A stretch of 33,957 nucleotides of DNA. Source: a virus. The position numbers were made by a program, and so were the translations under genes. Every line of letters starts with the position of its first letter. Positions within the stretch are counted from its first letter, which is position 1. The DNA is taken from positions 1-33,957 of IMG/VR virus record IMGVR_UViG_3300008627_000030. One strand, 5' to 3'. This document shows, in pieces, positions 1-33,957 of the stretch. The notes under the pieces were generated by a model. The model saw nothing but the letters and a program-made list of their open reading frames with translations. It was not told the origin of the DNA and did no database searches.

Positions 1-966
1 ACCTGTTTGTGAGGACAACTGAAGTTTCCATGTATCAATATGTTTGAATTGTGTTTCTTTACCTAACCGTACTGTTTCAGATTCAAAGTTTTTTATTCGC
101 TTTGTATCTGCTACATTCATTGCCAAAATACCACCAGGTTTTAATCCATAGTAACAATTTTCTATAGTCATTCTTAAAAATCCTTCTACCCAAGCTTGAG
201 GATCAGGATATTTTTTATATGATTGTGTATCTTCTTCTGAATATTTTTCCCAATCAAAATAAGGTGGAGAAGTAAAACACAAATCTACACTGTTCTTATC
301 TGGTCTAAACTCCTCACTACCACATTTATGTAATTCTATTGTGCGGTTCTTATCTCCCCAAGCATCCTTTATCTGTTTCAATCCTTCAAAGGTTTCCGTA
401 CAAGGGTCAGTACCGATATAATTCACACCAGCAGCAATAGAGCCTAATAAACGACCACCATAACCACAACTCATATCCCAAGTTGTGCCAGCATCTGTAT
501 TGAATAAAGGTGAAGCCTTCTCTAAAAACTTATCATAAATTAATGCAGCAGCAGTAGGTCTAAAATTAGATACTGCTTGTGTGCCAGAATATCTACGGAG
601 TAATGATCGTAAATCTGAATCTGTTATATTATGATAATCTTTCTGATCCCAAAACGTACCTTCTAAAAGTTTTCTAATACCTTTCTTAAAGTGTTCTTCA
701 TCATTCCAAATCTCCATAGGAGTTTTCATTGTACCACATTCGATACCCCAATGATGAGGCATATAACTCCATGCAAGAGCAAGACCGTGTGTAGAAGCTC
801 CTACTCTTTTATGTTTAGGTTTAAACAAAGTAGACCTATCAAATCGAAGTAGTTTCCCAAACTCTTTCTTACGCCAATTATAATCTGTGGGATAATGTGG
901 AAAGCCTTTAGACTTTAACTCATCATATACACTATCAATTAATTGATCTGTTACTTGAATTGGCAT
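1..966 (-). CDS. DNA methyltransferase (amino-methyltransferase type), C-terminus cut by window edge
   Basis: Partial gene: 322 codons are read from the ATG at 966 to the window start with no stop. Motif I, the S-adenosylmethionine-binding loop, is DMSCGYGG at residues 164-171. The catalytic motif IV is TSPPY at 232-236, followed by FDWE. This motif order and the (S/T)PPY signature are those of N6-adenine or N4-cytosine DNA methyltransferases, not of cytosine-C5 enzymes. The first 160 residues match no domain I can name and may hold target recognition. The start codon lies inside the last codons of gp44 (16-base overlap), so translation is probably coupled to gp44. Likely role, inferred: modifying phage DNA against host restriction. 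No endonuclease partner is visible here. I cannot tell adenine from cytosine specificity from the sequence. Confidence 0.8.
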   Translation of the reverse strand, partial: MPIQVTDQLIDSVYDELKSKGFPHYPTDYNWRKKEFGKLLRFDRSTLFKPKHKRVGASTHGLALAWSYMPHHWGIECGTMKTPMEIWNDEEHFKKGIRKLLEGTFWDQKDYHNITDSDLRSLLRRYSGTQAVSNFRPTAAALIYDKFLEKASPLFNTDAGTTWDMSCGYGGRLLGSIAAGVNYIGTDPCTETFEGLKQIKDAWGDKNRTIELHKCGSEEFRPDKNSVDLCFTSPPYFDWEKYSEEDTQSYKKYPDPQAWVEGFLRMTIENCYYGLKPGGILAMNVADTKRIKNFESETVRLGKETQFKHIDTWKLQLSSQTG

Positions 967-1886
967 TGTGTCATTATCTCTGTTAAACAAGCTAATAGAT
1001 TAACTTCTGGATCTGCTACAAATGCAGAATAATATTGGTACTTACCCAACACTAATACTGCTGCAGGAATACTAGAAGGCTCCATATACTCATACAATTT
1101 TTCATATATCTTTCTAAACACTTTCACAGGATCATTATCTATATTGTCTACTACCCATTTACGAACTTTGCTGAATTCTTTATTCTTTAAATGTTTCATC
1201 AACTCTTTCAAATTGACTTCAGCAATGTTTACGAGAATACCAGAATCAATTGTACCACCAACACTGTATCTCTGCAATTCATTCAACACTCTCCGCCAAT
1301 CCGGAAAATGTTTCATAATTAATTCGGCAATTACAGCATCTTCAAAACCTATATTTTCAGATTTAAGGATATCTTCCACTCTAGACATAAATTGAGAAGC
1401 TAAAATAGCCTTATTACCATTTATCTTAAATTCTACAACTGAACATCGAGAATGTAACGGTTCGATAATTCTATTCTTATAATTGCAAGTAAAAATAAAC
1501 CGACAGTTACGATGGAATTCTTCAATGAATCCTCGTAATGCCGGTTGTGTAGATTGTGGATTAAGATAGTCTGCTTCATCAAGAATAACTACTTTACTAC
1601 CACCTTGCAACGATACAGTCGATGCAAATGTTTTAATTTTATTTCTTAATACATCAATACCAGATTCTTCTGATCCATTAATTATTATATAATCACAATG
1701 TAATTCTTCACATAAGGCACGAGCAACTGTAGTTTTACCTACACCAGAACCACCAGACAAAAGGAGATTAGGAATCTCCTTCTGACCAACAAATTCTAAA
1801 AAAGTATTTTTAATTGACTCGGGAAGAATACAATCAGCTATCGTTTTCGGTCGATACTTCTCCACCCACAGGAATGTTTCTCTCAT
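951..1886 (-). CDS. 44: Sliding-clamp loader ATPase, large subunit (gp44)
   Basis: AAA+ ATPase that opens and loads the gp45 sliding clamp onto primer-template junctions for the phage DNA polymerase. Walker A is GGSGVGKT (residues 45-52), Walker B is LDEAD (DEAD at 103-106), and the SRC arginine-finger motif is at 146-148. The N-terminal WVEKYRPKTI matches the conserved EKYRP start of clamp loaders. Length is 311 residues, against 319 in T4. The ATG at 1886 was chosen because GGAG lies 6 bases upstream; an in-frame GTG at 1898 would add four residues. The start overlaps the zinc-ribbon gene by 53 bases and the end overlaps the methyltransferase start by 16. T4 and cyanophages usually have gp62, the small loader subunit, next; it is not recognisable here. 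Confidence 0.96.
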   Translation of the reverse strand: MRETFLWVEKYRPKTIADCILPESIKNTFLEFVGQKEIPNLLLSGGSGVGKTTVARALCEELHCDYIIINGSEESGIDVLRNKIKTFASTVSLQGGSKVVILDEADYLNPQSTQPALRGFIEEFHRNCRFIFTCNYKNRIIEPLHSRCSVVEFKINGNKAILASQFMSRVEDILKSENIGFEDAVIAELIMKHFPDWRRVLNELQRYSVGGTIDSGILVNIAEVNLKELMKHLKNKEFSKVRKWVVDNIDNDPVKVFRKIYEKLYEYMEPSSIPAAVLVLGKYQYYSAFVADPEVNLLACLTEIMTQCQFK

Positions 1887-2028
1887 TTTGTTCTCCACAC
1901 CATGGACAATACCAATTTTGTTTATCTATAACTTTAGAATACTGTCCAGTAAATTCTGTTGCAATACTCCACCAACCACTACATTTATTACAAGAGAAGT
2001 GGTGAAGGATTTCCATACTATTACTCAT
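1834..2028 (-). CDS. Small zinc-ribbon protein between gp45 and gp44
   Basis: A 64-residue protein with two CxxC knuckles, C13/C16 (CNKC) and C41/C44 (CPWC), separated by 24 residues. This is the layout of a zinc ribbon. Its ATG overlaps the gp45 stop (ATGAGTAA), so it is probably translated by coupling to gp45. An alternative ATG lies four codons later. Its 3' end runs 53 bases into the start of gp44, so that segment would be coding in two frames. The second CxxC and its neighbours are conserved-looking, but the tail after residue 50 is acidic and featureless. The function is unknown. Position suggests a role with the replication clamp and loader, or in transcription; this is inference only. 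Confidence 0.7.
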   Translation of the reverse strand: MSNSMEILHHFSCNKCSGWWSIATEFTGQYSKVIDKQNWYCPWCGEQNERNIPVGGEVSTENDS

Positions 2029-2683
2029 TTGGTTGTTCCAAAGCTATCCAATAATCAATAGGTTTATCTTGATTATTCCAATGAGAAACTAAAGCTGTTG
2101 TAGAAACATCAACATTATAATTTCCAGGAATCATTTTAAGATTTTCAATCTTATAATTGAACTGAAATACTTTATCACCTTCATGTTCCCATGATTCTTC
2201 AAATTGATTTGATGTTGTATTTTTCAAATCTGTTACTGCCATAGTAACACCTTCAGATGTTCCTGTAAAAACTAAATCAGGCAATTGCATTACAGCTGAT
2301 GCCTTTGTAACATTCGCCATAGCTTCTTTTGTCACTTGAAATGAAACATCTGTTTCTGGTGCATTAAAAGTTTCTGGTGGAGTCACCAATATAGATGGAT
2401 CGGAAAAGAAATATGAAATTTTAGATAATCCGCCCCTAATTGTTAAATAATTTTCGTTACTAAACTCTAATTCTGGATCTTTTGCTAAAGTCAAAACTCC
2501 AAGAAATTCATTTAAATCGTAAATGCCAAATCCTTTTGGAAAAGACTCTGCAATATCTGCTTCACCTAAAATATTTTTCATGGTAGACATGGTTCTAACC
2601 TTGTTACCTTCTTTAATTAAAATATTTTGATTAATGCTTGAAAAATTTTTCAATACATCAATCGTTTCATTACTTAATTTCAT
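2021..2683 (-). CDS. 45: DNA polymerase sliding clamp (gp45)
   Basis: Trimeric sliding clamp that tethers the phage polymerase to DNA. In T4 it also activates late transcription together with gp55 and gp33. The N-terminus MKLSNETIDVLKNF closely follows the T4 gp45 start, and the length (220 residues) matches the T4 protein (228). The ATG at 2683 was chosen over an in-frame start six codons upstream because AGGAG sits 7 bases before it and T4 homology begins there. The start overlaps the DUF3310-like gene by 14 bases, and the stop overlaps the zinc-ribbon start. Because gp55 and T4-like late promoters are both present, the clamp probably couples replication to late transcription here as well. 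Confidence 0.95.
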   Translation of the reverse strand: MKLSNETIDVLKNFSSINQNILIKEGNKVRTMSTMKNILGEADIAESFPKGFGIYDLNEFLGVLTLAKDPELEFSNENYLTIRGGLSKISYFFSDPSILVTPPETFNAPETDVSFQVTKEAMANVTKASAVMQLPDLVFTGTSEGVTMAVTDLKNTTSNQFEESWEHEGDKVFQFNYKIENLKMIPGNYNVDVSTTALVSHWNNQDKPIDYWIALEQPNE

Positions 2684-2978
2684 CTTCACTCTCCTGCTCA
2701 TGTATGTGGAGCATCATAATACCATAATGTAAAATCTTCATAAGGTCATCTTTATTCTTGCCACCTTTACGGCCATATCGTTGAGCATACTTTAAAATGT
2801 TGCCCATACAAAATCCCGAACCATGACCACATTCTTCAATGAACTCCATGGCTTGAAATCTATTTTTTGAATAATGTAACTGATAGGTGCTATCAATATA
2901 CGTTCTCAATTCTTTTAATGATTTGTTTTCACTAAATTTATAAAAATTTTCTGGAATTTTTGTCACTTTCATATTCAT
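2670..2978 (-). CDS. DUF3310-like small protein
   Basis: A 102-residue protein whose C-terminal half reads FCMGNILKYAQRYGRKGG, followed by DDLMKILHYG. This fits the pattern FCxGNxxKYxxR...K.G...DLxKxxxY of the DUF3310 family, common in phages and including a T7 gp1.7-like group. The biochemical role is uncertain; a nucleotide-kinase activity is known for T7 gp1.7 only. The start is ambiguous: ATG at 2978 or at 2972. AAAGGTG lies about 8-9 bases before the first. A strong sigma70-like promoter sits directly upstream, with its -10 almost touching the ATG. The gene leads the gp45-zinc ribbon-gp44-methyltransferase cluster. An in-frame upstream extension to 3026 runs through the terminator and promoter and is unlikely to be coding. 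Confidence 0.75.
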   Translation of the reverse strand: MNMKVTKIPENFYKFSENKSLKELRTYIDSTYQLHYSKNRFQAMEFIEECGHGSGFCMGNILKYAQRYGRKGGKNKDDLMKILHYGIMMLHIHEQESEDEIK

Positions 2979-2979
2979 A

Positions 2980-3008
2980 ATGATAACACCTTTTTCAGCA
3001 TTTGTCAA
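2980..3008 (-). promoter_or_regulatory. Sigma70-like promoter before DUF3310-like gene
   Basis: Read on the minus strand, TTGACA (3008-3003) is followed by a 17-base spacer and TATCAT (2985-2980). That is a perfect -35, optimal spacing and a 5/6 match to the -10. It lies just after the Hsp20 terminator, a logical place for an early promoter driving the clamp cluster. The -10 ends only one base before ATG 2978, so transcription would begin near 2973. Either the mRNA is leaderless from ATG 2972, or the promoter mainly serves gp45 and the genes after it. Confidence 0.6.
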
Positions 3009-3009
3009 T

Positions 3010-3037
3010 AATAAATGGGGCGGCATTGCACCGCCCC
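3010..3037 (-). terminator. Terminator after Hsp20 gene
   Basis: A perfect 7-bp GC stem, GGGGCGG (3017-3023) with CCGCCCC (3031-3037), encloses a 7-base loop. On the minus strand it is followed by ATTTATTATT, an imperfect U-rich tail. It lies 18 bases after the Hsp20 stop and just before the next promoter. Confidence 0.75.
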
Positions 3038-3054
3038 ACAGCGAAGATCAATAA

Positions 3055-3504
3055 TTATTTAATCTTCAGTAATCGAGGCTTTTTCTCCTCGGGAATAATA
3101 CGCTCTAGAGTAATCTTGAGCATACCTTTTTCCATCTTGGCATCGTTTACTACGATGTCATCAGCCATCGTCCACTTACGAGTAAACTGACGAAATGAGA
3201 TACCTCGATGCAAAAGTTCACCACCATCTTCATCCTTCTTTTCTTTTGTACGAACTGTCAGGACGCCATTTGCAATTTCAACTTCAAGATCATCCTTGCT
3301 AAGACCTGCAAGGGCGATTTCAATGATAAAATTGGAGTCTCCTTCCTTACGAATATTGTAAGGTGGGAACCCAGTTGATTGCATTTGATGTGATGCATAG
3401 TCTTGTAACCGGTCAAAGACCCGGTCAAATCCTACTGCATAAGGGGTGAATAAATTTCGATCAAACTGATCGAATACGTTTGCTAGTGCTGTGCTTGTAA
3501 CCAT
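3055..3504 (-). CDS. Small heat-shock protein, Hsp20/IbpA family
   Basis: A 149-residue alpha-crystallin-type chaperone that holds unfolding proteins in a refoldable state. The alpha-crystallin domain spans about residues 47-140 and contains the typical strand IEIALAGLSKDDLEVEI and the later GMLKITLERIIPEEKKP. The last part carries the canonical GxLxIxLxR motif. Hsp20 genes are known from many marine T4-like phages, where they are thought to help virion assembly or protect phage proteins. The start at 3504 has a strong ribosome-binding site (AGGAGG, 8 bases upstream). It is preceded by a TATAAATA late promoter at 3569-3576 and a hairpin in the leader, and followed by a terminator. It therefore looks like an independently transcribed late gene. 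Confidence 0.93.
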   Translation of the reverse strand: MVTSTALANVFDQFDRNLFTPYAVGFDRVFDRLQDYASHQMQSTGFPPYNIRKEGDSNFIIEIALAGLSKDDLEVEIANGVLTVRTKEKKDEDGGELLHRGISFRQFTRKWTMADDIVVNDAKMEKGMLKITLERIIPEEKKPRLLKIK

Positions 3505-3542
3505 TTTAATTTCCTCCTATTTAGCAAGGTTTACACTACTAC

Positions 3543-3563
3543 AGAAGTCCCGAAGGCACTTCT
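3543..3563 (-). promoter_or_regulatory. Leader hairpin with UUCG loop before Hsp20
   Basis: On the minus strand AGAAGT-G-CC, loop TTCG, GG-ACTTCT forms an 8-bp stem with one bulged G and a UUCG tetraloop. It begins 5 bases after the TATAAATA element, so it would sit at the very 5' end of the hsp20 mRNA. No U-run follows, which argues against a terminator and for a 5' stabilising structure. Confidence 0.5.
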
Positions 3564-3568
3564 ACTTC

Positions 3569-3576
3569 TATTTATA
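3569..3576 (-). promoter_or_regulatory. Late promoter (TATAAATA) for Hsp20
   Basis: Exact TATAAATA on the minus strand, the T4 late -10 octamer recognised by gp55. It overlaps the TAA stop of the gene at 3572-3919 and lies 65 bases upstream of the hsp20 ATG. Confidence 0.75.
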
Positions 3577-3919
3577 ACCAAAACCAGATTATAATTAGAA
3601 TAAAAATCCAAAAGCCCTTATTTTTTATTAATTCTCTAAGCTGGGCATAGAGTTTCAATTTATTCATATTACCACATTCAAAATTTATTCTCGCTGCTCG
3701 GAGCAATTCTTCACGGACTATTGGGGGTAATTTCTGTTTGCCTACAGATATCCATTCCGTAAACGGTTTTTTTATTTCCTCTACTTGTTTTTTTGAAAAT
3801 ACTTGTGCATATGCAGTATTATATACATCTTTAAGTGAGCATTTTTCACAATAAGCTATTAAGCCTACTAAATCTGCATTAGACATCATTGTAAAATTTG
3901 GTTCAACTTTTGGTAACAT
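3572..3919 (-). CDS. Hypothetical protein with C-terminal membrane anchor
   Basis: A 115-residue protein I do not recognise. Residues 1-95 are soluble-looking and charged, with two cysteines at CEKC. The last ~18 residues (GFWIFILIIIWFWL) are a strongly hydrophobic segment ending at the stop, preceded by a basic stretch (ELIKNKG). This is the layout of a tail-anchored membrane protein with its N-terminus in the cytoplasm. The start ATG at 3919 lies one base after the stop of the upstream oxygenase gene, and a second candidate start (MM) lies ten codons in. As last gene of the gp55-gp47-gp46 operon it is likely expressed with them. A lysis or membrane-targeting role is possible but unsupported. 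Confidence 0.6.
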   Translation of the reverse strand: MLPKVEPNFTMMSNADLVGLIAYCEKCSLKDVYNTAYAQVFSKKQVEEIKKPFTEWISVGKQKLPPIVREELLRAARINFECGNMNKLKLYAQLRELIKNKGFWIFILIIIWFWL

Positions 3920-3920
3920 A

Positions 3921-4517
3921 TTAGGTTCTTTTAATATTAAAATTTATTATTATTCTAACTTTCTCATCGGTTTGTGTAGTTCCATAATGTTCACACGTTC
4001 CATCAAATGCTACTAATTGATTCGCTTTTGATTTTATTACTCTATCACCTACAACAGTAGTACCATTATTTTCATTAACATGATATACTATTGTAACATA
4101 AGTTTCTGGCCTTGTCAACTCTGGATAGTCGGTATGTGTTCCTATAGCCTCAGACTTTCCTGTCCTTGTATACATATTAGCCTTAATTCTTAACACCCCT
4201 ATAGGGTTGGGAAAGGCAAAAGTTTGTTGCATTTTAAACAATACAGGTTTCATATATTCCTCCATATATGGAGACATTACAGTTTGAGAAACCTCTGGTA
4301 CCTCTGTCGATCCTGGTTCACCCCCAAATTCTTGAAGAAAACAATGCACAAACATGAAATTATCATCTTTAGGAATACCTGTATCTTGACCCTTTTCATT
4401 AAAATATGTTGATGTAGGAGTAATGTAATACCAATCAAAATGGTTTGATAAACACAAACCTTGTATTTTTTCATGTAAGTTCTTATCTAGATAATTTTCA
4501 ATAACTTGTAGTTTCAT
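3921..4517 (-). CDS. 2-oxoglutarate/Fe(II)-dependent oxygenase
   Basis: A 198-residue protein with the double-stranded beta-helix signature of 2OG-Fe(II) oxygenases. The metal triad is H128-x-D130 (GTHTDYP) and H177 (CEHYG), and R188 (KVRIIINFN) is the expected 2-oxoglutarate-binding arginine, 11 residues after the distal histidine. Enzymes of this superfamily use O2 and 2-oxoglutarate to hydroxylate a substrate; they are frequent in marine T4-like phages and their substrates are mostly unknown. The gene overlaps the deformylase 3' end by 20 bases and is followed after one base by the tail-anchored protein. It is of a different subtype from the four oxygenase-like genes at 6768-9349, with an HxD rather than HxH-type first motif. 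Confidence 0.85.
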   Translation of the reverse strand: MKLQVIENYLDKNLHEKIQGLCLSNHFDWYYITPTSTYFNEKGQDTGIPKDDNFMFVHCFLQEFGGEPGSTEVPEVSQTVMSPYMEEYMKPVLFKMQQTFAFPNPIGVLRIKANMYTRTGKSEAIGTHTDYPELTRPETYVTIVYHVNENNGTTVVGDRVIKSKANQLVAFDGTCEHYGTTQTDEKVRIIINFNIKRT

Positions 4518-5037
4518 TCCTTTTTCTAGCTCTCTTTAATTTTTTCAATTCTCTTTTAGCTTGTTCTAGATGATATCTATCAGCTCGTTTTAGAAAAGTT
4601 ATACCATTAAGATGATCTATTTCATGCTGTAAAATTCTAGATGTCATTCCAGCAAATTTTTCATAACACCTTTTGCCCTTTTCATTATCCCATGTCAGTA
4701 CGATATACTGTGGTCGTTTAACCTTAATAAACAATCCTGGATAACTTAAACAACCTTCAATCATTAAACTAACTTCATCTGAAACTTCTGTGATTTCAGG
4801 ATTAAAAAACGCTTGGTTAAAATCTCCAGCATCTTCTTCTGACATTCCACCAATACCCATAACTAATACTTGAGTATTAATACCTACTTGTGGAGCAGCC
4901 AATCCCACACCCCTACCTTCTTTTCTTATTTTCTGCAATCCATCAACCAACTCTTTTGGTTTTATAATAGGATTATCAAAATCAAATCTATCACATTTAA
5001 CCGATAATATTGGATCATATTCACTTACTAATTTCAT
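4498..5037 (-). CDS. def: Peptide deformylase
   Basis: Removes the N-formyl group from nascent proteins. All three diagnostic motifs are present: GVGLAAPQ (residues 43-50, motif GxGxAAxQ), EGCLSYP (94-100, metal ligand C96) and QHEIDH (137-142, metal ligands H138 and H142, catalytic E139). At 179 residues it is slightly longer than typical phage deformylases, because of a lysine/arginine-rich tail after residue 150. Its ATG overlaps the gp46 stop (ATGA), and AAGGA lies upstream, so it is coupled to gp46. Phage deformylases are well known in marine cyanophages and may support high-rate synthesis of particular host or phage proteins during infection. Confidence 0.96.
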   Translation of the reverse strand: MKLVSEYDPILSVKCDRFDFDNPIIKPKELVDGLQKIRKEGRGVGLAAPQVGINTQVLVMGIGGMSEEDAGDFNQAFFNPEITEVSDEVSLMIEGCLSYPGLFIKVKRPQYIVLTWDNEKGKRCYEKFAGMTSRILQHEIDHLNGITFLKRADRYHLEQAKRELKKLKRARKRNETTSY

Positions 5038-6749
5038 GTTGTCATCCTTGTAAAATTTTGTATCTTTTCAAATCTAATCAGACTGTCAAACTTATCTACA
5101 TTCAAATCTGACTTATGACTGATTAAAAATACATTCTCGTTGCTTAAAGTATTCAGTATCTTTAAGAACTCATCTGTACCATTCACATCTAAACTGCTAT
5201 CGAATATCTCATCCAATATCAATAGATTGGTATTGGTACTGTTTTTCATCTTAGCTATCTGTCTCCATGTAAAGAGTAAGGCCAAGTCTATTCTCATCTT
5301 CTCACCTTCACTAAAGTTCGCATAAGCAAACTCATCTCTGTAACGTGACTTTATCTTTTCATTAAACTGATCGTCTAATTCAAACTTAACTTGAAACTCT
5401 AACTGATTCAAATAACTGTTTACCAACTTATTCATTATCGGCAAATATTTTTTAATGATCTTCGTTTTAATACCGGAGTCCTGAAGCAACTGCTTCGCAA
5501 TCATGAGGTAGTTGGCTTGATCTTGGATCTTTTCTTTCTCTTTCTTAATCCGTTTTGTATCTTCACGGAACTCCTGTAACCGTGTCTTATCTTCTTCAAG
5601 AAAAGTTCCGGCCTTCTTTATATCATTTATCTGTCTCACTATCTGTTGATTGAAATCCATAATAGATTCTATAGATGCTGTTTTCTTTGCGGTATCAACT
5701 TCATGTTCTCTGTTATCATTAGCTGCCGTTTCATACAATTTTATTCTAGCATCCATCTCTTTCAACTGTTCATCTAAACGTACCAAAGAACAGGCAGTAG
5801 TAATCATTTTATCAGTACGCTCTTCTATAGCCTTACTCTTAAACTCCTCATCTATATGTTGTTTACAGGTTGGACAAGTATTATTTTCCTGAAAAAATTT
5901 TATATCATTTTTAGCCGTGTTCGATTTAAGATCCATCTTATATTTGATGTTATTCAGTTCAGACCTATCACCTTCCAATTTCTTTTGTTTAGGTAACACA
6001 TCTGTTTCCCACTCTGTTATTAATTCCTTTAAATAATATATTTCCTTCTCCAACAGTATCATATCGTCTTGGTTTTTCTTTACCTTCTTCTCTAAAGATT
6101 TAAGAGATATATTAGAGGCTTTTTTTGCTTCTGCAATCTTATCATTCTGTAAATTAATTTTATGTTCTAATAATTCATTCTCATAAGAAATATCTTTAGA
6201 CTTTTCCTTATTTTCTTTAATTCTATATTTGAGTAAAACATTCATCAATGAAAAAACTTTGATATCTAAAATTTCTTCTACCACTTCTCTACGAGCAGCA
6301 GCTGTTAATTGCATAAAAGGAATAAAAGACGATGACCCAAGTATAACTACCTGAGTAAATGATCTATGATTCAATTTAAGTATATTGTTTTCTAAATGTT
6401 TTTGATAATCTCTGGCTGAAGCATCTTGATTTAATAACTTATCATCTATATAAATTTCAAATTTATTAGGTTTAATACCTCGGCGTATTAAAAATTTCTT
6501 GCGACCGATATTAAAATGTACATCCACCAAACAATCACGACCATTGACAGTATTCACCAACTGATCTTTCTTAATACGCCTAAAAGGTTTACCAAATAAA
6601 CCAAACGTCAATGCATCTAATACTGTAGACTTACCACTTCCATTGTCACCTATTATAAGTGTAGAAGGAGATTTATCTAAAGTTATTTCTATAGGAGTAT
6701 TTCCTGTTGACAAAAAGTTTTGCCATATTACAGATTTAAATACTATCAT
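5034..6749 (-). CDS. 46: Recombination endonuclease subunit gp46 (SbcC/Rad50-like ATPase)
   Basis: ATPase subunit of the gp46/gp47 complex, the phage equivalent of Rad50/Mre11. It resects DNA ends for recombination-dependent replication and helps degrade host DNA. Counting from a GTG three codons upstream of the start given here, Walker A is GDNGSGKST (37-45), the zinc hook is CPTC (295-298) between long coiled coils, the ABC signature is FSEGE (482-486) and Walker B is LLILDE (512-517). Length (571) matches T4 gp46 (560). The ATG at 6749 was preferred over the upstream GTG, with GAGTGG as a modest ribosome-binding site. Unusually, four oxygenase-like genes separate it from gp47, its obligate partner. 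Confidence 0.96.
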   Translation of the reverse strand: MIVFKSVIWQNFLSTGNTPIEITLDKSPSTLIIGDNGSGKSTVLDALTFGLFGKPFRRIKKDQLVNTVNGRDCLVDVHFNIGRKKFLIRRGIKPNKFEIYIDDKLLNQDASARDYQKHLENNILKLNHRSFTQVVILGSSSFIPFMQLTAAARREVVEEILDIKVFSLMNVLLKYRIKENKEKSKDISYENELLEHKINLQNDKIAEAKKASNISLKSLEKKVKKNQDDMILLEKEIYYLKELITEWETDVLPKQKKLEGDRSELNNIKYKMDLKSNTAKNDIKFFQENNTCPTCKQHIDEEFKSKAIEERTDKMITTACSLVRLDEQLKEMDARIKLYETAANDNREHEVDTAKKTASIESIMDFNQQIVRQINDIKKAGTFLEEDKTRLQEFREDTKRIKKEKEKIQDQANYLMIAKQLLQDSGIKTKIIKKYLPIMNKLVNSYLNQLEFQVKFELDDQFNEKIKSRYRDEFAYANFSEGEKMRIDLALLFTWRQIAKMKNSTNTNLLILDEIFDSSLDVNGTDEFLKILNTLSNENVFLISHKSDLNVDKFDSLIRFEKIQNFTRMTT

Positions 6750-6767
6750 ATAAACCACTCAGTATGT

Positions 6768-7547
6768 TCATATATCATCTTCTGGTGGAGTTGTTTCTGC
6801 ATACAAATCTTTTTTAAGATGTTGTCCTAAACCCGCAAAAAATTTATACTCAGGCTTCGCCCCATCCTTTGTATTATATTCTGCATCCCAATATAAAGTA
6901 AATGAATTAGGTCGTCTATTGTTATAATGATGATTAAATACTTTCCAATCTATTGTTATACTTAAAGCACCATCACCTTCCATATAATACTCTAGATACC
7001 CAGGAAATATAACTAGCATATTTTCTTTTATTTCTAATTCCCATTTTGTTCTTTGACTTGGTGAGGGTGTGTTTATAAATCTCTCTTGTGCCATTATTGA
7101 TCTATGTCTTGGATCTCTAAAGATCATACGATTACCATAAGTAGAATACCCTGGACAATCTTTTTTCTCAGGAACTTTTAAGAAAAGCATACTGCACCAA
7201 TCAGTTCCTTCATGGGTTTGTATAGCGTTGTCTCGACCTATTTTCCATTTTACTGTCCTAGGCCATAGTCCTGTCGCTTCTTTATAATCACTTGCCTCAC
7301 AAATATATTCAAATCTATTATGAATATATCTAATCACTTCATCAAAATGTTCACTTGGAAATGGTGCCCAATCTAAATTTCCGTCCTTATCTCTAGGAAT
7401 ATCATTTTCGTCGATTTCAAAATCATAAATCATATCATCATCAGCTTCTTGAAATCTATCTAGTAAATATGGAGTATCATAAATTTGTGACATCCATGTA
7501 GCATCTTCATGCCATACCTCTGTAGGAAATATTAAATCTCTTTTCAT
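6768..7547 (-). CDS. Degenerate 2OG-Fe(II) oxygenase-like protein
   Basis: A 259-residue protein, the last of four consecutive oxygenase-like genes. A first-metal-motif-like segment QTHEGTDW has H112 and D116, followed by CSMLFLKVP. The second core segment MLVIFPGYLEYY (177-188) aligns with the ILFPSxLxH segment of its neighbours, but the position of the distal metal histidine is held by tyrosine or glutamate. The 2-oxoglutarate arginine is also not evident in GALSITIDW. It may have lost catalysis and kept the fold, or may use other ligands. It has an acidic N-terminal insertion (30-60) and a C-terminal extension of about 50 residues. A good ribosome-binding site (GAGGTG) lies upstream and its ATG overlaps the previous gene by 4 bases. 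Family assignment is by pattern and context. Confidence 0.6.
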   Translation of the reverse strand: MKRDLIFPTEVWHEDATWMSQIYDTPYLLDRFQEADDDMIYDFEIDENDIPRDKDGNLDWAPFPSEHFDEVIRYIHNRFEYICEASDYKEATGLWPRTVKWKIGRDNAIQTHEGTDWCSMLFLKVPEKKDCPGYSTYGNRMIFRDPRHRSIMAQERFINTPSPSQRTKWELEIKENMLVIFPGYLEYYMEGDGALSITIDWKVFNHHYNNRRPNSFTLYWDAEYNTKDGAKPEYKFFAGLGQHLKKDLYAETTPPEDDI

Positions 7548-8077
7548 TCTTTCACCTCTAAATCAAACGCCATAATCGTTCTTCTATTTCTACTAAAATT
7601 TGGATTTATAAAATGTATTAAAAAACTCGGGAAAAGTATCATCGTACCTTCTTCTGGCATAAAGTCCATAAAAACTGCCTGATCTGTTATAGGATCATTC
7701 CATGGTTGCATTGCTTGTGTACCAGAATGTTCTTTAGGATTAAAATTAACATATAGTATACCACTAATCCCTACAGACCTATGCGTATGCGGTACTTGAT
7801 AATCTCCATAATGATACTCTACAGTCCATACATCTAAAACTGAAATTTCTGTTAAGCTCGTTTCTTTTAAAAACTCTGTCAATTCTGACTCAAAAAGTTT
7901 ACAAAAATCTTCTTTATAAAATCTCTCTTGTTCTGGAGCTCGATCTGTTAAGAAAGTCATATTAGACCTCCTTATCAATTCAGTCTTATTAATCCAATTG
8001 TAAACTTCTTTTTTCTTTTTCTTCCAATCATTTACTTGATAACGAAAAATTGGAATTTCAAATAATATCTGATGCAT
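7544..8077 (-). CDS. Putative 2OG-Fe(II) oxygenase (TIGR02466-like)
   Basis: A 177-residue protein with the double-stranded beta-helix pattern: GDYQVPHTHRSVG supplies H97-x-H99, followed by a strand GISGILYVNF. The distal segment MILFPSFLIHFINPN supplies H155, and R165/R166 are placed to bind 2-oxoglutarate. This layout (PHxH, then FPSxLxH, then arginine) is that of the putative oxygenase family TIGR02466, frequent in marine T4-like phages. The substrate is unknown. The N-terminal 30 residues are lysine-rich (KKKKK at about 19-23). It overlaps the preceding oxygenase by 20 bases and the following one by 4 bases, so the genes are translationally coupled. Confidence 0.72.
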   Translation of the reverse strand: MHQILFEIPIFRYQVNDWKKKKKEVYNWINKTELIRRSNMTFLTDRAPEQERFYKEDFCKLFESELTEFLKETSLTEISVLDVWTVEYHYGDYQVPHTHRSVGISGILYVNFNPKEHSGTQAMQPWNDPITDQAVFMDFMPEEGTMILFPSFLIHFINPNFSRNRRTIMAFDLEVKE

Positions 8078-8630
8078 TATAAACGTATTTTCCTCTTATG
8101 TCGTGAGCTGTTGTTAAATTTCCTACAATAGAAAGTCTATCTTCATCTATAGTATGTTCAGGTACAGAATGTTTGAGATGAGCAGGAAAAAGAACTAAAT
8201 CTCCTTCTTTAGGATACCATACTTCTCCTAAATCTTCAAAAATTAAAGGAGCTGATCCTTCTGGAGCTTTAACATAATATACAAATGAATATACTCCCGG
8301 CAAATGGTCATGTGAAGCTGTATAATCTCCCTTATGATAAATGTTTCCCCATAGAGCCGTAATAACCCAATCAAAAACAGAACCATCTATCGCTGGTCTA
8401 TTTAAATATGGTAAATGATTTACAACAACATCTACACCTAAATTTCTAAAACTTTCATACTCAGTTAATAACCATTTTGTCATTTCTGCCTTAACATTCG
8501 TTTTTTTATCCTGTGCATCTCCAGATTCTCGTATTTGTTTTTCAAACAAATCATTATCATATCCATACAAATTTTCTATGTATATTGACATAGACACTTT
8601 AGGTTTATATTCTAACTCTATTGTTGGCAT
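8058..8630 (-). CDS. Putative 2OG-Fe(II) oxygenase (TIGR02466-like)
   Basis: A 190-residue protein with an intact apparent active site: ASHDHLPG gives H107-D108-H109, followed by YSFVYYVKAPEG. LVLFPAHLKHSVPEH gives H154, and R165 in EDRLSIVGN is the expected 2-oxoglutarate ligand. An acidic IFEDLGEVWYP segment lies between, as in related proteins where it carries IxFxD. It is the second of four consecutive oxygenase-like genes between gp47 and gp46, sharing about 20 bases with the next. Its start at 8630 lacks a clear ribosome-binding site and follows a 26-base gap, the longest inside this block. Confidence 0.75.
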   Translation of the reverse strand: MPTIELEYKPKVSMSIYIENLYGYDNDLFEKQIRESGDAQDKKTNVKAEMTKWLLTEYESFRNLGVDVVVNHLPYLNRPAIDGSVFDWVITALWGNIYHKGDYTASHDHLPGVYSFVYYVKAPEGSAPLIFEDLGEVWYPKEGDLVLFPAHLKHSVPEHTIDEDRLSIVGNLTTAHDIRGKYVYNASDII

Positions 8631-8656
8631 TATAATTTAAATCCATATTCTGAATA

Positions 8657-9349
8657 TTAATGTTCAGCTGTTCGCAATGTTATATTTCCTGCTGCAGAAA
8701 TCCTTTCACCTTCACTCTTAAAATCAGATACATAATGTCTTACCCAAGAAGGAAAAATAATTACATCTCCAACTTCTGGCATTGTACGGCTTCTGCCGAT
8801 AGAAAATGGCATATGTTCTCCATAATCAAACATTATCATTCCGGGTCCTTCATTATTATGAACACCCCGCATATCTTCATTTTCCTTTTTTAAACCCTCT
8901 GGAACTTGTAAATATATTACAAAAGATATATCACCTGTATGGTGATGTGGTGGATTATATTCTCTAGGTTTTTGAAAATTAATCCAAAAAGAATCTAACA
9001 CCCATTCTAGATTTACTGGAATATTCCTCTGAGAGCCCAGTGTTTGTGACGTTCTTTCATAGATATGTTCAAAACTATCTTCTTTATAGTCTTTTAATCC
9101 TTCAAGATATAAATTTACATATGGGGTAAATTTAGGTACAAACCAATCATTCCAATTTTCATACCAATATTCTTCATCTATTTGTCCTGCCAAATTCGCT
9201 CTTGCATCTAATTCGTCAAATCGTTCTGTATCATTTCTCTGTTCAAAAGCTTTTTCTAATAACTCAGCTATAAAGGATGAGTCTTTTATTCTAGTATGTA
9301 TAAGATATGGACCCCAATACCAAAACCAATAATCTATACTTTCTGTCAT
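8657..9349 (-). CDS. Putative 2OG-Fe(II) oxygenase (TIGR02466-like)
   Basis: A 230-residue protein and the best family match of the block. NPPHHHTGD (133-140) carries the first metal ligands, among H135-H137, and is followed by the strand ISFVIYLQVPEG. VIIFPSWVRHYVSD carries H205, and ERISAAGNI carries R216, the likely 2-oxoglutarate-binding arginine. The pattern NPPHxH, then FPSWxxH, then RISxxxN is characteristic of TIGR02466-type proteins. The N-terminal half is tryptophan-rich (WFWYW near residue 8, and WYENWNDWF at 62-70) and probably family-specific. The ATG overlaps the gp47 stop (ATGA), giving tight coupling. The substrate is unknown. Confidence 0.8.
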   Translation of the reverse strand: MTESIDYWFWYWGPYLIHTRIKDSSFIAELLEKAFEQRNDTERFDELDARANLAGQIDEEYWYENWNDWFVPKFTPYVNLYLEGLKDYKEDSFEHIYERTSQTLGSQRNIPVNLEWVLDSFWINFQKPREYNPPHHHTGDISFVIYLQVPEGLKKENEDMRGVHNNEGPGMIMFDYGEHMPFSIGRSRTMPEVGDVIIFPSWVRHYVSDFKSEGERISAAGNITLRTAEH

Positions 9350-10413
9350 TCTACTTCACACGCCTCAGTATATAAATTTTTTAATAAGCGTATCAACTTA
9401 TTTTTATTAAGTGCTTGACTCTCAATCTCTTCCACATATTTATTCAACAATGTCATCGTATCTTCACCTACACTCACAATATCATCGGCAATTTGATTTG
9501 GGTCAAGATCACTAAAATCTTCAATAATTTTTAATTCAAGAAAATTACCTTCATTATAACATCTATCTATAAATCTGTCAAATGTATAAAAATCATTTTT
9601 CTGGAGAACAAATATTTTAACATAACTTTCTTCATATTCTGTGATATCCATATTAATCATATCATCACAATGCTGACTGTCATCATAAAAGATTTTCTTG
9701 AATAGCCGATTTGGATTTTGAAAAAACTCTACCTCTCTAGTTTCTGTATCAAGAATATGAAAGCCTTTCTTACTTGCATAATCGTTCCATGTTATCTCAT
9801 ACGGCGCACCAAGATATCTTATATGACCGTCATCCTGTTGTTTGTGAAAGTGACCAGAAAACACACGTTCAAATCGTTTAAAGTGCTTGCGTTCTATACC
9901 ATCATCACAGTAAACATCATCTAACATCTCTGCACCTTGTAGTGGTAAATGTCCCATAAGAAAATCAGCTTTGGCTTTAGATATAATTCTTAACGACTCT
10001 GCATACTTATCAGGTGCAATCCATGGAGTCATCATTACATTAAGACCATCAAAGTTTATCACCTCCGGTGTATCTTCATATAAATGTATATTATATTCTT
10101 TACAAGTAAGAGACATAGAATTTACTTTATTAGTTGTCTTATAGTAACAATCATGGTTACCAATTAAGACATGAAGATCAATATCACGTTCCTTGATAGG
10201 ATCAAAGAACATCTCTTTAGCTAGTTTAAGAGAATTATAGTTAGCGTACTTCCTACGATCAAACACATCACCCAAATGCACCACCGTTGTAATTCCTTCC
10301 ATATCAAGTATTGGAAAAAAAGTTCTTTCGTAGAATCTTCGTTGGAATTGTGCAAAGGAAAGATTATCATTCTTACCTCCAAAATGGGTGTCTGTTATTA
10401 ATGCTATTCTCAT
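9346..10413 (-). CDS. 47: Recombination endonuclease subunit gp47 (Mre11/SbcD-like)
   Basis: Nuclease subunit partnering gp46. The calcineurin-like phosphoesterase motifs occur in order: D8-T-H10, GDVFDRR with D49, GNHD (N86-H87-D88), GH at 154-155 and GHFH (187-190). These supply the two-metal active site. Length is 355 residues, against 339 in T4. The start overlaps the gp55 stop by 4 bases (ATGA) and the stop overlaps the first oxygenase. Known role of the complex: 5' end resection at double-strand breaks for recombination-dependent replication and degradation of host DNA. Being co-translated downstream of gp55 fits an early or middle operon. Confidence 0.95.
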   Translation of the reverse strand: MRIALITDTHFGGKNDNLSFAQFQRRFYERTFFPILDMEGITTVVHLGDVFDRRKYANYNSLKLAKEMFFDPIKERDIDLHVLIGNHDCYYKTTNKVNSMSLTCKEYNIHLYEDTPEVINFDGLNVMMTPWIAPDKYAESLRIISKAKADFLMGHLPLQGAEMLDDVYCDDGIERKHFKRFERVFSGHFHKQQDDGHIRYLGAPYEITWNDYASKKGFHILDTETREVEFFQNPNRLFKKIFYDDSQHCDDMINMDITEYEESYVKIFVLQKNDFYTFDRFIDRCYNEGNFLELKIIEDFSDLDPNQIADDIVSVGEDTMTLLNKYVEEIESQALNKNKLIRLLKNLYTEACEVE

Positions 10414-10901
10414 TTATCATCCGAGTCGGAAAAATTATACTGCTGTAAAAAATCCATGAACTGTTTTTGATAAACACTTTCATCATCATGGTCTTGTGTA
10501 ATTATCATATCCTCTATATTAGAAGTTTTTAAAAGTTTATCTTTTATTTTTGATTGCTTCTTTTCTCTAGTTATTCTACGAACAAACGCAAAATAAATTA
10601 TCTGTGTGAAATATGAAAAAGGGTTCTTTGATTTTTCAGGATCAAAATTATCAATATACTGAAGGCAATTTTCTATACCATCAGATATCATTTCTTCCCT
10701 ATAAGTATAATTAATAAAATTGGGACGATAAGAGAGATGATTTGCAATTTTTAAAAAACACTCTCCTATGTAATTTGTTACTTGTGGTCTAGCTTCATCG
10801 TTAGCCTCAGCCTCTAAGACTGAAGCTTTCCAATCAATCATCGCCTGTAAAAATTCTTTATTATTTACATAATGAGGCTTCTTTTGTTTGTCAGTTGCCA
10901 T
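10410..10901 (-). CDS. 55: Late-transcription sigma factor gp55
   Basis: Divergent sigma70-family factor that directs host RNA polymerase to TATAAATA late promoters, working with gp45 and normally gp33. The N-terminal YVNNKEFLQAMIDWK and the central EEMISDGIENCLQYIDNFD closely follow T4 gp55. The next segment, NPFSYFTQIIYFAFVRRI, matches its NPHAYITQACFNAFVQRI. Length is 163 residues, against 185 in T4; the reduction is in the C-terminal part. The start at 10901 has GGAG 6 bases upstream, and that GGAG can pair with a CTCC just before it. Consistently, about ten TATAAATA elements occur at late gene boundaries in this window. gp33 is not recognisable here. Confidence 0.93.
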   Translation of the reverse strand: MATDKQKKPHYVNNKEFLQAMIDWKASVLEAEANDEARPQVTNYIGECFLKIANHLSYRPNFINYTYREEMISDGIENCLQYIDNFDPEKSKNPFSYFTQIIYFAFVRRITREKKQSKIKDKLLKTSNIEDMIITQDHDDESVYQKQFMDFLQQYNFSDSDDK

Positions 10902-10907
10902 TGATTT

Positions 10908-10919
10908 CTCCGTAAGGAG
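10908..10919 (-). promoter_or_regulatory. Small hairpin masking the gp55 ribosome-binding site
   Basis: On the minus strand CTCC-TTAC-GGAG can fold with a 4-bp stem, and its 3' arm is the gp55 Shine-Dalgarno sequence. The extended 5' arm, CCTCCTTA, equals the anti-Shine-Dalgarno core at the 16S rRNA 3' end. The stem is short, so the regulatory meaning is uncertain. Confidence 0.3.
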
Positions 10920-10925
10920 GACCTA

Positions 10926-11402
10926 TCAATGTACAGTGGGACCGACATAATCTCCAAACAAACCAATAATAACTTCTGTTGCATCTTCAAGATTATCTAA
11001 TCTCCATGATGCATTATGTTTTATTAGTGGATGTTCCATAAGATATTCGTCATCAGAAACAACAATCAAAGGCTTTCTCAAACCAATTGCCCAACCAATT
11101 TCAATTACTGTACCATAAGATGGTCGTCTATCGTTTAACTCTTTTGGGAGATAAGCTAAGACTAAATCACATGATTCTGTATCTAACCAGTTCTTTGTGG
11201 CAATGGCACGTGGGTCTGACCACATTTTAGGTGTGGCACCTTTATCGGTATATGTTAATCCTTCCTTCAACGGTTCACATCGTAAAGGAGAAATTCCTAT
11301 AATACCATGAGGTAAAGCTCTTGTCACTTCATCTCGCCATTCTGTCGCTTCATTTTCTGTACAACCTGCAATAGGTCCAGCCAAATAAATATATTTTCTC
11401 AT
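10926..11402 (-). CDS. Nucleoside 2-deoxyribosyltransferase-like protein
   Basis: A 158-residue protein with the family signatures YLAGPIAG (6-13) at the first strand-loop, D79 in ESCDLVLAYLP, and GTVIEIGWA (98-106), where E101 would be the catalytic glutamate. Members exchange bases on 2'-deoxyribonucleosides or hydrolyse nucleoside monophosphates, so the likely role is nucleotide salvage or pool adjustment for phage DNA synthesis. Some homologues are annotated only as DUF4406; the exact substrate cannot be assigned. The start at 11402 follows an AAAGG ribosome-binding site and a strong sigma70-like promoter in the 58-base gap upstream. The gene ends 24 bases before gp55 and probably heads the gp55-gp47-gp46 operon. 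Confidence 0.8.
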   Translation of the reverse strand: MRKYIYLAGPIAGCTENEATEWRDEVTRALPHGIIGISPLRCEPLKEGLTYTDKGATPKMWSDPRAIATKNWLDTESCDLVLAYLPKELNDRRPSYGTVIEIGWAIGLRKPLIVVSDDEYLMEHPLIKHNASWRLDNLEDATEVIIGLFGDYVGPTVH

Positions 11403-11435
11403 TGTTAAATGCCTTTGTTTGTTAAGACATCTATC

Positions 11436-11464
11436 AGTATATACTATTTAAAGTATTTTGTCAA
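11436..11464 (-). promoter_or_regulatory. Sigma70-like promoter before deoxyribosyltransferase-like gene
   Basis: On the minus strand TTGACA (11464-11459), a 17-base spacer, then TATACT (11441-11436): perfect -35, optimal spacing, 5/6 -10. The predicted start near 11429 leaves a ~28-base leader with AAAGG before ATG 11402. This is the best candidate for the early promoter of the gp55-gp47-gp46 operon. Confidence 0.75.
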
Positions 11465-11709
11465 GTCTCTTTTTTGTCTAATTCTGCTTCTATCAAAGCT
11501 TGTATAAATGCTTTAGGAGTTATTTCTTTATTCACAGCCTGAATAATAAATTCTGCCATTTGTATTTCTTTTTCTATCCAAAACTTTTTACGTTTTAAGT
11601 CTTCCAACTGAGCATCATAAAACTCTAACTCTTTTTGTTTACGAACTTTATTTTCAATAATATCCGTAATAGAAATTATTTTATTTTTTCCATAAAATGT
11701 GCTTGACAA
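11461..11709 (-). CDS. Small coiled-coil hypothetical protein (TTG start)
   Basis: An 82-residue protein I do not recognise. Residues 20-60 are rich in K, E and L with heptad-like spacing (RKQKELEFYDAQLEDLKRKK), suggesting a coiled coil. There is no in-frame ATG before residue 51, so the best start is TTG at 11709, with AAAGG about 9-12 bases upstream. The stop lies inside the -35 element of the next promoter. Function unknown. The rare start codon and lack of recognised homologues make this a moderate-confidence call, but the open frame fills the gap between two real genes. Confidence 0.55.
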   Translation of the reverse strand: MSSTFYGKNKIISITDIIENKVRKQKELEFYDAQLEDLKRKKFWIEKEIQMAEFIIQAVNKEITPKAFIQALIEAELDKKET

Positions 11710-11737
11710 AACTAACTAGCCTTTATATATATAGGTG

Positions 11738-12187
11738 TTAGTGAAGTTTAGATTTATCCAAAGGAGAAAAAGGTATAACATTAGAATCATCTTTTAACTC
11801 ATCCGTTAATTCTTTTAAATCTTTCAGCTGTTGCATTTTATCTTTAACTTGTTCTTCTGTCTTGAGTTGAGTTTTCTCAGCCACAGTCAATTTTTCACAA
11901 ATATTCTTGTAATAAAAACTTACTTCAGGAGCTAAATTAGCCATAGTTAAAATTTTCCGTTTAGATATCATAAAGTGAATATCGTTTGTAAAATTCATCC
12001 AACGAGCAAGACCTGTTTGACTTACAATTTCACCCAATTCTTCATGGTACTGTTGATTCTCAGTAATGGCCATAGGTCGTTCAACAATGAAAGCATCCTT
12101 ATACTCTGTGATAATTTTGCAAATAACATCTTCTCCATTATCCATTTTAATAACTTTAAAGGGGTTTGTAATTTGTTGATTTTCCAT
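11738..12187 (-). CDS. Sm-like small protein, conserved T4-like hypothetical
   Basis: A 149-residue protein. Residues 10-45 (FKVIKMDNGEDVICKI, then AFIVERPMAI) resemble the Sm1 segment of Sm/LSm folds: a strand, a D/N-G turn, then two strands. Similar proteins sit next to uvsW in marine T4-like phages. Residues 95-140 are charged and probably helical. The function is unknown; RNA binding would be inferred from fold only. The ATG at 12187 was chosen, not an upstream in-frame start, because homology-like sequence begins there. A late-promoter variant CATAAATA ends only 5 bases before this ATG and no Shine-Dalgarno sequence is present, so translation may be leaderless. The promoter overlaps the uvsW stop. 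Confidence 0.65.
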   Translation of the reverse strand: MENQQITNPFKVIKMDNGEDVICKIITEYKDAFIVERPMAITENQQYHEELGEIVSQTGLARWMNFTNDIHFMISKRKILTMANLAPEVSFYYKNICEKLTVAEKTQLKTEEQVKDKMQQLKDLKELTDELKDDSNVIPFSPLDKSKLH

Positions 12188-12191
12188 AATA

Positions 12192-13652
12192 CTATTTATG
12201 TAATTTAACAGGTATAATATCGTAGTCAAACTCTTCCTTATTATACAAGTTAATTCTCTCCTTAAAATGTTTAAGTGTATAATTATCTCTACCATTATAA
12301 CTCAAATCATCTATAATGTCAAATACGTTTAGTTGCTTTTTATCTTCTGCGGTACGTAAGCCTCTACCTATAGATTGTAAAACTTTTATTTGTGATTTGT
12401 AAGGAGATCCAAAGACAATATTATGCAGGCGTTTAATGTTAATACCAGTAGAAAATACTCCATAAGATGCTATTATGATAACATTTTCTCCATGCTCTGC
12501 AAGATACCTTATTTTTTCTCTATCTTCTGTAGGCGTTTTTCCATATACTTTATATATCTCCTTATTAGAATTTGATAACAGGTCTATTATATTATCTAAT
12601 TGGGATATGTATCTGCACAATACTAAAGTATTACCTTCTTCATATTCTACTAACTTTGCAATAAATTTATTCCTAGATTCGTCTAGTGCAAGCAAATCTA
12701 ATTCTAAATCATAACTTCTAGGAATTCGTTTATGTTTAGGATGTTCTAATACTAAACAACGAATATGTAAATTGGATAAGTGATTATCTTCAATTAGTTT
12801 TGATGTTGTTGTTACTTGTTCACATTTTGCAAACAATCCCTCTAATACTAATTGGTGCACTTCTATACCGTCTAGCGTCCCTGTAGTACCCACACGAAAC
12901 TTACAGTCAGACAGCTTAGTCATTATACCAGTCAAACTCTTTGCCTTGGCTAAATGACATTCATCTATAAAAACTGCACCAAACTGTTTGAAATAACTTT
13001 TAGGCAGTTTGAAAATGGACTGCCATGTAGAAATCACAACATCTTTAGGTGTATTTTTGTCAGACCCCGCATATAACTTATGACAATGCACATCTGGAAA
13101 CCATTTGTATTCTGCAAAGTCGGAATACAACTGTTCTACAAGGCTTGTAGTAGGAACTACTATAAGTATTTTTGAGTTGGATAAAATCTCGACATAGTAT
13201 CGAACTAAAACATATATAATAAAAGATTTGCCAGACCCAGTAGGAGAAAGAATAAGGCCGCGGTCATTATTAATAATGTGGTGTATTGCATCTAACTGAT
13301 AATCTCTAACTTTAATTCCTTTTGAAATCTTATTGACAAATTTTTTAACAAGCTCTTTATCAATATCTCGTTCAGTATAAGGTCGACCGTAGAACTCATT
13401 ATTTACAGTTTCGATTCTATATCCTTGTTTCTCGCAAAACTTTTTGACATAAGGAAATAATCCCACAAATATTTTACCAGTAGCAGGAGAGAATAAACGA
13501 ATACGACCATCCCACAAACGATTCCTAACCGACGGCATAAAGCTTGCATTTGGTACCTCGAAGGTAAAAAATTCCGAAAGTTCCTTAGCGATGGCCGGTT
13601 CAGTTTTAATTCGGAGATAGACTTCATTAAATTTTTCAATTTTTACTTCCAT
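12192..13652 (-). CDS. uvsW: Recombination helicase UvsW
   Basis: Superfamily 2 helicase that reverses forks, unwinds D-loops and R-loops, and in T4 shifts replication from origin-dependent to recombination-dependent mode. Motifs: Walker A SPTGSGKS (136-143), Ia VVPTTSLVEQ, DECH box (230-233), III GTTGTL, V ASYGVFSTGI and VI QSIGRGLR (426-433). The N-terminal domain includes NRLWDGRIRLF, matching the T4 NWDGRIRL segment. Length is 486 residues (T4: about 500). The ATG at 13652 was chosen over an upstream TTG. A 5-bp hairpin (13654-13658 with 13664-13668) sits directly against the ATG, and the ribosome-binding site is weak, so translation may be limited or coupled to uvsY, 33 bases upstream. 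Confidence 0.95.
   Translation of the reverse strand: MEVKIEKFNEVYLRIKTEPAIAKELSEFFTFEVPNASFMPSVRNRLWDGRIRLFSPATGKIFVGLFPYVKKFCEKQGYRIETVNNEFYGRPYTERDIDKELVKKFVNKISKGIKVRDYQLDAIHHIINNDRGLILSPTGSGKSFIIYVLVRYYVEILSNSKILIVVPTTSLVEQLYSDFAEYKWFPDVHCHKLYAGSDKNTPKDVVISTWQSIFKLPKSYFKQFGAVFIDECHLAKAKSLTGIMTKLSDCKFRVGTTGTLDGIEVHQLVLEGLFAKCEQVTTTSKLIEDNHLSNLHIRCLVLEHPKHKRIPRSYDLELDLLALDESRNKFIAKLVEYEEGNTLVLCRYISQLDNIIDLLSNSNKEIYKVYGKTPTEDREKIRYLAEHGENVIIIASYGVFSTGINIKRLHNIVFGSPYKSQIKVLQSIGRGLRTAEDKKQLNVFDIIDDLSYNGRDNYTLKHFKERINLYNKEEFDYDIIPVKLHK
12193..12200 (-). promoter_or_regulatory. Late-promoter variant CATAAATA before Sm-like gene
   Basis: Minus-strand CATAAATA, one mismatch from TATAAATA, ends 5 bases before ATG 12187 and overlaps the uvsW stop codon. 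The arrangement (octamer, GTATT, ATG) is nearly the same as at 14787. Confidence 0.5.
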
Positions 13653-13653
13653 G

Positions 13654-13668
13654 GGTTCCCACAGAACC
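13654..13668 (-). promoter_or_regulatory. Hairpin against the uvsW start codon
   Basis: GGTTC (13668-13664) pairs perfectly with GAACC (13658-13654) around a 5-base loop TGTGG on the minus strand. It ends two bases before ATG 13652 and contains the only purine-rich stretch (GGGA) that could serve as ribosome-binding site. Confidence 0.35.
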
Positions 13669-13684
13669 AATTACTTTTCATTAT

Positions 13685-14110
13685 TTAATCTCCATGTAGG
13701 AATTTCTTCCATTCTATTGTATTGCGGATAGTCCAATTTCTAGTATTGATTTCTTTCAGCACTCGTTCAGTATATTCTACCATCATCTTTACATACTCTT
13801 CCTTTTGTCCTATCTCTTGATATTCTGAATCTGCTTCTATATACATAGCCACATCTGCTTTTAAAATTTTTAGATCGAAAGGTTTTTCTTGATAAACCTC
13901 TGGAGAGGATTTGCCTGTGTAATATTCCCACTTATCACGATAAAGAGATTTTCTTTCATCTCTTACCTTTTTTAATTGCAAGCAAAATTGTGTGTAGAAT
14001 TTTAAATACTTGTTATGTATTTGTGGAGTCTTGATACTCTCAATATCAAGTTCAGTATCATCAATTTTCAAGTCAACATCAACCATCTGTTGTAGTTCAT
14101 CAAATCTCAT
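13685..14110 (-). CDS. uvsY: Recombination mediator UvsY
   Basis: Loads the UvsX recombinase onto single-stranded DNA coated with gp32. Length is 141 residues (T4: 137). The N-terminus MRFDELQQMVDVDLKID follows the T4 pattern MRLEDLQEEL...DVFID, and the YYTGKSSPE segment corresponds to its YYSGRGDGDE. Position next to uvsW also matches T4. The ribosome-binding site is AAAAGGA, 8 bases before the ATG. The 131-base leader holds two late-type octamers and a 10-bp inverted repeat, unusual for a recombination gene and suggesting continued expression late in infection. UvsX is not in this window. Confidence 0.88.
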   Translation of the reverse strand: MRFDELQQMVDVDLKIDDTELDIESIKTPQIHNKYLKFYTQFCLQLKKVRDERKSLYRDKWEYYTGKSSPEVYQEKPFDLKILKADVAMYIEADSEYQEIGQKEEYVKMMVEYTERVLKEINTRNWTIRNTIEWKKFLHGD

Positions 14111-14128
14111 AATATATCCTTTTAATGT

Positions 14129-14233
14129 GAAGGGGTAGAGCCGCCCACAGTTTAGTTTTCACTTATTTATGCTTCTACTAAAGTTGTAAGAAGATTAACT
14201 TCAAATTTAGGGTGGTCTTTTAACTACCCCTTC
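14129..14233 (-). repeat. Long-range 10-bp inverted repeat in the uvsY leader
   Basis: GAAGGGGTAG (14129-14138) and CTACCCCTTC (14224-14233) are perfect reverse complements 85 bases apart, covering almost the whole leader between the upstream promoter and uvsY. On the transcript the arms could pair and loop out everything between, including the second promoter. A shorter overlapping pairing (GGGTGGT at 14210-14216 with ACTACCC) competes for the same arm. This 131-base intergenic region otherwise holds only the two promoter octamers. Confidence 0.6.
14164..14171 (-). promoter_or_regulatory. Late-promoter variant CATAAATA in uvsY leader
   Basis: Minus-strand CATAAATA, one mismatch from the late octamer, 53 bases before the uvsY ATG and inside the loop of the long inverted repeat. 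Confidence 0.45.
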
Positions 14234-14238
14234 ATTCC

Positions 14239-14246
14239 TATTTATA
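14239..14246 (-). promoter_or_regulatory. Late promoter (TATAAATA) upstream of uvsY
   Basis: Exact octamer overlapping the TAA stop of the tube-like gene at 14242. The resulting transcript would carry a ~125-base leader before uvsY. Confidence 0.7.
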
Positions 14247-14781
14247 GTGTTAAGAATTCGTAATACGAATATGCAAAAGTAACATCAGCTGTAAGATATA
14301 TAGCATCTGTTTCTTGTGCAGTATATGTTAATCCACTCAAATTTAATGGAAATGAATCATGCAAAGTAACTCTAACAACAGGATTATTTTTATTACTTAA
14401 TATACTTATATGAATATCACTATATAAATTTCTATCACCTGTTAAATTAACATTATCCACCCTTGATTTTTTATTAAATTGATTATGATTTGACGGAGTC
14501 CCTATATTAACTATCCAATCAAAAATTTCTTGATAATTTGATAACTTTTCATCCACTATAAATGACATGGTAAAATCATCAAATGTCATAAGATCACCTA
14601 CCATAGGTATATTAGCAAGGGATGTTGGTCTATCAAATCGACCTACACCTACTCCAGGCAAAGTTAAAGTAGTACAAAAATATTGTGACAAAGGAAAATT
14701 TCCCAATGTAACTAGAAATTGACTAGACTGTGCATAGTCAAATGTATCAGGTTGCCTTCTTAAAGAGTCTATTGTTGCCAT
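14242..14781 (-). CDS. Tail-tube-fold structural protein (possible gp3 tail-completion protein)
   Basis: A 179-residue protein placed between gp23 and uvsY, where marine T4-like phages usually carry gp3, the tail-completion and sheath-stabilising protein. Its sequence resembles a tail-tube fold. FLVTLGNFPLSQYFCTTLTLPGVGVG (split across residues 23-48) and the following AxIPxxGDLxTFDDFTMSFIVDEKLSNY mirror the gp19 layout: extended strands, a loop, then the WxxxV/M strand and a helix leading to I/W. A conserved-looking IFDWIVNIGTP ends the helix. I cannot decide between gp3 and a tube paralogue. It has an exact late promoter ending 5 bases before the ATG and no Shine-Dalgarno sequence, so a leaderless late mRNA is likely. 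Confidence 0.65.
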   Translation of the reverse strand: MATIDSLRRQPDTFDYAQSSQFLVTLGNFPLSQYFCTTLTLPGVGVGRFDRPTSLANIPMVGDLMTFDDFTMSFIVDEKLSNYQEIFDWIVNIGTPSNHNQFNKKSRVDNVNLTGDRNLYSDIHISILSNKNNPVVRVTLHDSFPLNLSGLTYTAQETDAIYLTADVTFAYSYYEFLTL

Positions 14782-14786
14782 ATTAC

Positions 14787-14794
14787 TATTTATA
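14787..14794 (-). promoter_or_regulatory. Late promoter (TATAAATA) abutting the tube-like gene ATG
   Basis: Exact octamer; only GTAAT separates it from ATG 14781. By T4 spacing, transcription would begin at or next to the A of the ATG. Confidence 0.75.
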
Positions 14795-14818
14795 CACTCA
14801 ATTACACTTAATATAGAT

Positions 14819-14848
14819 AAAAAAATACCCCGCCGAAGCGGGGTATTT
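14819..14848 (-). terminator. Strong Rho-independent terminator after gp23
   Basis: Perfect 11-bp stem (14823-14833 with 14838-14848) capped by the tetraloop TTCG on the minus strand and running into a run of seven T. It lies 36 bases after the gp23 stop. C(UUCG)G loops are among the most stable known, fitting the end of the most highly expressed structural gene. Because the stem begins in A residues, it may also work weakly on the plus strand. Confidence 0.92.
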
Positions 14849-14883
14849 GAAATAACACTTTATAGTTATTATAAGTGTGTTTT

Positions 14884-16191
14884 TTACATGATGTTAGCAA
14901 CTTGAACTCGTCTGTAGTATGTGTTCAAATCTGTCGAACCTGGGTTAGTCAGATCAATTGCGCCTGTGCCACGACTTGTAGCGAACGGGTTAGCGACCAT
15001 GCCGTAACGAGTCTTGAAGCCAATCTTCGGCTGGAAGGTGTTCTCACCAACGGCACGAACCATCTGCAATGGGACGTACGGACAGTAGAATACACCAGCG
15101 TCATAGGGCGATGTGCCTCTATATCCAACAACGTAGAACTTTGTAGCAAGACTGTTGTTTGAATAAGGATCGACATAGACCTTAAAACGACCATTAAGTG
15201 TACCAGCAAATGTATTGCCTGTGTCATCGACAGAAAGGTTATCAGACAGTCCACCGGACGTATCTAATAGACCAGCCATTGACAGAGCAGAAGCAACGTC
15301 AGAATCGCACAATATGATATTGCCCTTACCGCGGCGTGTATCAACTGCGATTGCATTGGCATCACGTTCGATTGCAAACATCAACCCTTTGAATTTCTCA
15401 ACTGACCAGCGACCGTTAGAGTCTGTATCAAGATCGAAAATACCAGCAGTTGTCGTATTGTATGCACAACCAGCCTTGGCTGTTGTGTAAATGGTACGCA
15501 CCACTTCACGGTTAATTTCTGCAAGAATTTCTGTTGACAGAATGTTAGCTAACTCTGTTTCAGCATCTAGACCGTGAACGGCTTTAAGATCCTGAGCAAG
15601 TTCCATTGTGTACTCAGCTTTGAGGGCACGTGAAACAGCTGTCACGGTTACCTTATCAATACTGAATGCCATCTCTGCGAAAGCGTTAGATGTCGCATCA
15701 CCCAAAGCTTCACCTTGGGCTGTTGTCATACCAGTTGCAGTTACAACAGCACTCATATCATTGAGTACGTTGTCGCCTGTATGATCGACACCCTGTAGAT
15801 CGCCTGCGGCATCTTCTGCCGAGAAATCTGTATCAGGCTGATTCATAAAGGCTTCTGTACCGGACTGGTTTGTATAACGTGATTTCATTGCAAAGATCAA
15901 GCCTGTGGGACCTGACATTGGCTGGACACCGCAAACATCATATGCAATTAAGTTAGGCATAGCACGCCTAATTAATGAAATGAGAATTGGATCCCAATTA
16001 TCTACCGAACTCCCTGTTTGGTTTGTAGGGGCGGCCTCTTGTAAGAAAGCCCGATCTTCGGTCATGGACCGTTCTTGGTTTTCCAGGATAACTGAAGTTA
16101 CAGCACGCTTATAAGAATCCTTGATCCCTGGGAGGTCAGGATGATCTAGGATTGGCTGCCATTTTTCCTGTAGTTGTTCCGATTGAAACAT
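14884..16191 (-). CDS. 23: Major capsid protein gp23
   Basis: Builds the hexamers of the head. The segment NWDPILISLIRRAMPNLIAYDVCGVQPM (residues ~65-92) is the highly conserved gp23 core entrance, followed by GPTGLIFAMKSRY. Length is 435 residues, shorter than T4 (521) but usual for marine T4-like phages. A likely prohead-protease site is L50-Q51-E52 before AAPTN, fitting the gp21 rule (hydrophobic-x-Glu). This would remove a 52-residue helical scaffold-binding peptide. It starts after a strong ribosome-binding site (AAAGGAGAT) and its own late promoter, and ends before a strong terminator, so it is both the end of the head operon and a separate transcript. No gp24 vertex paralogue is seen. 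Confidence 0.97.
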   Translation of the reverse strand: MFQSEQLQEKWQPILDHPDLPGIKDSYKRAVTSVILENQERSMTEDRAFLQEAAPTNQTGSSVDNWDPILISLIRRAMPNLIAYDVCGVQPMSGPTGLIFAMKSRYTNQSGTEAFMNQPDTDFSAEDAAGDLQGVDHTGDNVLNDMSAVVTATGMTTAQGEALGDATSNAFAEMAFSIDKVTVTAVSRALKAEYTMELAQDLKAVHGLDAETELANILSTEILAEINREVVRTIYTTAKAGCAYNTTTAGIFDLDTDSNGRWSVEKFKGLMFAIERDANAIAVDTRRGKGNIILCDSDVASALSMAGLLDTSGGLSDNLSVDDTGNTFAGTLNGRFKVYVDPYSNNSLATKFYVVGYRGTSPYDAGVFYCPYVPLQMVRAVGENTFQPKIGFKTRYGMVANPFATSRGTGAIDLTNPGSTDLNTYYRRVQVANIM

Positions 16192-16222
16192 TTTGGATAT
16201 CTCCTTTGTTTTACTTTGTTAT

Positions 16223-16230
16223 TATTTATA
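16223..16230 (-). promoter_or_regulatory. Late promoter (TATAAATA) for gp23
   Basis: Exact octamer 31 bases before the gp23 ATG, leaving a leader of about 26 bases that contains AAAGGAGAT. Confidence 0.82.
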
Positions 16231-16237
16231 AAAATCT

Positions 16238-17602
16238 TTATTTCTGCGCTCTTTTTTCAGCTTTTCCGATTGCAGACATATAAGCAGCCATCTGATTACT
16301 TAAATCACCGTGTTCGTCGTATACTGGTGCTGCCTCAGCTTCGTCATCCTTCGCAGAATGTCGTGGGAAATAACTTTCCTTAATCGTCTGAAGTTTCTGT
16401 GTATAATCATCAGAATCTTCATACTCGACATTTTCTGCTAGTCCAACAAATTTCTCAACTTCTGTATCAGCGAGATCAGAAGCCACATCTACTAGAATCT
16501 CATTCTTCTCTAGTTCTGAAACCTTTTGTGAAAGTTCAACATTCCTTTCGATCTGCTCGTTCAACTTGGCTTCCATTTCGTCGGCCTGTTTTGCAGCAGC
16601 ATCAAGAACATCATACTTCTCATCAGGTACAGTAATATTATGCTCTTCAAAGAGACCTTTAAGAGCTGTAATGAAATTTTCTGAAATATCAGTTTTGAGT
16701 TTATGCTCAATAGCAACTTCATTGTCTTTCATCCATTCTTGCACAACGTAGTTCAAATAGGCATCAACCTTCTCTGAAATTTCTTCGTCATGTTTGACAA
16801 TAGATTCTGTTAATTTTTCAGCATACTCATCTTCAATAGTTTCAATTTCATCACGGACTTTGGTCTTTACAGCGGCTTCAAAGATTGTTGCGGCTTTTTC
16901 TTTGAATTCGTCTGAAAGGTCATCTTCACCTTGCACTAAGGCTTCGACATCTTCCTTCACCGAAATCTTTTTAATCTTTTCTTCAATTTCCGCTTTTGCG
17001 GCTTCTAGTTCTGCAAGTTCTTTAGACTCTTTAGATTCATCAACTTCTTCCTCATCTTCATAGTCGCCACTAACGATTTTCTTAACTCGTTCATGGACGC
17101 CTTTAAGTTCAGTAGCTTTCATCTTTCCGAGACCTTCGACCATCTTACCTAGATCCTCAAGCATTTTTGCTTTGGTCATCCGAGCTTCCTCTAATTGTTC
17201 TCCGTCGTGGTCAATTTCATCACCGGCGGCAAGTTTCATTTTCTCACCAGGAGTTGCTTGTGCCGAATTTCCTTGTTTAACTTTAGATTCACTACCGGCA
17301 GGATTCGTAGGTTTGGCTTTCTTGACCTTATCACCAGCCTTATGTGAAGCAGATTCTTCTTCAGGAGTATCTGCACCAGCACCCCCCAAATCGTCTGCAT
17401 CATTTTTAAGATCCGATGAATCGCCACCACCAACTTTCAAAGCTTTCGCCTTATCGGAAGCAGGTTTCATTTTTGCAACTCCACCAACTTCTTCAACTTC
17501 ATCCAATTGAGAAATTTCTTCCTCCATTGCCTTAACTTCGTCCTCTGTAAGTTCAGCATCAAGAAGCTCTTCCAGTTCTTTGTTTAAGTCTTGTTCTGAC
17601 AT
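16238..17602 (-). CDS. 22: Prohead scaffold (core) protein gp22
   Basis: A 454-residue, highly acidic, mostly helical protein. Residues 5-35 and 140-330 are rich in E, K, L and A with long predicted coiled-coil character. The stretch 40-140 is Gly/Ser/Asp-rich and likely disordered. The C-terminus SNQMAAYMSAIGKAEKRAQK is typical of T4-like scaffold proteins (MxxYxxAIxR...). It forms the inner core on which gp23 assembles and is later degraded by gp21. At 454 residues it is much longer than T4 gp22 (269), as in cyanophages. It has its own late promoter (17633) and AGGAG ribosome-binding site, and sits between gp21 and gp23 in the usual order. Confidence 0.88.
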   Translation of the reverse strand: MSEQDLNKELEELLDAELTEDEVKAMEEEISQLDEVEEVGGVAKMKPASDKAKALKVGGGDSSDLKNDADDLGGAGADTPEEESASHKAGDKVKKAKPTNPAGSESKVKQGNSAQATPGEKMKLAAGDEIDHDGEQLEEARMTKAKMLEDLGKMVEGLGKMKATELKGVHERVKKIVSGDYEDEEEVDESKESKELAELEAAKAEIEEKIKKISVKEDVEALVQGEDDLSDEFKEKAATIFEAAVKTKVRDEIETIEDEYAEKLTESIVKHDEEISEKVDAYLNYVVQEWMKDNEVAIEHKLKTDISENFITALKGLFEEHNITVPDEKYDVLDAAAKQADEMEAKLNEQIERNVELSQKVSELEKNEILVDVASDLADTEVEKFVGLAENVEYEDSDDYTQKLQTIKESYFPRHSAKDDEAEAAPVYDEHGDLSNQMAAYMSAIGKAEKRAQK

Positions 17603-17632
17603 TTGGATTAAACTCCTATTTTAGTTTATTAT

Positions 17633-17640
17633 TATTTATA
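17633..17640 (-). promoter_or_regulatory. Late promoter (TATAAATA) for gp22
   Basis: Exact octamer 30 bases before the gp22 ATG, followed by AT-rich leader and AGGAG. Confidence 0.8.
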
Positions 17641-17644
17641 AATT

Positions 17645-18289
17645 TTATAATTTTGAAAGGAAGTCTGCGAAAATCTTGGCCTGCTTTCTACCTAAGGCTT
17701 CAGATTTTTTATCCAAAGTCTTTTTATAATTGGCAATAACTACTTCCTTGACGATACCATTGTCCCAAACCCAATCTTTACCTTCCATAATGCCTTCAAC
17801 AAATGCATTAGGTGCAGATGGATCCGCTACGATATCAGCAGCAGTAGCAAGATAAAAATCATTTCTTACATACTGTGCACCTTTCTTTGGTTCTAATGAA
17901 CCCATACCTCTTGACGAAACTCCTAATTGAGCACCTTCATCAATAAGATTTTTTACAATTTTTCCGTAGGGAGTATCCATAATCTTTGCCTCTCCAATAA
18001 AATTCTTATCGTCGGGATACAATTCAGTAATCATATGTGAAACTCTTTCTAGATTAACTGTAGGACCATCTGGATGACCTAACTCTCCAAATGCTCTCTT
18101 TTTCTGAATGAAATTTTTGTTATACCTACTAACTTCTTTTTCAAGAATATTCATAGGATATATACGACCATTACGATTTTTTACATCAGCTTGAAGAAAG
18201 GTGCCACGAATCTTATAATTCTTTTCACCCTTCTCATCGGCCTCTGTAAGATATTCAATTTCTTCGATATGCTCGGATATGAGTTTCAT
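17645..18289 (-). CDS. 21: Prohead core protease gp21
   Basis: Serine protease that cleaves scaffold and capsid proteins during head maturation. The catalytic histidine is H72 in FGELGHPDGP and the serine lies in GVSSRGMGSL (S125/S126), the arrangement of the herpesvirus-assemblin-like T4 proheadase family. H85 (RVSHMI) may complete the triad. Length is 214 residues, against 212 in T4. The ATG at 18289 was chosen because MKLISEHIEE is the conserved start and AGGAAG lies upstream; in-frame codons upstream overlap gp67. It begins just after the gp67 stop (TAAAATG). Confidence 0.93.
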   Translation of the reverse strand: MKLISEHIEEIEYLTEADEKGEKNYKIRGTFLQADVKNRNGRIYPMNILEKEVSRYNKNFIQKKRAFGELGHPDGPTVNLERVSHMITELYPDDKNFIGEAKIMDTPYGKIVKNLIDEGAQLGVSSRGMGSLEPKKGAQYVRNDFYLATAADIVADPSAPNAFVEGIMEGKDWVWDNGIVKEVVIANYKKTLDKKSEALGRKQAKIFADFLSKL

Positions 18290-18290
18290 T

Positions 18291-18497
18291 TTATTCTTCC
18301 TCTGGAACTTCCTCTTGCTTTTGTGCAAATATATTTCCTGCTAATTCTGTTTTTTTCAACTCTAATGCAGCTTGTTTTCTATTCTGCATAATTAAATCAA
18401 AACTAGCCTGCGCAGCGACATTATCACCTCCAGCAATTGCATTAACAACGGCTTTAAGTTCACTATCCTGAGTAGGCTCTGTTGTAACTTCTTCCAT
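18291..18497 (-). CDS. 67: Prohead core protein gp67-like
   Basis: A 68-residue protein with the gp67 pattern: VNAIAGGDNVAAQASFDLIM corresponds to IEAIKSNDLVAARKLFAEAM in T4, and LELKKTELAGNIF to the following helix. An acidic tail (EEVPEEE) ends the protein, shorter than the very acidic T4 tail. Minor component of the prohead core. A GAGGAG ribosome-binding site precedes it. Its late promoter at 18516-18523 overlaps the 3' end of gp20. gp68 is not found, as in other marine relatives. Confidence 0.8.
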   Translation of the reverse strand: MEEVTTEPTQDSELKAVVNAIAGGDNVAAQASFDLIMQNRKQAALELKKTELAGNIFAQKQEEVPEEE

Positions 18498-18510
18498 AAC
18501 GTTTTTCTCC

Positions 18511-20055
18511 TCAACTATTTATAATTTGTTGTTGCTCTTCTTCATTATCAGCTGTCATTGTCATATAATCATCTTCTCCACCACCTGCCGTATCCTTTTC
18601 TTTATCAATTTGAGCATCGAGTTCTTGCATTTCTTTCTCAGATTGTCGCAATATGTTTCTACGCACCCATTCATGTGAATAATATTTACCGATATAATCT
18701 TGAATTCTATCCATATGATCCAATCTATCCCCAAGAATCTCTAGGTCTTTCAATTCTGAAAAATGATTATCTTCTAGAAAATCATAAGAAACATTTTCTT
18801 TAATATTTTCCCAATCTTCTGATGTGATAATACCCTTGAGTATTAATTGAGTTCTCAATATATCATGGAAAAGAGAAGCAAACTTTTTACGAAGCTTGCC
18901 TACAAATTTTGTGAATTTAACCTCATCTCTAGTAATCTCTGCTGATCGACCTAAATTAAAACCACTTTCAGCCTCCATTCTAGAAATAGGAACATTTAAT
19001 GAACGATAAAGTTTATCTTGAAAATACTTGATATCTTCTAATTCGCCAAGATTCTGGCCACCGGGTAGTGTTGTTATTTCTGTACCCCTACCCCCTTCCC
19101 TCCGAGGTAACCAAAAATCTTCAAGCATCGACATTTTACTCCGATCATCTCTAATTTCACCTGAACTAGCATCGTAAACAAGTTTGTTTCGATACCGATT
19201 CATAATGTCTTTGAGATATTGTTCTGCCTTTTGCTTAGGTAAATTACCAACATCAATGTAAAATATTCTACGCTCAGGTGCCCGTGAGATACGATAGATA
19301 ACTACCGCATCTTCAATCATTCTTAATTGATTTACAGGCTTAATTGCCTTGTGTAGGTGTGAATAAACTTGATTCGTTGTCGGTTCGTATAGACCAGATG
19401 TGATATATGCGATTGAATCTTTGGAGACAGGTAATCCTTGTCCTGCATTACTCCTACCAGCTATTCCTGGATAAATTCCTTCTTCACTATATAAAAAATA
19501 TTCTCGTACAGCTTTAACAAGTTCAGACGCCGATGGCGTACTTCCTTTTTCAATCTCTCTTACTTTCTTGATATTTCTAGGATCAATATAACGTAATTCT
19601 AGAACACCTTTTGAAGTATCTTTTTCATCTACCAATTTATGGAAATAAATTCTACCGTCTATATACCATCTCTTAAAGAGTTCATGGGATTTATTATTCC
19701 AATGAAGCATCTTCAGAATATGGTCAAACTCTACTTGAATTTTTTTCTTAATTGATGATGAAAAATCCACATAATCTAAAGAAATTGATACGGAAGGCTG
19801 ATCTTTATTAGAAATAATAGCTTCATTAACTATATCTTCTATTGCCTGATCTGCTTCAGGATGTTCAGCTGTTGCTCTATATTTCTTAACTAGGTCGAAA
19901 TCATTTTTTGGAGTTGCTTCGGCACCATAATATTGTCCAAAAAAGCCTGCTGCAGCTCCAATGTCTAAAGAACCATCATCGGGCGAAGGAGCGACAAAAC
20001 TTTTCGCATTGTCGCTCCCTGCCCGTTTAATCGTAAAACCAAATAATTCTGCCAT
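18511..20055 (-). CDS. 20: Portal protein gp20
   Basis: Dodecameric portal at the head vertex through which DNA is packaged. Length is 514 residues (T4: 524). Conserved stretches include AEHPEADQAIEDIVNEAI near residues 60-80, ELRYIDPRNIKKVREI, RIFYIDVGNLPKQKAEQY and FNLGRSAEITRDEVKF. It begins at ATG 20055, only 8 bases after an exact late promoter octamer, with no Shine-Dalgarno sequence between, so it may be translated from an almost leaderless mRNA. An inverted repeat overlaps that promoter. The end overlaps the gp67 promoter. Confidence 0.96.
   Translation of the reverse strand: MAELFGFTIKRAGSDNAKSFVAPSPDDGSLDIGAAAGFFGQYYGAEATPKNDFDLVKKYRATAEHPEADQAIEDIVNEAIISNKDQPSVSISLDYVDFSSSIKKKIQVEFDHILKMLHWNNKSHELFKRWYIDGRIYFHKLVDEKDTSKGVLELRYIDPRNIKKVREIEKGSTPSASELVKAVREYFLYSEEGIYPGIAGRSNAGQGLPVSKDSIAYITSGLYEPTTNQVYSHLHKAIKPVNQLRMIEDAVVIYRISRAPERRIFYIDVGNLPKQKAEQYLKDIMNRYRNKLVYDASSGEIRDDRSKMSMLEDFWLPRREGGRGTEITTLPGGQNLGELEDIKYFQDKLYRSLNVPISRMEAESGFNLGRSAEITRDEVKFTKFVGKLRKKFASLFHDILRTQLILKGIITSEDWENIKENVSYDFLEDNHFSELKDLEILGDRLDHMDRIQDYIGKYYSHEWVRRNILRQSEKEMQELDAQIDKEKDTAGGGEDDYMTMTADNEEEQQQIINS
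18516..18523 (-). promoter_or_regulatory. Late promoter (TATAAATA) for gp67-gp21
   Basis: Exact octamer 18 bases before the gp67 ATG; it overlaps the last codons of gp20. GAGGAG follows directly, so the leader is about 13 bases. Confidence 0.8.
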
Positions 20056-20063
20056 AGTATAAC

Positions 20064-20071
20064 TATTTATA
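20064..20071 (-). promoter_or_regulatory. Late promoter (TATAAATA) for gp20
   Basis: Exact octamer; GTTATACT separates it from the gp20 ATG. The predicted leader is only about 2-3 bases. Confidence 0.78.
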
Positions 20072-20092
20072 TCACTTCAAAACTGTGATATA
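20068..20092. repeat. 8-bp inverted repeat overlapping the gp20 promoter
   Basis: TATATCAC (20068-20075) and GTGATATA (20085-20092) are perfect reverse complements around a 9-base loop. The lower arm shares four bases with the TATAAATA element. It could be an operator, or an RNA hairpin at the end of the gp18-gp19 transcript; no U-run follows on the minus strand. Confidence 0.55.
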
Positions 20093-20105
20093 AAATCAGA
20101 TTAAA

Positions 20106-20687
20106 TTAGAAGGACGCTTCGACTGATACCTTACCAGATATACCTGAACTGGTAGTAGAAGCACCTGCACCAGAAATTGTCATAAAATTAAATCTGAAAG
20201 TTACACCAAATTCTAAAATTGCATCATTTGTTTCATAGTTCAATTCTGTGGCATCTACAGTTGTAGGCCAAACATCATACAAATGATACGATCTTAAAGT
20301 ATCATCATTACGGTCTTTCTGCATAACTGTTGCATTTGCATAATATTTTGCAGGCTGTTGTCCTATATCAGTTCTATCAGTTCTGTTACCAATATCACCA
20401 ATATGATTCTGCCATTGTTCAAAATATGATCTCATCTGTTGCTCTCTATCACTCATTACTGTGATAGTCCAAGGCTCATACGTCCTATCCCCTGACACAT
20501 AAATCTGACGTCCACGATAAGGTATTGCAACCTCACCAATCGTCAAAGCTGGTACAGATGTTCCGCGACAAAGGAATCTGAAATCCGCTGGCAAGGATAT
20601 AGGTGAATCAGATATTAAGACTTCAAACTGATTAGCCCTTGTACCACCATCTTTCAAGGCTCCTACAAAACTACTTAAATTAGCCAT
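20106..20687 (-). CDS. 19: Tail tube protein gp19
   Basis: Forms the inner tail tube. Typical strand-loop order: FRFLCRGTSVPALTIGEVAI (37-56), then the PYRGRQIYVSGDRTYEPWTI segment with the conserved W, then MRSYFEQWQNHIG, a helix. Length is 193 residues, longer than T4 (163) but as in marine relatives; the extra is mostly at the C-terminus (ISGAGASTTSSGISGKV), a small-residue tail. It follows gp18 by 18 bases with AGGAG upstream and no late octamer between, so both share one transcript. Confidence 0.93.
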   Translation of the reverse strand: MANLSSFVGALKDGGTRANQFEVLISDSPISLPADFRFLCRGTSVPALTIGEVAIPYRGRQIYVSGDRTYEPWTITVMSDREQQMRSYFEQWQNHIGDIGNRTDRTDIGQQPAKYYANATVMQKDRNDDTLRSYHLYDVWPTTVDATELNYETNDAILEFGVTFRFNFMTISGAGASTTSSGISGKVSVEASF

Positions 20688-20705
20688 TAGTTTTTTTCTC
20701 CTATC

Positions 20706-22658
20706 TTATGTAATTACTTCATCAAAAGCTACGCCTGTTCGGGTAGCAACAAATGTTAATGTGATGAAGTTAATGGAACGTGCCGGCTTAATATAAATAT
20801 CTGCCCGGAACTCATTTGCGTCAATTACTTGACCAGTATTGTTAGTTTCGTCACAAACGACTAAGAAATCTGTAATACCACGACGACCCTGCACATCTCT
20901 TAAGAAAGGCTCTATTGCACCAGCAAACTGTGATCGTGTGAATTCATCGTTGAACTCAAAGACAACTGCTCTAGCTGCTTCTTCGACAGCCTTTTCAATG
21001 TGATTAAACAACCGACGTACATTAATTCTATTAAAGGCACTATTCCGAGCCAGGGCTGTTTTATCTCCATAAAGGAGTGTACCCTGCCCTGGAAATGTAG
21101 TAACAGGATTAATTCTATTACGATACAGAATATCTCTCTGTGCATTTGTTGGGTTATAGGCTAGACCAACTGTCCCTCTGATATTACCTCGATTTAACCC
21201 ACCTGGTGAATACCATGGGGCTGCCTCTAGATCGGCTGCTGCACAACAACCTGCAACGTCGCCGTTAAGAGGTACATAGCGATATACGTCATTGTACTTG
21301 TCGTACATTTTTTTATATCCACTATCAAACGCTACATAAGACGTACTTGCAAGGTTCAAAAAGAAGTTCTTTACGTTTTCTGTCTGTGTATTTGAGTTTG
21401 ATATGTTTACAACGTCTGCCCTTTCAGGTGAAATAAACGCCATCATGTCTTTACGTTTTTCCATGATGTCGATAAGGTTACCGGCATGAGTAGAATCGCC
21501 AGGACCTGCCATCATCAGATTGACAACTACTGTATCGTCATCAAAATAATCGTATGCAGATTTCTTTTCACCATTTGTTGGTGAATAGTCATCTGTACCA
21601 CTTCCCAATGAAGATTCATTAGATATTACAACATTTGTAAATGTTTTGCTGGCCGCAGATGTTCCCCAATTAGAACTAGCAGTATTATGATCCATCCAAA
21701 AGATATATTCGGATCTATTATAAATAACATCACGATAATAATTATTATCGCCACTATCTGTCTTTGCATCAGAAGCCTTGGATACTTTATCCCACTTCTC
21801 TAGAATTGTGTTAGTTGCGCCCGTAAGAGCACCATCTTCATCTGTAATGATGATATGCATTTCATCACCAGAACCACCCCTATCAGATACAAATTTAGAT
21901 GTACCAGGTGCACCAGAAAACTCATCGTACCAACGCCATTTGCGTGTAATCCTAGAGTTATCAGCAACATCAGCTGCCAGACCCTTTGTAGAGAATACAC
22001 CATGTTGTTTTAAAGTTACTACGTTTGTAGTTGTGTTTACTGCTGTAACGAGATAGTCAACACCTTCGTGACCTGAAACTGGTGTTGTGCCATCAGTTGT
22101 AAAAGAAATGATATCATTTACTATGATAGCGTAACTAGTTTTATCCACATCGTCAACAGTAATTGTTAAATCACCTTCAGATGCCGCAGCGTCATCCACA
22201 AGGTTATTTGTACTTAAATCTTGCTCATAGACAGTTGCACTAGGACACTGCCATACTTTGAGGCTGTTGCCCCAAGTACCTGGCGACCGAGCAGCCCACA
22301 TACCAACATCCCCGGTACCGTCTGCATAGTTTTCTAGCCAATGTTCAGTATTCTTGATAATAACTGCTGTACCACTAACACAAGCATTTAAATGACCTGA
22401 ATTAATACGAATAACTCTTAGTACGTTTGCATATTTTAAAAATGATGCAGCTGTAAAAAACCATTCAAAAGTAGAGGCATTAGGCTTACCAAAATGTTCT
22501 ACTAATTCTGTCTCGTTGGAAACTGTTACGATTTCTTCTACGGGACCTTTTTCTGCAGCGATAGCTATAGCACCTATACTATCAGAATCGCCAATGACCA
22601 TGTTCGTTAAATCTTTTTCTTTAACTTGAATACCCGGTGAAACGAGTGTTGTAGCCAT
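20706..22658 (-). CDS. 18: Tail sheath protein gp18
   Basis: Contractile sheath subunit of 650 residues (T4: 659). The C-terminal domain carries the hallmark RSINFITLTFVATRTG before FDEVIT. The N-terminus STLVSPG-like (ATTLVSPGIQVKEKDL) is also conserved; it takes part in the inter-subunit strand exchange. The region ~130-330 is variable and probably forms the exposed domains. A strong ribosome-binding site (AAGGAGA) and a ~58-base leader follow the late promoter at 22722. It is the first gene of the gp18-gp19 unit and is separated from gp17 by a plus-strand gene. Confidence 0.97.
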   Translation of the reverse strand: MATTLVSPGIQVKEKDLTNMVIGDSDSIGAIAIAAEKGPVEEIVTVSNETELVEHFGKPNASTFEWFFTAASFLKYANVLRVIRINSGHLNACVSGTAVIIKNTEHWLENYADGTGDVGMWAARSPGTWGNSLKVWQCPSATVYEQDLSTNNLVDDAAASEGDLTITVDDVDKTSYAIIVNDIISFTTDGTTPVSGHEGVDYLVTAVNTTTNVVTLKQHGVFSTKGLAADVADNSRITRKWRWYDEFSGAPGTSKFVSDRGGSGDEMHIIITDEDGALTGATNTILEKWDKVSKASDAKTDSGDNNYYRDVIYNRSEYIFWMDHNTASSNWGTSAASKTFTNVVISNESSLGSGTDDYSPTNGEKKSAYDYFDDDTVVVNLMMAGPGDSTHAGNLIDIMEKRKDMMAFISPERADVVNISNSNTQTENVKNFFLNLASTSYVAFDSGYKKMYDKYNDVYRYVPLNGDVAGCCAAADLEAAPWYSPGGLNRGNIRGTVGLAYNPTNAQRDILYRNRINPVTTFPGQGTLLYGDKTALARNSAFNRINVRRLFNHIEKAVEEAARAVVFEFNDEFTRSQFAGAIEPFLRDVQGRRGITDFLVVCDETNNTGQVIDANEFRADIYIKPARSINFITLTFVATRTGVAFDEVIT

Positions 22659-22721
22659 TCTATTAATCTCCTTATTTAAATATTATCTAGGGACTGAATC
22701 ACTTTTGTTTTTTCTTATTTT

Positions 22722-22729
22722 TATTTATA
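22722..22729 (-). promoter_or_regulatory. Late promoter (TATAAATA) for gp18-gp19
   Basis: Exact octamer 64 bases before the gp18 ATG. It diverges from the plus-strand octamer at 22768, leaving 38 bases between the two. Confidence 0.8.
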
Positions 22730-22767
22730 ATTATATCTCTTTCTAAATACACCTAAAGTGTGAAATG

Positions 22768-22775
22768 TATAAATA
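22768..22775 (+). promoter_or_regulatory. Plus-strand late promoter (TATAAATA)
   Basis: Exact octamer on the plus strand, 24 bases before ATG 22800, with GAGAGGAAA as ribosome-binding site. It is the only plus-strand late octamer I found in front of a gene. Confidence 0.8.
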
Positions 22776-22799
22776 AATTATAGAGAGGAAACACACGAA

Positions 22800-23075
22800 A
22801 TGCGTGATTTAGGTAGACACTTACGATTATTAAAAACTTTGGATGGCCAATTTTGTCGGGTATGCAATCACGATTCACCCCATCATCTAGTTTGGTTTCC
22901 ACATCATAAAAAAATTCAACATTATATTCTACGATATGGAAAAAAATCTACAGAATATAAAGCTGCATTAAATCTTATAGATAAAAGTATACCTGTTTGT
23001 ATGCACTGTAGAGCTGATAGATATTATATGCGAGTAACAGATGATGAAGTTGGGCTACCTTGGCCTCACCAATAA
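22800..23075 (+). CDS. Small zinc-binding (HNH-like) protein, only plus-strand gene
   Basis: A 91-residue basic protein. Two CxxC pairs, C19/C22 (CRVC) and C67/C70 (CMHC), are built to bind one zinc. Between them lie two His-His pairs at 28-29 and 35-36 (SPHHLVWFPHHKK). The CxxC-x-HH-CxxC layout resembles zinc-stabilised HNH/treble-clef nuclease folds, but the classical HNH catalytic triad is not certain. It has its own late promoter and a good ribosome-binding site. The last 10 bases overlap the gp17 3' end tail-to-tail. Expression at late time and a location beside terminase and sheath suggest a packaging-linked or virion-associated function; this is inference. A homing nuclease is the main alternative. 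Confidence 0.8.
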   Translation: MRDLGRHLRLLKTLDGQFCRVCNHDSPHHLVWFPHHKKIQHYILRYGKKSTEYKAALNLIDKSIPVCMHCRADRYYMRVTDDEVGLPWPHQ

Positions 23076-24703
23076 TCCGGAGCATCTTTTACCGGTCGCC
23101 AATAATCTCCATCAACATCTATAAATGGAGCTTCTTCATTCATAGTTATACCATCATCTATAAATCCAAAAGGAGACATATCTTCTTCAATCATCTTCTG
23201 TTGACTTTGATATAATCTCTTACGGATATCTTCATTAGTTAATTCTTTGAAATAGTTTTGATTTGTTAACCATGCAAAAAATACAAGACACATTACCATA
23301 TCATCTGTAGCGCCATCTTCAGCTTCATATGATGATCCTTTCTGTACAAAATTAGATAATTCAACAATGATATCAAAATCATTAATGATAAGTTTATCCC
23401 CTTCTATCATCTGTTTTAAGTTAGAACATCCAATTTTCTTTACTGCCTTTGTAGTTCGTACACCCAATTCTGTAGCCTTGTCTCCAAAGCCGCTACCTAC
23501 TATCTGACCCAATCGTCCTCGCATTTGTGTCATTATAAGGTTTTCATACTCTAAATCGTAATGTAGGGCGTCTGCAATCTGGCCTCCGACATCGTTTACC
23601 TCAACTAATACTTGTGCATTGTTATAATTCTTAGCAACAGTATGCACGACTTCAGGTAGAGCTAATGGTTTAATTTCGTTGTTTCTATACTTCGCTACAA
23701 CTTTATATGGTATAGTTGTTATATCTAAAACAATGAAAGCAGAATAATCACCAGATACTCCACGAGCAACATCTACAGTCGTACAATATTGATGGTCTTT
23801 GATAGGTTTTTCATAGATGTCTAACCCACCATTCGACTCTAAAGGATCTATTGTAGGTATGACTTGTAATTTTGTTGGACTAATTAAAGTATCAATCGAA
23901 CCGAGAAATGAACATTCAAACTCCTGCAAGAATTGCTGTTCACTAGTATTACGAATCGTCTGTTCTTTCCAAGCATCATCTCTACCAGGAACTTCAGTCC
24001 AATGTACGTCTATTGGTACAAATTCATTTTTTTCGTTTATTGCATCTTGCCATAATTTATAAAACATATTCATACCATGCGGCGTTGATACAATTACTAC
24101 TTTAGATGTTTTACCAGCAGAGATAGTCGGGTATACAGAACTAAAAAACTGTTCCGCAATATTTGAAGGAACGAAAGCAAACTCATCAAGAAAGATAAGG
24201 TTATAAGACCCACCACGAACAGCACTAGCAGAAGTCGAACTCGCAAGGATTTTGGATCCGTTTTCCAATTCAAGACTTCCTTTGTTCCAATTGAGAACTC
24301 CTTGTTGCAACCATTCGGGTAAGTGTTCATAAGCTAATTGAAATCTCCCTAACAAATCTCTAGCAGTCTGTGCCTTATTTGCAAGGATAGCTACGCTGAC
24401 TGTTTCATTAAAAATTAAATAGTGTACTAGATATGCTAATAAAACTGTAGACTTTCCAGATTGACGAGGAAGTTTACAAATAGTAAACCGATTGTTATGA
24501 AAAGTTCCTATCATATCCTTTTGAAAGGGATATAAATGAAAAGGAATTAAACCTTCATCAATGCTGACAATCTTTACATAATTCTCTATAAAGTAACCTG
24601 GATTTTTAGAACATTTGATAAATTCTTTTACTTGTTCTTCGGTAAAAGAAATCTCAGTACCAGCACCTTTAAGATTTGGATTGCCTTTATATGTATCAGC
24701 CAT
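23066..24703 (-). CDS. 17: Terminase large subunit gp17
   Basis: Packaging motor with an N-terminal ATPase and a C-terminal RNase-H-fold nuclease. Numbered from the ATG at 24703: Walker A LPRQSGKST (78-86), Walker B IFLDEF (170-175), nuclease acidic residues D311 (TVDVARG), probably D371 or E368 (VEVNDVGG), and D467/D468 (GATDDMVM). Length is 545 residues (T4: 610). The start overlaps gp16 by 8 bases; a GTG one codon earlier is an alternative. AAAGGG is close to the ATG. It is convergent with the plus-strand zinc protein at its 3' end. Confidence 0.96.
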   Translation of the reverse strand: MADTYKGNPNLKGAGTEISFTEEQVKEFIKCSKNPGYFIENYVKIVSIDEGLIPFHLYPFQKDMIGTFHNNRFTICKLPRQSGKSTVLLAYLVHYLIFNETVSVAILANKAQTARDLLGRFQLAYEHLPEWLQQGVLNWNKGSLELENGSKILASSTSASAVRGGSYNLIFLDEFAFVPSNIAEQFFSSVYPTISAGKTSKVVIVSTPHGMNMFYKLWQDAINEKNEFVPIDVHWTEVPGRDDAWKEQTIRNTSEQQFLQEFECSFLGSIDTLISPTKLQVIPTIDPLESNGGLDIYEKPIKDHQYCTTVDVARGVSGDYSAFIVLDITTIPYKVVAKYRNNEIKPLALPEVVHTVAKNYNNAQVLVEVNDVGGQIADALHYDLEYENLIMTQMRGRLGQIVGSGFGDKATELGVRTTKAVKKIGCSNLKQMIEGDKLIINDFDIIVELSNFVQKGSSYEAEDGATDDMVMCLVFFAWLTNQNYFKELTNEDIRKRLYQSQQKMIEEDMSPFGFIDDGITMNEEAPFIDVDGDYWRPVKDAPDYW

Positions 24704-25139
24704 CACCCTTTAACATCTTTTGAAGTTCTTTAGTAGAACCTACAAATAATGCATTAGTAACATTTTTTGGTCCATGTTCAGGAACTTCTTTCAATTTTTT
24801 CATCTTCTCCTGCAAGTCAACTAATTTTTCTGTTACTTCACCTACATTTTTAATTAACTGACCTGCAACTTCATATGCTCTAGGATGTTCTCCTTCTTTA
24901 GCTAAATCTAATATTCCGTCAATGGCATCTTGACCACGCTCGATAAGACTATAGAAATTTTCTCGACTATACTTATAGTCAGAATCCATATCTTCAGGTT
25001 CATCAGGACGGGCTATCAATTTACCCTTCCTAGGAGCCCACAATTCTTTATCACCGTTCAATATCTCATTTTTAACATCACCAGTTCCTCCAGTGATACC
25101 TAAAAATTCTGATAAGGCTAAATTTAAATCAGCTGCCAT
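24696..25139 (-). CDS. 16: Terminase small subunit gp16
   Basis: Recognises DNA for packaging and regulates gp17. 147 residues from ATG 25139 (T4: 164). The central coiled-coil region contains the conserved DYKYSRENFYSLIERGQ (about 55-72) and HPRAYEVAGQLIKNV, matching the T4 gp16 family. The ATG shares one base with the gp15 stop (TAATG); an alternative ATG three codons upstream exists. Overlap with gp17 at the other end shows tight coupling of the two terminase genes. Confidence 0.92.
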   Translation of the reverse strand: MAADLNLALSEFLGITGGTGDVKNEILNGDKELWAPRKGKLIARPDEPEDMDSDYKYSRENFYSLIERGQDAIDGILDLAKEGEHPRAYEVAGQLIKNVGEVTEKLVDLQEKMKKLKEVPEHGPKNVTNALFVGSTKELQKMLKGDG

Positions 25140-25906
25140 TAGACCCATTCACTTAAAGTTTCTGTGAATCCAAAGTTGTCATCTTCATCAGCACCCACAG
25201 CCTTCTCGACTCCAGAAACAGAATATTGTCGTACTCTTGGAGGTGCCTTCTCTTTAAGGTCTGCATATTGGTCAACATCTACTTTCTTAATAATTGAAGA
25301 TGTAATAACAGGACCATACATATAAGTTTTTGCAGAAAATGAAAATGTGTAGATAAGAGCTCGTCTAGTCATAAAATCACCATCATAGGTATCTTCATAA
25401 CCTGTACTGTTTAATACAATTGGGATATCTCTTATTATATCCATACCAGGGACTGCATTAATAGTAATACTATAATCTGGTTGAAAATAAGGAATTATTT
25501 GTTCTACAATTTGAACTCCATCATCACTATTTTTTGCCATAACAAACAATTCAAAACTGACGTTATAAGGAACAGGACTAAATTGTGTATCCATTTGTGT
25601 TCCTTTTGTACCCTTCACCTTTTTAGTTTTAATCATTTTATTTAATTTTCTAGCACCGTCATATTCGATACTGCCCATTTCAAAACCTATTCTAGGCAAA
25701 GATACTGCGACCTTTCTATCTACGTTAGCATCTTCTCTCAATCTTGCAAGAAACTTTTGTTTTGGACCATAGGCCAAAGGAACTTTCATAGACTGTTGAG
25801 TTGTTCCACCTGCATCTGTTCTAACGATATGAATATCATTAAACAATGTTCCAAAAGCTATGATAGTGTTTCTTAAAATTTCATGGTAATATGTTCTACC
25901 AAACAT
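25139..25906 (-). CDS. 15: Tail terminator / sheath stabiliser gp15
   Basis: Caps the tail and joins it to the head. The N-terminus MFGRTYYHEILRNTI follows T4 gp15 MFGYFYNSSFRRY, and LPRIGFEMGSIEYD (~70-83), VQIVEQIIPYFQPDYSIT and MTRRALIYTFSFSAKTYMY are recognisable family segments. Length is 255 residues (T4: 272). The start shares one base with the gp14 stop. The Shine-Dalgarno AGAGGAGG lies within the last codons of gp14. Confidence 0.93.
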   Translation of the reverse strand: MFGRTYYHEILRNTIIAFGTLFNDIHIVRTDAGGTTQQSMKVPLAYGPKQKFLARLREDANVDRKVAVSLPRIGFEMGSIEYDGARKLNKMIKTKKVKGTKGTQMDTQFSPVPYNVSFELFVMAKNSDDGVQIVEQIIPYFQPDYSITINAVPGMDIIRDIPIVLNSTGYEDTYDGDFMTRRALIYTFSFSAKTYMYGPVITSSIIKKVDVDQYADLKEKAPPRVRQYSVSGVEKAVGADEDDNFGFTETLSEWV

Positions 25907-26736
25907 TAGTAACCTCCTCTAGGTTCACCAAAGGGATTGCCTTCAGTGAAATTCAATACTGAATCTGCTTGCGTTTCTATAAATATATTTGTAGCTTGGT
26001 CATCTATAGTATCTATAACGAAAGACTCACTTATAATGTAATCTCCGTATTCTGTTATCAGACTATTGCCGGCAGAATCCGTTTCTGAAAGTATATTATC
26101 TCCATCAGTTTCTTCCAGTAACAAGTCTCCATCTTCAAGTGCCATATTCTCGTTATAATCCGATGCCTGTTCAAGTGATATCTGATAAAACAAAACATCC
26201 AAACTAGATTCATCTTCAATGACATCTATTGCAGTAATGCCTGTATCAAGTTGTTCACTTGAATATTCAAACGTACTGCAATATAATTTATATACAGGTA
26301 GGTTATCTACTTGAAAAAACGGATCATCATGGTCTACAAAATTTATTTCAAATAATTTTTGAAGTCTAGGAAAATATATTAAATCTCCTTCATTAGGACG
26401 TGGTGCCACTATAAGATTTGAGTCTTGCCCAATCAAGGAAATCCAACGCCTGCGAGATACTACAAAAGTAGCCTCATCACGAATCTCTAAACCAAATTTG
26501 GATACTAATTCTTTTTCCCCACCATATCCTTCAACTTGTTCCATAAACATTTCAATACCATATGCATCATCAAATTTTGATAAAACATCTTCACCAAACA
26601 ATGTATCTTCCTTTATTAAAGTTCTAGGAAGATAATAAACATCATGTCCAAAAACCTTTAACTGCTCTACTATTAAATCTTCGTAGAGATATTGTTCATT
26701 TTTTGTTCCTTTATCGAAATAAACTGAAGTTGCCAT
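25906..26736 (-). CDS. 14: Neck protein gp14
   Basis: Head-completion/neck protein, 276 residues (T4: 256). Recognised by YYLPRTLIKEDTLFGED (34-50), EGDLIYFPRLQKLFEINFVDHDDPF (split at ~116-140) and the C-terminal NPFGEPRGGY. Residues 199-238 contain an acidic, leucine-rich repeat-like insert (GDLLLEET, GDNILSET, GDYIISES). This is a repeat style often seen in marine phage structural proteins and absent from T4 gp14. AGGGTAG precedes the start; gp13 ends 3 bases upstream. Confidence 0.93.
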   Translation of the reverse strand: MATSVYFDKGTKNEQYLYEDLIVEQLKVFGHDVYYLPRTLIKEDTLFGEDVLSKFDDAYGIEMFMEQVEGYGGEKELVSKFGLEIRDEATFVVSRRRWISLIGQDSNLIVAPRPNEGDLIYFPRLQKLFEINFVDHDDPFFQVDNLPVYKLYCSTFEYSSEQLDTGITAIDVIEDESSLDVLFYQISLEQASDYNENMALEDGDLLLEETDGDNILSETDSAGNSLITEYGDYIISESFVIDTIDDQATNIFIETQADSVLNFTEGNPFGEPRGGY

Positions 26737-26739
26737 GGT

Positions 26740-27561
26740 CTACCCTACAGCAAAGTCTACAGGCATCTCGTAAGTTAATCGCATTTCTTCTTCAAGTCGT
26801 GTAATTTCTTCTTGAGCTTGTGAAAAAATCATTTCACCATTCATTGTTACCCCACCCAACATTGTAACTCCATTAAACTTAATAAGATTCTGACCCCATT
26901 GCTTTTTAATCAATGCGGTTGCATATTTCTTTAAAAAGAAATCATTATAGATATCAGTCCATACAGTTGGGTCTAGTTTACGATAACATTCTACTACTAA
27001 CCATTCACCTGTTTCAATATCATTATCCCAGTCCATATCTACATATAATCTATTTTGATGTACATTAAATCTTAAAGGCTTTTCTCCTGTTAAAACATGA
27101 TCTAAAAAATCTAAATGTTGCATTGTCATTTCATAATGCACAATTGATGCGGAAGAAAAATCATAAAGATCATTCAATCGTAATTGATATCGTATATCAA
27201 ACATATTTGTAGTAGATTTGTCGCTAAAAGGAAATACATTTATTACAGACATTACTGAATCTGGAATTGGAATATAATTATAGCTTTCATCCCAATCTCC
27301 AGTTACACCACTAGTAACCTTATCTGTTGCTGTTGTCGTTGCATCATTAGCAATAGCTGCTCGAGTTTTATCGGCGGCTGTTATCTCATGTTTGAGATAC
27401 ATTCTTTCAACTCCATCAAAATGGAATTCTGAAAAATATTGCAGAGCCTCATCTAAACGATCATCTACTTGGTCATCATCTACATTAATTTCAACCACAG
27501 GTTTACCTAATCTTCGTAGGCACCATTCTTTCAATGTAGCTTTCGTTGTTGGTGTTGCCAT
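26740..27561 (-). CDS. 13: Neck protein gp13
   Basis: Head-tail connector protein, 273 residues (T4: 309). Diagnostic C-terminal segment: KYATALIKKQWGQNLIKF (about 215-232), then GGVTMNGEMIF, EEITRLEEEMRLTYEMPVDFAVG. The N-terminal LKEWCLRRLGKPVVEINVDDDQVDDRLDEAL (split at ~10-40) is also typical of marine gp13. AGGGTAA precedes the start. First gene of the gp13-14-15-16-17 unit, preceded by the fibre-type genes with no new late octamer, so read-through is likely. Confidence 0.93.
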   Translation of the reverse strand: MATPTTKATLKEWCLRRLGKPVVEINVDDDQVDDRLDEALQYFSEFHFDGVERMYLKHEITAADKTRAAIANDATTTATDKVTSGVTGDWDESYNYIPIPDSVMSVINVFPFSDKSTTNMFDIRYQLRLNDLYDFSSASIVHYEMTMQHLDFLDHVLTGEKPLRFNVHQNRLYVDMDWDNDIETGEWLVVECYRKLDPTVWTDIYNDFFLKKYATALIKKQWGQNLIKFNGVTMLGGVTMNGEMIFSQAQEEITRLEEEMRLTYEMPVDFAVG

Positions 27562-27565
27562 AAGT

Positions 27566-29701
27566 TTACCCTAGTGCAATAGCTATCATCTGTGCATATG
27601 CTTGATTGGCTAAAATTCCTGTAGAATTTGGTAGCGTAACTGTTCTGTCTGCCGTTGGATCTGTAACTGTTAATGTTGTTTCATATGCATCGGCTGTAGC
27701 GCCTTCAAATATAATAGTACCACTTCCCGTCATGGTTAACCCACCGGAAGTTGTTATTGCACCTGAACTTATTGTACCCAATCCACTGACGTTACCACTC
27801 GTATCAAATGTATAGTTACCATCAGTAAACACGCCGTCTATTGTTAAGTTTCTGATTGTTCCAATGTCTTTATTACCATCTACAACTAGAGCCTTTGAAG
27901 CGACAGCTGTACCAGCAGTCAAGTCATCTATTTGTTCTAGATCAGCTTCATTAATTACAGCACTTCCGATTGTAAATCCTGTTGCAGTTACTACACCACT
28001 AGATGTTATTGCGGCAGCTGCAAATGGTGCGTCTGCTACTGTCAAATTTCCTGTACTTGAACCTGTTGCAGTTGTAGTACCTACTTGAAATGTATCTGCA
28101 CTTTCATCCCACATGAATATAGCATTGTCACCTGTAGAACCACGTTCTATGACAAGACCACTATCATTAGCGTTAGAGCTTGCACCGTTATTAAGTTCAA
28201 TCAGGTTATCTTCTACAACCATATTAGTAGTAGATATTGTGGTCGTAGTACCGTTTACTGTATAGTCACCTGTTACTGTTAAGTTTTGCGATAATGTGAC
28301 ATTACCTGAAGAATCAATTGCAATTGAATCTGTGTCTCCCACAGAACCAATATTACCTGCGTTCGGGATTACTATGTTGCCCCCGGTGGTCATCAAACCA
28401 CCACCAGTATAAGTTCCCGATACATCTAGATTTGCATTAACATCTACCAAAGTAGCGTTTAGTTCGATTTCATCTGTTGCATTAATATCTAATACTGTAG
28501 CACTTGGTGCGTTGATATATTGTGATGCATCATTAAACTGAAGCGCCATTGTACTGTTAAGTAACAATCCAGTATCAGCAACGTGTGTTAAAGTAACATC
28601 ATTATCAGCTCCAAGTCCTAGTACAGCAGCATCACTATTTAATTTTAAATCATTACTTACTAAAACTGCCGTAGAAGCATTTAAATCAATTGTTGCTTCT
28701 CCATCAATTGTCATTACTCCGTCGGACGATTGATGAATAAATGAAGCACTATCACCAAATTGTATTTTTCTTGTACTGTTAAGTAACAATCCGGTATCAG
28801 CAACGTGTGTTAAAGTGACATCTTGGTCATTTCCAAACTGAATAGTTGAATCATCTGCAAGAAATAAATCTGAAAATTCGTAAATTGGTGATCCTAATGT
28901 TGTACCACCTGCACTTGTAGGTAATATAGATGTTCCAAAAGTACCAGTATTAATTACTGGAGATGTTAAAGTTTTATTTGTTAGTGTATCTGTAGTTGCT
29001 TTACCTACTAACGTATCTGTTGAAATCGGTAATGTTACTGTAACATCACTTGTTGGATCTCCTGGAGATAATGTTAATTCATATGCATCTGCACTTGAAC
29101 CTTCAAAAACTAAATTGCCTGTAATTGTTCCACCAAATGCAATTGTATCTGAAGCAGAATCACCAAGATTAATTGTACCGCCATTAAATGTTGAAGTACC
29201 TGTTACAGTAAGGTTTCCACCAATACCAGCATCACCTGTTACAGTAAGGTTATCTGCAATTGTAGTTTCTGATGTAGTATGACCAATCGTTAGTGCAATT
29301 CCAGAAGTCTCTGTAGCGATCTTCAATGCACCTTGTGAATTTGTTATGTATGAATTAGTACCGTCATGGTATAATTGCATATCATCACCTGTACCTAACT
29401 TAATATTAGCACTATCAGGCATATCAACATGGGTCGTAGGACTAATAACGCCTGTGACTCCTAAAGTTGTACTGATTGTAGCAGCACCTGTAACTGCAAG
29501 AGTTGAACCATCAAATGTCAGATTGGCCTCGTCAACGATTGCTGATGTAGTGTTGCCCGTTAGGACTCTATTATTTACAAAAGTAACCGCACCGGTGCCG
29601 CCATGAGCCACACCTACAGTTTCTCCTGTTTGATATTCTGCAAGACCTGTAGCTACGCTATTATTATCGTATACAGCTCTTATAGGGGTCTTATCTGCCA
29701 T
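27566..29701 (-). CDS. Repeat-rich virion appendage (fibre-type) protein, 711 residues
   Basis: Large low-complexity protein rich in T, G, S, V and D. The N-terminus is short and unique. The body consists of beta-type modules: NLTVTGDAGIGGNLTVTG, ADAYELTL followed by LPISTDTLVGKATTDTLTNKTLTSP, and two copies of DVTLTHVADTGLLLNST (at about 300 and 375). Such modules occur in trimeric beta-helical fibres of marine T4-like phages and are shared with the next gene upstream. The C-terminus is short (YAQMIAIALG). A late-promoter variant AATAAATA (29722-29729) and AAGGA ribosome-binding site precede it. Role inferred: baseplate/tail-fibre or head-fibre component; host recognition possible. Confidence 0.75.
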   Translation of the reverse strand: MADKTPIRAVYDNNSVATGLAEYQTGETVGVAHGGTGAVTFVNNRVLTGNTTSAIVDEANLTFDGSTLAVTGAATISTTLGVTGVISPTTHVDMPDSANIKLGTGDDMQLYHDGTNSYITNSQGALKIATETSGIALTIGHTTSETTIADNLTVTGDAGIGGNLTVTGTSTFNGGTINLGDSASDTIAFGGTITGNLVFEGSSADAYELTLSPGDPTSDVTVTLPISTDTLVGKATTDTLTNKTLTSPVINTGTFGTSILPTSAGGTTLGSPIYEFSDLFLADDSTIQFGNDQDVTLTHVADTGLLLNSTRKIQFGDSASFIHQSSDGVMTIDGEATIDLNASTAVLVSNDLKLNSDAAVLGLGADNDVTLTHVADTGLLLNSTMALQFNDASQYINAPSATVLDINATDEIELNATLVDVNANLDVSGTYTGGGLMTTGGNIVIPNAGNIGSVGDTDSIAIDSSGNVTLSQNLTVTGDYTVNGTTTTISTTNMVVEDNLIELNNGASSNANDSGLVIERGSTGDNAIFMWDESADTFQVGTTTATGSSTGNLTVADAPFAAAAITSSGVVTATGFTIGSAVINEADLEQIDDLTAGTAVASKALVVDGNKDIGTIRNLTIDGVFTDGNYTFDTSGNVSGLGTISSGAITTSGGLTMTGSGTIIFEGATADAYETTLTVTDPTADRTVTLPNSTGILANQAYAQMIAIALG

Positions 29702-29721
29702 TTTTTTTTATTCCTTCTTTA

Positions 29722-29729
29722 TATTTATT
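29722..29729 (-). promoter_or_regulatory. Late-promoter variant AATAAATA
   Basis: One mismatch from the late octamer, in the 31-base gap between the two large fibre-type genes, 20 bases before ATG 29701. Confidence 0.4.
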
Positions 29730-29732
29730 GTT

Positions 29733-32633
29733 TTAAAATCTAAATAACTCTCGACCTATTTCATCAGCCAGTGTTGTTCCATCTGCAAAAGTAAAATTGG
29801 TAAACACATCTGTTACTGCTTTAAAATTTAATACTGCATTTCTTGTTACCAATCCGCCGGCCTCTGAATAGAAATTTGCCTTATATATTGGAACTCCAAA
29901 CGCTGATGCAGCAGCAATCTTATCCTCACCCACATTTGAGCCTTCAGGTAATGTCACTCCATCTCCTGAAATCGCAACTTCTCCTGATCCATCAGAAGAA
30001 ATTGTGGCCCCACCCAAGTTAATAGTAGATCCTGATAAGAATAATTCTCTATATCTTAAAGATGATGTTCCTAAATCATAAGTATCATTTGTTTTGGGTA
30101 CTACATGACTGGCAATTCGTCCAGTCACTACTATATCATCTGCTGTTGCATTGCCCAATGTTACAGCGCCGTTAAGTGTTGTTGCACCTGTTACATCTAA
30201 TGTTCCACCAGCGGACACATTGCCTGTTAATGTACTTGCACCATCAACTGTTAAAATGCCATCAATAGTTACGTCATCTGGCATTCCAATTGTAATTGTA
30301 TCTGTAGTGGTAGAAGAAGCAATTGCCGTTGTTATTTGATTTGCAGTACCATCAAAGTTCAAAGTATCTGTAAGCAATTCTGTTGCTGCGGTTTGTGTTC
30401 CTGAGTCTGCTGTAACGGGTAAAGCTGTTGAAAGTGCTACTGTACCAGCAGCTGTTAATCTACCCTGAGCATCTACAGTAAATGTAGGAATCGCTGTACC
30501 TGCCCCATATGATCCTGCGGTCACAGCAGTATCATCTAAATTTATTGTTACAGTATTACTTGAACCCACTGAAGTCAATCCTGTTCCACCGGCTATATCT
30601 AAAGTTTCACTATCTAAATCTATTGATAAAGCACCACCACTATCACCTTGGAAATCTAAATCTTGTGCGGTTACTTGTGAATCTACATATGCCTTGACTG
30701 ATTGCTGTGTTGGTAAAGATGTAGCACTATCAGATGTCATATCATCTTCATCAATAGTGGTCATACCATCTAACAAATCAGCATTAAAATTTGTAACTTT
30801 AGTTGTAGAGGCTACTGTAAATGGAGCAGTACCAGTAGTTACATCGGACTGAAAAGTTTGTGCCCTCATCTCATAAGCACCAATATCAATATTAGCTGAA
30901 GCAGTTATTCCAGCCGTTGTTAGTGCTGTGATTGTTGTTGCGGCTATTGTTCCACCTTCAACGGCATCACCACTTATTTGATTATTGGTCAGTGTTAAAG
31001 TACCAGCACTTACATCTAATGTTTTTCCTGCACCTACTGTAACATCACTCGTAGCAATAGTAGCGCCATCAATAGTACCACCATCAATATCAGGTGTATT
31101 AATATCTGGACTTGTTAGTGTTTTATTGGTAAGTGTTTGGGTGTCGCTTAATGTGGTTACAGTAGAATCTATAGCAACTGTCAGTGTATTACTAGAACCA
31201 GATGTATCAATACCAGTTCCACCGGCTATATCTAAAGTTTCACTATCTAAATCTATTGATAAAGCACCACCACTATCACCTTGGAAATCTAAATCTTGTG
31301 CGGTTACTTGTGCATCAACATATGCTTTGATTGATTGTTGTGTAGCCAACTTAACAGCAGAATTAGATGACATATCATCTTCATCTTTAATTCCTGTTAC
31401 AGTTGCACCATCACTGGCGATATTTAAACTTGTTGAAAGTGTAGTCGCTCCAGTATTTGTAAATGTTCCTGCCGCGGTTGCATTAGCTCCACTAAATGTT
31501 AAAGCTGGAGTTGAACCATTTTTAAGTGTTAAATTACCACCATTATTTGTTATAGTAGCAAAGGTTGTACCATTATCTTTAAAGAATATGTCACCACCAT
31601 TAGCATCTAATACTATATCCGTTGTTGCATCCAAAGTAATTGATGAACCAGAATCAATTTCTTCAATTATTGGGGTTGTTAATGTTTTATTCGTTAAAGT
31701 GTCTGTCGTAGCCTTACCAACTAGTGTATCACTAGCATTCGGCAACAATAATGTTCTATCAGCAGTTGGATCAACTGTAGATAAAGTTGTTTCATATGCA
31801 TCGGCTGTAGCGCCTTCAAATACAAATGCATTTTGGATATTAACTGTAGTAGAATCTACAGTAGTAGTTGTTCCTGATACTGTAAAATTTCCTGTAACTG
31901 TTAAGTTATCATTAATCGTAACTTCTGATGTTGTGTGTCCTATTTGTACTGCAATGCCAGAATCTTCTGTAGCAATTTTCAATGCACCTTGGTCATTCGT
32001 TATATATGAATTAGTACCATCATGGTATATTTGCAGATCATCGTCGTTGCCTAACTTCAACCTATCATTGTCATTCGCATCCCAATGTCCCGTGGTTGTA
32101 ATGTTACCAACTGTTAAGGCGTCGATATATGCAGTACCGTCTACATACAAATTTCTCCACTCTTTACCTGATTCACCCAAATCATATGTATCGTCTGTAT
32201 TAGGTATTAAGTGAGAATTAATTTCTCCCCCAAAGACAACATTATCAGTATCGGCATCACCAAGAGTTAGTGTGCCACCATTAAACGTAGTGCTTCCTGT
32301 GACTGTAAGATCACCACCGACTGAAGTATCACCTGTTACAGTCAATGTTCCAGCAGCAGTTACATTTCCTGTTAGTGTACTTGTTCCAGACACATCTAAA
32401 TTACCATTCAAGTCTACAGTTGTAGCAGTAAGATCAATTTCACTAGAAGAAATTGACACCTGACCAGTCGTTTTATATTTACTTGCAGTATTGTCCCAAA
32501 TTATAGGACCTAAATCGTGCTTTGTAGTATTGTCATAATCTGGAAGATCATTTATACCTAATACTTGTGCAGGTACATATACCGTTGTAACAGTAGTGTT
32601 TCCCGAAGATCCTACAGTTCCCGTTATTGACAT
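29733..32633 (-). CDS. Repeat-rich virion appendage (fibre-type) protein, 966 residues
   Basis: Built from modules like those of the 711-residue neighbour: GNLDVSGTSTLTGNVTAAG, GDLTVTGSTTFNGG, TDTLTNKTLTSPDI. It also contains NDTYDLG-type blocks (DDTYDLGESGKEWRNLYVDG and NDTYDLGTSSLRYRELFLSG) and duplicated SIKAYVDAQVTAQDLDFQGD/SVKAYVDSQVTAQDLDFQGD segments, encoded partly by a perfect 97-base direct repeat. The unique C-terminus (residues ~900-966, ending IGRELFRF) may be the trimerisation or receptor-binding tip. GGAG precedes the start, 3 bases after the upstream stop. Role inferred: tail or head fibre. Confidence 0.75.
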   Translation of the reverse strand: MSITGTVGSSGNTTVTTVYVPAQVLGINDLPDYDNTTKHDLGPIIWDNTASKYKTTGQVSISSSEIDLTATTVDLNGNLDVSGTSTLTGNVTAAGTLTVTGDTSVGGDLTVTGSTTFNGGTLTLGDADTDNVVFGGEINSHLIPNTDDTYDLGESGKEWRNLYVDGTAYIDALTVGNITTTGHWDANDNDRLKLGNDDDLQIYHDGTNSYITNDQGALKIATEDSGIAVQIGHTTSEVTINDNLTVTGNFTVSGTTTTVDSTTVNIQNAFVFEGATADAYETTLSTVDPTADRTLLLPNASDTLVGKATTDTLTNKTLTTPIIEEIDSGSSITLDATTDIVLDANGGDIFFKDNGTTFATITNNGGNLTLKNGSTPALTFSGANATAAGTFTNTGATTLSTSLNIASDGATVTGIKDEDDMSSNSAVKLATQQSIKAYVDAQVTAQDLDFQGDSGGALSIDLDSETLDIAGGTGIDTSGSSNTLTVAIDSTVTTLSDTQTLTNKTLTSPDINTPDIDGGTIDGATIATSDVTVGAGKTLDVSAGTLTLTNNQISGDAVEGGTIAATTITALTTAGITASANIDIGAYEMRAQTFQSDVTTGTAPFTVASTTKVTNFNADLLDGMTTIDEDDMTSDSATSLPTQQSVKAYVDSQVTAQDLDFQGDSGGALSIDLDSETLDIAGGTGLTSVGSSNTVTINLDDTAVTAGSYGAGTAIPTFTVDAQGRLTAAGTVALSTALPVTADSGTQTAATELLTDTLNFDGTANQITTAIASSTTTDTITIGMPDDVTIDGILTVDGASTLTGNVSAGGTLDVTGATTLNGAVTLGNATADDIVVTGRIASHVVPKTNDTYDLGTSSLRYRELFLSGSTINLGGATISSDGSGEVAISGDGVTLPEGSNVGEDKIAAASAFGVPIYKANFYSEAGGLVTRNAVLNFKAVTDVFTNFTFADGTTLADEIGRELFRF
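30583..30679. repeat. 97-bp perfect direct repeat, copy 1
   Basis: Identical to 31216-31312 and in the same reading frame. It encodes the end of a VTAQDLDFQGDSGG...DIAGGTG module of the 966-residue fibre protein. Confidence 0.85.
31216..31312. repeat. 97-bp perfect direct repeat, copy 2
   Basis: Second copy of the repeat at 30583-30679, 633 bases away. Flanking sequence diverges at synonymous and conservative positions, so identity is sharply bounded. Confidence 0.85.
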
Positions 32634-32636
32634 TTA

Positions 32637-33185
32637 TTAGCTCCTTGATACACTTGGATTAAGTGTTGCGATACCTTCAACCACTCTTGTTACTACTGAA
32701 CTACCACTTGTGATTGTCAAATCCCATTGATAACGACCTGATGATAAAGCTGCTGTTTGGGCAGCTGTCAAAGACAATGCAATTATTCCATCAGCAGCAC
32801 TTGTAATTGATGTTGTAATATTTGTTGCTGTTGAAGAATCATAACTCTTGCGGAGTTGTGCTAAAGTAGAATAGCCTGTAAGGTCTAATGCAGCCGAATC
32901 AAATGTAACAATTGTTTGATCTACATGAGCTACAGCAGTAGTGCTACTAGCCCCTCTAGTCAACCCTGTAAAGGTTGTACTTGTTTTTCCTGTATAGGTT
33001 ATCTTTTCATTTTCCACACTCAAAGTTCCATTTTCAGGAAACTCTACAGTAGATGCCACTGTTGCTGTAGTAGCAGAACTTGTAAGAGCTGCTGTTAATT
33101 TTGTACTTGCAGCAGTTGAATTAACTGTAACCGATGTAGAAAATGTTGTGCCTTGGTCAATAGATAAATTACTTATGGTTGCCAT
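32637..33185 (-). CDS. Hypothetical small virion-type protein with S/T-rich beta structure
   Basis: A 182-residue protein rich in S, T and A. Segments such as TTATVASTVEFPENGTLSVENEKITYTG (split across ~40-70) and TTFTGLTRGASSTTAVAH resemble the ubiquitous phage structural motif for a beta domain ending in FxGLTRG. The region VTFDSAALDLTGYSTLAQLRKSYDSS matches a domain often found in marine phage baseplate or fibre accessory proteins. The ATG at 33185 was chosen over an in-frame GTG at 33197 because AGGTGAG gives a proper ribosome-binding site. A late promoter lies at 33213. Function not known; adjacent to fibre genes. Confidence 0.65.
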   Translation of the reverse strand: MATISNLSIDQGTTFSTSVTVNSTAASTKLTAALTSSATTATVASTVEFPENGTLSVENEKITYTGKTSTTFTGLTRGASSTTAVAHVDQTIVTFDSAALDLTGYSTLAQLRKSYDSSTATNITTSITSAADGIIALSLTAAQTAALSSGRYQWDLTITSGSSVVTRVVEGIATLNPSVSRS

Positions 33186-33212
33186 ATTAGAACTCACCTC
33201 TATATTTTATAC

Positions 33213-33220
33213 TATTTATA
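33213..33220 (-). promoter_or_regulatory. Late promoter (TATAAATA) for the fibre gene group
   Basis: Exact octamer 28 bases before ATG 33185, just after the terminator at 33229. Transcription from here could cover the fibre genes and continue into gp13-gp17. Confidence 0.8.
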
Positions 33221-33228
33221 ATAATAAA

Positions 33229-33258
33229 GAAATAAAAAAAGGGGCCAGAAGGCCCCCG
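33229..33258 (-). terminator. Rho-independent terminator after the 178-residue appendage gene
   Basis: On the minus strand GGGGCC-TTCT-GGCCCC (33256-33241) followed by a run of T (TTTTTTTATTTC). Perfect 6-bp GC stem with a four-base loop, 19 bases after the stop at 33278. Confidence 0.92.
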
Positions 33259-33277
33259 AAGTACAAATTCAAATTGA

Positions 33278-33814
33278 TTAGCCTGGATCAGGTCCCCAAT
33301 CACCCCAAGAATTCATCGTAGTTCTTTTTTCACTGAGAGAGGAACCGTCATCTTCTGTCCATGCCTGATTAAAAGCATCCCAATAGTATGTTTTACCATC
33401 ACTAGGATATGCAATAGGAGGCTCTAATTGAATGGGATCTGTAGTATAATTCCATATCCATCCTCCTCTAGGATTTGGAGCACCAGTTGGATCTGTATGA
33501 GGTACAGGACTATCAGGAAGAAATCTATTCGTTTCAGGATCATAGATATCTCCTATACCGACACCTTGGTGTCTAAAATTTTCATTATGTGAATACTGTT
33601 TTAACCATGTACCATCCCAATCTCTACCATAATTAATACTGGGAGTAGTTCCTCTTAATCGTTTATCTGATTGCCAGTGTTTAAATAACCAATCATAAAG
33701 CCAACGAGCTCCAGAATCAATAACTTCTGGAGGGCCCATATCTTGATGAGCATTATCTACTTTCCAAAGTGCTATTACTTTATTGTTTGAATCTAATTCA
33801 GCATAATTTGACAT
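33278..33814 (-). CDS. Hypothetical appendage-associated protein, 178 residues
   Basis: Starts MSNYAELDSNNKVIALWKVDNA, the pattern of a family of small proteins found beside fibre genes in marine T4-like phages (YAxLDxNNxVxxV). The middle and C-terminal parts are rich in W, P, G and Y (GGWIWNYTTDP, YYWDAFNQAWTED), consistent with a small folded beta domain. It ends GDWGPDPG. AGGAAA precedes the ATG, 9 bases after the stop of the preceding gene. Function unknown. Confidence 0.65.
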   Translation of the reverse strand: MSNYAELDSNNKVIALWKVDNAHQDMGPPEVIDSGARWLYDWLFKHWQSDKRLRGTTPSINYGRDWDGTWLKQYSHNENFRHQGVGIGDIYDPETNRFLPDSPVPHTDPTGAPNPRGGWIWNYTTDPIQLEPPIAYPSDGKTYYWDAFNQAWTEDDGSSLSEKRTTMNSWGDWGPDPG

Positions 33815-33823
33815 AACAATTTC

Positions 33824-33957
33824 CTATGCAGGTATATATCTAATAACGGCTTGACCGGCTGCCCCGTTCCCACCATGACGTATATGATTTCCAGATGCCG
33901 GACCATAACCAGAACCGCCCGCACCGATATGACCTCCATTACTAGTACCAGATGGTG
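33824..33957 (-). CDS. C-terminus of a glycine-rich fibre or adhesin protein (partial)
   Basis: Only the last 44 codons are in the window. The encoded end is glycine-rich (GGHIGAGGSGYGPASG, then HGGNGAAGQAVIRYIPA) and stops at TAG 33824-33826. Glycine-rich stretches ending in xxAVIRYxx are common at the ends of phage fibre and adhesin proteins, where the glycine repeats form a polyproline-II-like bundle. The gene continues beyond the window. The assignment is by composition and by context beside fibre genes. Confidence 0.6.
   Translation of the reverse strand, partial: PSGTSNGGHIGAGGSGYGPASGNHIRHGGNGAAGQAVIRYIPA

Follow-up and report, generated by a model that had tools for sequence, protein, structure and literature searches.

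Late promoters placed on start codons in a lineage of marine T4-like phages: predicted leaderless or near-leaderless late mRNAs

The late-promoter octamer of gp3 in this T4-like marine phage ends only five bases before the start codon, which raises the question of whether some late mRNAs begin at their own ATG and, if so, how they are translated. The original prediction held that at three late genes (ATGs at 14781, 12187 and 20055) the octamer stops 5, 5 and 8 nt short of the start codon, that none of them has a ribosome-binding site, and that leaderless translation would be a control mode of selected late genes, possibly those for low-copy parts. The window analysed here is the complete IMG/VR record of 33,957 bases, a phage fragment whose late genes lie on the minus strand. 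The placement of the three octamers matched exactly on that strand, and no Shine-Dalgarno (SD) sequence was found before any of the three window genes.

Short-gap genes of the window and their neighbours

The three genes, with the elements that surround them, are as follows, the gap being the number of bases between octamer and start codon.

14823..14848, minus strand: intrinsic terminator (11-pair stem and T tail) between gp23 and the promoter of gp3, immediately upstream of the latter
14787..14794, minus strand: late-promoter octamer TATAAATA of gp3; predicted +1 is the A of the ATG at 14781 (register of -13 to -6 from PMC1524935)
14782..14786, minus strand: 5-nt linker GTAAT of gp3, with T at -1, read from the sequence
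14242..14781, minus strand: gp3, tail completion/terminator protein, 179 aa (phrog_45, 1.5e-33), predicted leaderless
12193..12200, minus strand: late octamer CATAAATA before the 12187 gene, within the last uvsW codons; gap 5, linker GTATT
11738..12187, minus strand: Sm-like-domain protein, 149 aa (PF16243, 3.3e-9); gap 5, predicted leaderless
20064..20071, minus strand: late octamer TATAAATA of gp20; gap 8, spacer GTTATACT and then the ATG at 20055, from the sequence
20068..20092, minus strand: inverted repeat TATATCAC-N9-GTGATATA, read directly from the sequence, its end within the gp20 octamer
18511..20055, minus strand: gp20, portal protein, 514 aa (phrog_213, 1.8e-206); predicted leader of 0-3 nt, without SD

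Cyanophage homologues of gp3 are also annotated as gp3, and the stop codon of uvsW (TAG) occupies 12192-12194, so that the 12187 ATG starts 4 nt past it. Any function of the inverted repeat at gp20 is inferred only; a similar repeat made of different bases (ATATCGT/ACGATAT) was noted in L271.

Neighbouring late genes had been described as leadered with clear SD sequences, and this holds for all four, whose gaps range from 18 to 63 nt and whose SD sequences are of the GGAG type. The octamer TATAAATA upstream of the window's late genes marks these sites as putative late promoters of the T4 type, and a candidate for the corresponding sigma factor is present.

16223..16230, minus strand: late octamer of gp23; gap 31, SD present
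17633..17640, minus strand: late octamer of gp22; gap 30, SD present
18516..18523, minus strand: late octamer of the small gene that precedes gp21 and holds the gp67/68 position; gap 18, SD present
22722..22729, minus strand: late octamer of gp18; gap 63, SD present
10410..10901, minus strand: probable late sigma factor gp55; weak PF04542 (Sigma70_r2) match of 6e-4, below the curated cut-off, in the position that gp55 has in Melnitz and HTVC008M

The octamer is moderately enriched in the window (13 occurrences against 5.55 expected, a count as high being reached in 1 of 100 shuffles). Taken alone, three close gaps among about ten promoters make a weak case that is only suggestive, and the data from relatives decide. 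Elsewhere on the minus strand, 6768-9349 carries a cluster of three 2OG-Fe(II) oxygenase-like genes (8657-9349, 8058-8630 and 6768-7547, the last below the Pfam cut-off).

Spacing across relatives, gene families and lineages

Spacing from NATAAATA to the ATG was tabulated for open reading frames of at least 80 aa in a first set of 80 IMG/VR relatives, fetched by means of gp23, together with the window; gaps of 4, 5 and 6 nt occurred 0, 55 and 1 times, respectively. A larger set, comprising the relatives and pelagiphage-type genomes and counted by unique ATG starts, yielded 123 cases at gap 5, 43 at gaps 6-8 and 11 at gaps 9-13. The distribution is therefore bimodal, with a short-gap peak, a nearly empty zone that corresponds to leaders of 4-8 nt, and then a broad class of SD-leadered genes; eight control octamers of the same composition produced no gap-5 peak. 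Start codons at gaps 5-8 are almost exclusively ATG (166, with 2 GTG and 2 TTG), gap-5 linkers follow the consensus [GA]TA[GA]T, and 98% of gap-5 sites have a pyrimidine at -1, compared with 56% of leadered genes. None of the linkers of 161 short-gap sites contains an SD sequence, and 75% of leadered genes carry one. Wrongly called start codons were considered and ruled out, as for 57 of the 66 ATGs at gap 5 no other start codon lies in frame between the ATG and the preceding stop, and homologues can be aligned from their first residue. The three-site observation is thus confirmed as real, and the sharp peak at gap 5 lends strong support to the leaderless reading.

Because relatives share ancestry, gap 5 was also tested inside single genomes, whose genes are unrelated. 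It is over-represented in HTVC008M (P=1.5e-10), Mosig (5.9e-5), a 177-kb IMG/VR genome (1.5e-3) and Melnitz (0.013), and no significant excess was found in T4, Syn9, S-PM2, P-SSM7 or P-TIM40; these P values rest on an assumption of uniform gaps and are only approximate. When pooled, gaps of 5-8 account for 29/114 in marine-group genomes versus 1/124 in T4 and the cyanophages. No open reading frame of at least 60 aa has NATAAATA at gap 5-8 in T4, Syn9, P-SSM7 or P-TIM40; S-PM2 has one, probably by chance, and T4 has one case with CTAAATA. In HTVC008M (L102), two consecutive gap-5 starts occur at 75559 and 75830, a small open reading frame (AATAAATA) being followed by gp3 (ACTAAATA), with a separate putative late promoter before each.

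The short gap is sorted by gene family. It was seen, in at least some phages, in gp2, gp3, gp25, a gp48-like cap, gp20 and gp17, and it is most uniform in gp2 (DNA end protector, phrog_429), where the gap between octamer and ATG is 5-8 nt in all 60 unique homologues and none has an SD sequence; these homologues were gathered by similarity to one gp2 protein whose gene had previously been seen to have the short gap. This recurrent family of 185 aa was considered as gp53, a candidate excluded by PHROGs in favour of a gp2-type DNA end protector. Gap 5 is found in 36/56 homologues of gp3 and in 6/13 of the 12187 family; gp25 has gap 5 in HTVC008M and gap 8 in Mosig and G001, and is SD-led in Melnitz; and gp17 has gap 5 in G001 and G002. 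No short gap was seen in homologues of gp18 (0/46), gp19 (0/78) or gp23 (0/77; 0/201 together). By the copy numbers of T4, gp2, gp3, gp20, gp25, gp48 and gp17 are low-copy parts and gp18, gp19 and gp23 are abundant, and the idea that low-copy parts dominate the short-gap class fits this division, insofar as general knowledge of T4 copy numbers may be carried over. The portal gene, named as leaderless from the outset, is a divided case: the missing SD sequence and the predicted leader of 0-3 nt uphold the claim for the window, and only a minority of relatives (11/91, at gap 5 or 8) share the arrangement.

A gp23 tree built by a quick method places four cyanophages outside a branch with 100% support, within which the window groups with HTVC008M, Mosig and Melnitz; Melnitz and Mosig are also its best cultured gp23 matches. 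Judged from these sequences, the arrangement belongs to a marine sister group of the cyanophages that includes cultured T4-like phages of Pelagibacter and Methylophilales (Kyanoviridae). It is not a general trait of T4-like phages, which is ruled out by the T4 and cyanophage genomes, nor is confinement to Pelagibacter phages supported, given that three genes of Melnitz, a Methylophilales phage, show the arrangement (its gp3 being SD-led). Within the sister group, short-gap gp3 is scattered and requires at least 10 changes on the gp23 tree; gp3 uses an SD sequence in the Melnitz clade, and in two near relatives of the window (L011 and L030) the octamer is missing before gp3 and kept before the 12187 gene, so the short-gap trait is not essential. 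One of the two, L030, retains gap 8 before gp20. In L052, L088 and Melnitz (L153), an octamer with an ATG 5 nt on is followed by an SD sequence and then the true start codon of gp3; this may be a leftover of the leaderless arrangement or an intermediate stage.

Predicted start sites, translation and competing explanations

Late octamers of T4 span -13 to -6 relative to the transcription start (PMC1524935), and a gap of 5 would accordingly put +1 on the A of the ATG. A variant, CTAAATA, has been described for Aeh1 late promoters (PMC1524935) and is also found at gap 5 here, for example before gp3 of HTVC008M, whose annotated start is that ATG. By analogy with T4, both for the activity of the octamers as promoters in these phages and for their register, transcription of the three window genes is inferred to start at, or no more than about 3 nt from, the first base of the ATG, no RNA 5' ends being available; gaps of 6-8 would give leaders of 1-3 nt unless the start site shifts.

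The preferred reading, to which we assign a probability of roughly 0.83, is that T4-type (gp55-dependent) late promoters placed on the ATG produce leaderless or near-leaderless late mRNAs across this lineage. The placement is read from sequence; start and translation mode are inferred, without RNA 5' ends or protein yields. The claim made for selected late genes is supported by the gap of 5, the near-exclusive use of AUG, the absence of SD sequences, the pyrimidine at -1, the sparsely occupied zone of 4-8-nt leaders and the terminators before gp2 and gp3, although RNA 5' ends remain unmeasured. A terminator lies upstream of 47/60 gp2 genes and of 29/37 short-gap gp3 genes, whose mRNAs should consequently begin at the adjacent promoter, and in the absence of an SD sequence initiation at the 5' AUG is the simplest way to translate an RNA that starts at the ATG. 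The mRNAs of gp3, the 12187 gene and gp20 would then use 5'-terminal AUG initiation (70S/IF2-type) and not SD pairing. Read-through RNA, presumed to have no usable ribosome-binding site at the ATG, would not be translated, only RNA that begins at the ATG would be, and expression of each gene may thereby be strictly conditional on its own late promoter. The modest yield expected of such initiation would suit parts needed in few copies (gp2, gp3, gp20, gp25, gp48 and gp17), with the abundant gp18, gp19 and gp23 keeping their SD leaders.

The most durable alternative, unlikely as it appears, is that longer read-through mRNAs are translated by SD-independent initiation or by termination-reinitiation coupling, and that the octamers mainly serve downstream genes. 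Read-through RNA probably exists at gp20 and the 12187 gene, neither of which has an upstream terminator, and the position of the 12187 ATG 4 nt after the uvsW stop makes coupling to uvsW on such RNA possible; in Mosig, Melnitz and G001, moreover, the 12187 homologue directly follows uvsW without an octamer. Nevertheless, read-through predicts neither the exact 5-nt gap, nor the pyrimidine at -1, nor the scarcity of GTG and TTG, and gp2 and gp3 are mostly preceded by terminators. A different start site, for example one further upstream than in T4, would give these mRNAs leaders and is very improbable: the start sites of this lineage are unmapped and gaps of 6-8 do occur in gp2 and gp20, but a start further upstream would coincide with the -10 element or lie beyond it, the gaps of SD-leadered genes in these phages are at least about 14 nt, as in T4, and no SD sequence lies upstream of the short-gap ATGs. 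Coincidence, with octamers near ATGs that are not promoters, is scarcely credible and already refuted as a general explanation, for although TATAAATA is common in AT-rich DNA, as its expected count in the window illustrates, the control octamers, the within-genome tests and the unbroken gp2 series rule out AT-richness, and only single sites could still be chance.

A parallel that supports conditionality on the gene's own late promoter, as proposed in the leaderless reading, comes from leadered homologues of gp20, 25/51 of which have a stem between promoter and SD sequence (2.0 expected), against 2/33 for gp23 and 0/29 for gp18; because the gp20 homologues are related, this count overstates their independence. 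By analogy, such a stem would block translation of read-through RNA and not of RNA from the late promoter. In L281, L293, L304, L034, L309 and others, the octamer in the 40 nt upstream of gp20 forms part of an inverted repeat, CCTACT...AGTAGG, and the SD sequence is contained in the 3' arm of this repeat.

Known systems and phage-encoded bS21

Leaderless mRNAs, of which lambda cI is the standard phage example, are translated via a 5'-terminal AUG and tolerate kasugamycin, and those of phages are usually cited as single cases. The genes described here share with them an AUG at or near the 5' end (predicted), the lack of an SD sequence and a strong preference for AUG over GUG and UUG; they differ from the lambda cI type in making up a class of late virion genes, in which the arrangement is conserved family by family within a phage lineage and is part of the phage-sigma promoter itself, with 5' ends that remain predicted. 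With the late promoters of T4 (gp55/gp33/gp45), they have in common TATAAATA and its variants NATAAATA and CTAAATA, as well as a gp55 candidate, whereas the placement of NATAAATA at gaps of 5-8 in the marine group is not found in T4. T4 also blocks certain ribosome sites with hairpins (e.g., at gene e), so that translation is limited to RNA made from the late promoter; the logic is shared, and a promoter:SD stem precedes many leadered gp20 homologues, but the leaderless genes have no SD sequence at all. A literature search, which did not reach most subscription papers, turned up no earlier account of leaderless late mRNAs for this phage group.

Should the predicted start sites be correct, two modes of late translation would operate side by side in one marine phage lineage, sorted by gene family, and the promoter itself would decide which RNA is translatable. 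Conserved in many distant relatives and absent from T4 and the cyanophages, the arrangement looks like a genuine and testable second mode of late translation initiation, as far as sequence comparison can indicate. It would help to call start codons in ocean viromes more accurately and may account for the bS21 encoded by phages, which is so far unexplained.

A bS21 gene is present in HTVC008M, Mosig, Melnitz and the IMG/VR genome G001, which are all four of the complete short-gap-using genomes here, and is absent from ten other complete T4-like genomes searched and from the 35.6-kb fragment G002. As all four belong to one lineage, the association may be ancestry alone; the co-occurrence is suggestive and confounded to that extent. 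The bS21 of HTVC008M enters E. coli ribosomes (PMC6375957), phages with bS21 express it late (PMC9723584), and phage bS21 has been proposed to redirect ribosomes to phage mRNAs (PMC6375957; PMC9723584); a term search found no mention of leaderless mRNAs in either paper. Since E. coli 61S particles without bS1, uS2 and bS21 favour leaderless mRNAs (PMC4929434), an effect of bS21 in either direction is possible. That phage bS21 retunes host ribosomes late in infection toward leaderless or SD-poor phage mRNAs, coupling a takeover in cis (promoter on the ATG) with one in trans, is a doubtful proposal that we raise only as a speculation.

Host genomes were also sought via bS21, and no Pelagibacter was among the matches. 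Four phage bS21 genes (L347, L348, L349 and L350) have no late octamer upstream, and in Melnitz (L349) the gene follows an apparent tRNA gene. A 10.8-kb contig from a Planctomycetota MAG (L351) encodes a bS21 that is 78% identical to the phage protein and is probably a phage contig misplaced in a bacterial bin.
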